Assembly: GCF_004920405.1 (NCBI RefSeq)
Contig: NZ_RFLV01000001.1
Coordinates: 1,302,001-1,366,000, forward strand
Origin: Pseudomonas leptonychotis
GTDB taxonomy: Bacteria > Pseudomonadota > Gammaproteobacteria > Pseudomonadales > Pseudomonadaceae
Direction: 5' to 3'
Length of the DNA stretch: 64,000 nucleotides
The position numbers and the translations under genes were made by a program. How positions within the stretch are numbered: position 1 is the first letter of the stretch; each line of letters starts with the position of its first letter. The notes beneath the pieces were generated by a model, which searched no databases, had not been told where the DNA came from, and saw only the letters and a list, made by a program, of their open reading frames with translations. This document shows positions 1-64,000 of this stretch, piece after piece.

Positions 1-109
1 CGCAGATTTCGGTCATGTCCAACACCGGGGAAACCGGCGTCTGGATGCGTTTGAGTTCGCCGCGCTGTTCCAGGCCGCGAATAAAATCGCGCAGATCACG
101 ATACTGCAT
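1..109 (-). CDS. ubiD: UbiD-family 4-hydroxy-3-polyprenylbenzoate decarboxylase, N-terminal fragment
   Basis: Only the first 36 codons are in the window; the gene runs off the left edge. The protein begins [20 protein letters not shown], the typical UbiD start. UbiD decarboxylates the polyprenyl-hydroxybenzoate intermediate of ubiquinone synthesis using prenylated FMN; those active-site parts lie outside the window. The ATG at 107-109 is preceded by GAGG at good spacing. It follows rho on the same strand, the usual Pseudomonas order, but a terminator hairpin at 198-225 lies between them, so it probably has its own promoter. Identity rests on the N-terminus and synteny. Confidence 0.85.
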
Positions 110-197
110 GCAGATGCCTCGTTTCGGGCCGAACAATGGGGCGCAAAGTTTAGCGCCGAACTCGGTCTTTCAGAAGGGAAAGCCAATATCCAGAGAC

Positions 198-225
198 ACA
201 AAAGCCGGGCGTGCCCGGCTTTTGT
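198..225 (-). terminator. Hairpin terminator downstream of rho
   Basis: Arms at 198-210 and 213-225 are a perfect inverted repeat with a GC core (AGCCGGGC/GCCCGGCT) flanked by an A run and a T run. On the minus strand it ends in TTTTGTGT, so it can stop transcription from rho before ubiD. The symmetric A/T flanks would also allow activity on the plus strand. Confidence 0.7.
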
Positions 226-241
226 AATTAGCGCATATTTA

Positions 242-418
242 GGATCGTAGCGAGCGAAGGTGAGGCAAGGCGAAAACAGGCGAAGAAGTGGAGTGTACTT
301 TTGTACATGAGCATGACTCGCTCCGCTCACCCCTTCGGGGCCGCACTAAAGTGCGTTAGCCGCAAGCAGCTTTCTGAGTCTGTTTTTAACGCCGCATCAC
401 CGAGCGCAGTAGATCCCC
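242..418. repeat. Dispersed palindromic element, copy 1 (rho 3' side)
   Basis: This roughly 175-bp stretch fills the space between the rho stop codon and its terminator. It aligns by eye with the elements at 44769-44917 and 8930-8998: shared blocks include AAAGTGCGTTAGCCGCAAGC (AAAGCGCGTTAGCCGCAAGC in copy 3), a GTTTTTAACGC stretch and a GCGCAG-AGATC end. Internal hairpins are visible: CCCC-TTC-GGGG near 330 and CGCACT-AA-AGTGCG near 345. The second has a matched base change relative to copy 3, which supports selection on structure. One edge lies directly beside the rho stop codon. No coding role is seen. Confidence 0.7.
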
Positions 419-1678
419 TTACTTACGCTTCATCGACTGGAAGAACTCTTCGTTAGTCTTGGTCGCTTTCAGCTTGTCGGTGAGGAACTCGATGGCAGCA
501 ATTTCATCCATCGGGTGCAGCAGCTTGCGCAGAATCCACATGCGCTGCAGTTCATCATCGGCGGTCAACAGTTCTTCGCGACGGGTGCCGGCGCGGTTGA
601 TGTTGATCGCTGGGAACACACGCTTCTCGGCGATCCGACGGTCGAGTGGCAGCTCCATGTTGCCGGTGCCTTTGAACTCTTCGTAGATCACTTCATCCAT
701 CTTCGAGCCGGTTTCTACCAGCGCGGTAGCGATGATGGTCAGCGAACCGCCTTCTTCGATATTACGCGCGGCACCGAAGAAGCGTTTCGGCTTCTCCAGA
801 GCGTGGGCGTCAACACCACCGGTGAGGACCTTGCCGGAGCTTGGGATCACGGTGTTGTAGGCACGCGCCAGACGGGTGATGGAGTCGAGCAGGATGACTA
901 CATCCTTCTTGTGCTCAACCAGGCGCTTGGCCTTCTCGATCACCATTTCGGCCACTTGTACGTGGCGAGTTGGCGGCTCGTCGAAGGTCGAAGCAACCAC
1001 TTCGCCGCGCACGGTGCGCTGCATTTCGGTCACTTCTTCCGGGCGCTCGTCGATCAGCAACACGATCAGGTGGCACTCGGGGTTGTTGCGCGCAATATTG
1101 GCCGCGATGTTCTGCAGCATGATGGTTTTACCGGCTTTCGGCGGTGCCACGATCAGGCCGCGCTGGCCCTTGCCAATCGGCGCGCACAGGTCGATCACGC
1201 GACCGGTGATGTCTTCGGTGGAGCCGTTACCGGCTTCCATGACCAGACGCTTGGTCGGGAACAGCGGCGTCAGGTTCTCGAAGAGAATCTTGTTCTTGGC
1301 ATTTTCCGGGCGGTCGTAGTTGATGGTGTCAACTTTGAGCAGCGCGAAGTACCGCTCGCCTTCTTTCGGCGGGCGGATCTTGCCGACAATGGTATCGCCC
1401 GTGCGCAAGTTGAAGCGGCGGATCTGGCTCGGCGAGACGTAGATGTCATCGGGGCCAGCGAGGTATGAGGCATCCGCAGAGCGGAGAAAGCCGAAACCGT
1501 CCTGGAGAATCTCCAGCACGCCATCACCGGAGATTTCCTCACCGCTTTTAGCGTGTTTTTTCAACAGGGAGAAAATCACGTCCTGCTTACGCGAACGGGC
1601 CATGTTTTCCAGGCCTTGTTGTTCAGCGAGTTCCAGCAGTTCGGTAATCGGCTTTTGCTTGAGTTCGGTCAGATTCAT
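419..1678 (-). CDS. rho: Transcription termination factor Rho
   Basis: Rho is the hexameric RNA-dependent ATPase/helicase that ends transcription of untranslated RNA. The 419-residue protein has the N-terminal RNA-binding region, a cold-shock-like primary RNA site (about residues 50-120, [12 protein letters not shown]), a Walker A loop [12 protein letters not shown] (near residue 180), [15 protein letters not shown] as Walker B region, and the Q/R-loop segments. Length and sequence are those of Pseudomonas Rho throughout. An in-frame ATG six codons upstream (1694-1696) exists, but MNLTELKQ is the conserved start; neither start has a clear Shine-Dalgarno. The leader between trxA and rho (about 200 nt) may carry the autogenous attenuation known for rho. 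Confidence 0.97.
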
Positions 1679-1882
1679 AGGAATGACGTAATTCATAAGG
1701 GAGGGGAAATAAGCTATTTAGCTTGGGAGCCCGCGCCGCAGAGAAGGCGAGTTGATCGCCTGCTGATGTATCGAAGGATTCGGATAGGAATGCGTCGGCG
1801 ACGGCTTGCAGGGGGCTGCATAGGAAATGCAGCGAGGCCGAATGTAACACCGGTTTTATTCATACGTCTAGCGCCCAAACAG

Positions 1883-1909
1883 AAAAAAGCCCCGCAATGT
1901 GCGGGGCTT
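1883..1909 (-). terminator. Rho-independent terminator of trxA
   Basis: A 10-bp perfect stem (1887-1896 with 1900-1909, core GCCCCGC/GCGGGGC) and a 3-nt loop lie 26 nt past the trxA stop. On the minus strand it is followed by TTTTTTCT, a classic intrinsic terminator. It separates trxA from rho. Confidence 0.88.
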
Positions 1910-1934
1910 CTAGTGCTTATTGCCGCCTGAACGC

Positions 1935-2261
1935 TTAGATGTTGCTGTCGAGGAAAGCCGCCAGCTGCGATTTGGACAATGCACCAACTTTGGTCGCTTC
2001 AACGTTGCCGTTCTTAAACAGCATCAGGGTCGGGATGCCGCGCACGCCGAACTTTGGCGGGGTGTCCTGATTTTCATCGATGTTCAACTTACACACTTTC
2101 AGCTTGCCCTGGTAGGTCTGGGCGATCTCATCGAGCACCGGCGCGATCATCTTGCACGGGCCGCACCACTCAGCCCAGTAGTCGACCAGCACAGGGCCCT
2201 CGGCCTGAAGTACATCCTGATCGAAGCTGGCATCGCTGACATTGGTGATGAATTCGCTCAT
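1935..2261 (-). CDS. trxA: Thioredoxin TrxA
   Basis: Thioredoxin is the small cytoplasmic dithiol reductant for ribonucleotide reductase, methionine sulfoxide reductase and others. The 108-residue protein has the WCGPC active site (residues 32-36), the preceding [11 protein letters not shown] context and the conserved cis-proline segment GIPTL near residue 76. The start has a good GGAG at about 7 nt spacing. It is divergent from ppx and lies upstream of rho on the same strand but is cut off from it by an intrinsic terminator. Confidence 0.97.
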
Positions 2262-2540
2262 GGAAAGTCTCCGTGTTCAGAAGCAAAAGATGGGCGACAT
2301 CATAGCCCGGCTTTCCCCACACAGGAAGGCGATGGCAATTGAGCTTATCTATCGCTTGAACACAAAGAAGGCGCACAGACGCCCATGCCGCAATTTATTC
2401 AGACAGCCGGCAAGCCCAGCCCTAACGCTGCGTGTGCGCTAGCACATCAGCCTAGGCGCGGGCCTGCGACATCAGTATGCGTTGGCGAGGCCCGCCTATC
2501 GTGGCACGATGACGCGGTTACGCATTGAGATGGTTCTGCC

Positions 2541-4043
2541 ATGCCGCATACCCCTGCCGAGTCTTTTCCTTTGATTGCAGCTATCGACCTGGGCTCCAAC
2601 AGCTTCCATATGGTGCTGGCCAAAGCCGATCACGGCGAGATCCGCATCCTTGAGCGCCTCGGCGACAAGGTCCAGCTAGCCGCTGGCATCGACGAGCAGC
2701 GCCTGCTCAGCGAAGAGGCGATGGTGCGCGGGCTCGACTGCCTGCGCCGCTTCGCCCAACTGACCGCCAGCCTGCCGGAAGGAGCAGTGCGCGTGGTCGG
2801 CACCAATGCCCTGCGCGAGGCGCGTAATCGTGACGAGTTTATCCGCCGCGCCGAAGAAATCCTCGGCCATCCGGTTGAAGTCATCTCCGGGCGTGAAGAG
2901 GCCCGACTGATCTACCTCGGCGTCTCGCACAGCATCGCCGATACACCCGGCAAGCGCCTGGTCGCCGACATTGGCGGCGGCAGCACCGAGTTCATCGTCG
3001 GTCAGCGTTTCGAGCCGCTGCTGCGCGAAAGCCTGCAAATGGGCTGCGTGAGTTACACCCAACGCTTCTTCAGGGATGGCAAGATCACCCCGGCCCGCTA
3101 CGCCCAGGCCTACACGGTGGCGCGCCTCGAAATAATGGGCATCGAACACGCGCTACGCCGACTGGGCTGGGAAGATGTGGTCGGCGCATCCGGCACCATC
3201 AAGGCCATCGGCCTGACCATCCAAGCGGCGGGTCTCGGTACGGGCGAGGTCAACGTCGAGGGACTGGCCTGGCTGAAGCGCAAAGTTTTCAAGATTGGCG
3301 AGGCGGAAAAACTCGACCTCGACGGCATCAAGCCGGATCGACGGGGTATTTTCCCGGCAGGATTGGCGATTCTCGAAGCCATTTTCGACGCCTGTAATAT
3401 TCAACGCATGAGCCATTCAGAAGGCGCACTGCGCGAAGGCGTGCTGTATGACCTGCTGGGTCGCCACCAACATGAAGATGTGCGCGAGCGCACCCTCAGC
3501 TCGCTGATGGAGCGCTACCACGTCGACCTTGAGCAGGCCGCAAGAGTCGAGAGCAAGGCGCTCTCGGCGCTGGACAGCGTCGCCCAGGACTGGCAATTGC
3601 AGGACGACTGGCACCGCGAGCTGCTCCGCTGGGCGGCCAAAGTGCATGAAGTCGGCCTGGATATCGCCCACTACCAGTACCACAAGCATGGTGCCTACTT
3701 GGTCGAGCACTCGGATTTATCCGGTTTCTCGCGCCAGGATCAACAGATGCTGGCGCTTCTGGTGCGCGGCCATCGGCGTAATATCCCCAAAGACAAATTT
3801 GCCGACTTTGGCGCGGAGGGCGTAAAGCTGATCCGCCTGTGCGTGCTGCTGCGCTTCGCCATCCTGTTTCACCACATTCGTGGCACCCAGGAAATGCCCA
3901 ACGTGCAGCTCAAGGCCGCTGGGCAACGCCTGGAGATTCAGTTCCCGCAAGACTGGCTGGAAAACAACCCGCTAACCCAGGCCGACTTCACCCAGGAAGC
4001 GGAGTGGCTCAAACGTATCGGTATCGAACTGAGCGTGAGCTGA
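2541..4043 (+). CDS. ppx: Exopolyphosphatase
   Basis: Ppx removes terminal phosphates from polyphosphate; the family also hydrolyses pppGpp. The 500-residue protein has the actin-like ASKHA fold: phosphate-1 loop [12 protein letters not shown] (residues 13-24), a second glycine-rich loop DIGGGSTEF (near 140) and an HD-like C-terminal half (from about 310) with [28 protein letters not shown] ribosome site precedes the ATG. The gene converges with ppk, 24 bp apart, pairing synthesis and breakdown of polyphosphate. Confidence 0.95.
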
Positions 4044-4067
4044 CGCTCACGCCCTCTGCTGCTCTGT

Positions 4068-6272
4068 TTATCGTGCACTGATCAGCGGTGCGGTGAGCTT
4101 CTCCAGCAAACCAGCCTGCGCGCTGCGCGGGTTCTGGTTGCCACTGGGGCTGATGCGCAGATAACGCCCATCCGATTGCAGCACCCAAGCCTGGGTGTTG
4201 TCGGTGAGGTAGCTTTCCAGCTCCTTCTTGACCCGCAGAATCAGCTTCTTGCCCTCCACCGGGAAGCAAGTCTCGACACGCTTATCCAGGTTGCGCTCCA
4301 TCCAGTCGGCGCTGGACAGGTAAATCTGTTCTTCGCCGCCATTGGAGAAATAGAACACCCGCGTGTGCTCAAGGAAGCGGCCGATGATCGAGCGCACGTG
4401 AATGTTGTGCGAGACCCCGGCAATACCAGGCCGTAGGCAGCACATGCCGCGCACCACCAAATCGATCTTCACCCCAGCCTGGCTGGCCTTGTACAGCGCG
4501 CGGATGATCTTGGCATCGGTCAGTGAGTTGAACTTGGCCATGATATGCGCCGGTTTGCCTTCGGCCGCCTGCGCGGTCTCACGGGCAATCATGTCGAGCA
4601 GGGTCTTTTTCAGCGTGAACGGCGCGTGTAGCAGCTTCTTCATGCGCAGGGTCTTGCCCATGCCGATCAGCTGGCTGAACAGTTTGGAAACGTCCTCACC
4701 GAGCGCCACGTCAGCGGTGAGCAGGCTGTAGTCGGTGTACAGCTTGGCGTTGCCGGCGTGATAGTTACCGGTGCCAAGGTGCGCGTAGCGGACGATGTCG
4801 CCGTTCTCACGGCGCAGAATCAGCATCATTTTGGCGTGGGTCTTGAAACCGACCACGCCATAGATCACCACCGCGCCGGCCGCTTGCAGACGACTGGCCA
4901 GCGCCAGGTTGGACTCTTCGTCAAACCGCGCACGCAGCTCGATGACCGCGGTGACTTCCTTGCCGTTACGCGCGGCGTCGACCAGCGCATCGACAATTTC
5001 CGAGTTGGCTCCGGAGCGGTAGAGGGTCTGTTTGATCGCCAGCACGTGCGGGTCTTTCGCCGCCTGGCGCAGCAAATCGACCACTGGCGTGAACGACTCG
5101 AAGGGGTGCAGCAAGAGGATGTCCTGCTTGCTGACCACACTGAAAATGTTCTCGGCGTTCTGCAACAGCTTGGGAATCACCGGCGTAAAGGGGGTGTATT
5201 GCAGCTCGGGATGACTTTCCAGGCCGGTAATACTGAACAGGCGCGTCAGGTTGACCGGACCATTAACCCGATACAGCTCACTCTCGCTCAAGTTGAACTG
5301 CTTGAGCAGGTAATCGAGCAAGGGGCGTGGGCAAGAATCCACCACCTCTAAACGCACAGCATCACCGTAACGGCGGCTGAATAACTCGCCGCGCAGGGCG
5401 CGGGCCAGGTCTTCGACGTCCTCGGTGTCCACCGACAGATCGGCGTTACGGGTCAGGCGGAATTGATAGCAGCCCTTGACCTTCATGCCCTGGAACAGGT
5501 CATCGGCGTGGGCATGGATCATTGAGGAGAGGAACACGTAGTTGGCGCCGGGGCCACCCACATCCTCCGGCACCTTGATCACCCGGGGCAGCAAGCGCGG
5601 CGCTGGGATGATCGCCAAACCCGAGTCACGGCCAAAGGCATCGACGCCTTCCAGCTCGACGATAAAGTTCAGGCTCTTGTTCACCAGCAACGGGAACGGG
5701 TGCGTCGGGTCGAGGCCAATCGGGGTGATGATCGGCGCGATCTCATCACGAAAATAGCGCCGTACCCAGGCCTTATGCTTGGTGGTCCAGAAGCGCCGGC
5801 GGATAAAGTTGACGTTATGCTTGGCCAGCGCCGGGAACAGGTTGTCGTTAAGAATCGCGTATTGGCGCTCGACCTGCTCGTGCACCAGCTCGGCAATCCG
5901 CGCCAGGGCCTGATGCGGTTGCAAGCCATCGGCGGCGGCCTGTTCGCGAGCGAAGGTGATCTGTTTCTTCAGGCCGGCCACACGGATCTCGAAGAACTCA
6001 TCCAGGTTGCTGGAAAAAATCAGCAAGAACTTCAGCCGCTCCAACAACGGATAGGACTCATCCAGCGCCTGTTCCAGCACGCGGATATTGAATTGCAGCT
6101 GCGACAGTTCGCGGTGGATATACAGGCTGCTGTCATCCAGGTTGTGCACCACAACAGGCGCCGGAGCGACGGGCACAGGAACTTCAACAACAGGGGCTTC
6201 CACGGCTACAACCTCATCGACGACCGGTTGGGCGTCTTGCAATTCAGGGGCACTGAGTCCTTCGGTGTTCAT
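4068..6272 (-). CDS. ppk: Polyphosphate kinase 1
   Basis: PPK1 polymerises the gamma phosphate of ATP into polyphosphate through a phosphohistidine. The 734-residue protein shows the N and head domains ([19 protein letters not shown]), and both conserved histidines of the PLD-like catalytic domains in KTHAKMMLI and [11 protein letters not shown], plus the basic segment [15 protein letters not shown]. The first 45 or so residues, before the conserved [13 protein letters not shown] block, are a low-complexity V/P/A/E-rich extension that the core family does not need. AGGA at 7 nt supports the ATG. Only 18 nt separate it from hemB upstream, so hemB-ppk are probably co-transcribed. Confidence 0.96.
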
Positions 6273-6290
6273 TACAAAATCCTGGCGGGG

Positions 6291-7550
<1,260 letters not shown>

Positions 7551-8786
7551 TCAGGCCGCAACGGCACCCTGCCCACGCGGCGTCCAGAACAGCGCCCCGA
7601 GGCTCAGGAGGCTGTAAGCCAGTAGCAACGCCCAAATCAGCGGCTGGGCCGGTAGCAGGCCCACTTGCAGTGCCAGCCAGGCCAACGGCAGATTCAACAG
7701 CAAACGCAGCACTTCAAGGCGTTTGGCACTGGGGCGGTTTTCCAGCCAGATGCCAATGATGTACAGGCCCACCGCCATCCAGGTCACGCCCAACAGCGTT
7801 TGCGCCAGGCTCAGCTCGCCGCCCATGCCCAGCAGCAACGTGCCGCCCGCCACATAGAGGCTGAACTGCACGCCGGCGTAGAGCTTCTGCGCCAAGCTTA
7901 GCGGCACATCGAATTTGACGAACTGGCTCAGGTCCGGCTTGCTCTGCGGGTACTTGGCCGCCACATCGGCCGGGCGCCAGCCGGTGCGCATAAACCAGAT
8001 GCGCAACTTGTCCCACCCGGACTCGGCGCGCACCGCATCACGCCACAGCGCCACATAAAACTGCGCATTGGCCCACAGCGGGTCCCAGCTGGCCAGCGGC
8101 GTTGTTACCCCGAAGATCACCGGCTCCTCGTCCAGCTCTTCCTGGAAGGTGCCAAATAAACGGTCCCAGAGAATGAACACACCGCCGTAATTGCGATCCA
8201 TATAGACAGTATTCTGCGCATGGTGCACGCGATGATTGGACGGTGTAATAAACACCCACTCAAACCAACCCAGCTTAGGGATATGACGGGTGTGCACCCA
8301 AAACTGATAGAGCAGATTCAGCGCCGCCACGGTCAGAAACACCAGCGGCGGCACGCCGGCTATCGCCATTGGCAGGTAGAAAATCCAGCCAAAGATAAAC
8401 CCAGTGCTGGTCTGACGCAGCGCGGTGGAGAGGTTGTAGTCCTCGCTCTGGTGATGCACCGAATGCGCGGCCCACAGCACGTTTCGCTCATGGCCCAGGC
8501 GATGGTTCCAGTAGTAACAAAAGTCATAGAAGACAAAGGCCAGCAACCAGACCCACAAACTATCGGAAGAAAGCTCAAACAACGCCAACTGTTGCCAGGC
8601 CAAGGTGTAGGTCAGCAGACCCACGGCCTTGGTCAACAGCCCCACGGTGGTGGACAGCACACCGGCGCTGAGGCTGTTGATGGCATCAGAGAAGCGATAG
8701 GTGCTGAGCCCGCGCCAACGGTCAAACAACAGCTCCAAGGCAATCAGTACAAAGAAGAAGGGTACGGCGTAGAGGATGTAATTCAT
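7551..8786 (-). CDS. Sterol desaturase/fatty acid hydroxylase family membrane protein, AGMO-like
   Basis: The 411-residue integral membrane protein belongs to the di-iron fatty acid hydroxylase superfamily. The histidine clusters are visible: NHRLGHE (about residue 94), HSVHHQSEDYN (about 109) and NHRVHHAQN (about 184). The stretch SEDYNLSTALRQ is the pattern I associate with TMEM195/alkylglycerol monooxygenase, so an ether-lipid or related lipid substrate is possible. A C-terminal half with several further hydrophobic segments follows the catalytic part. The substrate is not known from sequence. It is divergent from elbB and not obviously operonic with hemB. Confidence 0.85.
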   Translation of the reverse strand: MNYILYAVPFFFVLIALELLFDRWRGLSTYRFSDAINSLSAGVLSTTVGLLTKAVGLLTYTLAWQQLALFELSSDSLWVWLLAFVFYDFCYYWNHRLGHERNVLWAAHSVHHQSEDYNLSTALRQTSTGFIFGWIFYLPMAIAGVPPLVFLTVAALNLLYQFWVHTRHIPKLGWFEWVFITPSNHRVHHAQNTVYMDRNYGGVFILWDRLFGTFQEELDEEPVIFGVTTPLASWDPLWANAQFYVALWRDAVRAESGWDKLRIWFMRTGWRPADVAAKYPQSKPDLSQFVKFDVPLSLAQKLYAGVQFSLYVAGGTLLLGMGGELSLAQTLLGVTWMAVGLYIIGIWLENRPSAKRLEVLRLLLNLPLAWLALQVGLLPAQPLIWALLLAYSLLSLGALFWTPRGQGAVAA

Positions 8787-8929
8787 GGTTTCACCCGTTG
8801 TATAGAACCGCCATATCGCTGCACGCGGCTAACGGCTAGGATTGCTCAATCAATCCTAGCCCAGCACGGCTCCGCCCTCGCGGCGCACCATGCCAACCTG
8901 GGTGGCATATGGCGACAACGAAAACCTGC

Positions 8930-8998
8930 TACGACCTGCTGCGCGCCGACCCTGCTGCGTTAAAACAGGCTCGCAGCGCTCTAGCTCGCGAGATCGTG
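8930..8998. repeat. Dispersed palindromic element, internally deleted copy 2
   Basis: This 69-bp stretch in the 270-bp gap between the AGMO-like gene and elbB matches both ends of the 149-bp element at 44769-44917 (reverse orientation). The left part aligns with ACGATCTGCTGCGCG and the GCTGCGTTAAAA block, and the right part with CTCTAGCTCGC-AGATCGT, while the central hairpins are missing. The ends (TACGACCT and AGATCGTG) are imperfect terminal inverted repeats, as expected of a deleted MITE-like derivative. Confidence 0.65.
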
Positions 8999-9056
8999 AA
9001 TAAAGCTCAAAGAGCACCCATCAATCCAGTACGACTCAGCAATTCAGGAGAACTTG

Positions 9057-9719
9057 ATGAACAAGAAAGTCGCGGTGATTCTTTCTGGTTGTGGCGTCTA
9101 CGATGGCGCAGAAATTCACGAAAGCGTGATCACCCTGCTACGTCTCGATCAGCGCGGTGCGGCGGTGCAGTGCTTCGCGCCCAACGTGGCGCAACTGCAC
9201 GTGGTCGACCACTACAGCGGTGACGAAATGGACGAAACGCGCAACGTGCTCGTTGAGTCCGCGCGCATTGCTCGTGGCAACATCAAAGACGTCAAAGCGC
9301 TGCATGTTGGCGACTTCGATGCGCTGATCATGCCCGGCGGATTCGGCGTGGCGAAAAACCTCTCCGATTTTGCCATCAGCGGCGCCAACTGCACGGTGCA
9401 GCCCGATGTGCTGAGTGCTGCCCAGGCTTTCGTCAGTGCCGGCAAGCCGGTTGGCCTGATGTGTATCGCGCCGGCGCTGGCAGCCAAGATCTTCGGCCCA
9501 GGCGTAATCTGCACCATCGGCAACGACCCTGACACCGCTGCAGCCTTGGTGCAGATGGGCGTGGAGCATCATGAGTGCGTCGTCAGCGAGCTTGTCGAAG
9601 ACAGTGAACGAAAACTGGTGAGCACCCCGGCCTATATGCTGGCGCAATCGATCAGCGAAGCCGCTTCAGGGATCAATAAATTAGTCGATCGGGTGCTGGC
9701 GCTTAGTCATCCCGCCTGA
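9057..9719 (+). CDS. elbB: ElbB, isoprenoid biosynthesis glyoxalase (DJ-1/PfpI-like)
   Basis: This 220-residue protein matches ElbB, a class I glutamine amidotransferase-like/DJ-1 superfamily member with reported glyoxalase activity and a historical link to isoprenoid synthesis. Visible family features are KKVAVILSGCGVYDGAEIHE at the N-terminus, IMPGGFGVAKNLSDFA in the middle, and the nucleophile-elbow cysteine in GLMCIAPALAAK (near residue 138). AGGAG at 9046-9050 with 6 nt spacing selects the ATG at 9057 over a TTG one codon earlier. It stands alone. Confidence 0.92.
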   Translation: MNKKVAVILSGCGVYDGAEIHESVITLLRLDQRGAAVQCFAPNVAQLHVVDHYSGDEMDETRNVLVESARIARGNIKDVKALHVGDFDALIMPGGFGVAKNLSDFAISGANCTVQPDVLSAAQAFVSAGKPVGLMCIAPALAAKIFGPGVICTIGNDPDTAAALVQMGVEHHECVVSELVEDSERKLVSTPAYMLAQSISEAASGINKLVDRVLALSHPA

Positions 9720-9892
9720 GACCGCGAAACATTAATTGGGGGGCCACCGCCGCGGTAAACCCGACCGCTTAATCGGTGGAAACAACCTCACAGCAAGCCA
9801 ATCATGCCAATGCGCGCGGTACTCCGGCCGCGCCACTGGCCAGATTGCCGCCAGTACGTCAGGTTGAGCCTTCCTCAACCAAGGCGCACCCC

Positions 9893-10363
9893 ATGAGCCA
9901 ACCCCCTTTCGAACTGACCGCTGAGTTGCAGCAAGCGGTGAGCAGCTTTTTCCAGCGGATTCCGTTCAACCAAATGCTCGGCATCGAGCTGGATGAATTG
10001 AGCGCCCAGCGCGTCACCATGCACCTGCCCATGAAGCCCGAACTGATCGGCAACTTTATGCACGGCATCCTGCATGGCGGAGTAATTTCTTCGCTGCTGG
10101 ATGTGGCCGGCGGGGCTATGGCGTTGATTGGTGCGTTCGATAAGCATCAACACTTGTCCAGCGCCGAGCGTATGGCACGGCTGTCCAAACTGGGCACCAT
10201 CGACCTGCGTATCGATTACCTGCGCCCCGGCCGCGGTCAACGCTTTACTGCCACCGCCGTGCTGCTTCGCAGCGGTAATAAGGTGGCGGTGGTGCGCAGC
10301 GAGCTACACAGCGATGACGGCACCCTGGTCGCGGTCGGCACTGGCACTTACCTCTGCGGCTAA
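9893..10363 (+). CDS. Hotdog-fold thioesterase family protein (YigI/PaaI-like)
   Basis: The 156-residue protein has the hotdog signature NFMHGILHGGVISSLLDVAGG (about residues 55-75), where the HGG segment forms the acyl-CoA site, and IDLRIDYLRPGRG, the central strand of the fold. Such proteins hydrolyse acyl-CoA thioesters; the substrate is unknown. The frame is open from a GTG at 9776, but conserved sequence begins at MSQPPFELT, so the ATG at 9893 is used here. A PaaI-like protein also occurs beside tex in P. aeruginosa, so this may be its relocated counterpart. Confidence 0.85.
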   Translation: MSQPPFELTAELQQAVSSFFQRIPFNQMLGIELDELSAQRVTMHLPMKPELIGNFMHGILHGGVISSLLDVAGGAMALIGAFDKHQHLSSAERMARLSKLGTIDLRIDYLRPGRGQRFTATAVLLRSGNKVAVVRSELHSDDGTLVAVGTGTYLCG

Positions 10364-10452
10364 GGCAGACACCAGTGGGCATCCATCCACGGCAGGCCTA
10401 CACTGGTGAGCAAATCCAATGGCGAAATAATCGTCTGTAGTTGGAGCCGCGC

Positions 10453-12576
10453 ATGCTTTCACTGCCCTTTTTCAGCCCGCCAGGGGCCGACCAGATGGCC
10501 TTGCTTAATTGCAGCCATGACCCGTTGCTGGTTCTGTTCTCCTACCTGATTGCCAGTGCAGCGGGCTTTACCGCACTGAACATGGCCGAGCGTGTCAGCC
10601 GCGAGAACAGCCGCGAACTCTGGCGTTGGGTGGGCGCTTGGGCACTGGGCGGCGGCATATGGGCGATGCACTTTGTCGCCATGCTGGCCTTCTCTGCACC
10701 GCTGGCGCTCAGCTACGACACCGGCATCACCCTCTTCTCCCTGCTGATCGCCATTGCCGTGTCCTACGTGGTGATGCGGGTCATCGGCCATGATCGGCTG
10801 CGCCTCTGGCAAACCGTGGTAGCCGCTATCGTCGCCGGCTGTGGCATCGCTACCATGCATTACACCGGTATGGCGGCCATCCGATCGGCGGCTACTCAAC
10901 ACTACGACCCCAGCCTGTTCGTGCTATCGATTCTGATCGCCATCGCCGCCTCGCTCGCCGCGTTACTGCTGGCCGGTTATTTCCGAGGCCAGCACGGCAA
11001 TCGGGCCAACTGGTTGCGGCTGCTGGCCAGCCTGATCATGGGCGGCGCCATTGCTTCAATGCACTTTACTGGCATGGCGGCCCTGACCTTGGCGGTTCCG
11101 CTGAATCACCCGCTGCAAATAGCCGCCAGCCAGGACGGGCATCAGCTGCTCGGCACCACGATTGCGCTGATTGCTCTGCTGATCATCCTGATTGGTGTAC
11201 TGGCGGGCTGGGCCGACCAGCGCCTGCGCCAAGAGCGCGGGCAGTTGCGGCACCTCACCGAACAACTGGACACCTTGACTCACTACGATGGCTTGACCGG
11301 CTTACTCAACGGCCAGGCGTTCAGCCAAATGCTAAACACCACCTTGGCCACGTCACCGCCGCACGGTGCGACCTTGCTGTTTATCGACCTGGACAACTTC
11401 AAGCGCATCAATGACAGCCTCGGCCACGGCCGGGGGGACGAGCTGCTGCAACAGGTTGGCCAACGCATCCGCAGTGTTCTGGGACGCGAAGACCTCCTCG
11501 CGCGTTTTTCCGGTGATGAGTTCTGCGCGTTTGCGTTAAATGTGCCGCTGCAAAACAGCGGGCAGCTCGCCGAGCTGATTCTCACCCAGATTCGCCAGCC
11601 CTTTAGCCTGGAAAGCGGTCAACTGAGCCTGACGGCCAGCATCGGCATGAGCCGCTACCCACAGGACGCCACCAACGCCAGCCAGTTGCTCAAACAAGCA
11701 GGGATCGCCCTTGGTCATTGCAAGCGCCAGGGTCGTAACCAGAACCTCGGTTTCAGTACGCAACTGGAGCAAGATGCGCAACAGGAACTGAACCTTGAGC
11801 AATCGCTACGCCTGGCGCTGCACAGCGATCGGTTGGAGGTGCATTACCAACCCATATTGGCGGGCAACGGCGAACAGGTAGTCGCCCTCGAAGCCCTGGT
11901 ACGCTGGCAGCACACAGAGTTAGGCAGCATCAGTCCAGAGCGTTTCGTCAAAATTGCCGAGCAACACGGCTTCATTCACGAGCTGGATATCTGGGTACTG
12001 AAACGTGCCTGTAGCGACCTCAAGTGGCTGCAGAACAACGGTCATCGCCACTTGCACCTTGGGGTCAATTGTTCAGCGCTGAGTCTGCTGCAACCGCACT
12101 TGGTCAAGGCCATTCAGATCGAGTTGCAGCGCGCCGACCTACCGCTCAGTTCACTGACCTTGGAAGTTACGGAAAACGCCCTGATGCATGACCTGGGTGC
12201 AGCACAAGCACAGCTCGATAAAGTGCGCGCGATGGGGATGACCATCAGCATCGATGACTTCGGCACGGGCTACTCGTCGCTGCAATACCTCAGCCGTCTG
12301 CCCGTGGATAGTCTGAAGATTGACCGCAGCTTTATCCGTGAAATCCCCGGATCCAGCAGCAATATGGCGATTACCTCGGCGATTATCGCCATGGCACACA
12401 AGCTCAATCTGCGGGTGGTGGCTGAGGGCGTGGAAAACATCGAACAGATGCGCTTTTTGCAAGAACAACAGTGCGACCTGCTGCAGGGCTACTTGTTTAG
12501 CAAACCGCTGCCATTAAACCAATTGCACACCTGGCTCGGCAGCGGTCATTACCGCCAGCGCTACGTTTCGGTATGA
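10453..12576 (+). CDS. MHYT-GGDEF-EAL cyclic-di-GMP signalling protein
   Basis: This 707-residue membrane protein would make or break c-di-GMP in response to a small ligand sensed in the membrane. Residues about 15-250 form the seven-helix MHYT sensor with the three motifs MHFVAM, MHYTGM and MHFTGM, proposed to bind a metal such as copper. A GGDEF domain follows (about 275-435) with SGDEF in place of GGDEF and no RxxD inhibitory site. The EAL domain (about 450-700) keeps EALVRW, DDFGTGYSS, KIDRSFI and VAEGVE. The intact EAL set suggests phosphodiesterase output; the S-for-G change makes cyclase activity uncertain. The ATG at 10453 has GGAG at 10443-10446. Confidence 0.92.
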   Translation: MLSLPFFSPPGADQMALLNCSHDPLLVLFSYLIASAAGFTALNMAERVSRENSRELWRWVGAWALGGGIWAMHFVAMLAFSAPLALSYDTGITLFSLLIAIAVSYVVMRVIGHDRLRLWQTVVAAIVAGCGIATMHYTGMAAIRSAATQHYDPSLFVLSILIAIAASLAALLLAGYFRGQHGNRANWLRLLASLIMGGAIASMHFTGMAALTLAVPLNHPLQIAASQDGHQLLGTTIALIALLIILIGVLAGWADQRLRQERGQLRHLTEQLDTLTHYDGLTGLLNGQAFSQMLNTTLATSPPHGATLLFIDLDNFKRINDSLGHGRGDELLQQVGQRIRSVLGREDLLARFSGDEFCAFALNVPLQNSGQLAELILTQIRQPFSLESGQLSLTASIGMSRYPQDATNASQLLKQAGIALGHCKRQGRNQNLGFSTQLEQDAQQELNLEQSLRLALHSDRLEVHYQPILAGNGEQVVALEALVRWQHTELGSISPERFVKIAEQHGFIHELDIWVLKRACSDLKWLQNNGHRHLHLGVNCSALSLLQPHLVKAIQIELQRADLPLSSLTLEVTENALMHDLGAAQAQLDKVRAMGMTISIDDFGTGYSSLQYLSRLPVDSLKIDRSFIREIPGSSSNMAITSAIIAMAHKLNLRVVAEGVENIEQMRFLQEQQCDLLQGYLFSKPLPLNQLHTWLGSGHYRQRYVSV

Positions 12577-13022
12577 CGCTGCAAGCGCGTGAGGATTCGG
12601 TCCAATGAGTTGGCGAACGCCTGCTTGTCGCGCTCACCATAAGGCGGCTGACCGCCCCCCACTTGGCCCAGCTCACGCAGCTCGGTAAACAGGTTACGCA
12701 CCGCCAGCTTGTCACCCATGTTGCGCTCATCAAACTCGCGACCACGCGGATCGAGGGCGGCCACACCCTTCTTCACCAGACGATCAGCCAACGGCACGTC
12801 ACTGCAAATCACCAATTCACCGGGCTGGGCGTGCTCGACCAGGTAATCATCGGCGGCATCCGGACCACTGGGCACCACAATCAAACGCACGCAACTGTAC
12901 GCCGGCTTGACCTGAGCCTGGCCGGCCACCAGCAGCACTTCGAAACGCCGTTTCAAGGCAAACTTGACCACCTGATCCTTGGCCGGTTTAGGGCAGGCAT
13001 CGGCATCGATCCAGACTCGCAT
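12561..13022 (-). CDS. yaiI: YaiI/YqxD family protein (UPF0178, DUF188)
   Basis: The 153-residue protein starts MRVWIDADACPKPAKD and contains VVPSGPDAADDYLV, VICSDVPLADRLVKKG and DPRGREFDERNM, the diagnostic blocks of the YaiI family. The DADACP and SDVPLA acidic patches resemble a PIN-like nuclease fold; no function is established. Its 3' end overlaps the 3' end of the convergent MHYT-GGDEF-EAL gene by 16 bp. Confidence 0.92.
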   Translation of the reverse strand: MRVWIDADACPKPAKDQVVKFALKRRFEVLLVAGQAQVKPAYSCVRLIVVPSGPDAADDYLVEHAQPGELVICSDVPLADRLVKKGVAALDPRGREFDERNMGDKLAVRNLFTELRELGQVGGGQPPYGERDKQAFANSLDRILTRLQRHTET

Positions 13023-13044
13023 CGCGCACTGTTCTCCGCAGCTA

Positions 13045-13078
13045 GCAAAACGGGCATGTTAAGCCATGCCCGCTTTGC
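13045..13078. repeat. Hairpin upstream of yaiI
   Basis: An 8-bp perfect core (CGGGCATG/CATGCCCG) extended by an outer A/T-rich pairing with one mismatch lies 22 nt upstream of the yaiI start. It has no convincing T run, so it may be an upstream RNA structure, an operator, or a weak terminator. Confidence 0.4.
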
Positions 13079-13271
13079 CGTGTGCTTAGATAGGTGGCAC
13101 GGCGCTAAGTGGGCGACTGCAGCCACGCGCCGTAAACAGCACGGCTGTCGTACAAACGCTGGCTTCAAATACGGATAGATGGGATTAGATAGCGATCGTC
13201 CTAACGACTTCCCTCACCCTTTGATCAACCCTGGCACGCGATAGGTCGTGCAACGCCGCAGGAGTGACGCG

Positions 13272-14045
13272 ATGAACTTTTGGCAACGTTTGGAAGAACC
13301 AGCCCATGTCGTGGTCTGCGGTGCCAGCCGCGGCATAGGCCTGGCGCTGACCACGCAGCTGTTGGCCCGTACTGAGGTAGCCGAGGTTTGGGCCATCGCT
13401 CGTCACGCCAGCCAAAACCCAGAGTTGCTCGCCTTGGCCGCACTGCATGGCCAGCGTTTGCACTGCCTGGATGTGGATGTATGCGATGAGCAGGCGTTGA
13501 GCGAGATGGCCACCCAGCTGCGTAAGGCGTTGCCACGCGTGCACCTGCTGCTGTGCACGGTGGGTGTTCTGCAGGACGGTGCAGCAAAAGCCGAGAAGGG
13601 CTTAGCGCAGGTAAGCCTTGAAGGGCTTCTCGCGACGTTTCAGCGCAACAGCTTTGCACCGATCCTACTGCTCAAACATCTGCTACCCCTGCTGCGCGGT
13701 CGGCACCCCTGCACAATAGCCGCGCTGTCAGCGCGAGTGGGCTCGATTGGCGACAACCGCCTCGGTGGCTGGTACAGCTACCGCGCTAGCAAGGCGGCGC
13801 TTAACCAGCTGCTGCACACCGCCAGCATCGAACTAAGCCGATTAAACCCCAACAGCTGCATACTCAGCCTGCACCCCGGCACCACCGATACCGAGCTGTC
13901 GAAGCCCTTTCAGGCCAATGTGCCGGCAGCTCAGCTATTCAGCCCAAGCTATAGCGCAGAATGCCTACTGGCCCAGGTTGAGCGGCATGGTCCCGAACAC
14001 ACCGGCACATTCTGGGGATGGGATGGCGAGCCGATTGCCTGGTAA
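13272..14045 (+). CDS. Short-chain dehydrogenase/reductase (SDR) family protein
   Basis: The 257-residue protein is a classical SDR: the nucleotide-binding loop VCGASRGIGLAL at residues 15-26, LDVDVCDEQ for adenine binding, ALSARVGSI holding the catalytic serine, and YSYRASKAALNQ with the catalytic Tyr and Lys. It would be a cytoplasmic NAD(P)-dependent oxidoreductase similar to the CsgA/YciK-like group; the substrate is unknown. AGGAG at 13259-13263 selects the ATG at 13272. It converges with the LysE-family gene. Confidence 0.9.
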   Translation: MNFWQRLEEPAHVVVCGASRGIGLALTTQLLARTEVAEVWAIARHASQNPELLALAALHGQRLHCLDVDVCDEQALSEMATQLRKALPRVHLLLCTVGVLQDGAAKAEKGLAQVSLEGLLATFQRNSFAPILLLKHLLPLLRGRHPCTIAALSARVGSIGDNRLGGWYSYRASKAALNQLLHTASIELSRLNPNSCILSLHPGTTDTELSKPFQANVPAAQLFSPSYSAECLLAQVERHGPEHTGTFWGWDGEPIAW

Positions 14046-14060
14046 CGCACTTATCGCCCG

Positions 14061-14687
14061 TTAAGCCGCGCGGCGCACGCTGGCGAGCAAGGCGGCGGCG
14101 CCGACAAACAAGGCGCCAAAGGTGCGGTTCATCAGCAGTTGTTGCCGCGGTGAACGCAGCGCACCGAGCACCCGCACCGCCAAACCGGTGTAGCCGGCCA
14201 TCACAATCAAATCGACGCAGATCATGGTCACGCCCATCACCAGGTACTGCATCAGCAGCGGCGCCTGCGGGTTGAGGAACTGCGGCAGCACCGCGAGCAT
14301 AAACACAATCGCCTTGGGGTTGCTGAAATTGACCAAAAAGCCGCGCAGCACCAAGGTCAGCGGCCGCCCAATGGGCCGCTCGGCCTGCGCCGTCATCTCA
14401 CTGGGCAGCGCCTGCCACTGGCGATAGCCGAGGTACACCAGGTACACCACGCCAAACCACTTGATCAGGCTGAAGGCCAGCTCCGAAGCCGCCAAAATCG
14501 CGCCGACACCCGCAGCCACAATAGCGATCTGCAACGCCAAGCCCAGTTGCAGGCCCAGGGCGTTCCAGTACCCGCGCCAGAAACCGTACTGCAAACCCGC
14601 CGACATCGAAGCAATCGCCCCAGCGCCCGGCGACAGGCTGATCACCCAACAGGCGAGAAAGAATGCAAGCCACGTTTCCAGCGCCAT
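14061..14687 (-). CDS. LysE/RhtB family amino-acid exporter
   Basis: The 208-residue protein has about six hydrophobic segments and the LysE-family N-terminus FFLACWVISLSPGAGAIA, with the SPGP-like motif as SPGAGA, and the NFSNPKAIVFMLAVLPQF block typical of the RhtB subgroup. Relatives export homoserine, homoserine lactone, threonine or other amino acids; the substrate cannot be told. GAGG precedes the start at good spacing. Confidence 0.9.
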   Translation of the reverse strand: MALETWLAFFLACWVISLSPGAGAIASMSAGLQYGFWRGYWNALGLQLGLALQIAIVAAGVGAILAASELAFSLIKWFGVVYLVYLGYRQWQALPSEMTAQAERPIGRPLTLVLRGFLVNFSNPKAIVFMLAVLPQFLNPQAPLLMQYLVMGVTMICVDLIVMAGYTGLAVRVLGALRSPRQQLLMNRTFGALFVGAAALLASVRRAA

Positions 14688-14710
14688 GACGAAACCTCAA
14701 ACAGAACAAC

Positions 14711-14750
14711 CAAAAAGGCCGCTGCCGATCAGTCATGATCCGCAGCGGCC
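14711..14750 (-). terminator. Terminator of the small gene at 14772-14951
   Basis: A 9-bp stem (GGCCGCTGC at 14717-14725 with 14742-14750) is followed on the minus strand by TTTTTG. It lies 21 nt beyond the stop of the small gene, which supports that gene being a real transcription unit separate from the LysE-family gene. Confidence 0.7.
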
Positions 14751-14771
14751 CGGGAAACGAGGATTATGCAT

Positions 14772-14951
14772 TCAGAAAATCGCATCTCCAATCAACATTC
14801 CATGCACAACCCTATAGGTCTTGCGCCCAGACTGAAGGGTCAGAGGGCTGCGCTCGGCAATCACCCAGCCCTTGGCCAGTAGCTTGTCGATATGTGCCCT
14901 TAGTGCCGGGAGGTAGCGTTGTTCTTGCTGAAGCGATTCCATTCTGCTCAT
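14772..14951 (-). CDS. Small hypothetical protein
   Basis: This 59-residue product is not one I recognise. It begins MSRMESLQQEQRYLPALRAH and ends in RKTYRVVHGMLIGDAIF, with a charged, amphipathic first half and a short beta-like tail. Two in-frame ATGs, 14951 and 14942, are possible; the second has GAGG at 9 nt and the first has AGGAG at 11 nt. The frame is open upstream to 15002. A good intrinsic terminator follows directly on the same strand, which argues it is expressed. No membrane segment or signal peptide is seen. Confidence 0.55.
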   Translation of the reverse strand: MSRMESLQQEQRYLPALRAHIDKLLAKGWVIAERSPLTLQSGRKTYRVVHGMLIGDAIF

Positions 14952-15123
14952 CCTCTGCAGGACTCCTTTGTAACAGCAGCCAGGGAAACCTGGCTTACCC
15001 ATCCGTGATTCCTGTCACAAAGCTTAGTGGCCTTATGCCCTCATCAAAAGCGCTGAATGGCCATATGCTTGTAGGCATAACGCTCGAACAAGTCATAGCG
15101 TTTGACTTACATCACCTAGCAGT

Positions 15124-16614
15124 TTAGACCGCGGTGGCAGCTTCGGTAGGTTCACCGACCTGTGGTGAACTGAACACCAAGTAAGCATCCTCGACCTTGC
15201 CGTAACGCAACAGCGCCAGGTCCAGTAGGTAGTTTTGATAGAGCTTCCACGGCGCGCGATCGCCCTGCGTGGGGATCTTGTCAGCGGCGCGCTTGATATA
15301 GCCGGAAGCCAGGTCGAGGAACGGCGCATCCTTGACCTGCCGCGCGCTATCACGCGGCGTGCATTGGCGCATGCCGGTGGCGTCCATATGGTTAATCACA
15401 CGGCAGAAATACTCGCTGGACAGGTCCGCTTTGAGGGTCCAGCTGGCATTGGTGTAACCCAGCACCACGGCGGCGTTGGGCAGGTCACGCAGCATGATGC
15501 CGCGATAACCCATGCTCTTGGCCGCATCGAACGGCACGCCATCCACCGCCACCTGCATACCACCAAACAACTGCAACTCCAGACCGGTGGCGCTGATGAT
15601 CACATCGGCCGGCAACTCCTCACCGGTTTTCAAACGGATGCCCTTGGCTGTAAACCCATCGATGTGTTCGGTCACCACCGAGGCCTTGCCCTCACGCAGT
15701 ACCTTGAACAGATCACCATTGGGCACCGCACAGACGCGCTCATCCCAAGGCTTGTAGCTCGGGCTGAAATGGCGCATGTCGAAATCCGCACCGAGCTCAC
15801 GCTTGGCCAGCCCCAACAACACCTTACGCACCAGGCTCGGCCAGGCTTTGGCGAGGGTGTAAAAAATCATCTGTATCGCCACATTACGCGTACGCGCCAG
15901 GCGGTAGACCCAGGTTTCGGGGAGAAAGCGTCGCAGGAAAATGGAAATCGGATCGCTCTGCGGCAGGCTTACCACGTAGGTCGGCGAGCGCTGCAGCATG
16001 GTTACGTGCTTGGCCTTGTCAGTCATCGCCGGCACCAAGGTCACCGCCGTGGCGCCGCTGCCAATCACCACCACGTTCTTGCCGCTGTAATCGAAGTTTT
16101 CCGGCCACAACTGCGGGTGAATAAATTCGCCTTCGAACTGTTCGCGGCCTTTGAATTCTGGGGTGTAGCCGGCCTCATAACGGTAATAGCCGGTGCACAT
16201 CAGCAGGTGCTGGCAGCTTAGTTTGATCGGTTCGGCTTCATCACCACGCTGTACCTGCAGGGTCCAGGTGGCGCGCTCGCTGCACCAGTCGGCCTTGAGC
16301 ACTTTATGCTGAAAGCGGATTTTGTCCTGGATAGCGTTTTCCCGCGCGGTTTCTTCGATATAGCTGCGGATCGACGGGCCGTCGGCAATCGCCAGCGGGT
16401 TGGTCCAAGGTTTGAAGTTGTAGCCGAGGGTGAACATGTCCGAGTCAGAACGGATGCCCGGATAGCGGAACAGGTCCCAGGTACCGCCGAGGGTCGCGCG
16501 GCCTTCGAGGATGGCGAAGCGCTTGCCGGGGCAGCGCTTGATTAAGTGATAGGCCGCACCGACGCCGGATAGCCCGGCACCGATGATCAATACATCTAGA
16601 TGTTCGGCAGACAT
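15124..16614 (-). CDS. FAD-dependent flavoprotein monooxygenase, Baeyer-Villiger type
   Basis: The 496-residue protein has the FAD-binding IIGAGLSGVGAAYHL (residues 10-24), the segment FRYPGIRSDSDMFTLGY common in this family, the Baeyer-Villiger fingerprint FEGEFIHPQLWP (near residue 158; FxGxxxHxxxW) and the NADPH-binding VVVIGSGATAVTL (near 176). It should use NADPH and oxygen to oxidise a ketone, or an amine or sulfur compound as in flavin-containing monooxygenases. GAGGAG precedes the start. It stands alone and no substrate is suggested by context. Confidence 0.9.
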   Translation of the reverse strand: MSAEHLDVLIIGAGLSGVGAAYHLIKRCPGKRFAILEGRATLGGTWDLFRYPGIRSDSDMFTLGYNFKPWTNPLAIADGPSIRSYIEETARENAIQDKIRFQHKVLKADWCSERATWTLQVQRGDEAEPIKLSCQHLLMCTGYYRYEAGYTPEFKGREQFEGEFIHPQLWPENFDYSGKNVVVIGSGATAVTLVPAMTDKAKHVTMLQRSPTYVVSLPQSDPISIFLRRFLPETWVYRLARTRNVAIQMIFYTLAKAWPSLVRKVLLGLAKRELGADFDMRHFSPSYKPWDERVCAVPNGDLFKVLREGKASVVTEHIDGFTAKGIRLKTGEELPADVIISATGLELQLFGGMQVAVDGVPFDAAKSMGYRGIMLRDLPNAAVVLGYTNASWTLKADLSSEYFCRVINHMDATGMRQCTPRDSARQVKDAPFLDLASGYIKRAADKIPTQGDRAPWKLYQNYLLDLALLRYGKVEDAYLVFSSPQVGEPTEAATAV

Positions 16615-16788
16615 GGGGCTCCTCGCGCGTCGTCTTAGGGCGCCCGGCCAATAATATTCGGCCGGGCCTGCCCGTCAGAATCTGCGCACTCTAGCGTTTT
16701 GTCATCCCGCCTTTAGTGGTGCGACAGGCCCAGGCTGACCACAACTCTTGCGCAGAGTGAACAAACCGCGCCGAAACCTCGACCGCGA

Positions 16789-17391
16789 TCAGAAGGTATC
16801 GCGCAGTACCACTTCGTTATACGGCAGCTTGCCAATACGCGGCTTCGGCTCGATGGTCTTTTGGCCAACTGCGACCATCAGGGCAATCACATGGTTGGCC
16901 GGCAATTTGATCAGCTTGGCCACGGCGTCGAAGTCGAAACCATCCATCGGGCAGGAGTCCAGGCCCTTGCCGCGCGCAGCGAGCATCAGGGTTTGTGCCA
17001 TCAGGCCACAGCTGCGCATGGTTTCATCACGCTGCACTTGCGGCTTGTCACGGTAGTAGGTGTCGATAGCACCGGTCATATAGGCCTGCACTTCCTCAGG
17101 CGCGCCCTCCCAGGCTCGGCTGACATCCTGCTCCCAGCTGTTGAGCTTGGCGCACACCACCACCAGCATTGAGGCGTCGGTCACCTGGGCCTGCCCCCAA
17201 GCCACATCGCGCAGCTGCAGGCGCAGTGCCGGGTCACTGACCTCAACCAGGCGAACATGCTGCAGGTTGAACGCCGACGGCGCGAGCAGTGCCAGTTGCA
17301 GCAGCTCGTCCTTCTCGGCATCACTCAGGGTAAAGGCGGGGTCATAACCTTTGACGGCGCGGCGGCTGCGAATGGCTTCGTCGATATGCAT
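16789..17391 (-). CDS. Nitroreductase family protein
   Basis: The 200-residue protein has the nitroreductase start IRSRRAVKGYDP (FMN phosphate contact), APSAFNLQHVRLVEV, and the C-terminal ALMVAVGQKTIEPKPR block. These are dimeric FMN enzymes that reduce nitro or quinone compounds with NAD(P)H. Length and motif order fit the family; the substrate is unknown. AGGAG precedes the ATG. Confidence 0.92.
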   Translation of the reverse strand: MHIDEAIRSRRAVKGYDPAFTLSDAEKDELLQLALLAPSAFNLQHVRLVEVSDPALRLQLRDVAWGQAQVTDASMLVVVCAKLNSWEQDVSRAWEGAPEEVQAYMTGAIDTYYRDKPQVQRDETMRSCGLMAQTLMLAARGKGLDSCPMDGFDFDAVAKLIKLPANHVIALMVAVGQKTIEPKPRIGKLPYNEVVLRDTF

Positions 17392-17554
17392 GGGGGCTCC
17401 TTCAGAGCATGGTCAGAAAGGCGGCAATGCTAGGCATCTGTTTCGCTCAATACCAACCGCCTTTACCGATACCTATCATCGACGCAGGCGATTCCAGCAC
17501 ACGGCAACGGTGACTGCCTGTTAACATTTCCGTTTTTCCCCAGCGACCGAACCC

Positions 17555-18496
17555 ATGACTCCCGCCGCACTCGCGACCCTGCACCAGCACCTTGTTGCCG
17601 CTCTCAGCACGCCCCCCCAGGAGACCCGCCGCCTGTTTCATGGCCGTGGCCGCTGCTGGCCAGAGCTGGAGCAAATCACCGTGGACTGGTTGCAAGGCAT
17701 ATTGCTGGTCGCGCTGTTCAAGCCGCTGAGCGAGAGCGCACTGATCGCGCTGCACGAGATGCTAATGGACCTCAGCCATACTCCGGCCTGGCAGCAAAGC
17801 GGCGCGCACAGCCTGTTGTTGCAACAGCGTTACCTCACGGACAGCCCTACCCAATGGCTGCTCGGCGAGCCTGTGGAGCATTGGGATATATGCGAGCACG
17901 GCCTGCACTACCGGCTCGATCTGGGCCGAAAGCAGAACACCGGGCTCTTTCTCGACATGCGCTATGGTCGCCAATGGGTGCAAGCACAGGCCAAGGGCAA
18001 ACGCGTGCTCAACCTGTTCGCTTACACGTGCGGCTTCTCGGTAGCCGCATTGGCTGGCGGCGCACTGCAGGTGGTCAACCTGGACATGGCCAGGGCCGCA
18101 CTCAGCCGGGGCCGCGACAACCACCGACTGAACCAGCATGACCTCAGCCAGGTGGTGTTTCTCGGCCACGACCTGTTCAAGTCCTGGGGCAAAGTCGCCA
18201 AATACGGCCCTTATGACCTGATCATCATTGACCCACCCTCCTTCCAGCGCGGCAGCTTCGTGCTGAGCAAGGATTACCCCAAGGTCCTACGCCGTCTGCC
18301 AGAGCTTTTGAGCGCGGAGGGTGTGGTGCTGGCCTGCAGCAACGAACCGGAAATCGGCCCGGATTACCTGACCCAGGCCATGGCCAGTGAAGCGCCGAGC
18401 CTGGGCTTTATCGAGCGCTTGGAAAACCCACCGGAATTCCCCGACAGCCAGCCTGACAGCGCCTTAAAAGCGTTGGTGTTCAGCAACGCGGTATAG
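17555..18496 (+). CDS. Class I SAM-dependent methyltransferase, RlmI/RlmK-like
   Basis: The 313-residue protein resembles the catalytic part of 23S rRNA cytosine/guanine methyltransferases. The SAM-binding loop is VLNLFAYTCGFSVAALAGGA (about residue 150), the acidic end of strand 2 is VNLDMARAALSRGRDNHRLN, and IIIDPPSFQRG (about 224) is the catalytic [DN]PPxF motif. A preceding LDLGRKQNTGLFLDMR block is shared with RlmI and RlmK. It lacks an obvious PUA or THUMP domain, so the exact RNA target is open. No clear Shine-Dalgarno is seen at the ATG. Confidence 0.85.
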   Translation: MTPAALATLHQHLVAALSTPPQETRRLFHGRGRCWPELEQITVDWLQGILLVALFKPLSESALIALHEMLMDLSHTPAWQQSGAHSLLLQQRYLTDSPTQWLLGEPVEHWDICEHGLHYRLDLGRKQNTGLFLDMRYGRQWVQAQAKGKRVLNLFAYTCGFSVAALAGGALQVVNLDMARAALSRGRDNHRLNQHDLSQVVFLGHDLFKSWGKVAKYGPYDLIIIDPPSFQRGSFVLSKDYPKVLRRLPELLSAEGVVLACSNEPEIGPDYLTQAMASEAPSLGFIERLENPPEFPDSQPDSALKALVFSNAV

Positions 18497-18536
18497 GGCA
18501 ACTACCTCCCCCTGATGGGCTGACGCTTGCGCGACC

Positions 18537-18878
18537 TCAGGCAAAAACAAAGTATTTACGCACCGTTTCAATCACCTCCCAGGTGCCCTTCATCCCCGCT
18601 TCGACGATAAAAATATCGCCGGCGCGCAGGTGGATCGGCTCCTGACCTTCTGGGGTGATGATGCAATAGCCCTCCTGAAAGTGGCAGTACTCCCATTTTT
18701 CATAAGCCACCTGCCATTTACCGGGCGTGCAGATCCAGGTGCCCATGATTTTGCTGCCATCGGCCGAGGTGTAAGCATTCAGGTTAACGGTGTGCGGCTC
18801 GCCGGCGATGCGCGTCCACTTGCAGGCGTCCAGCAACGGAATCGGGTGAGTGTCGCGCAGTACGGTAATCGGTGACAT
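18537..18878 (-). CDS. Cupin domain protein (DUF861-like)
   Basis: The 113-residue protein is a single small beta-barrel cupin: TSADGSKIMGTWICTPGKWQ, EYCHFQEGYCIITPEG and LRAGDIFIVEAGMKGTWEV give the two cupin motifs. This subgroup resembles EutQ/ureidoglycolate-type cupins and often lacks a full metal site. AGGAG just upstream selects the ATG at 18876-18878. Its role is unknown. Confidence 0.85.
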   Translation of the reverse strand: MSPITVLRDTHPIPLLDACKWTRIAGEPHTVNLNAYTSADGSKIMGTWICTPGKWQVAYEKWEYCHFQEGYCIITPEGQEPIHLRAGDIFIVEAGMKGTWEVIETVRKYFVFA

Positions 18879-19067
18879 GGAAGGCTCCTGTGGGCAATAA
18901 AACAACAGGCGCCAGCCTAGGATCGTTACTGCGTCGGCACTGTCCTGAGGTCGACCCTCAGCTGCCTGGAAGCGCAGCTGCCTCGCCCAGGCTGAGAGCG
19001 AAACCGCGTGCTACTTTGAAGGGGGTCTGGTGGTTTTACCGCCGCTTGTCCGTTCCGGAGATGCTCT

Positions 19068-19994
19068 ATGTCCAGCTCTTACCGCTTGGTGACCCGCAGT
19101 GACTTTGACGGCCTGGTGTGCGCCGCCCTGCTCAAACACATCAATCTGATCGACGACATTCTGTTCGTACACCCCAAGGACATGCAGGACGGCAAGGTAG
19201 CGATCACCAGCAACGACATCACCACTAACCTGCCCTATGTGCCTGGCTGCTACCTGGCCTTCGACCACCACCTCAGCGAGACCATTCGCAACCAACCGGC
19301 GAGCAATCATTTGATCGATGCCGACGCGCCCTCGGCAGCCCGTGTGGTGTGGCAGCATTACGGCGGCCACGACGCCTTCCCGCGAGAGTGGGACGAGATG
19401 ATGGCAGCCGTGGACAAGGCTGACGCCGCGCAATTCAGCCGCGACGACATCCTCGACCCACAAGGTTGGGAGTTATTGAGCTTTATCATGGATGCGCGCA
19501 CCGGCCTCGGGCGCTTTCGCGACTTCCGCATCTCCAACTACCAGCTGATGATGCAGCTGATCGACTTCTGCCAGACCCACGGCATCGCTGAAATTCTCGA
19601 GCTGCCAGATGTCGATGAGCGCGTGACGCTGTACCTGGAGCACCAGCGCGAGGCCAAAGCGCAGATTCAGCGCTGCGCGACGGTCTACAACAACCTGGTG
19701 GTACTGGATTTGCGTAACGAGGAGACCATCTACGCGGTTAACCGCTTCGTCATTTATGCCCTGTACCCGCAGTGCAACATCTCCATCCATGTGATGTGGG
19801 GCGTGAAGCAGCAGAACACCGTGTTCGCCGTCGGCAAATCAATCATCGACCGCAGCTCGCAGACCAATGTTGGCGAGCTATGCCTGAGCTACAACGGCGG
19901 TGGTCACGCCAATGCCGGCACGTGCCAGGTGGCCAACGAAGATGCCGAAGCCGCGCTGCGTGAACTGATCGCCGAAATCACGGCTGACGGCTAA
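19068..19994 (+). CDS. DHH-family phosphoesterase (exopolyphosphatase-like)
   Basis: The 308-residue protein has the DHH superfamily motifs TRSDFDG (residues 9-15), AFDHHLSE (about 65) and a DHHA1-type glycine motif GGGHANAGTC near residue 278. Relatives include nano-RNases, c-di-AMP phosphodiesterases and polyphosphatases; this orthologue group is often labelled exopolyphosphatase in Pseudomonas, but the substrate is not proven by sequence. GGAG lies upstream of the ATG. It stands alone before the MCE operon. Confidence 0.85.
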   Translation: MSSSYRLVTRSDFDGLVCAALLKHINLIDDILFVHPKDMQDGKVAITSNDITTNLPYVPGCYLAFDHHLSETIRNQPASNHLIDADAPSAARVVWQHYGGHDAFPREWDEMMAAVDKADAAQFSRDDILDPQGWELLSFIMDARTGLGRFRDFRISNYQLMMQLIDFCQTHGIAEILELPDVDERVTLYLEHQREAKAQIQRCATVYNNLVVLDLRNEETIYAVNRFVIYALYPQCNISIHVMWGVKQQNTVFAVGKSIIDRSSQTNVGELCLSYNGGGHANAGTCQVANEDAEAALRELIAEITADG

Positions 19995-20054
19995 CGCGCG
20001 CAGCCGCGCCGCCAAACTGAGCGTAACGCCAGCGAGAAGGTTAAGCTGTGGGCC

Positions 20055-21200
20055 ATGAGCACAGCCCCCTACATCTCCCCGCTTGAATCCAGCCGCACGG
20101 ATGCGCCCGCGGGCTTGCGCATCGGCGGCGACTGGACACTGCCCCACTACGCCAAGCTGGAAACCGAGGTGCTGGCACTACGCGGCACCTTGAACAACGC
20201 CGCCAGCATTGACCTACATGACCTCGGCGCGCTCGACACTGCAGGTGCAGCGCTACTGGTGGAATTGCTTGGCAGCCAACGCCTGGCGCAACTGGCCAGC
20301 GATGCGCCAGGGCTGGCCAGCGAACGTCGCGCGCTGTTGCAGGCGGTGGGCACGGCCATCGCCGATGCCGGCGATGCCCTGCCGGTCAAACACATCCCTG
20401 CCTGGCGCGAATTTTTCGGGCAGATTGGCCAAGCCATGACAGAGCTTTGGCAGCAAGGCGTGGCCCTGCTCGGGTTTATCGGCATGACCCTGGCGGCGAT
20501 GTTCGCCATCATTCTGCGCCCCGGCCGCTGGCGCATCACCTCGCTGGTTGCGCACCTGCAACAGAGCGGTTTGAATGCCGTGCCCATCGTCGCCCTGCTG
20601 ACCTTTCTGGTCGGCGCGGTGGTGGCTTTCCTCGGCGCCACGGTGCTCGCCGACTTTGGCGCGAGCATCTACACGGTCGATCTGGTCGCGTTCTCCTTCC
20701 TGCGTGAATTTGGCGTGCTGCTCACCGCCATTCTGATGGCCGGGCGCACCGCCAGCGCCTTTACCGCGCAAATCGGTTCGATGAAGGCCAACGAGGAAAT
20801 CGACGCCATCCGCACCCTGGGCCTTAACCCGCTGGAGCTGCTGGTACTGCCACGGGTGTTTGCTCTGCTGATTGCCCTGCCGATTTTGACCTTTATCGCC
20901 ATGCTCAGCGGCATCCTTGGCGGCGCCGTGGTCTGCGCCCTGAGTCTGGATATCTCGCCGGCCATGTACCTGGCCATGCTGCAGGAAAATATCGCCCTCA
21001 AGCACTTCTTGGTCGGCATGGCCAAGGCACCGGTATTCGCCTTCCTGATCGCCGTGATCGGCTGCCTGGAAGGCTTCAAGGTCACCGGCAGCGCACAGTC
21101 GGTGGGCGAGCGCACCACTTCCAGCGTGGTCCAGTCGATTTTCGTAGTCATCGTGCTCGATGCCCTGGCCGCGTTGTTTCTGATGGAGATGGGCTGGTGA
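20055..21200 (+). CDS. MlaE-family ABC permease with N-terminal STAS-like domain
   Basis: This 381-residue inner-membrane protein is the permease of an MCE lipid transporter. The first 110 or so residues form a STAS/MlaB-like domain (IGGDWTLPHYAKLE, DLHDLGALDTAGAALLVELL), and the rest is the MlaE fold with about five to six membrane segments, including AGRTASAFTAQIGSMKANEEIDA, its conserved cytoplasmic loop. In the E. coli Mla system MlaB and MlaE are separate, so here the two are fused. Its stop overlaps the GTG start of the ATPase gene by 4 nt. Confidence 0.93.
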   Translation: MSTAPYISPLESSRTDAPAGLRIGGDWTLPHYAKLETEVLALRGTLNNAASIDLHDLGALDTAGAALLVELLGSQRLAQLASDAPGLASERRALLQAVGTAIADAGDALPVKHIPAWREFFGQIGQAMTELWQQGVALLGFIGMTLAAMFAIILRPGRWRITSLVAHLQQSGLNAVPIVALLTFLVGAVVAFLGATVLADFGASIYTVDLVAFSFLREFGVLLTAILMAGRTASAFTAQIGSMKANEEIDAIRTLGLNPLELLVLPRVFALLIALPILTFIAMLSGILGGAVVCALSLDISPAMYLAMLQENIALKHFLVGMAKAPVFAFLIAVIGCLEGFKVTGSAQSVGERTTSSVVQSIFVVIVLDALAALFLMEMGW

Positions 21201-21985
21201 CGGGCGAAGCGATTATCGAGGTACGCAACCTGGTCAACCGCTTCGGCAGCCAGACCGTGCATCAGGACCTGGACCTGGACCTCTACCGTGGCGAAGTGCT
21301 CGGCGTGGTTGGCGGCTCGGGTACTGGCAAGTCGGTGCTGCTGCGCAGCATTCTCGGCCTGCGCCACGCCAACTCCGGCACCGTGCATGTATTTGGCGAG
21401 GAACTGCTGAGCCTGCCGCCCGAGCAGCGCTCACAACTGGAACGGCGTTTCGGCGTGCTCTATCAGCGCGGCGCGCTGTTTTCCTCGCTGACGGTGACCG
21501 AAAACATCGCCTTGCCGTTGATCGAACACGCCGGCCTCAACCGTGCAGCGGCTGAGCGTCTGGCTCAGGTCAAACTGGCGCTGGTCGGCCTGCCGCGCGA
21601 ATCTGGTGACAAGTATCCAACTGAACTGTCCGGCGGCATGGTCAAGCGCGCCGCCCTAGCCCGCGCCTTGGCCCTGGAGCCGGATATTCTATTTCTCGAC
21701 GAACCCACTGCCGGCCTCGACCCAATTGGCGCGGCGGCCTTTGATCAACTGATCCTGACCCTGCGCGATGCGCTGGGTCTTAGCGTGTTTCTGGTTACCC
21801 ATGACCTCGACACGCTTTACACCATCTGCGACCGGGTGGCGGTGTTGGCGGAAAAACGCGTGCTGGTGGCCGACCGCCTGGACGTAGTGGCCGCCACCGA
21901 CAATCCATGGATCCACGAGTATTTTCACGGCCCGCGCGGACGCGCAGCCGAACAGGCCGCCCACCGCGCGCCAGGGAGCAACTGA
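21197..21985 (+). CDS. MCE transporter ATP-binding protein (MlaF-like)
   Basis: The 262-residue ABC ATPase has Walker A GGSGTGKSVL (about residue 39), the Q-loop, the signature LSGGMVKRAALARAL, Walker B LEPDILFLDEPTAGLDP and the switch histidine in VFLVTHDLD. It powers lipid movement by the MlaE-like permease encoded just before. The start is the GTG at 21197, inside the end of the upstream gene. The C-terminal 20 residues are rich in A/R/H and may be disordered. Confidence 0.93.
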   Translation: MTGEAIIEVRNLVNRFGSQTVHQDLDLDLYRGEVLGVVGGSGTGKSVLLRSILGLRHANSGTVHVFGEELLSLPPEQRSQLERRFGVLYQRGALFSSLTVTENIALPLIEHAGLNRAAAERLAQVKLALVGLPRESGDKYPTELSGGMVKRAALARALALEPDILFLDEPTAGLDPIGAAAFDQLILTLRDALGLSVFLVTHDLDTLYTICDRVAVLAEKRVLVADRLDVVAATDNPWIHEYFHGPRGRAAEQAAHRAPGSN

Positions 21986-22903
21986 ATGGAACCGCGTGCC
22001 CACCACGTGTTGATTGGCCTGTTTACTGTGCTGATGGTCGCCGCCGCGCTGGGCTTTGCCCTGTGGCTGAGCAAAGCCAGCTCAGATCAGGAGTTGCGCG
22101 ATTTTGATGTGATCTTCAACGAAGCCGTCAGCGGCCTGTCCCAGGGCAGCGCCGTGCAATACAGCGGGATCAAGGTGGGTGATGTGATCAGCCTGCGCCT
22201 CGACCCAGAAGACCCGCGCAAAGTGCGCGCACACATCCGCGTCAGTGCCACCACACCGATTAAACAGGACACCCGCGCACGCTTGTCGATCACCGGAATC
22301 ACCGGCGCGGCGCTGATCCAACTGCACGGCGGCACCCCGGACAGCCCCATTCTCGAAAGCCAGGGCGATCAGCGCGCGGAGATCATCGCCGACCGCTCGC
22401 CGCTGTCACGCCTCATGGCCAATGGTGAAGACCTGGTCATCAGCGTCACCCGCCTGCTCAACCGCGCCAACAAGCTGTTCTCGCGCGACAACATCGGACG
22501 CATCTCGCGCACCCTGGAAAACATCGAACAAACCAGCGCCAGCGTCGCCGACCAGCGCGACGAGCTGCGCCAAGCCTTGCAACAGATGAGCACGGCCAGC
22601 CAGGAAGCCGCTGAGTTGATGCGCAACGCCAACCAACTGCTCAGCGGCCAAGGCCGTGAGGCGATGGACAGTGCCCAACGCTTGATGGCCTCACTGGAGC
22701 GCAGCAGCCACACGGTTGAACAACTGCTGACAGATAACCGCAGCGCACTCGACGGCGGCATGCAGGGCGTTGCCGAGCTGGGCCCGACCATTGTTGAACT
22801 GCGCGAAACCCTCAGCTCCCTGCGCAGCTTTGCCCGCCGCCTGGAGGAGGACCCCGCCGGCTACCTGCTGCGCAGCGATACCATCAAGGAGTTTCAACCA
22901 TGA
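21986..22903 (+). CDS. MCE-domain substrate-binding protein (MlaD-like)
   Basis: The 305-residue protein has one N-terminal membrane anchor (VLIGLFTVLMVAAALGFALWL) and a single MCE domain (about 40-120; SGLSQGSAVQYSGIKVGDVI), followed by a long helical region (about 170-290) rich in Q, A, S and heptad-like repeats. The MCE domain forms hexameric rings that pass lipids across the periplasm. It follows the ATPase gene directly and ends in an ATGA overlap with the lipoprotein gene. Confidence 0.92.
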   Translation: MEPRAHHVLIGLFTVLMVAAALGFALWLSKASSDQELRDFDVIFNEAVSGLSQGSAVQYSGIKVGDVISLRLDPEDPRKVRAHIRVSATTPIKQDTRARLSITGITGAALIQLHGGTPDSPILESQGDQRAEIIADRSPLSRLMANGEDLVISVTRLLNRANKLFSRDNIGRISRTLENIEQTSASVADQRDELRQALQQMSTASQEAAELMRNANQLLSGQGREAMDSAQRLMASLERSSHTVEQLLTDNRSALDGGMQGVAELGPTIVELRETLSSLRSFARRLEEDPAGYLLRSDTIKEFQP

Positions 22904-23511
22904 GTCGTCTTCGCCTGTTCGCCGCCCTGCTGCTGACCGGCAGCCTGGCCGCCTGCTCGGTATTGCCGAAAAGCCAGGTGTTGAGCATCTACCGCCTACC
23001 CGCCAGCAGCCTACCCAGCCATGACGCCAGTGCCGACTGGGCGCTGCGGGTGAACAAGCCCTACAGCAGCCAGCTGCTCGACAGCACGCGGATTGCCGTC
23101 TTACCGCCCGGCGATCAGATCAGCGCCTACCAGGGTGTGCGTTGGAGCGACCGCGCGCCGTTGCTGCTGCGCGACCGGCTGATCGACGCCTTCCTCGACG
23201 ACGGTCGCCTCAAGGCCGTGAGCAGCGATGAAAGCCGCCTGCAAGCCGACCTGGAACTGGATGGCGACCTACGCGCCTTCCACAGCGAATACCAGAACGG
23301 TCGCCCCACGGTGCGCATTCTGTTCGAAGCCCGCCTGGTGCAGAGCGGCAGCCTGCGCATCCTCGCCAGCCGGCGCTTCGAGGTCAGCCAGGCTGCCACC
23401 GACACCTCAGTGCCCGCCGTGGTCCACGCCTTCGGGTTAGCTGGCGATAAACTGTCTGACAAATTGCTAACTTGGACCTTAGAACAAGGCCAAGCGGCAC
23501 AAAGGCCCTAA
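22900..23511 (+). CDS. ABC-type transport auxiliary lipoprotein (PqiC-like)
   Basis: The 203-residue protein begins with a lipoprotein signal, lipobox SLAAC with Cys19, and continues with the auxiliary lipoprotein fold seen in PqiC-type partners of MCE systems: LSIYRLPASSLP, RIAVLPPGDQISAYQGVRW and FEARLVQSGSLRILASRRF. It is probably anchored to the outer membrane where it receives or passes on lipid. The start overlaps the MCE gene by 4 nt, so all four genes form one operon. Confidence 0.9.
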   Translation: MSRLRLFAALLLTGSLAACSVLPKSQVLSIYRLPASSLPSHDASADWALRVNKPYSSQLLDSTRIAVLPPGDQISAYQGVRWSDRAPLLLRDRLIDAFLDDGRLKAVSSDESRLQADLELDGDLRAFHSEYQNGRPTVRILFEARLVQSGSLRILASRRFEVSQAATDTSVPAVVHAFGLAGDKLSDKLLTWTLEQGQAAQRP

Positions 23512-23520
23512 CCCCAGAAC

Positions 23521-24894
23521 CTAGGACGGCAAAAGCGCTGACTCAGCAGTGCTCACGGGCAGTGCCAAGGTAAAACACGCGCCGCCCTGCTCGGTATTAC
23601 GCACGGTCAAACTACCGCCATGCCAGTGTGCAAGCGTTTGCGCTATCGAGAGGCCCAAGCCGACTCCGACGCTGTTCTGGGTCTGCTCACCCCGATAAAA
23701 ACGCTCAAACACACGCGCCAACTCACCCTCAGCAATCCCTTGCCCGTAGTCGCGTACACGGCAATACAAGATGCCCTCAGACACCTCAACCGCCACGTTT
23801 ATTGGCAGCCCAGCTGGGCTGTATTTGTCGGCATTGGACAACAGGTTATTAAGAATTTCCACGCACCACATTCGATCGCAGTCGACCCACAGCGTGTCTT
23901 CCCCCTGAGCTACAGCTAGGCCACTCAACTCAATAGAGCGCGAAACTGGCAACTCAGTGAAGCGCTCCAATGCGTCTGCAACCACTTCTCGCCAATCACA
24001 ACGGCGCAACTCCAGAGAAGCCAGATCACCGCTACTAACCAGCCCCTCATCCAATCGCAACCCTTCGAGTACACGCCCTATAAGCTGATTGAGCTGGTAA
24101 ACCGACTTGCGAATGCGCAAAGAGCGATCACTCACATTTTGCACCTGTCCATCGCTATGGAACTGCCGCAGCAGACGTTGCGCACTTGAATCGATTACCG
24201 CCAAGGGCGTGCGCAATTGATGCGACATCAATGAAACGAAGTCGCGATAACGCAGCTTGTTCGCCCTTTCCTGCTGTAATGCCTCAAGCAACTCACGCGC
24301 CTGCGCATGTTGCCGGGCAATTTCTACATAACTGGCGTTGGCGCGCCTCTGGCTGCTCAGCAATTGCCAGCCCAGCAAGGTGCCTGCAAGCAATACCCCC
24401 ACCACGGCAAGCATGACCTGAACCATCAATGTGCGGTGAGCATCACGCCGCGCACCGGCGATATCCCGCTCAGATAGCATCACCTTATTACCGACTTGCT
24501 GTATCAGCTTCTGCACGCCGCCATAGTCCAGCTGCGGCTGCTCAAGCATGCTCACCGCACGCTGCAATTCTGATAAAACCCCCGCCCGCGTCATGTAGTC
24601 GCGCTGCCCACCACTGGTGAGCATCTTTAACCGAGCCTTGAGCAGGTTGCGATGCAAAACTTGCGCGGTATGACTGGCAGCAGTAGGTGGAATCAGTGCT
24701 GCCTGGTGCAGCATGCCTCCTTGATAAACCGCCTGGCTTAATGCCCACACCATGTTTTCGCCAACATCAGTACTCAACTCCACCTGCAAGCGCTGTAGCT
24801 TGTAGAGCGTATAGCCGAGTAGCACGACAAAACAGAGCACGGCAGCTACCGCCGCCCACTGCAGCCGCTGTCGACTTTGAGCTTCCAGACTCAT
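23521..24894 (-). CDS. Membrane sensor histidine kinase of the Tad-linked two-component system
   Basis: The 457-residue kinase has two membrane helices (about 10-32 and 155-178) around a roughly 120-residue periplasmic helical region, then a short coiled coil, HisKA with SHQLRTPL (His225) and HATPase_c with NLLSNADKYSP, DYGQGI and GVGLGLSIAQTL. It should phosphorylate the response regulator encoded immediately upstream; its ATG overlaps that gene's TGA (ATGA at 24891-24894). Location divergent from the pilus locus suggests it senses an envelope cue for Tad expression, like PprA in P. aeruginosa; that is inference. Confidence 0.9.
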   Translation of the reverse strand: MSLEAQSRQRLQWAAVAAVLCFVVLLGYTLYKLQRLQVELSTDVGENMVWALSQAVYQGGMLHQAALIPPTAASHTAQVLHRNLLKARLKMLTSGGQRDYMTRAGVLSELQRAVSMLEQPQLDYGGVQKLIQQVGNKVMLSERDIAGARRDAHRTLMVQVMLAVVGVLLAGTLLGWQLLSSQRRANASYVEIARQHAQARELLEALQQERANKLRYRDFVSLMSHQLRTPLAVIDSSAQRLLRQFHSDGQVQNVSDRSLRIRKSVYQLNQLIGRVLEGLRLDEGLVSSGDLASLELRRCDWREVVADALERFTELPVSRSIELSGLAVAQGEDTLWVDCDRMWCVEILNNLLSNADKYSPAGLPINVAVEVSEGILYCRVRDYGQGIAEGELARVFERFYRGEQTQNSVGVGLGLSIAQTLAHWHGGSLTVRNTEQGGACFTLALPVSTAESALLPS

Positions 24895-25943
24895 GGCGTA
24901 AGGGCCACCGCACCGGACAAATCCGGCAGCGCCCAACCGGCGCTCAGCACCAGGGCGACCAGATCCGCCTGACGCGTCACTGCGGTTTTCGAGAACAGAT
25001 TACGCAAGTGGAACGCCACCGTACTGGCCGAGACTCCCAACGCAAACGCCACCTCATCCGTGCGCTGCCCTTGCGCCAACAGCAAGGCAACCCGCGCCTC
25101 AGTTGGCGTCAGGGCGAAGATCAGGCGCAATGTCTCCAACTCTGGCAACGAACGACTTTGCGCGCAGGACACAAACACCGCCAACAGATTGTCGGTCGAG
25201 TCAGTCAGCGCCTGCACCTCCGAAGTCAAGCTCAACACACTGATAAACACCGCACCTGTGTGACTGTAGCGCTCAAGTGCCAGCACCCGACGCTCGCCGG
25301 AAGCAGCAGCACTCAGCTCTGTGGCGTACTGCTGAAAGGTATGCAAAGAGCCGGGCGTGATGTCCAACCAACACAATCGCCCACGGCTGTCCTGGGTCCA
25401 AACGCCCTCATCCTGTGCCAAGCGCTGCGCCATCGGGTTGGCATACAGCAACTGGCCCGCAGGATCACACAACAACACCGCGCCCGGCAGCTGGGCGAAG
25501 ATGCTTTGCAGACGCTCACGAAAACTGCCTTGGCGGCTTAGCGAATACCCATTCAATCGTTTGACCTGTGCAAGCCGCGAACTGACGGTAGCAAGCAACA
25601 TGTCGTAATCGACGGGTTTGACCAGATAGTCGTCGACGCCTATGCGCTTGGCGTCCAGCAAGGCACTGCGCTGCCCCAGCGCCGTAAGGAAGATAAACGG
25701 CAGATCTGCCAAGTCAGTCCGCTGCTCACGAATGTAGTGATAAATAAAATAACCGTCACGCGCACTGTCACCACCGAGCATGACATCACACAGCACCAAA
25801 TCAGGGCGCTGCTGCTCCAGCAGTAGCAATGCCTCATCAGCCGAGTGTGCAGCGATGACCTGGTAACCGGCAGCATTCAATTCTTCAACCAGGTCAGCCA
25901 ATAGCGTGGCTTCATCTTCAATGCACAAAATACAGGCTGACAT
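24891..25943 (-). CDS. Response regulator, REC-PAS-LuxR HTH
   Basis: The 350-residue protein has an N-terminal receiver (1-120) with the acidic pocket ED (10-11), phospho-acceptor D53 in LVLCDVML, T near FIFLTALG and K in YLVKPVD. A PAS-like middle (about 140-250; LLCDPAGQLLYANPMAQRL) follows, then a LuxR-type helix-turn-helix (about 275-335; LTPTEARVALLLAQG, VSASTVAFHLRNLF). PprB, the Tad regulator of P. aeruginosa, also pairs REC with a LuxR HTH but is shorter. It lies 20 nt after the cofactor-fold gene and overlaps the kinase gene, so the three form an operon. Confidence 0.9.
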   Translation of the reverse strand: MSACILCIEDEATLLADLVEELNAAGYQVIAAHSADEALLLLEQQRPDLVLCDVMLGGDSARDGYFIYHYIREQRTDLADLPFIFLTALGQRSALLDAKRIGVDDYLVKPVDYDMLLATVSSRLAQVKRLNGYSLSRQGSFRERLQSIFAQLPGAVLLCDPAGQLLYANPMAQRLAQDEGVWTQDSRGRLCWLDITPGSLHTFQQYATELSAAASGERRVLALERYSHTGAVFISVLSLTSEVQALTDSTDNLLAVFVSCAQSRSLPELETLRLIFALTPTEARVALLLAQGQRTDEVAFALGVSASTVAFHLRNLFSKTAVTRQADLVALVLSAGWALPDLSGAVALTP

Positions 25944-25963
25944 AGGGGCGCTCTGCCTCTTCC

Positions 25964-26530
25964 TTAAGGTTTAACGGTGATGCTGTTCAACATCCAAGCC
26001 CAGCGATGATCGAAGCGCGAATCCTGCAATACAGCATGGTCGTCGCGAGGATAAACGACCCACAGAGGGCCATAGTCGAGCAACGAAAGTGCAGCGCCAT
26101 CCATGCTATGGGCGATGATCACATCCCAACTCAGATAATCCTCCAGGCTGACCGTTATCTCGTAGTCATCCAGTGTCCGCAGCGTCACAGTCGTCGCGGC
26201 ACCCAGCTCAACATCCAACAGCGCCAGTACATCGCGCACCAGCGGCCCCTCGAACACCTTGGCGCCTTGCAACCAAGCTGCAGTGGTGGCAACCCGCTGC
26301 TGAGGCAATGCCAAGAGCTGCTCCTGAGTCAGTTCGAGCGTTTGTCCATCTGTGCGAAGGGTCAAAAGTGGAGCCGTCGCCCCCCTCTCATCCAGCGCCG
26401 CGGACACGGCCCCGAAAGACGGCAGGCACAGGAAAAAAATCAGTGAAAATCGGCGAAAAATAGCTGAATTAGCTGCCAAAAACCTATTATCTCGATTTTT
26501 AATTGATCGAGAATTGCTTAGTCCAAACAT
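25964..26530 (-). CDS. Exported protein with sulfite-oxidase/molybdopterin-binding-like fold
   Basis: The 188-residue product has a signal peptide (h-region SLIFFLCLPSFGAVSA, cleavage near residue 44) and a mature domain resembling the oxidoreductase molybdopterin-binding fold: LELTQEQLLALPQ, FEGPLVRDVLALL, LDDYEITVSLEDYLSWDVI and GPLWVVYPRDD. The only cysteine is in the signal peptide, so the catalytic Mo-ligating cysteine is absent and a redox enzyme role is unlikely. GGGGGAG at 5 nt sets the ATG at 26530; the frame is open further upstream without similarity. It is the first gene of the operon with the response regulator and kinase and may be the periplasmic sensory partner. Confidence 0.75.
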   Translation of the reverse strand: MFGLSNSRSIKNRDNRFLAANSAIFRRFSLIFFLCLPSFGAVSAALDERGATAPLLTLRTDGQTLELTQEQLLALPQQRVATTAAWLQGAKVFEGPLVRDVLALLDVELGAATTVTLRTLDDYEITVSLEDYLSWDVIIAHSMDGAALSLLDYGPLWVVYPRDDHAVLQDSRFDHRWAWMLNSITVKP

Positions 26531-26921
26531 ACTCCCCCCAGGAAATAAATGCAGTGCTGTAACGCGCATAGCGTGATGACCGCAGCCGATATTGGTTTGG
26601 CTTAAGCGGGCCGAGGGTAACGCATTATTGTTGCGCGACACCTCGATTACGGCATGACATGCGCAAAAAGCATGCCGCACGATAAGCCCGCGCGCACCCC
26701 AACACACCATCTTTGCCGAACCTATCTGAACAGGGGGGGCGCTGTATGTCGGCCTGCGCTACTGTCAAAAACCGACGGGAGGCTGCAACTTTTCGAGACC
26801 AAGAAAGTCGCGCAACTATCGGCCGCCGATAGCACTTGCTCGTCAATAACGAGCAGGCGCTTATCGCGCTTACTTGTACTTAAAAACACACACGACTCTG
26901 CAGAGTCTCGAGGGCAATTCC
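26531..26921. promoter_or_regulatory. Divergent regulatory region between the TCS operon and flp
   Basis: This 391-bp gap must hold promoters for both the two-component operon and the pilus locus. Three inverted repeats sit in its last 110 bp on the flp side: 26816-26832 (CTATCGGC-1-GCCGATAG), 26837-26855 (TGCTCGT-5-ACGAGCA) and 26894-26907 (perfect 14-bp GACTCTGCAGAGTC). They are candidate sites for the LuxR-type regulator or a structured 5' leader. I could not place a confident -35/-10 pair. Confidence 0.55.
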
Positions 26922-27176
26922 ATGTCGATCAAATCGCGTACCCGTCAACTTGGCCAAGGCATGACCGAATACATCATCATCGTGGCCCTGATCGCGATCT
27001 CCGCCATCGTGGTTTACAACCTGTTCGGCAGCACCGTGCGCGAGCAGGTCGGCGATATGGCAGCGGAGCTAGGCGGTGGTCAATCTAACCAAGCGGCAGC
27101 CACAACAGGCACCGAAGCCCAGACGCGCGCAGCAGATGCTCACAACCTGAGCAATTACCAGCAATCCGAACGCTGA
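26922..27176 (+). CDS. flp: Flp-type (class IVb) major prepilin
   Basis: The 83-residue protein has a short basic leader MSIKSRTRQLG, then QGMTEYIIIVALIAISAIVV. Cleavage after Gly11 puts Glu at +5 and Tyr at +6, the hallmark of Flp pilins processed by a TadV/FppA or PilD-type peptidase. The hydrophobic helix is followed by a small hydrophilic tail rich in Q, A and S (about residues 48-83). I chose the ATG at 26922 for the leader length; an earlier in-frame start at 26874 gives a leader unlike Flp. It is the first gene of the Tad-type locus, 26 nt before the next. Confidence 0.92.
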   Translation: MSIKSRTRQLGQGMTEYIIIVALIAISAIVVYNLFGSTVREQVGDMAAELGGGQSNQAAATTGTEAQTRAADAHNLSNYQQSER

Positions 27177-27202
27177 TTTAAGTCAGCACGGAGGCGGTGA
27201 CG

Positions 27203-29224
27203 ATGATTCAGGGAAGTCGACAGCGGCAGCGTGGCCAGGCCATGGTGTTTGGCCTGCTCTTTATCGGCATTACCTTGATTGCCCTGATCGTGATGTTCAA
27301 TCAGGGCGTCCTCACCCGTGATCGGGTGCAGGTGGAGAACGCCGCCGACGCCGCCGTCTACTCGCAAGCCAAACTGTTTGCCCGACACCAGAACCTAATC
27401 GCCTATACCAACCGCGCCATCATCGCCAACGAGTTGTCGATCGGCCAGGTTGTAGCGCTCATGTCATGGTCTAAGCGTTACGCCAACATCCCGCGCTGGG
27501 TTAACAGCTTCCCGGCCTACCAGATTCCGGTTGCGCTGATCCCGCCCAAGCCGATGATCAGCGACATCCTGTCCTCCGTGACCTTGCCGTATCAAATTCT
27601 CGGCCAAGTCGTGCGCACAGTCTCGGCCCCAGTGGTTACGATCTACCCCACGGTGGTTTCCAGCTTCAACTTGATCATGGGCTTTTTCCAAAAAGCCTTT
27701 GCGCTGGCCACCTTCGAGGCGCAGGTTTCCGTGCCAAAAGCGGTGGTTGAACAGCACCGCATGGCCCACCGCAGCGACGATGAACTGGAAGTCGCGACGC
27801 TTTCGCAACTGTTCTTGATCCAGAACTTTATCCTCACCTATTTTGCCGACTACTTGCCGCTCGACGCCTTGCTCGATGCAGTGGCGGGAGCTGAACCACC
27901 CCCGAACTCGTCACCCGGCCCGGCGCCGGGCGGCCAGGCGTATGAAGAGAGCGACTCGACCCCAGCCAGCGTCATTAACGACTTCCTAGGGGCGGACGTG
28001 CCCTCCTCAATGCTGGTCAATAACGCGCCCGAAGTGCACGGCCAGAAAACCAATGCACCCTCCACCATTGATTCACGCAACGCCGGGCGGGAGTTTGCAG
28101 CGCTGATCAACAGCAACCGTAATGACTGGCTTGCCGCGCGTAACTTCGACGCAACCGTGGGCTTTGGCGTCCCGGAAATTCCGATTTACCTGGGTTTTAT
28201 CAATATCAAGCTGGGCTTCAACTTCGAAGTCGGGGTGTTCAACAACGGCGGCACCGCTTACGTCTACAACCCACTGAGCATCGCCAACGCCAGCAAGGGC
28301 ATTCCGACCTACGGTTGGGCCTCGCTGGATTACAGCTCCATGGGCTTCAAGCTCGACGTCACTCTGGCGATAGAGTTGTGCCTGCCACTTGTTGGTTGCG
28401 TAAGTATTTTTGACGGAGCGCTGGGCTTCGGCTTTGGGTTGCCGCTGGGCGGCGCGACCCATCAGCTAGTCACCAAGGCTGGCGACCAGTTTCTGTTTGC
28501 GCCCCAGTGGGGCAACCCCGCTCAAGGCATGTTACTGAAAGAAAACACCCCCTATGGCGACGCCATGCACCCCGTGCATGCCGTGACGTGGGCGTGGGGT
28601 AATGTGCTGCCGGTGCACGGGATTAACACCGCGGAAGACGTGAATGTGGGCTACAGCGGCTCACCTTCGTTCTTCACCCTAGGCGCCGACCATGCGGAAA
28701 CTGGGCGCAGCAAGGAATTCACCATTGCGGTGGCCAAACCGCTGAGCAGCGTACGCACCAGCGATAACCCCAAGAGCCTAAACATTACCCAGGGCAAGTT
28801 CGGCCTCGACACCCATGGCGTGGACGATAACCCGTTGGTGTTCCTGTGGGGCGATGGCGAACGGATGATGACCGTCTCCTCGGCTGAGACATATTTTGCG
28901 CCACCGTCCGGGCGCGATGAATCGCCCAACCAATACAGCCCGTTCTGGGATGCGCGGTTGCGCGAGCCGAGCAAGTTCGTGCAATTCGTGGCCGCAGGCC
29001 AAATCGACATCCAGCAAATCCTCGGGCTGAACAGCCTCAACCCCTCTTATGTCGTGGGGTTCTTGATGGATCTGGCGTTGGATTATGTGATCAAGCCCGG
29101 CCGCGACCGACTGCTCACTAAGCTGCCACCGCTGATCCAGCCAGTGGCAAAACCGGCCATTGAAGGCGTCACCGACACGGTTCTCGACAAGATGACCGAC
29201 AGTGTTAAAGGGGCGCTGGAATGA
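27203..29224 (+). CDS. TadG-like pilus assembly protein
   Basis: The 673-residue protein has the Tad/TadE-TadG N-terminal domain: RGQAMVFGLLFIGITLIALIVMFNQG (one membrane helix) then VQVENAADAAVYSQAKLFARHQN. The remainder is predicted to be periplasmic or surface exposed, with a Pro/Ser/Gly linker near residues 230-255 and long stretches of beta-type sequence. TadG-type proteins are thought to anchor or cap the Tad machine. GGAGG 8 nt upstream favours the ATG at 27203 over a GTG at 27197. The end overlaps the next start (ATGA). Confidence 0.8.
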   Translation: MIQGSRQRQRGQAMVFGLLFIGITLIALIVMFNQGVLTRDRVQVENAADAAVYSQAKLFARHQNLIAYTNRAIIANELSIGQVVALMSWSKRYANIPRWVNSFPAYQIPVALIPPKPMISDILSSVTLPYQILGQVVRTVSAPVVTIYPTVVSSFNLIMGFFQKAFALATFEAQVSVPKAVVEQHRMAHRSDDELEVATLSQLFLIQNFILTYFADYLPLDALLDAVAGAEPPPNSSPGPAPGGQAYEESDSTPASVINDFLGADVPSSMLVNNAPEVHGQKTNAPSTIDSRNAGREFAALINSNRNDWLAARNFDATVGFGVPEIPIYLGFINIKLGFNFEVGVFNNGGTAYVYNPLSIANASKGIPTYGWASLDYSSMGFKLDVTLAIELCLPLVGCVSIFDGALGFGFGLPLGGATHQLVTKAGDQFLFAPQWGNPAQGMLLKENTPYGDAMHPVHAVTWAWGNVLPVHGINTAEDVNVGYSGSPSFFTLGADHAETGRSKEFTIAVAKPLSSVRTSDNPKSLNITQGKFGLDTHGVDDNPLVFLWGDGERMMTVSSAETYFAPPSGRDESPNQYSPFWDARLREPSKFVQFVAAGQIDIQQILGLNSLNPSYVVGFLMDLALDYVIKPGRDRLLTKLPPLIQPVAKPAIEGVTDTVLDKMTDSVKGALE

Positions 29225-30171
29225 CCCGTTCAGCCTACGCAAGCAATAGTCAGAAAGGCCAGGCCATGGCCGAATTCGTGGTCATGACCGCCGGTTGCCT
29301 GCTGCTTCTGTTCGTCTTGGTGCCGGTGGTGGCCAAGCTTTCGGACATGTCCTACAAGGCTCAGGAGGCCGCGCGCTATACCGCCTGGGAGCGCACCGTT
29401 TGGTACAAAACCAACGGCGACGACGCAATGCTGCCGAGCCAAATTGACCTGACTGACGGCTACCTGGCGAGCCGCAGCGACGAAGATGTGCTCAACTCCG
29501 CCGAACGGCGCATCCTCGGTTTTACCCAAACCCCCGAGCTGTTCACCCCGCAAGATATCGACACCCCGAACACCGAAAATGCCAACCGCTATTGGCGCTG
29601 GACTCACGGCAACGGCGGCCTGTCGATGAATGCCCCAGGCGCCATGGCCGCCGGCTCGACGCTCGCCAGCAGCAAAACCCCTTCATTCGCCTACGACGTG
29701 ATTGATGTGTACAACTCGGCCATGGGCGGCATCGCCAAAGTGGTCAACATTTTCAGCTTCGGCAAGGGCGATGAGGACTTTCTGCAGATTGCTCATCCGA
29801 CCCATAACTTCTATGCCACGGCCGTCAATATTCCAGTGCCCATGGCCGGCAGCCAGCTGGGCGGCCAGCCGTTACTCGGTGATCGCTTTACTAACGGACT
29901 GAACGTCGGCGCCCGTTCAGCGGTATTGGCCGACGGTTGGGTGGCCCAGACCGCCGACGGAGAAGACAGTCACTTCGATCAGAAAGCCAACGATTTCGTG
30001 CTCGGCAACCTGATCGCCGAAAACCCTATTTTTGAAACGGTGCAGAGCTTTATTGGCATCTTCGAGCCGTCGTTCAAGAGTCTCGACCTGGGCTATGTCA
30101 ACACCGACCCGATCCCGGATGCCGGTGTGAAATGCAATGTGACCAGCGGATTCTGTTACTACGATGATTAA
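29221..30171 (+). CDS. TadE-like pseudopilin of unusual size
   Basis: The 316-residue protein starts with a leader ending in QKG, then QAMAEFVVMTAGCLLLLFVLVPVV; cleavage after Gly13 would place Glu at +5 and Phe at +6, matching the class IVb prepilin rule. TadE/TadF pseudopilins are usually about 180-220 residues, so this is long. The C-terminal two thirds are hydrophilic with a CNVTSGFCYYDD tail holding two cysteines that could form a disulfide. It overlaps both neighbours (ATGA at the start, 8 nt at the end), so it is translated with them. Confidence 0.75.
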   Translation: MTRSAYASNSQKGQAMAEFVVMTAGCLLLLFVLVPVVAKLSDMSYKAQEAARYTAWERTVWYKTNGDDAMLPSQIDLTDGYLASRSDEDVLNSAERRILGFTQTPELFTPQDIDTPNTENANRYWRWTHGNGGLSMNAPGAMAAGSTLASSKTPSFAYDVIDVYNSAMGGIAKVVNIFSFGKGDEDFLQIAHPTHNFYATAVNIPVPMAGSQLGGQPLLGDRFTNGLNVGARSAVLADGWVAQTADGEDSHFDQKANDFVLGNLIAENPIFETVQSFIGIFEPSFKSLDLGYVNTDPIPDAGVKCNVTSGFCYYDD

Positions 30172-30835
30172 GCTTAGGCACAGCCTCCCTCTCCTTCTGC
30201 TGATCGCTTGCGCCGACCTGGCCTACGCCGATTGCGACTACGACGACTTCCCACGCATGGACGGCATGCTGGTCAGCAGCTTGGGCGCCAGCGTGCAGTG
30301 GAACCACACGCCGTTGCAGGGCCGGACGTTTCGGGTGTCCGCCACCGTCCCCCGGGTGAAAGAGTTCTACGCGCAGCAGTGGCCGGACGAGGTGGATTTC
30401 AGCGAGTTCAACGACTGGGATCAGATCCTGCACATCAACGAACGCTGCATCATGATGATTCAGGTCAAAGCCCAAAACGACCGCTACAGCTACGGCCGTA
30501 TGAGCATCACCAATCCGCCGCAAGCAGGCGGCGGTGGTGAGCCGCTGGGCAGTGGCATGCCCGTGCCGCCCGATGCCCAGGTCATCAGTGACATGCGCAG
30601 CGACGATGTGATTCGCGAAGGGCGCCTGGTGCTGATTCTCAATGATGAAAACATCCACGCCACACGCGCCTGGTACGAAGCCGAGTTGCTCAACCAGGAC
30701 TGGAACCTGGACCACCGCAGCCAGCAGGACAACGCCGTGGTGCTCACCTACAGCAAAGGCCGCGAGCTGATGACGGTGGGCCTGCTGCGCCACGCCGACA
30801 AGACTCAAGTGCTGCTCAACCGGATGGACCGCTGA
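30164..30835 (+). CDS. Exported protein of unknown function in the Tad-type locus
   Basis: I do not recognise this 223-residue protein. It has a signal peptide (MIKLRHSLPLLLLIACADLAYA, cleavage near residue 22) and a soluble mature part with no further membrane segment. It contains DCDYDDFPRMDGM at the mature N-terminus, a glycine-rich linker NPPQAGGGGEPLG near residue 125, and two halves that each look alpha/beta. The start overlaps the previous gene by 8 nt and the stop overlaps the next start (TGATG), so it belongs to the pilus operon and probably acts in the periplasm. Confidence 0.75.
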   Translation: MIKLRHSLPLLLLIACADLAYADCDYDDFPRMDGMLVSSLGASVQWNHTPLQGRTFRVSATVPRVKEFYAQQWPDEVDFSEFNDWDQILHINERCIMMIQVKAQNDRYSYGRMSITNPPQAGGGGEPLGSGMPVPPDAQVISDMRSDDVIREGRLVLILNDENIHATRAWYEAELLNQDWNLDHRSQQDNAVVLTYSKGRELMTVGLLRHADKTQVLLNRMDR

Positions 30836-31827
30836 TGAGAAAGCAACTAGGTCAATCCATGACCGAGTACCTGGTTGTGGTTGGCGTCACCGGTGCCGGC
30901 CTGCTGGCTGCCACCACGGATGTCAGCACGCTGTTCGACAACGTGCACAGAAGCTACAGCACGCAGTCGAGTGAAATGAACAAGGTGCAGATCTACAGCA
31001 ACCCCAAGCTGCAAGAGAATGAAGTCGTACGCGAAGATGACGACGGCGATGACGGTGACGAGATACCCGACACCCCGGTACCGGTGCCCGAGCAAGAATA
31101 CCCACCCTATGTTGAAAGCGTGTTCGACGAGTTCGGCAACCTCATCGGCCATGTCAAAGATGGCTACCTGGTAGATGCCAGTGGTGAGCAAGTCGCCACC
31201 TGCATGCGCTCCGCCAGCGGCCAGTGCAGCTTTGTCGATGCCAATGGTAATAGCGTGTTCAACGGCGCCACGACCAACACCGAATGGGTGGATGACGATG
31301 GCAAGCCGCTGGTTTTACAAGCCCTGACCAACAGCGCCGGGCAGGTGATGGGCTTCGCCTACCTGTACAACGGGCAGTATCACGACGCCAGCTCGCGCAA
31401 ACGCTTGGACCCACAACCCAGCGGGCTCACGGCGGTGCAAACACGCCCGGTAATCAGCTACGACGAGAATGGCAAAGCCTTTTCTTCCGGGCATGCCATC
31501 AACGGACTGATCTATTCCGAGAGCTCCATCCTGTCCCCCGCTAGCAAAGACTTCAGCACCGCGATGGTCGCCAGCGGCGAGTTGGTCGGTGTTGTTTACC
31601 AGACAGCGCCCAGCGCCACCTGGAGCCAATACAAACCCTGTCTGGTAGTGCCCTTGGGTTGGAGCAATAACTTCAGCTCCGGCGCCACGCTGTCGGCGGG
31701 CGAAGCCGCGAACTTCAACAATCCGCAACCCGGAACCAGTTACATCAACAGCGAAGCCGCCAGTTGCCAAGGCCGCAGTACGGTCACGCTCGATTCCTCG
31801 ACCAGCAATTGGACGTTAAGCAAATAA
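30835..31827 (+). CDS. Large Flp-like pseudopilin with repeat-bearing ectodomain
   Basis: The 330-residue protein opens MRKQLGQSMTEYLVVVGVTG: cleavage after Gly6 gives Glu at +5 and Tyr at +6, so it carries a true Flp prepilin signal and helix. Unlike Flp (under 100 residues) it continues with an acidic linker (about 66-80, mostly D/E), a Pro-rich strip and an ectodomain. Residues 97-145 hold three DxxGxx(I/V)-type units (FDEFGNLIGHV, VDASGEQV, VDANGNSVF) like those in the CpaB extension encoded next. Four cysteines lie in the ectodomain. It could be a minor or tip pilin; that is inference. Confidence 0.78.
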   Translation: MRKQLGQSMTEYLVVVGVTGAGLLAATTDVSTLFDNVHRSYSTQSSEMNKVQIYSNPKLQENEVVREDDDGDDGDEIPDTPVPVPEQEYPPYVESVFDEFGNLIGHVKDGYLVDASGEQVATCMRSASGQCSFVDANGNSVFNGATTNTEWVDDDGKPLVLQALTNSAGQVMGFAYLYNGQYHDASSRKRLDPQPSGLTAVQTRPVISYDENGKAFSSGHAINGLIYSESSILSPASKDFSTAMVASGELVGVVYQTAPSATWSQYKPCLVVPLGWSNNFSSGATLSAGEAANFNNPQPGTSYINSEAASCQGRSTVTLDSSTSNWTLSK

Positions 31828-31917
31828 ACCACACGCACGCGGCCAACACAGGCGCGGCCAACACTTACAACACTTCACGCCACCCTCTACGGGCATTGGC
31901 GAGTGACGGGGAGCGAC

Positions 31918-33954
31918 ATGTCATCTGTTTCAGGAAGAAAGCTGCTGATCATTGCCATCGTCTGTGGCGTGCTCGCAGCCTTGCTAGGTTGGGCCTACCT
32001 CAAGGCCAAGGAGTCTCAGTACAAGGCCGCGTACCGCCCGGTTAACCAGGTCAAGGTTTCGGTGGTGGTGCCCAACACGGATATTGGCAAGTCGCAAACG
32101 CTCAAGCGCGAGCAGGTTGCCGCGCTCGATGTGCCCAGTGAGTACCTGCCGTCCAACGCCGTAATGGCCGAAGATTGGGCACGCCTGGAAGGCCGCATGA
32201 CCATCATGGCGCTGCAAAAAGGCCGCCCCATCACTTGGGATGCGATTGAGCAGGACGGCGTGTCACGCTTTTCAGAAAACGTCGAGCTGGGCAAGCGGGT
32301 CAAGACGGTCAAAGTCAGCAAGATCAACTCCTTCGACGGCATGCTGCGCCCCGGTGATCGGATTGACCTGTTAGGTAGTTTTTCCGCCGGTGACGTGGGC
32401 CTGCAACAGCAACCCAATTATGCCGACGACGTGGTCATGACCGTGCTCGAAGACATTGCCGTGCTGGCCGCCGGCCGCGAAGACGCCAACGGTCACAAGT
32501 ACGAGAACTACTACGACCGTACGACGCCAGACGGCTTCAACATGAACTTCTCCACCCTCTCGCTGATGCTCACCCCAGCCCAAGTGGCACGGGTCGAGCT
32601 GGCGGAGAAATCCGGCGAATTGGTGGCCGTATTACGCCACCCCAAAGACACCAGCAGCGCCAGCCTCGGCCAGACCACTGTCTCCAGCCTGCTCGACCCG
32701 CCACCGGTGGAAACCGTTGATGTGGTGCTGGCTGCCGATGGCACGCTGCTCGGCCGTATCGTTGGCGACAATATCGTGGATGCCAATGGCCGCATCATCG
32801 GCAAGATCGTCGACGGCCAGGCCGTCGACCTCGACGGCAAAGTCATGGGTCGTATCGTGCGCGGACTGTCACCGGACGATCCCATTCTGCGCATGCATGA
32901 AAAAGCCACGGTTGTACGTGACGCCCAAGGCAACGTGATTGGCCGGGTGGTCGACGGCAAGGTGGTCGACGCCAATGGCAATGCCATCGGCACCGTCGTC
33001 GACGGCAAAGCCGTGGGCCTTGATGGCGCCAGCCTGGGCCGGGTGGAAAAAGACGTAGCCCTGGATGCCGATGGCCGAGTGATCGACATGCGCAGCTCGC
33101 AGGTGCAGACCCAAGCGCCGAGTCAAGGTAGCGAACGCCAGGTGGTACTCGACGCTAATGGCAAGGTGATTGGCTACCGCGTCGGTGACGAAATCCACGA
33201 TGCCAACGGCAAGGTGATTGGCTATTACCGCGATGGCAAAGCTTATGACCTGGACGGCAAGCTGCTCGGCGAAGTCAGCACCGCGCTGCTGGATGCCAAC
33301 AACAATGTCATCGGCACATTGGGCGAGGTGGCTCGCGATGCCGACGGCAACGTCATCGGCACCATCAAGGACGGCAAGCTGGTGGATAGCACCGGCAAAG
33401 TGCTGGGCACGGTCAAGGACGGCCAAGTCGTGGACAGTACCGGCAAGGTCATCGGCAAGGTTGAGCAAGCCATGCTCGATAAGGACGGCAAGGTCATCGC
33501 CGATGCAGCCCGCGTGGTACGTGATGCGGACGGCAAGGTGATCGGCAGCGTAGTCGGCGACGACATCATCGATGCCCAAGGCCGCAAAGTCGGCACGGTC
33601 AAAGATGGTCAGATCCGTGACTTGTCCGGCCAAGGCATTGAGGGGGCCAATGTCAGCCTGCAACAAGATGTCGCTCAGGTTGTACGCGATGCGAACGGCA
33701 ACATCATCGGCACCCGGCGCGGCAACACCGTGTATGGCACCGATGGCAAGGTGCTCGGCACGCTGGTCGACGGCAAGATCGTCGACGCCAACGGCAACGT
33801 GTTGTACCGCGGTGTGACCGTGGGCCTGGAGCCGCCACAAGCCAACGCACCGAATAAAAATAAACGTAGCGATGCCTCGCGGATGATCCAGTTCATCCCC
33901 GGCGGCACGGGTAAGGACGGGGTCATCCCGATTCAAACGCTGCGGCTGGAATAA
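31918..33954 (+). CDS. rcpC: CpaB/RcpC pilus assembly protein with long repeat extension
   Basis: The 678-residue protein has an N-terminal membrane helix (about 9-30, LLIIAIVCGVLAALLGWAYL), a SAF domain (about 40-115) and the RcpC/CpaB domain (about 120-255, ending in LMLTPAQVARVELAEKSGELVAVLR). Canonical relatives end around residue 260-300. Here residues 271-633 consist of about 20 copies of a 16-residue unit, consensus xDxxGxVIGxVxDGKx, interrupted twice by short spacers, then a basic tail. GGGGAG 4 nt before the ATG at 31918 fixes the start. RcpC normally sits in the periplasm beside the secretin. Confidence 0.88.
   Translation: MSSVSGRKLLIIAIVCGVLAALLGWAYLKAKESQYKAAYRPVNQVKVSVVVPNTDIGKSQTLKREQVAALDVPSEYLPSNAVMAEDWARLEGRMTIMALQKGRPITWDAIEQDGVSRFSENVELGKRVKTVKVSKINSFDGMLRPGDRIDLLGSFSAGDVGLQQQPNYADDVVMTVLEDIAVLAAGREDANGHKYENYYDRTTPDGFNMNFSTLSLMLTPAQVARVELAEKSGELVAVLRHPKDTSSASLGQTTVSSLLDPPPVETVDVVLAADGTLLGRIVGDNIVDANGRIIGKIVDGQAVDLDGKVMGRIVRGLSPDDPILRMHEKATVVRDAQGNVIGRVVDGKVVDANGNAIGTVVDGKAVGLDGASLGRVEKDVALDADGRVIDMRSSQVQTQAPSQGSERQVVLDANGKVIGYRVGDEIHDANGKVIGYYRDGKAYDLDGKLLGEVSTALLDANNNVIGTLGEVARDADGNVIGTIKDGKLVDSTGKVLGTVKDGQVVDSTGKVIGKVEQAMLDKDGKVIADAARVVRDADGKVIGSVVGDDIIDAQGRKVGTVKDGQIRDLSGQGIEGANVSLQQDVAQVVRDANGNIIGTRRGNTVYGTDGKVLGTLVDGKIVDANGNVLYRGVTVGLEPPQANAPNKNKRSDASRMIQFIPGGTGKDGVIPIQTLRLE
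32728..33816 (+). repeat. Coding tandem repeat, about 20 units of 48 bp
   Basis: Degenerate 48-bp units encode DxxGxxIGxVxDGxx modules of the CpaB/RcpC protein. Units such as VDANGNAIGTVVDGKA, RDADGNVIGTIKDGKL and VDSTGKVLGTVKDGQV are close to each other in protein and DNA (frequent GGCAAGGT-ATCGGC strings), pointing to expansion by duplication or recombination. Two breaks in register occur, near residues 303-316 and 387-402. Confidence 0.85.
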
Positions 33955-33963
33955 CTTGGAGCA

Positions 33964-33985
33964 CCGCTCCGGGTACCCGGAGCGG
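33964..33985. repeat. Perfect 22-bp palindrome between rcpC and the secretin gene
   Basis: Arms CCGCTCCGGGT and its exact complement form an uninterrupted dyad 9 nt after the rcpC stop and 35 nt before the secretin ATG. There is no T run. In RNA it would be an 8-9-bp hairpin that could set the ratio of the two products by partial termination or mRNA protection. Confidence 0.65.
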
Positions 33986-34020
33986 AACAACACAAATTTG
34001 CGAAATTCGCTGGGGCAATA

Positions 34021-35514
34021 ATGATCATTCGACGTGTATTGGAGATTCTCTGCGCCATGAGTCTGGGTGCCGCCGCCCAAGCCGCTGATATCCCATCAGC
34101 CATCGTGCTGTATGACGGTGATGTCAGCGTGCTCAATGCACCCGGCGTCGAGCGAGTGGCTGTGGGTAACGTTGAAATCATTAGCGCCACCATGCTCAAG
34201 AACGAGGAAGTGGTGATCACCGCCCAGCAGCCTGGTGAAACCACCGTGCAAATCTGGTTCGACGATGACACTCGCCAACAAGTGAGCGTGGTGGTCGCCA
34301 AGGCCAATGGCTATCGCCAGATCAGTGAGCTCAAGGCATTACTGTCCGACATCCCAGGACTGAAAATACGCACCGTAGGCCGCCAAGTTGTTCTGGATGG
34401 TCGCCTCAGTGAGGAGTACCTCACCCGCGTTAAGGAAGCTGCGAAGTTCTACGACAACGTGCTGGTACTTGCTGAAGAACAGAGCGGCGCCGCCACCAAG
34501 GCTGACTCGGCCCAGGTACTGGCTGAAGTTCAGGCCATGCTTGGACAAATTCCGGGAATCAAGATCAAAGCGATAGGTCGTCAGATCGTCATTGACGGCG
34601 ACCTCAATCAGGTCGATATCACCCGTATTGACCTGCTCAAGGAGCGCTACCCGGATGTGATGGTGTTGGCCCAGCCAATGTCTGAGTTCCTCGCACCGAT
34701 GATCTACTTCGATGTGCGCATCACTGAGTTTGCCAAAGACGATGTAGAAGAACTGGGGGTTAACTGGAGCACCAGCATCAATGGCCCGACCCTGGCATTT
34801 AATGCTGATGGCGGGACCAACAATCTATACCGAGGTCAATTCGACAGTGCAAGTGGCACCTTCGAAACGCTGAACTCCGTTGTCGGCGGCGCTGGTTCGC
34901 ATGCCTACTGGGGGATTGCCAGTGAGCTGACCTCACGCATCAACCTGCTGGAGAAAAACGGCTCGGCATTGACCCTAGCGTCGCCACGCCTCGGCGCGCG
35001 CAGCGGCGGCAAAGCCGAACTGACCGTGGGTGGTCAGGTTCCGGTGGTCACCAGCAGCATCAACGGCCCGTCTGTCGAGTACAAAGACTATGGCGTGCTG
35101 CTCAACATCGCGCCACAACTGTACGGCACAGACCAAGTTTCCACCCACGTACTGGTCGAGATCAGTCAGGTCGACAAAGCCAACCAGATCGGCGAATACC
35201 CGGCCTTCAAAACCCGCCGCACCGAGAACGAAGTGCAGCTGAAAGTCGGCGAAACCTTGGTGCTCTCGGGTCTGGTGGCCGAGGACAGTCAGTCCACAGT
35301 TGAGGGCATTGTCTGGCTCATGGATCTGCCCATTATTGGTTCGCTTTTTCGCAACAAGAGCGCTAAGGGCAACCGCACCGAACTGGTGATTTTCATCACC
35401 CCTCGCTTGATGACCAATGGCCCGGACTCGCCAAGCGCACAAGCGCAGCTGCGCAGTGACAAGATGATCGAGAAGTATCAAAAATCCTTCGGCACCATTG
35501 AGCTTATCGACTGA
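34021..35514 (+). CDS. rcpA: Tad-type outer-membrane secretin (CpaC/RcpA)
   Basis: The 497-residue protein has a signal peptide (cleavage after AAAQA, about residue 21), the pilus-secretin N-terminal domain (IVLYDGDVSVLNAPGVERVAVGN), two BON-like modules each with IPG[LI]KI-x-R(T/A)-x-GRQ and then the secretin core (about 230-475: LASPRLGARSGGKAELTVGGQVPV, EVQLKVGETLVLSGLV, LPIIGSLFRNKS, ELVIFITPRLM). It forms the outer-membrane ring for the pilus. GGGG upstream serves as ribosome site. Confidence 0.93.
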   Translation: MIIRRVLEILCAMSLGAAAQAADIPSAIVLYDGDVSVLNAPGVERVAVGNVEIISATMLKNEEVVITAQQPGETTVQIWFDDDTRQQVSVVVAKANGYRQISELKALLSDIPGLKIRTVGRQVVLDGRLSEEYLTRVKEAAKFYDNVLVLAEEQSGAATKADSAQVLAEVQAMLGQIPGIKIKAIGRQIVIDGDLNQVDITRIDLLKERYPDVMVLAQPMSEFLAPMIYFDVRITEFAKDDVEELGVNWSTSINGPTLAFNADGGTNNLYRGQFDSASGTFETLNSVVGGAGSHAYWGIASELTSRINLLEKNGSALTLASPRLGARSGGKAELTVGGQVPVVTSSINGPSVEYKDYGVLLNIAPQLYGTDQVSTHVLVEISQVDKANQIGEYPAFKTRRTENEVQLKVGETLVLSGLVAEDSQSTVEGIVWLMDLPIIGSLFRNKSAKGNRTELVIFITPRLMTNGPDSPSAQAQLRSDKMIEKYQKSFGTIELID

Positions 35515-35521
35515 GGCACCC

Positions 35522-37168
35522 ATGTTCGAGATCGAAATCACCTACAAGGACGGCAAGCCGGTCGACAAGCTGACCTGCACCAGCGCCTCCTGCGAACTGG
35601 GTAAAGCTCGCACCGGGCTGGTGCGCTTGCGCGGCTGGACGGTTGCGCCTATCCATGCGCGTATCGAGCAATCGCTGGCCGGGTTATTCGTCGAAGATGT
35701 CAGCCGTGGTTACGAAGTGCGGGTCAACGACAAGCCGATTAGCCGTCACGGCCCGCTAGCACCGGAAGACGCCATCGCCATCGGTGGTTACCTGATCCGG
35801 GTCCACGCGCAAACCTTCCCCGTCAGCGACGACATGCCGGAAGTCGTGCTGGCGCCTGATACGCCAGAAATTAATAACGACAGCCACTTGGCTTACATGG
35901 AGTGGTCGCAGTTTATCCAGGCCGAGCTGTTCCGAGCGCTCGACCTGCGCCGCATGAACCTCGACAGCATGGGCCCGGATGAGGTTCGGGTGATTCTCTC
36001 CGAGCTGATCGACGGACTGATTGAACCAGTGCTCAGCCGCCTGCCAGCAAGCGTCAAAACCGAGGTGCTGCGCAAAATCGTGTTGGATGAGGCCGTCGGC
36101 CTCGGCCCACTGGAAGACCTGCTGGCCGACCGAAGCGTCAGCGAAATCATGGTCAACGCCCATGACGACATTTATGTCGAACGCAGCGGTCGTCTTGAGA
36201 AAACCCCGATCAACTTCAGCTCGAATGCGGCGGTACTGTCGATCATCGAGCGGATCATTTCGCCCCTCGGCCGGCGTATCGATGAAAGCTCGCCCATGGT
36301 CGATGCGCGCCTGAAAGATGGCTCGCGGGTTAACGCCATCATTCCACCGCTGGCATTGCGCGGCCCCTGCCTGACGATACGAAAATTCTCAGAGAAAAAG
36401 CTCACCACGGATGATCTGCTCACATACGGCTCGATCAACGAGCCGATGGTGGAGTTTCTGCGCACCGCCGTTGAACAGCGCATGAACATCGTGGTGTCCG
36501 GCGGTACCGGTTCGGGCAAGACCACCCTGCTGAATATTCTCTCCAACTTCATCCCGATAGAAGAACGCGTGGTTACCATCGAGGATGCGGCAGAGCTGAA
36601 GCTGGTGCAGCCGCACGTGGTGTCACTGGAAGCACGCCCATCAAACATGGAGGGCAAGGGCCAGGTAACCATCCGTGACTTGGTGCGTAACTGCCTACGG
36701 ATGCGCCCCGACCGTATCGTAGTCGGCGAGTGCCGGGGCGGTGAAGCGCTGGACATGCTGCAGGCGATGAACACCGGCCACGATGGTTCGCTGACCACCG
36801 GCCACGCCAACACCCCGCGCGACATGATGCGACGCCTTGAAGTGATGGTACTGATGGCCGGCATGGATCTGCCGGTACAGGCGATTCGTGAACAGATCGC
36901 CTCAGCGGTGCAGATTGTCGTGCAGCAAACACGCTTCGGTGATGGTTCACGGCGTATTACCAGCATCACCGAAATCACCGGTATGGAACAGAGCACTATT
37001 CTGCTCAACGAGATCTTCAACTACCAACAGCAAGGCTTCGACGAGAACGGGCGGGTCAAAGGCTTTTACCAGGCCACTGGGCAGGTTCCCGAGTTCTACG
37101 AAGCGCTGAGCAGCCGCGGGATCAACGTCAACATGGATATCTTCCGGCCGGCGGCCCTGCATGTCTGA
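35522..37168 (+). CDS. tadA: TadA/CpaF-type secretion ATPase with N-terminal FHA domain
   Basis: The 548-residue ATPase drives pilus assembly. Residues about 1-100 read as a forkhead-associated domain (CELGKARTGLVRLRG, IHARIE, VEDVSRGYEVRVNDKP), which would bind phosphothreonine. The CpaF core follows with VSEIMVNAHDDIYVERSGRLEK, Walker A VVSGGTGSGKTTLLN (about residue 324) and the Walker B region DRIVVGECRGGEALDML (about 400), plus TTGHANTPRDMMRRLE. GAGG sets the ATG at 35522. It follows the secretin by 7 nt; no TadZ/CpaE gene lies between, where it usually sits. Confidence 0.93.
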   Translation: MFEIEITYKDGKPVDKLTCTSASCELGKARTGLVRLRGWTVAPIHARIEQSLAGLFVEDVSRGYEVRVNDKPISRHGPLAPEDAIAIGGYLIRVHAQTFPVSDDMPEVVLAPDTPEINNDSHLAYMEWSQFIQAELFRALDLRRMNLDSMGPDEVRVILSELIDGLIEPVLSRLPASVKTEVLRKIVLDEAVGLGPLEDLLADRSVSEIMVNAHDDIYVERSGRLEKTPINFSSNAAVLSIIERIISPLGRRIDESSPMVDARLKDGSRVNAIIPPLALRGPCLTIRKFSEKKLTTDDLLTYGSINEPMVEFLRTAVEQRMNIVVSGGTGSGKTTLLNILSNFIPIEERVVTIEDAAELKLVQPHVVSLEARPSNMEGKGQVTIRDLVRNCLRMRPDRIVVGECRGGEALDMLQAMNTGHDGSLTTGHANTPRDMMRRLEVMVLMAGMDLPVQAIREQIASAVQIVVQQTRFGDGSRRITSITEITGMEQSTILLNEIFNYQQQGFDENGRVKGFYQATGQVPEFYEALSSRGINVNMDIFRPAALHV

Positions 37169-38024
37169 GTTACTGCTGTACCTCTGCGCAGGGCTGATCG
37201 CCATAGCCGTCTTCGCCTTGGCCATGTTGCTGACCGATAAAATCGGCAACAACCTGGCGTTCTATCGCAGCCAGTTCTCGCGCAGCGCTGAACTGGACAT
37301 GGCCGACATGTTCATCTTCTCCAGTGGCAGTGGGCGCAAGATGTTTATTCTCAATGCCATGCTGATGGTCTTGGTGCCACTGTTTCTGCACGTGGTGTTT
37401 CAAATCACCTTGGTTACCGTGGCCGGGGCCGTGCTGATGCTATTCGTGCCCAAGCTGGTGCTTAACCAGATGAGCAAAAGCCGCCTGAAGAAATTTGAAG
37501 AACAGCTACCCGACGCATTCATGCTGTTGTCCAGCAGCCTGCAATCGGGTGCCAGCCTGAACATGGCACTGGAGAATGTGGTGCAACAGTCGCCCGCGCC
37601 GCTGAATCAGGAGTTCGGCCTGCTGATTAAGAACATCCGCCTGGGTGTAACCCTGGAAGATGGCCTGCTCAAGCTGGAGAAACGCCTGCCGCTGCCGTCG
37701 TTCATCATGGCCAGCTCGGCGATCCGCATCAGCCGCGAGGTGGGCGGCAATCTGGTGGAAACCATCAATACCATGGCCGCCATGCTGCGGCGCAAACGCA
37801 TCATGGAAGGCAAGATCGATAGCCTCACGGCTCAAGGCAAGGCCCAGGGCACCTTTATGGCCATGCTGCCCATCTTCCTCGCGGGGATCCTCAGCGCTAT
37901 CGAACCTGAAGCCATGAGCCAGCTCTACACCACACGCAACGGCCTACTCGTGCTGACCGTGATGATCATCATGGAAGTTCTAGGCTTCGTCTTTATCAGA
38001 AAAATCACCCGGATCGACGCCTAG
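37161..38024 (+). CDS. tadB: TadB inner-membrane platform protein
   Basis: The 287-residue protein is a type II secretion F-domain protein: N-terminal helices, then the cytoplasmic F domain (QLPDAFMLLSSSLQSGASLNMALENVV; SREVGGNLVETINTMAAMLR) and two C-terminal membrane segments. It forms the inner-membrane platform with TadC. The start overlaps tadA by 8 nt and the stop is 3 nt before tadC. Confidence 0.92.
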   Translation: MSELLLYLCAGLIAIAVFALAMLLTDKIGNNLAFYRSQFSRSAELDMADMFIFSSGSGRKMFILNAMLMVLVPLFLHVVFQITLVTVAGAVLMLFVPKLVLNQMSKSRLKKFEEQLPDAFMLLSSSLQSGASLNMALENVVQQSPAPLNQEFGLLIKNIRLGVTLEDGLLKLEKRLPLPSFIMASSAIRISREVGGNLVETINTMAAMLRRKRIMEGKIDSLTAQGKAQGTFMAMLPIFLAGILSAIEPEAMSQLYTTRNGLLVLTVMIIMEVLGFVFIRKITRIDA

Positions 38025-38027
38025 ACC

Positions 38028-38906
38028 ATGAACGAAATCCTTGTTCTGCTCAGTGGCGCCAGCCTGGGCATCACCGTTACCTGCAGCCTGCTACTGTTGA
38101 TCTCGCTGCTGTCCCTGCTGCCGGAAGAAAACCGCGCTTACATGGACCCGGTACCCGGCTGGATTCGGCCGGTCTGGCCATTGGTGCGTTTGGTTAGCCA
38201 TCATTTCTGCAGCAACCTGTCGCCGCGACTTATGGACTGGCTGGATATCCGCCTGCAGAAAACCGGCGCCCTGTATGTGCTGACCGCTGAAGACTTCCTG
38301 GCGCTGTGCATCACCATGGCCCTGCTGTTCCCGATTCTGGCCATTTTGCCCATGGCCAGCGGCCAGAGCGGCATTCTCTGGTCCGTGGTCTTACTAATGG
38401 CCGGCATGGGCGCCGCCCTACCGGTGATGTGGATCAGTGATACGCACAAACGCCGTGACCGCGACATCGTGCGCAACCTGCCGGTATTCCTCGAATACCT
38501 GACCATGTGCGTGGATGCCGGTTTGAACTTCCTCGGTGCCCTGCAGCAGGCCGTCGACAAAGGTCCGAACGGCGCGATGAAGAACGAGTTTCGCATCGTG
38601 CTGCGCGATATCCGCTCCGGTTTGCCGCGCGCCGAAGCGCTGTCGCGCATGGAGCAACGGGTCAATCTCAAGGACGTGACGACCTTCGTGCGCTCGGTGA
38701 TTCAAGCGGAAAAAATGGGCAGCAGCCTGCGCAACACCTTGCAGATCCAAGCTCAGCAGCGTCTTGAAGAACGCTTCCAGCGCGCAGAGAAAACCGCCAT
38801 GCAGGCGCCGGTCAAGCTGGTCATTCCCTTGATCATGTTTATCTTCCCGCTGACCTTCGTGATCCTGCTGTTCCCCATCGTAGTCAAGTTCATGGGCGAG
38901 ACATGA
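38028..38906 (+). CDS. tadC: TadC inner-membrane platform protein
   Basis: The 292-residue protein is the second F-domain platform subunit. It has N-terminal membrane segments, the conserved NLPVFLEYLTMCVDAGLNF region and RSVIQAEKMGSSLRNTLQIQA, and ends in a strong hydrophobic pair. Tad systems typically encode TadB and TadC side by side, as here. Its last bases overlap the DUF192 gene (ATGA). Confidence 0.92.
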   Translation: MNEILVLLSGASLGITVTCSLLLLISLLSLLPEENRAYMDPVPGWIRPVWPLVRLVSHHFCSNLSPRLMDWLDIRLQKTGALYVLTAEDFLALCITMALLFPILAILPMASGQSGILWSVVLLMAGMGAALPVMWISDTHKRRDRDIVRNLPVFLEYLTMCVDAGLNFLGALQQAVDKGPNGAMKNEFRIVLRDIRSGLPRAEALSRMEQRVNLKDVTTFVRSVIQAEKMGSSLRNTLQIQAQQRLEERFQRAEKTAMQAPVKLVIPLIMFIFPLTFVILLFPIVVKFMGET

Positions 38907-39250
38907 TTCCCTGCCAAGTAACCCGCGCCGATGGCAGCCGTCAGACGCTGACGCTTGAGCAGGCTGACCGTCTGTGGCCACGCCTCAAGGGGCTGCTCGG
39001 CTGGCGCGGCCTGGCACCCGCCCAGGGCATTTGGCTGCAACCTTGCAACTCAGTGCACTGCCTGTTCATGGCCTTCAGCATCGACGTGCTCTACCTCGAC
39101 TCTGCGCAACGCATCATCGCCATCCGCGCAGACCTCAAACCATGGCGCATGAGTCTGTGCTGGCCAGCCAAAAGTGTGATCGAGCTGGCCGCCGGCGAAT
39201 GCCAACGGCTCGGCCTCACCATCGGAGATCAGATTCAATGCGAGTCCTGA
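38903..39250 (+). CDS. DUF192 family protein embedded in the Tad-type operon
   Basis: The 115-residue protein matches DUF192: RLKGLLGWRGLAPAQGIWLQPCNSVHCLFMAFSIDVLYLD and the end block VIELAAGECQRLGLTIGDQI. The fold is a small beta-barrel-like domain of unknown function. No signal peptide is seen, so it should be cytoplasmic. Its start overlaps tadC by 4 nt and its end overlaps the lipoprotein gene by 13 nt, so it is translated as part of the pilus operon. Confidence 0.88.
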   Translation: MIPCQVTRADGSRQTLTLEQADRLWPRLKGLLGWRGLAPAQGIWLQPCNSVHCLFMAFSIDVLYLDSAQRIIAIRADLKPWRMSLCWPAKSVIELAAGECQRLGLTIGDQIQCES

Positions 39251-39669
39251 GTATTGCCCTACTAGCCCTATGCCTGAGTGGCTGCGCCGGCCTACAACCG
39301 AAGAACCAGATTATCGAACTGCAACAGCAGGCCGACGCCGCTTACGCTCAAGCTAACTATGCGCAAGCGAGTGAACTGTATCGCCGCCTGACCGAGAAAT
39401 TACCCACCGACGCTGGCGTGCGCTATCAACTGGGCAACAGCCTCGCCCGCAACGGCGACAACACCGGGGCCATCGCCAGCTACCGCGATGCGCTAGTGCG
39501 CGACCCGCAACACGCCCGCAGCTGGCATAACCTACTGCAAGTGCAGTTGCGTGAAGCCACACTGACCGCCGCCGAAATGCAGCGTTATCTGAATACGCAA
39601 ACACCTTATGCCGAGCAAGCCCTCGGCCGCGCCGAACAGCTACTCGAACTCTTCCCTGAAACGGAGTAG
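39238..39669 (+). CDS. tadD: TadD-like TPR lipoprotein
   Basis: The 143-residue protein has a lipoprotein signal (lipobox CLSGC, Cys16) and TPR-type repeats: DAAYAQANYAQASELYRRLTEKLP, DAGVRYQLGNSLARNG and NTGAIASYRDALVRDPQHARSWHNLL. TadD is thought to be a pilotin-like or assembly factor at the secretin. It starts at the ATG at 39238, inside the DUF192 gene; longer upstream readings in this frame are out of register with any protein-like sequence. Confidence 0.85.
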   Translation: MRVLSIALLALCLSGCAGLQPKNQIIELQQQADAAYAQANYAQASELYRRLTEKLPTDAGVRYQLGNSLARNGDNTGAIASYRDALVRDPQHARSWHNLLQVQLREATLTAAEMQRYLNTQTPYAEQALGRAEQLLELFPETE

Positions 39670-39675
39670 TCCAAC

Positions 39676-40362
39676 ATGAACCGGCGTCCACAGTCCGCTC
39701 AGGCGATGGTTGAGTTCCTGATCATCATTCCTGTGTTGATTTTGCTGATATTCGGTGCAGCGCAAGCTGCTCTGATTTATTCGGCGAAGAATGGGCTGAA
39801 CTACGCGACCTTTCAGGCCGCCCGCCTGGGGGCGATGAATCATGCGCAATACAGCGATATGCGCCGCGGGTTAACGCGCGGGATGTACCCCATGTTCTCG
39901 CAATACCCGCAGCAGGACCGTATGCAGCACACCGCCAGCGAAGTGGATAACTTTATCCTCATCACCCGCATTAGTCCCGACCAAGCCAGCTTCGGCGCCT
40001 TTGCCGAAGCCAGTGATGCCCTCGGGGTAGACGCTATCCCCAATGACAACCTGATGTTCCGCTCGACTCAACAATCGCCGGTGTCGATTCAAGACGCCAA
40101 CTTACTGAAAATACGCGTGCAGTACTGCATGCGCCTGATCGTGCCAATGGTCGAGCACATCCTCAGTTCGGCTTCGCGGTTCAATGCCGATCAAACCGTT
40201 GGCAGCTTCAGTGAAGTTTCAAAACTAAGCGCGGATTACAGCAGCGTTTGCGCAGCGCGCAATGGCTTCATCATCACATCCGAAGCGACCGTGCGCATGC
40301 AGTCGGCGGCGATCAATGACGCTGACTACTGTTCAACAGGCGCGAGAATGCGCTGCCCCTGA
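39676..40362 (+). CDS. tadE: TadE/TadF-like pseudopilin
   Basis: The 228-residue protein starts MNRRPQSAQAMVEFLIIIPVLILLIFG, a TadE signature; cleavage after Ala8 puts Glu at +5 and Phe at +6, though position -1 is Ala instead of the usual Gly. The rest is hydrophilic, with three cysteines near the C-terminus (CAARNG, DYCSTGARMRCP). It is the last gene of the pilus locus, 6 nt after tadD and convergent with recQ with only 10 bp between, and no intrinsic terminator is visible. Confidence 0.85.
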   Translation: MNRRPQSAQAMVEFLIIIPVLILLIFGAAQAALIYSAKNGLNYATFQAARLGAMNHAQYSDMRRGLTRGMYPMFSQYPQQDRMQHTASEVDNFILITRISPDQASFGAFAEASDALGVDAIPNDNLMFRSTQQSPVSIQDANLLKIRVQYCMRLIVPMVEHILSSASRFNADQTVGSFSEVSKLSADYSSVCAARNGFIITSEATVRMQSAAINDADYCSTGARMRCP

Positions 40363-40372
40363 CCGAGCCGAG

Positions 40373-42295
40373 CTACGCTTGCGCCAACCACTCCCGCACC
40401 TCGGCGTAGGGATAATCTTCCAGCGCGGCAAAGCCGCCGAGCTGGCGCGCCTTGAGCTTGGTAAACAACGGCACTCTGATGCCACAGAGAAACCGTGTCA
40501 GGCATTCGGCGCTGGGCTCGCCGCCTTTGAGCGCCTGGTATTTCTGCACAAAACCGCTGCACAGACTCTGCGCATCCTTGTCCGCCAGCGGCGGCAAAAC
40601 CGGTGGAGCCGGCAGATGGGCGACCTGCCCACGGCACACCGAACAATGCCCACACTGCTGCGGCGCGTTGGCATCGCCAAAATACGCGGCGAGGCGCTGG
40701 CTCAGGCACTGCTCGCTGGCAAACAAGTCGAGCATGGCCTGAATCCGGGCGATTTCGCTGGCTTCCTGCTGGCTGAAGTAGGCGTGCAACTCCTGGCTCA
40801 GCGCGAGCGGATCGAAGTGCGGGTCGAGCAGCGCATAGACATCGGTCATCTGCTTGCTTTCCAGTTCAATCCAGCCGCGCTCCTGGAAGAAATCCAGGGC
40901 CTTGACCACCCGGCCGCGCTCGGCCTGATGCTGGCTGTACAGCGCGTCGAAATCCACCGAGCACCAGGTTCGCGCGCGATTCGAACTGGCGACTATGGCC
41001 TCAATAAACAGGCGGCGTTCACCGTCAAACTTGCCCAGCAACGCCTCAGGCTCAATCAGGTACTTGAAACGATACTCCGCAAAGTAGGCGTAACGCGGTG
41101 CAATAATGCCGCGCAGCTCCAGCTGCACCAGCAAGGTTTTCAGCGGCAGCTGGCGGATATTGCTCTGCTCCGAGAGCGGATTGAGCATCAACTCCCATTC
41201 GCCATTCTGGCTGCTACTCAACAGCTCATTCAGCACGCAGCGAATACCGTCCAACTCCGGCGTGTCGCCGTAGACGAAGTTTTCCAGCACGTTGAGGCTG
41301 TCGCGGTTGGCCAGCACCAGGCAGTCGGATGGCTGGCCGTCACGCCCGGCGCGGCCGATTTCCTGGCTGTAGTTCTCGGTGGATTTGGGCAGGTCAAAGT
41401 GCACCACGTTGCGAATGTCTGACTTATCGATACCCATGCCGAAGGCGATGGTGGCGACGATGCAGTTAATCTGCCCGGCCATAAACTGGCGCTGGATCGC
41501 CTCGCGCGCCTCATGCGGCATGCCGGCGTGGTAAGCGCTGGCGGCAAAGCCACGCTGACTGAGCTGCTCGGCCACCTGCTCGGCGGTCTTCTGCTGGGTA
41601 ACGTAAACGATGCTCGGTTGCCCGGGCTTGGCCCCCAGCCATTCGCTCAGCCGGCGCTGCTTGTCGCGCCCAGCCACCGGCTCGACCAGTAGATTGAGGT
41701 TGGCGCGGTAGAAGCCGGTGGTGACTACGTCGTCCATGGCAATCGCAAATTTGCGCTGCATGTCGGCGATCACCGGCGGCGTGGCTGTGGCGGTGAGCAG
41801 CAACACCTGAGTAATCCCAAACTGGCGCTGATAGTCGGGCAATTTGAGGTAATCGGGCCGAAAATTATGACCCCACTCAGAAATACAGTGCGCCTCATCG
41901 ACCACCAGCAGGGAGATCGGCACCTGGCTGATGAAGTTGCGAAAACGCTCATTTTTCAGACGCTCGACCGAAATCATCAGAATTTTCAGTTCGCCGCTCT
42001 TAGCCTTGCCCATGGTCTCGTTGGTCTGCTCGCGGCTCTGCGCCGAATCGATGCTGGCCGCGCTGATGCCACGGGCATGCAGGAAGGCCAGTTGATCCTG
42101 CATCAATGCCAGCAACGGCGAGATCACCAGGGTCAGGTGCGGCAGGTGCAACGCCGGCAACTGGTAACACAAGGACTTGCCCGAACCGGTGGGAAAGATC
42201 GCCGCGGCCGAACGACCCGCCAACACGGCACTCACCACGCGCTCCTGGCCGGGGCGCAGTTGCTGAAAACCAAACACGCGCTCAAGGGTACTCAT
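40373..42295 (-). CDS. recQ: RecQ-family ATP-dependent DNA helicase
   Basis: The 640-residue protein is a superfamily 2 helicase: LRPGQERVVSAVLAGRSAAA, Walker A FPTGSGKSLCYQLP, DEAH-box VDEAHCISEWGH, QEIGRAGRDGQPSDC (motif VI), then a C-terminal region with the CGHCSVCRG cysteine cluster. The start was placed at MSTLERVFGFQQLRPGQ; a TTG thirteen codons earlier is possible but adds non-conserved residues. It acts in recombination and repair. Its 3' end abuts the pilus locus. Confidence 0.88.
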   Translation of the reverse strand: MSTLERVFGFQQLRPGQERVVSAVLAGRSAAAIFPTGSGKSLCYQLPALHLPHLTLVISPLLALMQDQLAFLHARGISAASIDSAQSREQTNETMGKAKSGELKILMISVERLKNERFRNFISQVPISLLVVDEAHCISEWGHNFRPDYLKLPDYQRQFGITQVLLLTATATPPVIADMQRKFAIAMDDVVTTGFYRANLNLLVEPVAGRDKQRRLSEWLGAKPGQPSIVYVTQQKTAEQVAEQLSQRGFAASAYHAGMPHEAREAIQRQFMAGQINCIVATIAFGMGIDKSDIRNVVHFDLPKSTENYSQEIGRAGRDGQPSDCLVLANRDSLNVLENFVYGDTPELDGIRCVLNELLSSSQNGEWELMLNPLSEQSNIRQLPLKTLLVQLELRGIIAPRYAYFAEYRFKYLIEPEALLGKFDGERRLFIEAIVASSNRARTWCSVDFDALYSQHQAERGRVVKALDFFQERGWIELESKQMTDVYALLDPHFDPLALSQELHAYFSQQEASEIARIQAMLDLFASEQCLSQRLAAYFGDANAPQQCGHCSVCRGQVAHLPAPPVLPPLADKDAQSLCSGFVQKYQALKGGEPSAECLTRFLCGIRVPLFTKLKARQLGGFAALEDYPYAEVREWLAQA

Positions 42296-42879
42296 ACCTG
42301 CCACTCCATTGACCGCCACTGCGGTAAAAAACAATTAAGACCTACAACCTGACGAGCTATTACCAATCCAACTAACAGCGCGTGCAACACAGGCGTACAG
42401 TCAAACCATGCAAATAAAAAAGGAGATGAGTATGCAGGTATCTGGTTTCAGCGGCAGCTTGCCGGTTATCCACTAGATCGCTCACCACCAAGGCCAGATG
42501 GCCGCGCAGCATAGACCCCGGTCGAACCGGAGTAGCTGACGCGAACAACGGGCCGATGCGCAATCTGGCGGAAGAACTCAGGTTCGCCGTAAGTTGTGCC
42601 AGACCATAGACCTAACGCTGCCATACAACTCGAAAGCGCCAGCGGCCACTCACGACATATCGACACCTACCTGGCACTAGCCAGTCATGCTGAAGTCGAC
42701 AGTCGCAGACAAAGGCCCTGGAAATCGCCTGAGTTGCCAACCCCGTTAGCCCTGTGGCCCGAGACAGCCATATAGCCACACCTTAGGCCGTGCAGAGCGG
42801 CCACCTGAGCAAGAGTGCAACACGCAATACTCGCAATACTCGCAAACGTGCCTGATCTCTAAGCAGATACGCACCCAAA
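42296..42879. other. Long gene-poor stretch before pckA, left part
   Basis: Beyond the recQ start there is no convincing intact gene for about 580 bp. Weak open frames on either strand have no recognisable similarity. The base composition looks less coding-like than its neighbours. The stretch holds the possible decayed small gene described separately (42426-42786) and ends at a plus-strand terminator hairpin (42877-42899). Confidence 0.6.
42426..42786 (+). pseudogene. Possible decayed small gene
   Basis: AAAAAGGAG sits just before ATGAGTATG, giving the peptide MSMQVSGFSGSLPVIH before a TAG at 42474-42476. Further protein-like fragments follow in other frames (NLAEELRFA near 42555; DTYLALASHAEVDSRRQRP near 42670), and an intrinsic terminator follows at 42877. 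A good ribosome site, fragments in three frames and a terminator suggest a gene with several frameshifts or nonsense changes. The family is not identified and chance is possible. Confidence 0.35.
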
Positions 42880-42899
42880 GCCGCCTTCGGGCGGCTTTT
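42877..42899 (+). terminator. Hairpin terminator on the plus strand
   Basis: A 9-bp perfect stem AAAGCCGCC-TTCG-GGCGGCTTT followed by a T lies at 42877-42899. The UUCG-type loop and the GC stem are classic. There is no intact plus-strand gene before it, which fits a decayed or very small transcription unit at about 42400-42870. Confidence 0.7.
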
Positions 42900-42928
42900 C
42901 CGTATTTGCCGTCCCTATTCGTTAGAGA

Positions 42929-42974
42929 GGCGCTTTAGCCGCGAAAACCCTCAATAGCACGCCGCTAAAGCGCC
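42929..42974. repeat. 11-bp inverted repeat with 24-nt spacer
   Basis: Arms GGCGCTTTAGC (42929-42939) and GCTAAAGCGCC (42964-42974) are exact complements. It lies beyond the pckA terminator. The core GCGCTTTAGC resembles the hairpin in the dispersed element copies, so it may be a fragment of the same family. Confidence 0.5.
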
Positions 42975-43007
42975 CCCAATAGATTGCTGCTTAATTATTC
43001 ACACATA

Positions 43008-43035
43008 AAAAAACCGCCGATTAAGGCGGTTTTTT
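43008..43035 (-). terminator. Intrinsic terminator of pckA
   Basis: An 11-bp stem (AAAAAACCGCC with GGCGGTTTTTT) and a 6-nt loop lie 19 nt past the pckA stop. It ends in a T run on both strands, so it can work in either direction. Confidence 0.9.
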
Positions 43036-43053
43036 CAACGCAGCTGTTACAGC

Positions 43054-44595
43054 TTAGAGCTGTGGGCCGGCGCTCTTGATGGCATCGCTGACATCGAACT
43101 TCTGGAAGTTCTCGATAAACAGCTTGGCCAGGCCTTTAGCAGCCTCGTCGTAGGCGTTCTTGTCTTCCCAGGTATTGCGCGGGTTGAGCAAGTTGGTTTC
43201 AACACCGGGTACCGACTTCGGCACGCTCAGGTTGATGATCGGCAGCTGCTCAGTTTCGGTACCGATCAACGCGCCGCTCTGGATGGCCGCGATCACTCCG
43301 CGAGTGGTCGGAATGTTAAAGCGCTTGCCAACGCCGTAGCCGCCGCCGGTCCAGCCGGTGTTAACCAGGTAAACCTTGGAACCGAAACCACGGATACGCT
43401 TGATCAACAGCTCAGCGTATTCGCCAGCCGGACGCGGGAAGAACGGCGCGCCGAAGCAGGTGGAGAAGGTCGACTTGATGCCGCCGCCGCTGCCCATTTC
43501 AGTGGAGCCAACCAGCGCGGTGTAGCCCGACAGGAAGTGGTAAGCCGCCTGTTCTTCGCTGAGGATCGAAACCGGCGGCAGTACGCCAGTCAGGTCGCAG
43601 GTCAGGAAGATCACTGCATTCGGCTCGCCACCGAGGTTTTTCTCGCTGCGCTTCTCAACCAGCTCCAGCGGGTAAGCCGCACGGCTGTTCTGGGTCAGGC
43701 TGTCATCGGCATAGTTCGGTACGCGGTTTTCGTCGAGAACCACGTTCTCCAGTACGGCGCCGAACTGGATGGCTTTCCAGATCACCGGCTCGTTCTTCTC
43801 GGACAGGTCGATGCACTTGGCGTAGCAGCCGCCTTCGATGTTGAACACCACGCCAACGCCCCAACCGTGCTCGTCGTCACCGATCAGGTAACGGCTCGGG
43901 TCGGCCGACAGGGTGGTCTTACCGGTGCCGGACAGGCCGAAGAACAGGGTTACGTCGCCATCTTCACCGATGTTGGCGGCGCAATGCATTGGCAGCACGT
44001 CAGCATCTGGCAGCAGGAAGTTCTGCACGCTGAACATGGCTTTCTTCATCTCGCCGGCGTAACGCATGCCTGCGATCAGGACTTTCTTGGCGGCGAAATT
44101 GATGATCACGCAGCCATCAGAATTGGTGCCGTCACGCTCAGGCACACACTCGAAGTTGGCGACGTTGAGCACTTGCCACTCGTCCTTACCCGCCGGGTTG
44201 TACTGCTCCGGATTGATAAAAAGGCAACGGCCGAACAGGTTCTGCCAGGCGGTAGCGGTGGTCATTTTGACCGGCAGGTAGTGGGCGTCAGCAGAACCTA
44301 CATGAACGTAGGAAACGAAGCTGTCTTGCGCGTCGGAGAACGCCTGAACGCGGTCCCACAGGGCATCAAACTTGTCGGCGGGGAACGGACGGTTGATCGC
44401 GCCCCAGGCGATTTTCGCCTCGGTGCTCGACTCTTGCACGATGAAGCGATCAGCCGGAGAACGACCCGTACGATGGCCTGTACGAACGACTAGGGAGCCG
44501 TTGGCGGCCAGTTCACCTTCACCGCGACGAAGGGCTTCTTCGACCAGTTGGGCGGCGCTGATGTCGGTGTGCACGGCGTTGTTGGCTTGCGTCAT
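43054..44595 (-). CDS. pckA: Phosphoenolpyruvate carboxykinase (ATP)
   Basis: PckA converts oxaloacetate and ATP into phosphoenolpyruvate, the first step of gluconeogenesis from C4 acids. The 513-residue protein has [16 protein letters not shown] [16 protein letters not shown], the kinase loop [14 protein letters not shown] (about residue 225), IGDDEHGWG, and [16 protein letters not shown]. The family is usually 510-540 residues long. Upstream lies an inverted repeat (44638-44664) that resembles an RccR site, consistent with carbon-source control. The downstream terminator is strong. Confidence 0.96.
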
Positions 44596-44637
44596 GTGGG
44601 TCCCCGTCGGCCATATGGCCGAGTCTTCCGAACGTTT

Positions 44638-44664
44638 TGTAGTAGAAAGTAGAGCACTACTACA
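44638..44664. promoter_or_regulatory. RccR-like inverted repeat upstream of pckA
   Basis: Perfect 8-bp arms TGTAGTAG and CTACTACA with an 11-nt spacer lie 43-69 nt upstream of the pckA ATG. From memory, RccR, a KDPG-responsive regulator of primary carbon metabolism in Pseudomonas, binds TGTAGT/ACTACA half-sites, and pckA is among genes of that pathway. The match of arms and target makes this the best reading, but the site could also serve another repressor. Confidence 0.55.
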
Positions 44665-44768
44665 GCGAAAAAAGTGCGCCGGATTATGCCAGAAAAAGCC
44701 GACTGCGGGTGCAGCCTCTGATCAGATCATTCCGGCACGGTTTACGTGCGATTTGCCCACTAATCTGC

Positions 44769-44917
44769 TTACGATCTAGCGAGCTAGAGCCCTGCAAGGC
44801 AAAAAACGAGCATAACTCGCTTCACTCGCCCTTCGGGTCGCGCTAAAGCGCGTTAGCCGCAAGCGGCTTGCCGAGCCTATTTTTAACGCAGCAGGGCCGA
44901 CGCGCAGCAGATCGTAA
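44769..44917. repeat. Dispersed palindromic element, full-length copy 3 (hslO 3' side)
   Basis: The 149-bp element is bounded by 9-bp terminal inverted repeats TTACGATCT and AGATCGTAA and ends at the base next to the hslO stop codon (44918-44920). Internal hairpins include CCCTTCGGG, CGCGCT-AA-AGCGCG (44839-44852) and AGCCGC-AA-GCGGCT. It fills most of the 322-bp gap between pckA and hslO. Copies at 242-418 and 8930-8998 are related. No open frame in it is credible as a gene. Confidence 0.75.
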
Positions 44918-45805
44918 TCAGTGGCGCGTATCCGATGGCGCATCACTGCTGCCATCGATAAACAGTTGCAGCACATCGGCGGCATCGAATAGATAGCGCT
45001 CATTGCAGAACTGGCAATCAATTTCCACCTGGCCCCCATGCTCCTGCATCAGCGCCTCAGCATCGGCTTGGCCGAGGCTGATCAACGCACGACTGGAGCG
45101 CTCCCGCGAGCAGCTGCAACCAAACTGCAGGGCGCGAGGGTCGAACAGGCGCAGCGCTTCCTGATGGTACAAGCGGTGCAGCAAGGTTTCGTTATCCAAA
45201 CCCAAGAGCTCTTCAGCCTTCACCGTGTCCGCCAGGGCAATGGTGTGTTGCCAGCTGGCTTCACGCTCATCCGCTTCGGTCAGGCGGTCGGCCGGCAGTT
45301 GTTGCAGCAGCAAACCGCGAGCACGTTGCCCATCGGCGCTCAACCAGAAACGCGTGGGCAGCTGTTCGGAGGTGGCAAAATAATTGGTCAGGCAATCCGC
45401 CAGGGTGTCGCCTTCCAAGTCAACAACCCCTTGATAACGCTGCCCGGCTTTCGGGTCGACGGTGATGGCCAGCACACCATCAGGCATCAGCCCACGCAGG
45501 CTGGCATCGGCGGCAATCTGTTCAGCGTGATAGCGGGCGATACCACGCAACTCGCCCTCGCTGGAGCATTCGACCATCAGCAACGGCAGAGCACCGGAGG
45601 AGCGCGCCTGAAGAATCAGCAGACCTTCAAATTTCAGGGTGCCGATCAGCAACGCGGCGGCCGCCAGCAACTCACCGAGTAGCTGGGCAACGGGCTGGGG
45701 GTAGGCATGTTTGGCCAGCACGTGGCTGTAACTGTCGGTTAAGCCGACCAGTTCACCGCGTATATCGCTGTCATCGAACAAGAAGCGTTGGGAAAAATCA
45801 GGCAT
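44918..45805 (-). CDS. hslO: Redox-regulated chaperone Hsp33
   Basis: Hsp33 is a holdase switched on by oxidation. The 295-residue protein has the N-terminal substrate domain ([20 protein letters not shown]) and the C-terminal zinc switch CSC...(about 27-32 residues)...CQFC near residues 231-267, the CXCX27-32CXXC pattern. The ATG at 45805 gives the conserved [10 protein letters not shown] start; the frame is open upstream to a TTG at 45865. It is the usual pckA neighbour in Pseudomonas. Confidence 0.95.
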
Positions 45806-46021
45806 GCCAACTTCACTGAATGTGATTCGGCCCGCGATTTTAGGCGCAAACGCCCCTCCGACCAAGCGCCTCTTATCTATCAGCCTTGCGGGGAAAGGCT
45901 ATCGATAGCCATCGGCATCACAGTTAGCGACAAAAGGTAGGGCGAATCTTTGCAATATAAGCAGGGAATACCTAGCATGCCCGCCGCCTTAATCCCTTAC
46001 AGATGACAAGGATGCCATTGC

Positions 46022-46816
46022 ATGCCCCGCTCTTTTATCAACGACCAATGGCGTGTACGCCCATTGCTGGCTAGCCATATTGTCGCCCTGCTCCTGCTGA
46101 CCAGCTGGCTGTGGGCACCCAGTCGTGCCCTGTGGGACCAGTTCGATCTGCAACTGTTTAGCCTGCTCAATCAGCCCGTGCATGCCGCCGGCCTGTGGGC
46201 CAAAACCTGGGCTATTGGCAGCATGCGCCCAGTGGATATGGGCGTTGGCGTGCTGATGTTGGCCGTGATGCTAAAAGCCAACTGGGTGTTCAGCGGCGTA
46301 CAGGTGCGCAAAGCGCTGTATGCCTTCCTGGCTACGTTGGTTGTCATGCTGCTGTTTCGCGTTGGCTTCGCGGAGCTGGTCAAACTGATGGGCTGGCAGC
46401 GTCCGAGTGCATCGCTGGTAGTAGAAGGCGCCGCGCGCCTGACCGAAATTTTCCCGGGCTGGGAAAAGCGCTGGGACATGAAAGACAGCGCCACCCGCAG
46501 CTTCCCCGGCGATCACGCCTCGGTGCTGTTGATATGGGCGATGTTTATCAGCCTGTTTGCGCGCAATTGGAATTTGCTGCTGGTCTGGGTAATGGCCGTA
46601 GTCTTTATGCTGCCGCGCTTGGTGGCCGGCGCGCACTGGGGTTCGGACGCCCTGGTGGGTGGCGTATTCCTCGCCCTGCTGGGCCTTGCGTGGGCCTGTT
46701 TCACACCCTTTGCCTACAAGGCCAGTGAATGGCTGGAAAAAGTCACCCTGCCGATTACTCGCCTGCTGGCCAAGGTACCGCTACTCGGCCGATTGAGCAT
46801 TATCCGCGGCCATTAA
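46022..46816 (+). CDS. PAP2-family membrane phosphatase, LpxT-like
   Basis: The 264-residue protein has about six membrane helices and the three PAP2 motifs: LMGWQRPSASL, SFPGDHASVLLIW and PRLVAGAHWGSDALVG. The pattern (SFPGDH, FPR-x-x-GAHW-x-TD-like ending) resembles LpxT, which transfers phosphate from undecaprenyl diphosphate to lipid A, so lipid A or another lipid phosphate is a likely substrate. It is divergent from hslO and next to hslR in the conserved Pseudomonas order. Enzyme activity is not proven. Confidence 0.85.
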   Translation: MPRSFINDQWRVRPLLASHIVALLLLTSWLWAPSRALWDQFDLQLFSLLNQPVHAAGLWAKTWAIGSMRPVDMGVGVLMLAVMLKANWVFSGVQVRKALYAFLATLVVMLLFRVGFAELVKLMGWQRPSASLVVEGAARLTEIFPGWEKRWDMKDSATRSFPGDHASVLLIWAMFISLFARNWNLLLVWVMAVVFMLPRLVAGAHWGSDALVGGVFLALLGLAWACFTPFAYKASEWLEKVTLPITRLLAKVPLLGRLSIIRGH

Positions 46817-46854
46817 CCTGGCCCCACGGCGGTTTGCCTGAGCCAACCGCCGTA

Positions 46855-47256
46855 CTACTCCTGATGATCGCGAAATTGATGCAACTGCCGGCGCTGCTTT
46901 TTGCTGGGCCGGCCATCGGTTTGCATACCCAACGCCCCCGCTTTGCGCTGCGCGGCAGCCAGCTCACGGCGCTCGATGCTGTCAGCGGTCTCGGTATACA
47001 GCGCCTGCGCCTCGGGTGCACCACGGCGCACAGTAGATAACGCCTGGACCACCACACTGCGCTCCTCGAAGCCGGTGCGTATCACGTAAACATCACCGAC
47101 TTTCGGCTCTTTACCCGGCTTACAGCGCTCACCGCGATGATGCACTTTGCCACCCTCGATGGCGGCCTTGGCCAGCGCCCGAGTCTTAAAAAAGCGCGCC
47201 GCCCACAGCCATTTATCCAGGCGAATCTTATCGTCGTCTTTATCGTGCAACCCCAT
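46855..47256 (-). CDS. hslR: Hsp15, ribosome-associated S4-domain heat shock protein
   Basis: Hsp15 binds 50S subunits carrying stalled peptidyl-tRNA. The 133-residue protein has the S4 domain (KIRLDKWLWAARFFKTRALAKAAIEGGKVHHRGERCKPGKEPKVGD) and a basic, KQRR-rich tail. I use the ATG at 47254-47256 (MGLHDKDDDKIRLDKW), which overlaps the desaturase stop as TAATG; other in-frame starts lie at 47265 and 47298. Confidence 0.9.
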   Translation of the reverse strand: MGLHDKDDDKIRLDKWLWAARFFKTRALAKAAIEGGKVHHRGERCKPGKEPKVGDVYVIRTGFEERSVVVQALSTVRRGAPEAQALYTETADSIERRELAAAQRKAGALGMQTDGRPSKKQRRQLHQFRDHQE

Positions 47257-48224
47257 TAGCCCCATACCTGTCGTTTTAACCACGCCCATACCCGACAATC
47301 ACAAGCACTCTCCGCCGGCACCACAACCCTACGTAACTCCGCACGATGGGGTAGATCATCTGGAGTCTTCAAATCCCAAGTCAGCCCCAAGCGCTGTAGA
47401 CCAAGAAGCACCCACCAGCCCGGATCCCATTCCCCAGAGTGAAGACCAAGGCGGGCAGAGCCAGGATAAGCATGGTGATTGTTATGCCAGCTCTCCCCCA
47501 TAGTCAGAAAGGCGGCGAATGGCACATTGAACCCCTGCACGCTGGCCCCATCGACCACATGGTGTTGTTCGCCATGACGATGAGCGAAATGACCAATTAA
47601 CCAATGGCCAAAGACCCCGGCCGTAACTCGCGCACACACGCCCCAGAACACCCAGCCCCAACCGCCGAGAGCATAAAAAAGTAGTGCCAAGGGCAGTTGC
47701 TGGACCATCCAAGTGCGTTGCAGGAAACGGTAGAAAACATCATCACCAGCACGCGCTTCGACGCAAATAGTCGGCGGGTTACTTAGACGCAGCTCGCAAT
47801 GCAATTGCCACCAAGCATCCAGCAGCGGTGAACGACGGTGGCCAAAAAAATCGTGACAATCTTTCTGCCTCTGCGCGAAGTCTCGCAGATCGTGGGTACG
47901 TAAAAGCCCCAATGGGCCGGACAGGCCAACTAATACTCCGCAATAAACAAGAAAGTACTCCAACCACTTGGGGCACTGAAAACTGTCGTGAATCAGCTTG
48001 CGATGCATTCCCAGTGAATGCCCGAGCAACAACACAAGCACAGTCGAGCTTGCAAACAAGGCAAACGCGGCCCAAGTAAAGGTCAGTGAACCGCCCACAA
48101 TTGCCGCTAAAGCCATGCCGGTGAACCATAGCGAGCGGATCGGCTCCCAGCGCACCTCGCCGTGCACGACATCAGCCCCTTGCTGCACGCGATGGCTCTT
48201 AAGACTTTCTGGTACCACATCCAT
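47256..48224 (-). CDS. Fatty acid desaturase (acyl-CoA delta-9-like)
   Basis: The 322-residue integral membrane desaturase has the three histidine boxes of the di-iron family: HSLGMHRKLIH, HDLRDFAQRQKDCHDFFGHRR and ESWHNNHHAYPGSAR, with hydrophobic segments between them. It probably introduces a double bond into a fatty acyl chain. GAGAGG then 5 nt favours the ATG at 48224 over a GTG at 48230. It follows the ArsR-type gene by 32 nt and overlaps hslR (TAATG), so the three may be one transcript. Confidence 0.9.
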   Translation of the reverse strand: MDVVPESLKSHRVQQGADVVHGEVRWEPIRSLWFTGMALAAIVGGSLTFTWAAFALFASSTVLVLLLGHSLGMHRKLIHDSFQCPKWLEYFLVYCGVLVGLSGPLGLLRTHDLRDFAQRQKDCHDFFGHRRSPLLDAWWQLHCELRLSNPPTICVEARAGDDVFYRFLQRTWMVQQLPLALLFYALGGWGWVFWGVCARVTAGVFGHWLIGHFAHRHGEQHHVVDGASVQGFNVPFAAFLTMGESWHNNHHAYPGSARLGLHSGEWDPGWWVLLGLQRLGLTWDLKTPDDLPHRAELRRVVVPAESACDCRVWAWLKRQVWG

Positions 48225-48256
48225 ATGCACCTCTCGGCCTGAACGGCCGCAGTAGA

Positions 48257-48580
48257 TTATTTTTTACTCAAGTCCTCGCCTTCACGCTTCAACTGACTGC
48301 CCGTGGGGCAGACTTCAAAGGCAAAGCCAAGAAGGGTATTAAGCAGACTGTCCGGATTAAGCCGATAGAGCAGAAACTGCCCCTTGCGCTCACTAACTAC
48401 CAAGCCGGCGGCTGCGAGAATCGACAGATGTCGAGAGATCGCCGGAGCACTCATTTCAAAGCGGCTCGCGATCTCTCCAGCCGTCAACTTTTGGGCCGAG
48501 AGGAAAGCCAATATCTGTCGGCGCGGCGTAGACGCCAACGCTTCAAAAACGCGGTCTGCAGTCATCATCGAATAGTTCAT
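48257..48580 (-). CDS. ArsR-type winged-helix transcriptional regulator
   Basis: The 107-residue protein is a compact winged helix: VFEALASTPRRQILAFLSAQKLTAGEIASRFEMSAPAISRHLSILAAAGLVVSERKGQFLLYRLNPDSL. It has no clear metal-binding CVC motif (one cysteine, in the C-terminal part), so it may sense something other than a metal. A 7-bp inverted repeat over its start codon is a likely autoregulatory operator. It is 32 nt before the desaturase, so it probably controls fatty acid desaturation. Confidence 0.88.
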   Translation of the reverse strand: MNYSMMTADRVFEALASTPRRQILAFLSAQKLTAGEIASRFEMSAPAISRHLSILAAAGLVVSERKGQFLLYRLNPDSLLNTLLGFAFEVCPTGSQLKREGEDLSKK

Positions 48581-48598
48581 TTAACCAATGAGTTAAAT
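48579..48598. promoter_or_regulatory. Operator candidate for the ArsR-type regulator
   Basis: ATTTAAC (48579-48585) and GTTAAAT (48592-48598) are exact arms with a 6-nt spacer. The site covers the first two bases of the arsR start codon and the 18 bases before it, a common place for an ArsR autorepression site. Confidence 0.6.
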
Positions 48599-48714
48599 GC
48601 TTATATTCTATTAACTCTGACCTGACAAATCCTTTTGGATTGGTCGCAGCGTAGTGATGCGGTTGTCACTCGACCTGTCTAGAATGCCCGCAACATCTGG
48701 AGAACCGCTTACCT

Positions 48715-49182
48715 TTGAAAACTTTTGACCAACTTGGCGTAATCGGCCTGCGTGAATGGATCAATCTGCCGGAATTGGGCATGGTCGGCCTGCGGGCCAA
48801 GATTGATACCGGGGCCAGCACTTCCTGCTTGCACGCCAGCGATATCCAGCCGTTCGACCGTGATGGTGAACCCTGGGTGCGTTTTACCGCGCACATTGGC
48901 ACCTTGGTGCAACGCCGCCATCGTTGTGAAGCGCAACTGGTTTCGGTCAAATCCATCAAGAGTTCCAATGGCCACACGCAGTCACGCTATGTAATCCGCA
49001 CCCTCCTGACCTTGGGTGAGCGCGAGTGGCCGGTGGAGTTCACCCTAACGTGCCGCAAGACCATGCGCTACCGCGTATTGCTTGGCTCCAAAGCCTTGGT
49101 CGATGGGCAGTTGTTGGTCAACCCGGCACTGACTTATGTGCAGAACAAACCCACCCTTGCTGACCTTTCTGGTGCCCAATGA
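48715..49182 (+). CDS. rimB: RimB-like protease, retropepsin-like (PF05618 type)
   Basis: The 155-residue protein resembles the family long labelled ATP-dependent zinc protease; the motif [16 protein letters not shown] is retropepsin-like aspartic (DTGA). In P. fluorescens RimB works with RimK, removing glutamate tails that RimK adds to ribosomal protein S6; I infer the same here. It starts with TTG (48715), the only start giving [19 protein letters not shown] is about 13 nt upstream. It overlaps rimK by 4 nt (ATGA). Confidence 0.82.
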
Positions 49183-50084
49183 AGATCGCCGTGCTGTCGC
49201 GCAACCCGCGCCTGTATTCCACCCGACGCCTGGTCGAAGCCGGTCAGGCACGGGGCCACGAAATGGTGGTGGTCGATACCCTACGCTCTTACATGAACAT
49301 CGCCAGCCACAAGCCGCAGATCCACTATCGCGGTAAGCCGCTGGAGGGTTTCGATGCGGTGATTCCGCGTATAGGCGCGTCGGTAACCTTCTACGGCTGC
49401 GCCGTACTGCGCCAGTTCGAGATGATGGGCGTGTTCCCGCTCAACGAGTCGGTGGCCATCAGCCGCTCACGCGACAAACTGCGTTCACTGCAACTACTCT
49501 CGCGGCGCGGCATAGGTCTGCCAGTAACCGGCTTCGCCCACTCCCCGGATGACATCGCCGACCTGATCGACATGGTTAACGGCGCGCCTCTGATCATCAA
49601 ACTGCTGGAGGGCACCCAAGGCATCGGCGTGGTGCTGTGCGAAACCCAGCAGGCTGCCGAGTCGGTGATCGAGGCCTTTATGGGCCTTAAGCAGAACATC
49701 ATGGTTCAGGAATACATCAAGGAGGCTGGCGGCGCGGATATCCGCTGTTTGGTCATCGGCGACAAGGTGATTGCGGCGATGAAGCGTCAGGCCAAGCCCG
49801 GCGAATTTCGCTCCAACCTGCATCGCGGCGGCAGCGCCAGCCTGATCAAGATCACCCCGGAAGAGCGCATGACCGCCATTCGCGCCGCCAAGGTCATGGG
49901 TTTGAGCGTGGCGGGCGTGGACATTCTGCGCTCCAACCATGGCCCGCTGGTGATGGAGGTGAACTCATCTCCGGGCCTGGAAGGCATCGAAACCACCACC
50001 GGCAAAGATGTCGCCGGGATGATTATTCAGTACATCGAAAAAAACGGCGGCCCACACCTGACGCGAACCAAGGGCAAGGGCTGA
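49179..50084 (+). CDS. rimK: Ribosomal protein S6 glutamate ligase RimK
   Basis: RimK is an ATP-grasp ligase that adds glutamates to S6. The 301-residue protein shows [36 protein letters not shown] for nucleotide binding, [21 protein letters not shown], and the metal-binding end [14 protein letters not shown]. In Pseudomonas RimK is linked to c-di-GMP and proteome remodelling, and a c-di-GMP enzyme gene lies convergent just beyond it (50135). Its start overlaps rimB. Confidence 0.95.
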
Positions 50085-50134
50085 GCCGGCTATAGACGAA
50101 CACAGAGCAAGGATGCCGAAACGCAGACTCAAAC

Positions 50135-53100
50135 CTATAGCTGATGCTGTTGCATCCAGGTCATGAAATCCGCCTCCCGCAACGGTCGGCTGAAGTGATA
50201 ACCCTGCCCCAGTGAGCAGCCATGCTCACGCAGACAATCAAGCTGCCACTGGCTTTCGATGCCTTCGGCAATGCATTCAAGGCCCAGATTACGGGCGATC
50301 ACTAGGATGGTTTGCACCAACATCAGGCCGCTACCGTCCTCACCGTCCATGTCCCAGGTAAAACTGCGATCGATCTTCAAGCGATCCAGTGGCAGGCGTT
50401 TGAGGTAGGTCAGCGAGGAATAGCCGGTGCCGAAATCATCGATGGCGAAACGCACGCCCAACGTCTTGAGCGCCTGCATATTGCTGATGCACTGCTCAAC
50501 GTCCTCCAGCAGCACACCTTCGGTGATCTCAAGTTCCAGCGCCGTGGCCGGCACTTGATGGCGTTGCAGGCACTCACTGATGCGCGCCACACAACTGCGC
50601 TGACGCAGCTCACGCGGGCTGAGGTTGACCGCCAACATCATCTGCGGCCATTGCGGTAACCAGCGCGCCAGCGCAGCACAGGCCTGCTCCAAGACCCAAG
50701 TACCCAGCTCTTCGATCAACCCGGTTTCTTCCGCCAGCGGAATAAAATCACCGGGCATGATTTCCCCCCGATCCGGGTGCACCCAGCGCAACAGCACCTC
50801 AGCCCCAGTCACGCGTTCGTTGCTCAGCGCCAGCTGCGGCTGGAACACCAGGCACAGCTGGTTACGCTGCACCGCTTGGCGCAGCTCGCTTTGCAATTGC
50901 AGGCGTTGATCGATGGCGGCCTGCATCTCTGGCGCAAAGAAGTGCAGGGCATTGCGTCCGCCCTGCTTGGCCCGGTACATGGCGGTATCCGCCTGTTTGA
51001 GCACATCAGAGGCCACCTGCGCGCCGAAGGGGTGCAAGGCGATGCCAATGCTGGCGCTAATCGACAGCTCATGACCATCCACCCAGCAGGCGCCTACCAG
51101 ACTTTTCAGCAGTTTTTCCGCCGTGCGCGCGGCCGCTTTGGCGGCCAGCTGCGGGTTACTGTCGAGCCCTTCGAGCAGCACCACAAATTCATCGCCGCCC
51201 ATCCGCGCCAACGTGTCTTCGGCGCGTAAACCACTGGCCAGGCGCGTGGTGACTTCACGCAGAAGGCTGTCGCCAACCAGATGGCCGAGGCTGTCGTTAA
51301 CCGTTTTGAAGTGATCCAGGTCGATAAACAGCAGCGCGCCCAAGGTGTTTTCGCGCTGCTCGCGGTCCATTGCATGCTGCAGGCGGTCGAGCAACAAGCG
51401 ACGGTTGGGCAAACCGGTCAGCTCGTCACTGAAGGCCAGCCGTTCGATTTCGCGCTGATAACGCTGGCGCTCGGAAATATCAGTGACACTGCCGCGAATC
51501 AGCACCGGCTCACCGGGCATACGCACTAGGCGCACCTCGCAGGGTATTTGCCGGCCCGCGCTGTCACGGTGTAGCCACTCAAATACCGGGGCTTCACCCG
51601 CCAGCGCCCGGCGCAGATAGACTTCGCCAAGCTCAGCGGTCAATTGGCCATCGGCCTGTTTGCTCGGGCTGAGGTCAAACACCCGCTTGCTGGCTATCTC
51701 CTCACGGCTGTAGCGCAGCAGGCGCAGGGCGTTCTCATTGCACTCCATCAGGTTGCCGTTGAGGTCAAACAGCATGATGGCCTCGGGCGCATGCTCGACG
51801 ATGGTGCGGTAGCGCGCCTCGGCCTGCAAACGCTCGCTGATGTCCTCGACCAGTAGCAGGAACATGCGCACCCGCCCGTTACTGTGGCGCACCACGCGCA
51901 AACTGACACGCGCGTGCACCAGGCTGTCGTCGGGGCGGCGAAAGCGTTTTTCCAACTCGAAACCTTCTCGGCTGCCGCTCAGTACCTGATCAAGCAACGA
52001 ATGCTCAACCTGCAAATCATCTTCCAGCGACAGTGTTTCCCAGGTGCACGCCAGCAACTCTTCGCGGCTGCGCCCGAGGATGCTGCACAGCTTGTCGTTG
52101 ACCTCCTCCCAGGCAAAGCTCTGGCTGGTCAGGGCCATGCCAATCAACGGCGCTTCGAAGAACAGCTGTAATCGTTCATCACGCTCACGCAATTGTTGCT
52201 CGGCGTATTTACGTGCGCTGACATCCTGCAACGCCCCATACACCCGTACCAACTCCGCACCATCGCGCTCGGCGATGCCGCGAATACGCAGCCAACGGCT
52301 TTTACCCTTGGCGGTTAACAAACGTACTTCGATATCAAATTGCTCAAGGCCATCAATCAACTGCTGCAATGTTTTCTCAGACAGTACACGGCCGCTGGCA
52401 TCCAGATAACTCAAGGCGCCATCCATGTCAGGCGCACCGTTTTTTGGATCCAACTCATAAATTCGAAAGCAACCAGCACTCCAGTCCATGCTCTTGTCGG
52501 CCACGTTCAGCACCCACCCACCCAGGTTGGCAATGTGCTCGGTTTGGCTGAACAGGTAGCTCTGCTTAAGCAGCTCATCACTCTGTGAGCGCACCTGGGT
52601 CGCCAGTTGCTCGCGCGCCGTCACATCGCTCTGCAGGGCCACAAAATGGCTGATGCCTTGGTCGTCACGCATGGGCGCGAGGGTAAACTCATTCCAAAAC
52701 TGCTGGCCGTTCTTGCGGTAACTGCGCAACACCACATCGCAACCGATGCCTTCGCGCACCGCCTGCTGCAAGCGGCTAAGGCCCTGTTGTTGCTGGTCAT
52801 CACGGAGCAGAAAGTTCCAGTTGTTACCCACGGTCTCTTCACGGCTGTAGCCGGTAATCTGCTCGAAGGCCGGGTTGCAGTAAATCAGGGGTAAAGCGGG
52901 CTGGCGGGCATCGGCGATGATCACGCCTAACGGGCTGGCTTCCAGCGCCAGATTGGCCAGCGCCAATTGCTGCTGCATCTGCGCACTGCGCGCCAGCGCC
53001 TGTCGCAGGTCACTCAGGCTGCGCCCCACCAGCAAGGTGGCGAGCATAAACAGCAGCACACTGAAGTGCAGCTCCAAGCGCTGCGGGTCGAGCCAGGCCT

Positions 53101-53905
53101 CGGAGTCCCCCTGGCCGCGCAGCAACGGCAGAATCAATACAATCGTCACGCTCAACACCGCACCGCACAGGCCGCCGGCAAAACCCCACACCAGCGCCAG
53201 GGCGAGCATCATCACGCCCACCAGCGGCAAATTTAAGATCAGCGGCAGTGAACCAAGCAGCCAGGGCAAGCCAAGTAGCAATAGCAACAGCAGCGGCCAG
53301 GGCGGTAACTGGCGCAGTGCCTCGGGCACCTGCTCGCACCCACTGAGTACCGGCGCGGCTAACCAGCTGCGACGACGCATCCAGGGCGTCAGGTAAACCA
53401 GCATGGGGGTGGCGATGGCTAACGTCGTCAGGCTATCGGCCAGCCACAACGTCACGCTGCCCGAGGAAAAACTCTGCAGCGTCGCGTGCCCCGACAACCA
53501 GAGATTACCTTGCACCCCCAGCGCCATGGGAATAACCGGCACCAACACCCCAAGCGGCACAAAGCGCAGTAAATGGCTGAGGTCGGGCAAGGCCGGATCA
53601 AATGGTCGCAACCGCAGCAGCAGCCAGGCCAACGCTACGCCGAGGGTTTCTGGCAGGGCATAAAGCGGAGCCCACTGCCACTCCAGGCCCCAGAGCGGAG
53701 TGGACAACATGGCATTGAGGTGCACTGCCAGCAGCACCCGCGGGCCCCACCACAGGGTCAAGACCAGCGCCAGCGCAAATGGCGGATACCAGAGCGCAGC
53801 CCCATCGGCGAACTGAGACGCCAGGGAAAGCCAGGTGGTCAGATGGAGTAATGGCAGCGGCAGCAGCCAAGTCCATAGAGGAAGACGGTGGGGAACTGCA
53901 GGCAT
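50135..53905 (-). CDS. MASE1-PAS-GGDEF-EAL cyclic-di-GMP enzyme
   Basis: The 1256-residue protein has an N-terminal MASE1-type membrane sensor (about 1-305, eight or so helices), then about four PAS domains (about 325-450, 450-570, 570-700 and 700-820), GGDEF (about 835-1000) and EAL (about 1005-1250). The cyclase site is intact, GGDEF, with an RxxD inhibitory site (RAED) five residues before it. The EAL domain reads EVLLRW in place of EALLRW but keeps LEITEG, DDFGTGYSS, KIDRSF and AEGIES, so both activities are possible. The first PAS reads GNNWNFLLRDD, LOV-like without the photoactive cysteine. It stands alone, convergent with rimK. Confidence 0.93.
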   Translation of the reverse strand: MPAVPHRLPLWTWLLPLPLLHLTTWLSLASQFADGAALWYPPFALALVLTLWWGPRVLLAVHLNAMLSTPLWGLEWQWAPLYALPETLGVALAWLLLRLRPFDPALPDLSHLLRFVPLGVLVPVIPMALGVQGNLWLSGHATLQSFSSGSVTLWLADSLTTLAIATPMLVYLTPWMRRRSWLAAPVLSGCEQVPEALRQLPPWPLLLLLLLGLPWLLGSLPLILNLPLVGVMMLALALVWGFAGGLCGAVLSVTIVLILPLLRGQGDSEAWLDPQRLELHFSVLLFMLATLLVGRSLSDLRQALARSAQMQQQLALANLALEASPLGVIIADARQPALPLIYCNPAFEQITGYSREETVGNNWNFLLRDDQQQQGLSRLQQAVREGIGCDVVLRSYRKNGQQFWNEFTLAPMRDDQGISHFVALQSDVTAREQLATQVRSQSDELLKQSYLFSQTEHIANLGGWVLNVADKSMDWSAGCFRIYELDPKNGAPDMDGALSYLDASGRVLSEKTLQQLIDGLEQFDIEVRLLTAKGKSRWLRIRGIAERDGAELVRVYGALQDVSARKYAEQQLRERDERLQLFFEAPLIGMALTSQSFAWEEVNDKLCSILGRSREELLACTWETLSLEDDLQVEHSLLDQVLSGSREGFELEKRFRRPDDSLVHARVSLRVVRHSNGRVRMFLLLVEDISERLQAEARYRTIVEHAPEAIMLFDLNGNLMECNENALRLLRYSREEIASKRVFDLSPSKQADGQLTAELGEVYLRRALAGEAPVFEWLHRDSAGRQIPCEVRLVRMPGEPVLIRGSVTDISERQRYQREIERLAFSDELTGLPNRRLLLDRLQHAMDREQRENTLGALLFIDLDHFKTVNDSLGHLVGDSLLREVTTRLASGLRAEDTLARMGGDEFVVLLEGLDSNPQLAAKAAARTAEKLLKSLVGACWVDGHELSISASIGIALHPFGAQVASDVLKQADTAMYRAKQGGRNALHFFAPEMQAAIDQRLQLQSELRQAVQRNQLCLVFQPQLALSNERVTGAEVLLRWVHPDRGEIMPGDFIPLAEETGLIEELGTWVLEQACAALARWLPQWPQMMLAVNLSPRELRQRSCVARISECLQRHQVPATALELEITEGVLLEDVEQCISNMQALKTLGVRFAIDDFGTGYSSLTYLKRLPLDRLKIDRSFTWDMDGEDGSGLMLVQTILVIARNLGLECIAEGIESQWQLDCLREHGCSLGQGYHFSRPLREADFMTWMQQHQL

Positions 53906-53971
53906 GCTGACCTCATGTCATCGCGCTGATAAAGCATAGTTCAGCGTCGTGACAACAGTATGCCGTGCGCG

Positions 53972-55285
53972 CTAGGCCGCGTCGCGCGGTAGCAACAGCC
54001 CCAATGGCAGACACACCCGCGCCTCCAGCCCGCCGCCAGAACGGTTGCGCAGCTCGACACTGCCGCCATGCAGCGCAGCGATGCGCTTGACGATGGCCAA
54101 CCCCAACCCAGCACCCTGTCCGCCGCGGGCACGGTCGCCACGGATAAAAGGATTGATGATGCTGCCCAGCTCGGCGGGGGCAATGCCCGCGCCGCGGTCC
54201 AGTACGCTGAGTACGACGTAAGGTGCGCTGTGATCACCCGCCAGGGAAACTGCCACTTCTACGGCATTGCCGCCGTAGCGCAGGGCGTTCTCGATCAGGT
54301 TGACCAGCAGGCGCTTGAGCGACACCCGGCGCAGCGGAAAGACCGGCACAGGCTCTAGGCACAGGCGCACCATTTCCTGCTTCTGGTTGTAGGGCGCGAC
54401 CACCTCACGAATCAGTTCGAGCAGATCGAGCTGTTCCAGCGGTTCGTCACGCCCGTCGCGGATAAAGGCCAGGAACTGATCGAGGATCGCGTCCATGTCC
54501 TCGATATCGCGCACCATATCTTCGGTCAATTCAGAGTCGGTGTGCAGGAACTCCATGGACAGGCGCAGACGGGTCAGCGGCGTACGCAGGTCATGCGACA
54601 CCCCGGCGAGCATCAGCTCACGCTCGCGCGCGGCTTGTTCGACGTCCTCAGCCATCTGGTTAAACGCCCGGTACACCTCGGCCATCTCACTCGGCGTATC
54701 GCTGACTGGCAGGCGCACGCTCCGCCCTTTACCGATCTGCCGGGCGGCGAATACCAGGCGCTTGAGTGGCGCACTGAGCTGACGAACGAAAATCCACGCC
54801 GCCGCCGTCGACAGCAGGCCAATGGCGAGGAACCAGCCGAGCACACTCCAGATACGTTGGCCGCGCAGCGGATGCGGATACAACGGTACCCGCAGCCAGT
54901 CATCACCCAATGCCGGCGCATGCACCCACAGCGCCGGCGGGCTCTTGGCACGCACCCGCACCTCGGTTTGCGGCCCCAGCTCGGTTTGCATTTGCCGGGA
55001 GAAAATCTCGCTGTAAGGCCAGTGCTGCTCGGTAGCCGGCACCTGCTCATGCGGCACCCGCGTCAGCCCTGCCGCCTCGGCAATGGTGGCGCGGTCTTCT
55101 AGGTCCGCCGCCCAGTAGGCGCGCAGGGTCAACGCTGCACCGTGGCTGTACTGGCGGTCGACCAGCACGTCCTCGTTCATCATCAGGTAAACCAGGGTCA
55201 GCGCCTTGGAGAACAGCACCACGATCAACACCAGCCACAGCGTGCGGGCGAAGAAACTTTGCGGGAACCAGAGGGGGGTTTTCAT
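53972..55285 (-). CDS. amgS: Sensor histidine kinase AmgS (EnvZ-like)
   Basis: The 437-residue kinase has two membrane helices (about 10-32 and 142-168) flanking a periplasmic region, a HAMP domain (about 168-220), HisKA with GVSHDLRTPLTRLRLSMEFL, and HATPase with LIENALRYGG, DRGAGI and GQGAGLGLAIVKR. AmgRS controls envelope-stress and aminoglycoside tolerance in P. aeruginosa. Here it follows a small membrane-protein gene with only 3 nt between, downstream of amgR. Confidence 0.92.
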   Translation of the reverse strand: MKTPLWFPQSFFARTLWLVLIVVLFSKALTLVYLMMNEDVLVDRQYSHGAALTLRAYWAADLEDRATIAEAAGLTRVPHEQVPATEQHWPYSEIFSRQMQTELGPQTEVRVRAKSPPALWVHAPALGDDWLRVPLYPHPLRGQRIWSVLGWFLAIGLLSTAAAWIFVRQLSAPLKRLVFAARQIGKGRSVRLPVSDTPSEMAEVYRAFNQMAEDVEQAARERELMLAGVSHDLRTPLTRLRLSMEFLHTDSELTEDMVRDIEDMDAILDQFLAFIRDGRDEPLEQLDLLELIREVVAPYNQKQEMVRLCLEPVPVFPLRRVSLKRLLVNLIENALRYGGNAVEVAVSLAGDHSAPYVVLSVLDRGAGIAPAELGSIINPFIRGDRARGGQGAGLGLAIVKRIAALHGGSVELRNRSGGGLEARVCLPLGLLLPRDAA

Positions 55286-55288
55286 TGA

Positions 55289-55738
55289 TCAGCCTACCGG
55301 CGAGTCGGAGAGACAGCGCTGTCGCCAGAGATGCCATAGGCTTTGGCCCATCCACGACAAGAAAAAGCCTATCGCAGCACATAACAGCAAGAGCATGAAG
55401 CGGTATGGGTGAGCCCAAGAACCGAATGGATTGAACAGTGCCGTGAGAGCCATGGCGAAAACCAACCAGGCCAGTATCGCCGACCTAACGCGCTTCGCTG
55501 GCCAATACAACGCGACAACATTTTGCAACAGCACCAACAGGGCAAATATGTAGGTCGCAAGATAGACCGCAATACCCCAGCCCACGCCGTCACGTAGCGT
55601 CCGCCCTCTCTCCGCCGCGATTACAACGGCAGAGTCATGCAGCCCTAAGAACAACAAAACAGACGCAACGCTCATTAACAGAACCTGGGCGACTGTTAAG
55701 CAACGCAGCCTCACACCTGCCTCACTATTTATTGCCAT
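55289..55738 (-). CDS. Four-helix membrane protein between amgR and amgS
   Basis: I do not recognise this 149-residue protein. It has four hydrophobic segments (about residues 14-34, 53-78, 87-104 and 114-133; for example VAQVLLMSVASVLLFLGL and FMLLLLCAAIGFFLSWM) and short loops, with no known catalytic motif. Its ATG (55736-55738) lies inside the end of amgR, overlapping by 14 nt, and its stop is 3 nt before amgS, so it is translated with both. That arrangement suggests an accessory of the two-component system; the function is inference. Confidence 0.7.
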   Translation of the reverse strand: MAINSEAGVRLRCLTVAQVLLMSVASVLLFLGLHDSAVVIAAERGRTLRDGVGWGIAVYLATYIFALLVLLQNVVALYWPAKRVRSAILAWLVFAMALTALFNPFGSWAHPYRFMLLLLCAAIGFFLSWMGQSLWHLWRQRCLSDSPVG

Positions 55739-56459
55739 CCGGCACAAACACATAGCCCACGCCCCAGACCGTCTGGATATAGCGCGGTTTGGACGGGTCC
55801 GGCTCGATCAGCCGGCGCAGACGCGAGATCTGCACATCGATGGAGCGCTCCAGGGCGTCCCACTCGCGGCCGCGGGCCAGGTTCATCAGCTTGTCGCGGG
55901 TCAGCGGCTCGCGAGCATGCTGCACCAGCGCCTTGAGCACCGCGAACTCCCCGGTGGTGAGCATATGCACCTCATCACCCTTCTTCAGCTCACGGGTGGC
56001 CAGGGACAGTTCGTACTCGCCGAAACTCACGCTTTCATCCTCGGCGCCTGGCGCTCCAGGTACGACCGGAGCCTGGCGGCGCAACACGGCCTTGATCCGC
56101 GCCAGCAACTCGCGCGGATTAAACGGCTTGGCCAGGTAATCGTCAGCGCCCAATTCCAGCCCTTGAATGCGGCTGGCCTCATCGCCCTTGGCGGTGAGCA
56201 TGATGATCGGCACTTGGTTGTTGGATTCGCGCAGGCGGCGGCAGGCAGACAAGCCGTCCTCACCTGGCAACATCAGGTCGAGCACCACCAGATTGAACAG
56301 CTCGCGCGACAGCAGACGGTCCATCTGCTCGACGTTCTCGACCGCTCGCACGCGGTAGCCTTGCTCGTCAAAGAAGCGCTCAAGCAGGCGGCGTAGACGC
56401 GCATCGTCGTCAACGATCAGGATTTTTTCGCCTTCAACAGGAAGTGCAGTGCTGCTCAT
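55725..56459 (-). CDS. amgR: Response regulator AmgR (OmpR-like)
   Basis: The 244-residue protein has a receiver with DDD (17-19), the phospho-acceptor in LVVLDLMLPGEDG (about Asp60), K in YLAKPFNP, and an OmpR winged helix (about 150-240; GEFAVLKALVQH, EWDALERSIDVQISRLRRLIE, RYIQTVWGVGYVFVP). It responds to AmgS. AGGAG precedes the ATG. Its end overlaps a small membrane-protein gene that is not part of the usual amgRS pair as I know it. Confidence 0.94.
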   Translation of the reverse strand: MSSTALPVEGEKILIVDDDARLRRLLERFFDEQGYRVRAVENVEQMDRLLSRELFNLVVLDLMLPGEDGLSACRRLRESNNQVPIIMLTAKGDEASRIQGLELGADDYLAKPFNPRELLARIKAVLRRQAPVVPGAPGAEDESVSFGEYELSLATRELKKGDEVHMLTTGEFAVLKALVQHAREPLTRDKLMNLARGREWDALERSIDVQISRLRRLIEPDPSKPRYIQTVWGVGYVFVPDGNK

Positions 56460-56683
56460 TCAGGGCTCCTTGACCGGGCACCCACCGAGCGCGGGCGCGC
56501 TGGCGGTGTGCAAGTGTCGGCATTATGGCTCAGGAGCCGCAGCCGACGTGCAGCCCATTGTTAGCAGATTTTTCCCGAGCGGTTCCCGGTGCGTTGCCGG
56601 GCAGTGTTTATAATGCGCGGCTTTCGTGTCTGGCCCGTGGTCTGCGTGGCCGGTTTTTCGTTTCAGTGTGGGTAGCTTTTTAT

Positions 56684-59011
56684 ATGCTCAGCATCAACAA
56701 CCGCATCGCCGAAGAACTGGGCGTACGCCCACAACAGGTCGCCGCCGCCGTAGCGCTGCTCGATGAAGGCTCCACCGTGCCGTTTATCGCGCGTTACCGT
56801 AAAGAGGTCACCGGCAGCCTGGATGACACCCAGTTGCGCAACCTGGAAGAACGCCTGCGCTACCTGCGCGAGCTGGACGAGCGCCGCACCAGCATCCTCG
56901 CCAGCATCGAGGAGCAGGGCAAACTGACCCCCGAGCTGAGCCGCGAAATCAACCTGGCCGAAACCAAGACCCGCCTGGAAGATTTGTATCTGCCGTTCAA
57001 ACAGAAGCGCCGCACCAAGGGCCAAATCGCTCTGGAAGCCGGTCTCGGCGAGCTGGCTGACGCACTGTTTAACGACCCGACCCTGACGCCCGAAACCGAA
57101 GCCGAACGCTTTATCGATGCGGAAAAAGGCTTTGCCGACATCAAGACCGTGCTCGAAGGCGCCAAATACATCCTCATGGAACGCTTCGCCGAGGACGCCA
57201 ACCTGCTGGCCAGCCTGCGCAGCTACCTGAAAGACAACGCCATTCTCAGCGCCCGCGTAGTCGCTGGCAAAGAAAACGAAGGCGCCAAGTTCCGCGATTA
57301 CTTCGAACACGACGAAAAGCTCAAGGGCGCGCCGTCACACCGGGCCCTGGCGATCTTCCGTGGGCGTAACGAGGGTATTCTCAGCGCCAGCCTGAAAGTC
57401 GGCGATGAGCTGCCAGGCAGCATGCACCCCTGCGAAGGCATGATCGGCGAGCGCTTCGGCATCAGCGCCCGTGGCCGCGCCGCGGACAAATGGCTGGGCG
57501 AAGTGGTGCGCTGGACCTGGAAGGTCAAGCTCTACACCCACCTGGAAACCGACCTGTTCGGCGAACTGCGCGAAGCGGCGGAAGACGAGGCGATCAACGT
57601 TTTCGCGCGCAATCTGCACGACCTGCTGCTAGCCGCCCCAGCTGGCCCACGTGCCACCCTGGCACTGGACCCAGGCCTGCGCACCGGCTGCAAGGTCGCT
57701 GTGGTGGATGCCACCGGCAAAGTCTTGGAAACCAGCACGGTTTACCCCCACGCACCGCGCAATGACTGGGACGGCACCCTGGCGATCCTCGCCAAGCTGT
57801 GCGCCAAGCACGCCGTCGATTTGATCTCCATCGGTAACGGCACCGCCAGCCGCGAGACCGACAAACTGGCCTTGGAGCTGATCAAGAAGCTGCCGGGCCT
57901 GAACCTGACCAAAGTCATGGTTAGCGAGGCCGGTGCCTCGGTGTATTCCGCCTCGGAACTGGCCGCCAAAGAATTTCCGGACATGGACGTGACGCTGCGC
58001 GGCGCCGTGTCCATCGCCCGCCGCCTGCAGGACCCGCTGGCTGAGCTGGTGAAAATCGACCCGAAATCCATCGGTGTTGGCCAGTACCAACATGATGTGT
58101 CGCAGCTCAAACTGGCGCGCAGCCTGGATGCAGTCGTCGAGGACTGCGTAAACGCGGTGGGCGTGGACGTGAACACCGCCTCCGCCGCCCTGCTGGCACG
58201 TATCTCCGGCCTCAACAGCACGCTGGCGCAAAACATCGTGGCGTTCCGCGATGCCAACGGCGCGTTCAATAGCCGTGCCGAGCTGCTCAAGGTGCCGCGC
58301 CTGGGCGACAAAACCTTCGAACAGGCCGCAGGTTTTTTGCGCGTGATGAACGGCAGCAACCCGCTGGACGCCTCCGCCGTGCACCCGGAGACCTACCCGC
58401 TGGTGCAGCGCATCGCCGCCGATACCGGTCGTGATATCCGCTCGTTGATCGGCGACTCGGGCTTTCTCAAGCGCCTCGACCCGAAACAGTTCACCGACGA
58501 CACGTTCGGCCTGGTGACCATCGGCGACATCCTCAGCGAACTGGAAAAACCCGGCCGCGACCCACGTCCGGAGTTCAAGACCGCCGAGTTCCAGGAAGGC
58601 GTAGAAACCCTCAACGACCTGCAACTGGGCATGATCCTCGAAGGCGTGGTAACCAACGTCACCAACTTCGGCGCCTTCGTCGATATCGGCGTACACCAGG
58701 ACGGCCTGGTGCACATTTCGGCGCTGTCGGAAAAATTCATCAAAGATCCACACGAAGCGGTCAAGGCCGGTGAAGTGGTCAAGGTCAAGGTGATGGAAGT
58801 CGACATCCCGCGTAACCGCATCGCCCTGTCGATGCGCATGGGCGACACCCCCGGCGAGAAGGTCGAAGGGCCACGTGGCGGCTCACGCGGCAACGGCAAA
58901 CCGGGCAGCAATGCACCACGCACTGAACGTCACTCCAGCCAGGACAAACCCGCGCCGGCCAGTGGCGGCATGGCGGCGTTGTTTGCCAATGCCAAGCAGC
59001 TGAAAAAGTAG
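56684..59011 (+). CDS. tex: Tex, S1-domain transcription accessory protein
   Basis: The 775-residue protein has the Tex N-terminal helices ([36 protein letters not shown]), a YqgF-like nuclease-fold region ([17 protein letters not shown]), a helix-hairpin-helix pair ([19 protein letters not shown]) and a C-terminal S1 RNA-binding domain ([26 protein letters not shown]). A glycine/serine/arginine-rich tail ends the protein. The ATG at 56684 gives the conserved start; the frame is open further upstream. It is divergent from amgR, as in other Pseudomonas. Confidence 0.95.
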
Positions 59012-59025
59012 GTTCGCGCCAATCC

Positions 59026-59070
59026 TGTAGGGTGGGTTGAGGTGCGCAGCACCGATACTCGCCCTACGGC
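59026..59070. repeat. Short Pseudomonas-type intergenic palindrome (GTAGGGTGGGTTGAGG type)
   Basis: Between tex and gshA lies TGTAGGGTGGGTTGAGG, a GTGCGCAGCAC dyad and CGATACTCGCCCTAC, an imperfect palindrome. It shares its sequence with the larger dyad at 62371-62443. Such elements are frequent near Pseudomonas genes and may act as weak terminators or are remnants of a mobile repeat. Confidence 0.6.
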
Positions 59071-59235
59071 CTGCGCGTCGCCCTGACGCACAAGCGCAGC
59101 GCTCAGCTATAACCCTCCTCGCCCGCCTCGGGTTATAAAGCGCTATCGGCCGGTTCAATCCGGTTTTCTCGCCCCCTTGTAGAGCACGTGTGGCGCCCCC
59201 ATATTGAGGCGACCGATGCGTGAAGGAATGCAATC

Positions 59236-60816
59236 TTGAGCGACCTGTTCTCCCGCCGCCTGGCCCAGCTTGGCGAATGCGCCAACCTTTCCCTGCTGTC
59301 CCAGTGCCTGCACGGTATCGAGCGCGAATGCCTGCGCGTTGATGCGGACGGCCAGCTCGCGCTGACCCCGCACCCGGCTGCATTGGGCTCGGCACTGACC
59401 CACACGCAGATCACCACCGATTACTCCGAATCTCTGCTGGAGTTCATCACCCCAGCCGAAGCCGATCCGGCGGCAACCCTGGCCGAGCTGGAGCAGATTC
59501 ACCGTTTTGCCTATAGCAAACTGGACGGTGAATACCTGTGGAGCCCGTCGATGCCCTGCGCCCTGCCGGACGAAGAGACGATCCCGATCGCCCGTTACGG
59601 CAGCTCGCACATCGGCGAACTCAAATACGTCTACCGCAAAGGCTTGGCCCTGCGTTATGGCAAAACCATGCAATGCATCGCCGGCATCCACTACAACTTC
59701 TCGCTGCCGGAAGCGCTGTGGCAATTACAGCAGCAGGCCGAAGGCAATACCTGCAGTGCACGAGATTATCAGTCGGCGCGCTATATCGCCCTGATCCGCA
59801 ACTTCCGCCGCTACAGCTGGCTGCTGATGTACCTGTTCGGCGCTTCGCCGGCGCTGCACAAAGGCTTTATGCGCGGCAACCCGCATCAGCTGCTGGAGCT
59901 GGACGCCGAGACACTCTACTTGCCTTACGCCACCAGCCTGCGCATGAGTGACCTGGGCTACCAAAGCAATGCCCAAGCTGGCCTGACTCCGTGCTACAAC
60001 GACCTAACCAGCTACACCGACAGCCTGCGCCAAGCCGTCGGCACGCCCTACCCGCCTTATGTGGAGATCGGCGCAAAGCAGGACGGCGAATGGTTGCAGC
60101 TCAACACCCATATCCTGCAGATCGAAAACGAGTACTACTCCAATATCCGCCCCAAGCGAGTCACCCATAGCGGTGAACGGCCGATCCAAGCCCTGATGGC
60201 CCGTGGCGTGCAGTACATTGAAGTGCGCTGCCTGGACATCAACCCCTACTTGCCGCTGGGTATCGACCTCACCGAGTCGCGCTTCCTCGACGCCTTCCTG
60301 CTGTTCTGCACGCTGCAAGACAGCCCGCTGCTGGAAAGTGCCGAGTGCCATGCCTGCACCGACAACTTCCTCGCCGTGGTCAAAGAGGGTCGCCGCCCAG
60401 CGCTGCATTTGCAGCGTGATGGCCAGCCCGTAGCACTGCAAACCTGGGCCAGCGAACTACTCGAACAGATCATGCCGCTGGCTGAGTTGCTCGACCAAAG
60501 CCAGGGTGGCAACGCCCACAAGCTGGCCATGCAGGCGCAACAGGCTAAGGTCGACGACGTCAGCCTGACGCCGTCTGCGCAGGTACTTGCGCAGTTACAG
60601 CAAGGCCTGAGCTTTACCGAGTTCGCCTTGCGCCAGAGCAAGCTGCACGCCGAGTACTTCCGCAGCCAGCCTCTGAGCGCCGAGCAACAAGCGGCCTTCG
60701 AGGCCAGCGCCGCCCAATCGTTGCTGAACCAGGCCGAGCTGGAGGCGCAGGAAGAAGGCGACTTCGACTGCTTTGCCGCCGCCTACCAAGCCAGCATCCT
60801 CGCCCCGGCTAACTAA
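59236..60816 (+). CDS. gshA: Glutamate-cysteine ligase
   Basis: GshA makes gamma-glutamylcysteine, the first step of glutathione synthesis. The 526-residue protein has [34 protein letters not shown], and [18 protein letters not shown], typical of the proteobacterial GshA family. The start is TTG at 59236 with GAAGGA at 8 nt, giving [13 protein letters not shown] as in relatives. It follows tex at 224 bp, as in P. aeruginosa. Confidence 0.95.
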
Positions 60817-60976
60817 TCAGGCGACTGGCGAACATAACCGGCCTACCCCCCAGGCCGGTATTTCGCCAACTGCATCACATAAACTGCCAGCGGTGGCAAA
60901 AGCGAGATCAGCGGCGCAGCCCTGCGCGGCCTATGCGGCTAGCATTGCACAGGTATATCCACTGCGAGCTGCCACC

Positions 60977-61186
60977 ATGGCCTGCGCCGACCTCAACACG
61001 GAAGATGACCAGCACTGGAGCCTGGAAAGCCTTAACAAGGCTTACCAACAAGGCTACATGGCAGGGCTAACCGGGCAAACCAACACCCCGCGTGCACTCG
61101 CCGCCGATGTGCTGGTTGCCGCCTGGGAAGCCGGCTGGGACGACGGCCACGAGCAATTCGAGCTGCACAAACGCTACAGCGCCTGA
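60977..61186 (+). CDS. Rmf/CrpP-fold small protein
   Basis: The 69-residue protein resembles ribosome modulation factor-like proteins: KAYQQGYMAGLTGQTNTPR followed by AAWEAGWDDGHEQ matches the two-helix GYxAG...W..GW pattern. Rmf dimerises 70S ribosomes in stationary phase; the CrpP group has other proposed roles. The first 20 residues (MACADLNTEDDQHWSLESLN) are acidic, unlike basic Rmf, so ribosome binding is not assured. The Shine-Dalgarno is weak. It stands alone between gshA and aguB. Confidence 0.7.
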   Translation: MACADLNTEDDQHWSLESLNKAYQQGYMAGLTGQTNTPRALAADVLVAAWEAGWDDGHEQFELHKRYSA

Positions 61187-61296
61187 TCCCTCGCCTTACC
61201 CTCACCTGCACACATCCTGCACGCCCGTGGCCCTTCAGCTGCGCAGCGGCGTATCGCCTTGCCTTAGCTCTGTACTCCCCTCGCATCGCGTTAATT

Positions 61297-61383
61297 CGAT
61301 TTTTATTCGACATAAATCGACAAATAATCATTATCAGACTGAAATTCTGCTTTAAAAGCCGATTTTTATCGGATATAAATAGG
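61297..61383. promoter_or_regulatory. Paired dyads and AT-rich region upstream of aguB
   Basis: Two 24-bp imperfect direct repeats lie at 61297-61320 and 61360-61383, 63 bp apart, matching at 19 of 24 positions by eye. Each contains the dyad TTTAT-N5-ATAAA. They sit in the AT-rich 293-bp gap upstream of aguB, 97 and 160 nt before its ATG, so they are good candidates for a regulator's operator pair. A 12-base stretch ATAATCATTATC between them (61324-61335) resembles half of a Fur box. Confidence 0.5.
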
Positions 61384-61479
61384 CCACTCACTGCCATGAC
61401 TCGCCCGCGAGGCATGGCACAGTCGCAGGCCTCTGCTAGTGTCAGATGACCGCCCCAACTGCTCTTGAGGTGCCAAACC

Positions 61480-62361
61480 ATGCCCCGTATCGTTACCGTC
61501 GCCGCCACCCAAATGGCTTGCTCCTGGGACGCCGCCGCAAATATTGCCAATGCCGAGCGTTTGGTGCGTCAAGCCGCCGCCAAAGGCGCGCAGATCATCC
61601 TGCTGCAAGAGCTGTTTGAGGCCCCGTACTTCTGTCAGAAGCCCAACCCGGATTACCTGCAACTGGCCACTCCCGCCGAGAGCAACCCGGCGATCCTGCA
61701 CTTCCAGAAAATCGCCAAGGAGCTGCAAGTGGTACTGCCGATCAGTTTCTATGAACTGGCCGGCCGTGCGCGCTTCAACAGCATCGCAATCATCGATGCC
61801 GACGGCAGCAACCTCGGGATTTATCGGAAAAGCCACATCCCGGACGGCCCTGGCTACCACGAGAAGTACTACTTCAATCCCGGCGACACCGGCTTCAAGG
61901 TGTGGAACACCCGTTACGCCAAGATCGGCGTGGGCATCTGCTGGGATCAGTGGTTCCCCGAGTGCGCGCGCAGCATGGCGCTGCTCGGTGCCGAGATTCT
62001 GTTCTACCCGACCGCCATCGGCACCGAGCCGCATGACCCGAGCATCAGCTCGCGCGACCATTGGCAGCGCGTGCAGCAGGGTCACGCCGGAGCCAACCTG
62101 ATGCCGCTGATCGCCAGCAACCGCATCGGCCGTGAAGACCAGGGCGACTACCACATCAACTTCTATGGCTCGTCGTTTATCGCCGACCAATTCGGCGCCA
62201 AGGTGCAGGAAGCCAACGAAACCAACGAGGCCGTGCTAATGCACAGCTTCGACCTGGACCAGCTGGAGCATATCCGCAGCGCCTGGGGCAGCTTCCGTGA
62301 CCGCCGTCCGAACCTCTACGGCCCGCTAAAAACCCTCGACGGCCATCTGGCCTGCGAGTAA
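61480..62361 (+). CDS. aguB: N-carbamoylputrescine amidase
   Basis: AguB hydrolyses N-carbamoylputrescine to putrescine, ammonia and CO2 in agmatine use. The 293-residue nitrilase-family protein has the catalytic triad: ELFEAPYFCQ (Glu), YRKSHIPDG (Lys) and GVGICWDQWFPE (Cys). The ATG at 61480 gives MPRIVTVAATQMACSWD; GAGG is 10 nt upstream. It precedes aguA, which acts one step earlier, and the gap carries a strong hairpin. Confidence 0.94.
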   Translation: MPRIVTVAATQMACSWDAAANIANAERLVRQAAAKGAQIILLQELFEAPYFCQKPNPDYLQLATPAESNPAILHFQKIAKELQVVLPISFYELAGRARFNSIAIIDADGSNLGIYRKSHIPDGPGYHEKYYFNPGDTGFKVWNTRYAKIGVGICWDQWFPECARSMALLGAEILFYPTAIGTEPHDPSISSRDHWQRVQQGHAGANLMPLIASNRIGREDQGDYHINFYGSSFIADQFGAKVQEANETNEAVLMHSFDLDQLEHIRSAWGSFRDRRPNLYGPLKTLDGHLACE

Positions 62362-62370
62362 AAACGCCTC

Positions 62371-62443
62371 GTAGGATGGGTTGAGACGCGCAGCGTCGAT
62401 ACCCATCATTACCCTCGATGGGTATCGACGCTCGCTCCATCCG
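62371..62443. repeat. Large palindrome between aguB and aguA
   Basis: GTAGGATGGGTTGAG is followed by a perfect 15-bp inverted repeat (62393-62407 with 62417-62431; 9-nt loop) and a CTCGCTCCATCC end. The whole 73-bp stretch lies in the 109-bp gap between aguB and aguA and shares its start with the copy at 59026-59070. It would form a strong RNA stem that could affect aguA relative to aguB. Confidence 0.65.
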
Positions 62444-62470
62444 CCCCTGCTCAATGTTTTTGGTGAACCT

Positions 62471-63577
62471 ATGACAACCCTGACCACTACCCCTCGCGCC
62501 GACGGTTTCCGCATGCCCGCCGAATGGGAGAGCCACAGCCAAACCTGGATGGTCTGGCCCGAACGCCCTGACAACTGGCGCCTGGGCGGCAAACCCGCGC
62601 AGGCTGCCTTTAGCGCAGTGGCCAGGGCGATTGCTGAATTTGAACCGGTCACCGTGGGCGTGTCCGCCGGCCAGTACGAGAACGCCTGCGAGCGCCTCGC
62701 TCACGCCAATATCCGCGTGGTCGAAATCAGCACCGACGACGCCTGGGTACGCGACACCGGGCCGACCTTCGTCACTAATAACAGCGGCGAAGTGCGCGGT
62801 GTGGACTGGGCGTTCAACGCCTGGGGCGGCCTGAATGGCGGCCTGTACGCCAACTGGGTGCGTGACGATCAGGTGGCGCGCAAGATTCTGCAGATCGAAG
62901 GCTGCGCGCGTTATCGCACCGATGAGTTGATCCTCGAAGGCGGCTCAATCCATGTCGACGGCGAAGGCACATTGATCACCACCGAGGAATGCCTGCTCAA
63001 CCCCAACCGCAATCCGCACCTGAACCGCGAGCAGATTGAGCAGTACCTGGCCGAGCATCTGGCCATCGACACGGTGATCTGGCTGCCAGACGGCCTGTTT
63101 AACGACGAAACCGACGGCCACGTCGACAACTTCTGCTGCTACGTACGCCCGGGTGAAGTGCTACTGGCCTGGACCGACGACGCCACTGACCCCAATTACC
63201 CGCGCTGCCAGGCCGCCATGCGCGTGCTGGAAAGCACGCGTGATGCCAAGGGCCGCCAGCTGATCGTGCACAAGATGCCGATCCCCGGGCCGCTGCATGC
63301 CAGCGATGAAGAATGCGCCGGGGTCGACTTGGCCGCAGGCACTCAGGAGCGTGACCCATCGATCCGCCTGGCCGGCTCTTACGTCAACTTCCTGATCGTC
63401 AACGGCGGCATTATCGCGCCCACGTTTAATGACCCCAAAGACGCCGAAGCCGAAGCAATCCTCCAGCGCCTGTTCCCGCAGCACCGCGTAGTCATGGTGC
63501 CGGGCCGGGAAATTCTGCTGGGCGGCGGTAACATCCATTGCATCACCCAACAGCAACCCGCGCCGCAGCACAGCTAA
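62471..63577 (+). CDS. aguA: Agmatine deiminase
   Basis: AguA converts agmatine to N-carbamoylputrescine and ammonia. The 368-residue protein has the guanidino-group-modifying fold motifs: [35 protein letters not shown] and the catalytic cysteine near residue 357 in [13 protein letters not shown]. The ATG at 62471 gives the conserved start; the frame is open earlier. With aguB it forms the agmatine-to-putrescine pathway; no adjacent regulator gene is in the window. Confidence 0.95.
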
Positions 63578-63661
63578 GCGCAGATGCCCGGCTACGCTGG
63601 GCATTTAACAACCTATCAGCAAGCGGCGAGGGTGCCCGCGCGCAAGCAAATTCCCGCGTTA

Positions 63662-63686
63662 GGGTGCGAGTGTTATTCTCGCACCC
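63662..63686. promoter_or_regulatory. 9-bp hairpin directly before the mgtE-like start
   Basis: GGGTGCGAG and CTCGCACCC flank TGTTATT and end at the base before the ATG. No Shine-Dalgarno is present. TATTCT (63674-63679) in the loop and arm has a -10 shape 7 nt before the ATG, with TTCCCG 17 nt further up, so a leaderless start is one reading; a structured or repressor-bound start region is another. Confidence 0.45.
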
Positions 63687-64000
63687 ATGAAATCACCCTT
63701 GCCCTCTTCCAGCGACAACGTCTCCCAACACAGCCTCTCCGACTCCAATGCCATCATTCAGGCGCTGGGCGGCGGCAAGAATAAACGCGCGCGTAAACTG
63801 CTGGCGCGCATGCACCCCGGAAAAATTGCCGCGCTGCTGGAGCGGCTGGACACCGAGCAACGTCTGACGCTGTGGCAGCAGATTGGCCCCGAGCTGGAAG
63901 AACGTACCCTGCATCACCTGAGCCCTAGCCTCAGGGCGCAGTTAGCCGGTGATTCTGCCGAGGCCAGCCTTGCCGCCAGTGACGAGCCAGGCAACAGCCA
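63687..64000 (+). CDS. MgtE N-domain-like protein, N-terminal part
   Basis: The gene runs off the right edge after about 104 codons. After a serine-rich start (MKSPLPSSSDNVSQHSLSD) the segment IIQALGGGKNKRARKLLARMHPGKIAALLERLDTEQRLTLWQQIGPELEERTLHHLSPSLRAQL matches the helical MgtE N domain, which gates Mg2+ transport. If the rest is present downstream this is an MgtE-type magnesium transporter; only this part can be seen. It has no Shine-Dalgarno and a hairpin right at the start. Confidence 0.6.
   Translation, partial: MKSPLPSSSDNVSQHSLSDSNAIIQALGGGKNKRARKLLARMHPGKIAALLERLDTEQRLTLWQQIGPELEERTLHHLSPSLRAQLAGDSAEASLAASDEPGNS

Follow-up and report, generated by a model that had tools for sequence, protein, structure and literature searches.

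A CpaB/RcpC protein of the Tad pilus in Pseudomonas leptonychotis with a beta-flower repeat array ahead of its conserved C-terminal tail

The gene at positions 31918–33954 of the window (the whole 64,000-nucleotide stretch of DNA analysed here) encodes a Tad-pilus alignment protein, CpaB/RcpC, that carries a long array of beta-flower-type repeats, which sits after an L3-like stretch and before a tail of 23 residues. We lean slightly toward a reading in which the array is a periplasmic arm that carries a docking tail, i.e., a spacer or tether that captures the secretin and contributes to a sleeve around the pilus. For this reading, the present analysis supplies the array, the prediction that it is ordered, its location ahead of a conserved tail, and its age and clade; the ring, the docking and the topology are taken from published work on PAO1 RcpC.

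The protein, its locus and its repeat array

The identity of the product as CpaB/RcpC, already proposed by a sequence-only reading of this DNA, is confirmed by profile searches against TIGR03177 (E 4.2e-35; 121.3 bits, cut-off 71) and the Pfam family PF16976 (E 1.1e-15; 58 bits, cut-off 28.8). The predicted fold of D1-D2 matches solved RcpC, the best Foldseek match (E 4.8e-10) being 9gzr, the cryo-EM structure of P. aeruginosa RcpC (PMC12307814). In a genome-wide search, the product was the sole PF16976 protein and also the sole PF21785 protein found. Its ATG at 31918 is the start in most aligned homologues, the list of open reading frames offers a GTG at 31903, and the frame stops at 33954. 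The gene lies in a Tad neighbourhood, in which pilin-like and TadG/TadE-like genes upstream are followed by cpaB and the genes for the secretin, FHA-TadA, TadB and TadC (Table 1). No TadZ/CpaE gene was noticed near tadA in the list of open reading frames. A 115-residue frame at 38903–39250, which we take to resemble DUF192, sits between TadC and a TPR-like protein.

The pilin-like protein encoded directly upstream of cpaB has the motif GQSMTEYL near its start, and its DxxG petals resemble those of the CpaB array. Its homologues in five other loci (L002, L003, L004, L073 and L074) likewise carry DxxG petals. Pfam gives no Bflower match for the window's pilin-like protein, and the match is below cut-off in two of four homologues.

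The published order of parts in PAO1 RcpC is a membrane helix, D1, D2, a linker termed L3, which the twelve-subunit ring requires, and a C-terminal hairpin (PMC12307814). The window protein shares with it the membrane helix, D1, D2, a linker, a C-terminal tail and a gene that adjoins that of the secretin. Judged by its position, the linker at residues 246–262 is the presumed counterpart of L3. The two differ in length: PAO1 RcpC has 303 residues and no array, whereas the window protein has about 373 additional residues ahead of its tail.

Table 1. Features of the cpaB/rcpC gene and of neighbouring genes (positions in the window)
Feature	Position	Strand	Description and basis
cpaB/rcpC gene with beta-flower array	31918..33954	+	678 residues; TIGR03177, PF16976, Foldseek match to RcpC
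N-terminal membrane helix	31933..32031	+	Residues 6–38; helix in model; PAO1 RcpC topology (PMC12307814)
D1, SAF-like domain	32050..32253	+	Residues 45–112
D2, RcpC domain PF16976	32266..32637	+	Residues 117–240; Pfam
L3-like linker	32653..32703	+	Residues 246–262; after D2; three-residue helical turn, low-confidence stretch of model
Beta-flower repeat array	32704..33822	+	Residues 263–635; Pfam, lag identities, pLDDT
Variable linker	33823..33882	+	Residues 636–655; mean identity to query 0.263
Conserved C-terminal tail, proposed secretin-docking hairpin	33883..33951	+	Residues 656–678; conservation, motif counts
Secretin RcpA/CpaC, proposed partner	34021..35514	+	PF00263 8.2e-38, PF13629 5.6e-11
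TadA ATPase with N-terminal FHA-like domain	35498..37168	+	T2SSE 5.3e-64; FHA 0.002, below cut-off
Pilin-like protein, few DxxG petals in later part	30835..31827	+	DxxG petals

The array comprises about 21 DxxG units of 16 residues, which are grouped into six superrepeats of about 62 residues (degenerate tips were counted by eye); an earlier count of about 20 copies was therefore close. Residues 255–635 contain 17 strict D..G..[IVLM] motifs, compared with 2.1 on average and at most 8 in 2000 shuffles of the same residues. The self-identity of the array is 23.3% at a lag of 16 residues, 19.4% at a lag of 62 and 21.0% at a lag of 124, and the latter two values point to a four-unit superrepeat that the sequence-only reading had missed. 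That reading did recognise the array itself, at residues 271–633, and we place the limits somewhat wider, at 263–635. In the best blocks the hairpin tips are spaced at 16, 16, 15 and 15 residues (one degenerate tip was added by eye). At the DNA level the repeat is diverged: for the whole window, Tandem Repeats Finder returns one row, with 2.0 copies of 15 bases at 32946–32975.

In Pfam, the array matches PF21785 (2.5e-33), PF21784 (1.7e-32) and DUF3659 (3.8e-15). Whole-protein scores on the two beta-flower profiles are 114.7 bits (cut-off 38) and 112.6 bits (cut-off 25), with six stretches each; the best single PF21785 stretch scores 35.3 bits, or 59.7 together with its neighbours. The repeat itself is therefore of a known kind. 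According to the accessible part of the paper that named it, the beta-flower fold was recognised from AlphaFold models, and has hairpin petals, 4-, 5- or 6-fold symmetry and a [DNEQ]xxG motif at the tips (PMC10584680). The array resembles PF21784/PF21785 and DUF3659 in its scores above cut-off and in the presence of [DNEQ]xxG at its hairpin tips. It deviates in other respects: in the same paper, the fold is described as having a network of aromatic residues and, in many cases, a helix at its centre, whereas the array has few aromatic residues (6 of 373, with a net charge of −10) and no helix in the model of two superrepeats. In addition, its 16-residue units stand within 62-residue superrepeats, each of which might close as a four-petal flower.

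Predicted fold and the question of calcium

The full-length model has a mean pLDDT of 73.5 and a pTM of 0.41. Its values over the array are 64–88 per ten residues, and residues 642–678, which include the tail, are below 50. A piece of two superrepeats (residues 404–532) gives a more confident model (pLDDT 92.2; pTM 0.74), which contains strands only, with no helix, and takes the form of a hairpin meander; the 62-residue period is a feature of the sequence. On these models the array is predicted to be ordered and to be made of short beta-hairpins. It had been suggested that the repeats form either a beta-solenoid rod or a series of small beta hairpins, and that a prediction of disorder would speak against both; the outcome is a prediction of order, behind which either a solenoid or a chain of small beta-flowers may stand. 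No good match to the two-superrepeat fold was found among solved structures, and no beta-flower is named in the match lists.

Calcium binding at DxDG sites, proposed on the same occasion, is unlikely from the composition of the repeats. DxDG accounts for only 435 of 3007 matches to a loose tip pattern among the 120 listed homologues, which include the window's own protein, and the pattern also catches frames other than the tips. RTX-like calcium repeats have conserved acidic ligands at fixed positions, and in the array the Asp at the third position is not conserved. The Pfam match list of the product contains no RTX or calcium family. Calcium sites in the array were rejected on this composition.

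Distribution, age and length of the array

Long CpaB proteins are a minority in most samples. Within the genus, CpaB is present in 45 of 59 genomes, and three of the 48 matches are long (681, 708 and 720 residues, the window included), all three with arrays. At the level of the class, CpaB was found in 54 of 369 genomes, and 13 of these (12 fetched loci and the window) have DG-repeat insertions, with genomes whose frames are shorter than about 350 residues judged partly by length alone. In a sample of the order, frames of more than 450 residues occur in 2 of 80 CpaB-bearing genomes. In the order of one distant carrier (G177), all 17 of the CpaB-bearing genomes, from a sample of 53, have long frames, with 12 to 30 DG motifs as counted by script. 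Named holders among the protein matches are Ectopseudomonas mendocina, Pseudomonas dryadis, Stutzerimonas nitrititolerans, Aquipseudomonas and Gilvimarinus. The sequence-only reading would have been weakened by finding the repeat in ordinary RcpC across many genera, and the result falls between: several genera have it, in a minority of the RcpC proteins sampled.

The insertions range from three units (L086) and seven (L078) to about 30 (L082). When ten class-sample carriers were scanned, only L078 passed the flower cut-offs and L086 came near one. DUF3659 is above cut-off in six (L077–L080, L082 and L084) and below it in L088, while L076 and L081 match neither. Flower arrays above cut-off were confirmed in L003, L073 and L173. 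The distant insertions are therefore best described as DG repeats at the equivalent site, only some of which are shown to be flowers. Of the 37 loci with an array, some of which are cut by contig ends, 32 have a relative of the FHA part of TadA, and the array-bearing CpaB proteins belong to a Tad subtype that mostly has an FHA-TadA. In the open-licence literature, judged partly by title, we found no published account of a repeat array on CpaB, and we found no paper there on DUF3659 or on beta-flowers in a pilus context.

A tree of 47 CpaB cores was built with the array columns excluded and two outgroups added. On this tree the label “DG array” needs two changes, compared with a mean of 11.6 in shuffles (0 of 500 as low), and the insertion therefore marks nearly one clade. 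Here, an array means at least three DG motifs together with an extension of 120 residues or more, with DG insertions of different unit types pooled; L092 (three motifs, 99 residues) was scored as arrayless because its extension is shorter than 120 residues. Left out of the tree were L193, L207, L004 and L089 (duplicates, near-duplicates or a fused frame), as well as rows that lack FHA or p223 neighbours. The second change is L090, a very long branch that lies inside the array rows. Support for the fork that unites the array rows with L090 is moderate (88/85), and one change suffices in 1% of bootstrap trees. The sister clades have CpaB without an array.

Between species, orthologous superrepeats are 0.50–0.91 identical, and different superrepeats 0.27–0.46. 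In five comparisons, dN/dS is 0.14–0.28 for the array and 0.07–0.15 for D1-D2; the comparisons are not independent (three are with near kin of each other), and the synonymous sites are far diverged. These comparisons indicate an old array whose superrepeats have kept their order and which is under purifying selection.

Array lengths, which could be parsed for 115 of 120 homologues, bunch near 312, 367, 414–428, 475, 522 and 570 residues, so that the steps amount to about three to four petals. The idea that repeat number varies between strains finds no support in comparisons between species. The listed closest full-length homologues (P0003–P0010, 99 to 74% identity) are all 677–681 residues long, each superrepeat is much nearer to its orthologue than to its neighbours, and lengths differ between deeper lineages. 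Rapid variation by slippage is likewise unsupported, given the diverged DNA repeat, the steady lengths of homologues and the orthologous superrepeats.

The secretin next to the window's cpaB has an extra stretch between its pilus-N and secretin domains, which by eye looks like a doubled segment. The spacing between the two domains is 198 residues, compared with 131–145 or 77–83 in other loci of the subtype, and the subtype loci fall into classes of 77–83, 131–145 and 186–201 residues. Spacing and CpaB extension length have a rank correlation of 0.62 over 41 loci. A kinship-aware test on the tree gave one independent pair on the starred branches (two on all branches), and so no support. In the order of G177, extensions of 261–453 residues occur at a spacing of 136–145, and extensions of 284–502 at 198–201. 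We claim no link between the two lengths, because the correlation rests on kinship and the classes overlap in this order, and a scaling of array length to secretin length was rejected.

The C-terminal tail and possible roles of the array

The tail is as well conserved as D2, even though the array and a poorly conserved linker lie between them. Over 48 aligned homologues, the mean identity to the window protein is 0.789 for the tail, 0.783 for D2, 0.579 for the array and 0.263 for the linker at residues 636–655. A tail motif is present in 31 of 35 array-bearing CpaB proteins (2.2 when the same residues are shuffled); the four others are two array frames cut by a contig end (L081 and L214) and two near misses (L205 and L208), and L193 and L207 were dropped from the count. 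Arrayless CpaB proteins have the motif in 29 of 34 cases overall (shuffles 0.9), made up of 8 of 12 of the same subtype (shuffles 0.3) and 21 of 22 other short proteins (shuffles 0.6). The arrayless subtype rows that fail are a near miss (L187) and three proteins that end otherwise (L085, L090 and L091), although L090 has a like stretch further inside the protein.

A link to PAO1 is provided by L023, a short CpaB of the window's genus, whose alignment with PAO1 RcpC (4e-43) extends as far as the tail motif of L023. The motif maps close to position 259 of the solved chain, which has 280 residues, and thus to the C-terminal region. At the aligned place PAO1 RcpC has a weaker form, which would fail the strict motif. 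In PAO1, removal of the C-terminal hairpin abolishes Tad function, and the hairpin is modelled on the N-domain of the secretin, although RcpC that lacks only the hairpin still co-purifies with the secretin N-domain (PMC12307814). In Caulobacter, the predicted packing partner of the CpaB hairpin is CpaI, a bridge protein, and not the secretin (PMC13170226). Matched by position, the tail of the array protein may be the same docking element as the PAO1 hairpin; we go no further than inferring this, because PAO1 has only the weaker form of the motif. The protein had been thought perhaps to reach through the secretin, but the tail after the array appears to match a hairpin that is modelled on the secretin N-domain (PMC12307814).

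In the tether reading, then, the array of petals would stand between the ring-forming part (D1, D2 and L3) and the secretin-docking tail. Each subunit of the ring would bear an ordered arm, about 370 residues long and tipped by the docking tail, with twelve arms per ring if assembly follows PAO1 RcpC. The arms would keep the tail at a distance from the ring, would capture and hold the secretin, and might jointly make a sleeve or cage around the pilus as it crosses the periplasm. The function as arm, tether and sleeve is a proposal drawn from this arrangement of parts. In its favour are the RcpC core, the predicted order of the array, the conserved tail beyond it, the loss of Tad function without the hairpin in PAO1, purifying selection on the array, the two changes on the tree and a similar placement of flower arrays in DotG-like proteins. 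One point against it is space: the PAO1 RcpA:RcpC complex, which has no array, already takes up 21 nm of the 24 nm periplasm in the published model (PMC12307814), and twelve straight rods would therefore misfit unless they fold back, splay or replace the contact between D2 and the secretin. Further points against the tether are the Caulobacter prediction, the co-purification that survives loss of the PAO1 hairpin, the failure of PAO1 RcpC and of 4 of 12 arrayless subtype proteins to show the strict tail motif, the low pLDDT of the tail, array lengths that do not follow secretin length once kinship is considered, and the arrayless sister clades. An earlier description of the array as a periplasmic rod or ruler is plausible as far as a spacer is concerned, but the strict ruler is weakened, and a role as a straight ruler is doubtful.

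The main rival to the tether is that the array is a binding surface and not a spacer, with peptidoglycan, a wall enzyme, the passing pilus or minor pilins as its target, and with length serving avidity. We consider this unlikely, though clearly worth keeping in mind. RcpC has been proposed as a likely recruiter of wall enzymes (PMC12307814), and petals of a similar kind occur in the pilin-like protein whose gene directly precedes cpaB. Against it, an array with so few aromatic residues and a net negative charge would be poor at binding glycans by the usual stacking, and the number of units varies from 3 to about 30. An improbable alternative is near-neutral expansion of an easily duplicated hairpin within a tolerant linker, with no specific role. 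The short forms in sister clades, the steps in length between lineages and the faster evolution of the array relative to D1-D2 would all fit such expansion, but the array dN/dS of 0.14–0.28, the closeness of orthologous superrepeats, the long frames with DG motifs in 17 of 17 CpaB-bearing genomes of one order sample and a parallel placement in DotG-like proteins (below) argue against it. A calcium-stabilised beta-solenoid rod or molecular ruler is very improbable, since the strict periodicity, the Asp-rich turns and the ordered beta prediction in its favour are outweighed by the scarcity of DxDG, by Pfam matches to beta-flower and DUF3659 families and, for the ruler, by the span already covered by the arrayless PAO1 complex.

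Similar arrays occur outside of CpaB. A search with the array alone returned 112 proteins, 92 of them with PF16976; of the remaining 20, 18 are on contigs shorter than 5 kb. Some of these short-contig matches are pieces, and some (P0172, P0173 and P0191) are another family with a membrane stretch. In P0172, P0173, P0185 and P0191, the flower array follows a membrane stretch at the N-terminus and a domain that resembles choice-of-anchor D (below cut-off). Another match, P0187, combines a membrane stretch at its N-terminus (by eye) with a flower array at about 161–340 and a TrbI domain at 460–635, and it matches the DotG/IcmE model at 1.3e-109, which is below the cut-off of that model. A search from P0187 found 455 proteins, itself included, and flower and TrbI occur together in all of the best 120 of 455; the search words came partly from the array, and the frequency of arrays among DotG proteins is therefore not given by this search. 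Some of the listed DotG/IcmE-like flower proteins (P0187 and P0192–P0310) are named from Rickettsiella and Aquirickettsiella.

The TrbI domain works at the outer membrane in relatives of DotG. P0187 is thus like the window protein in having an inner-membrane anchor, a flower array and an outer-membrane domain in that order, although the machine (type IVB secretion) and the end domains are unrelated, and the order of parts is taken from P0187 only. For the Legionella apparatus, one paper reports that tomography puts the penta-peptide repeats, which it discusses together with DotG, in the stalk (PMC7511231). A broader and tentative idea, which we think unlikely to hold, is that beta-flower arrays are a general part of trans-envelope machines, Tad CpaB and DotG-like proteins among them, in which they would act as interchangeable periplasmic arms, set between a ring or anchor of the inner membrane and a docking domain of the outer one, with at least 12 arms forming a lantern-like sleeve that guides the pilus or cargo past the wall.

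The array deserves attention for its position before a presumed docking tail, for its clade and for its DotG-like parallel. The structure of the Tad alignment ring dates only from 2025 and comes from a protein that lacks an array; should the proposed function of the arm be right, a whole Tad clade would bridge the periplasm in a way unlike that of the model system. The accessible part of the paper that named the beta-flower offers no tested function for it (PMC10584680), and the parallel with type IVB secretion would give the fold a role. The testable rule that would follow is that repeat arms serve to connect inner-membrane with outer-membrane complexes.
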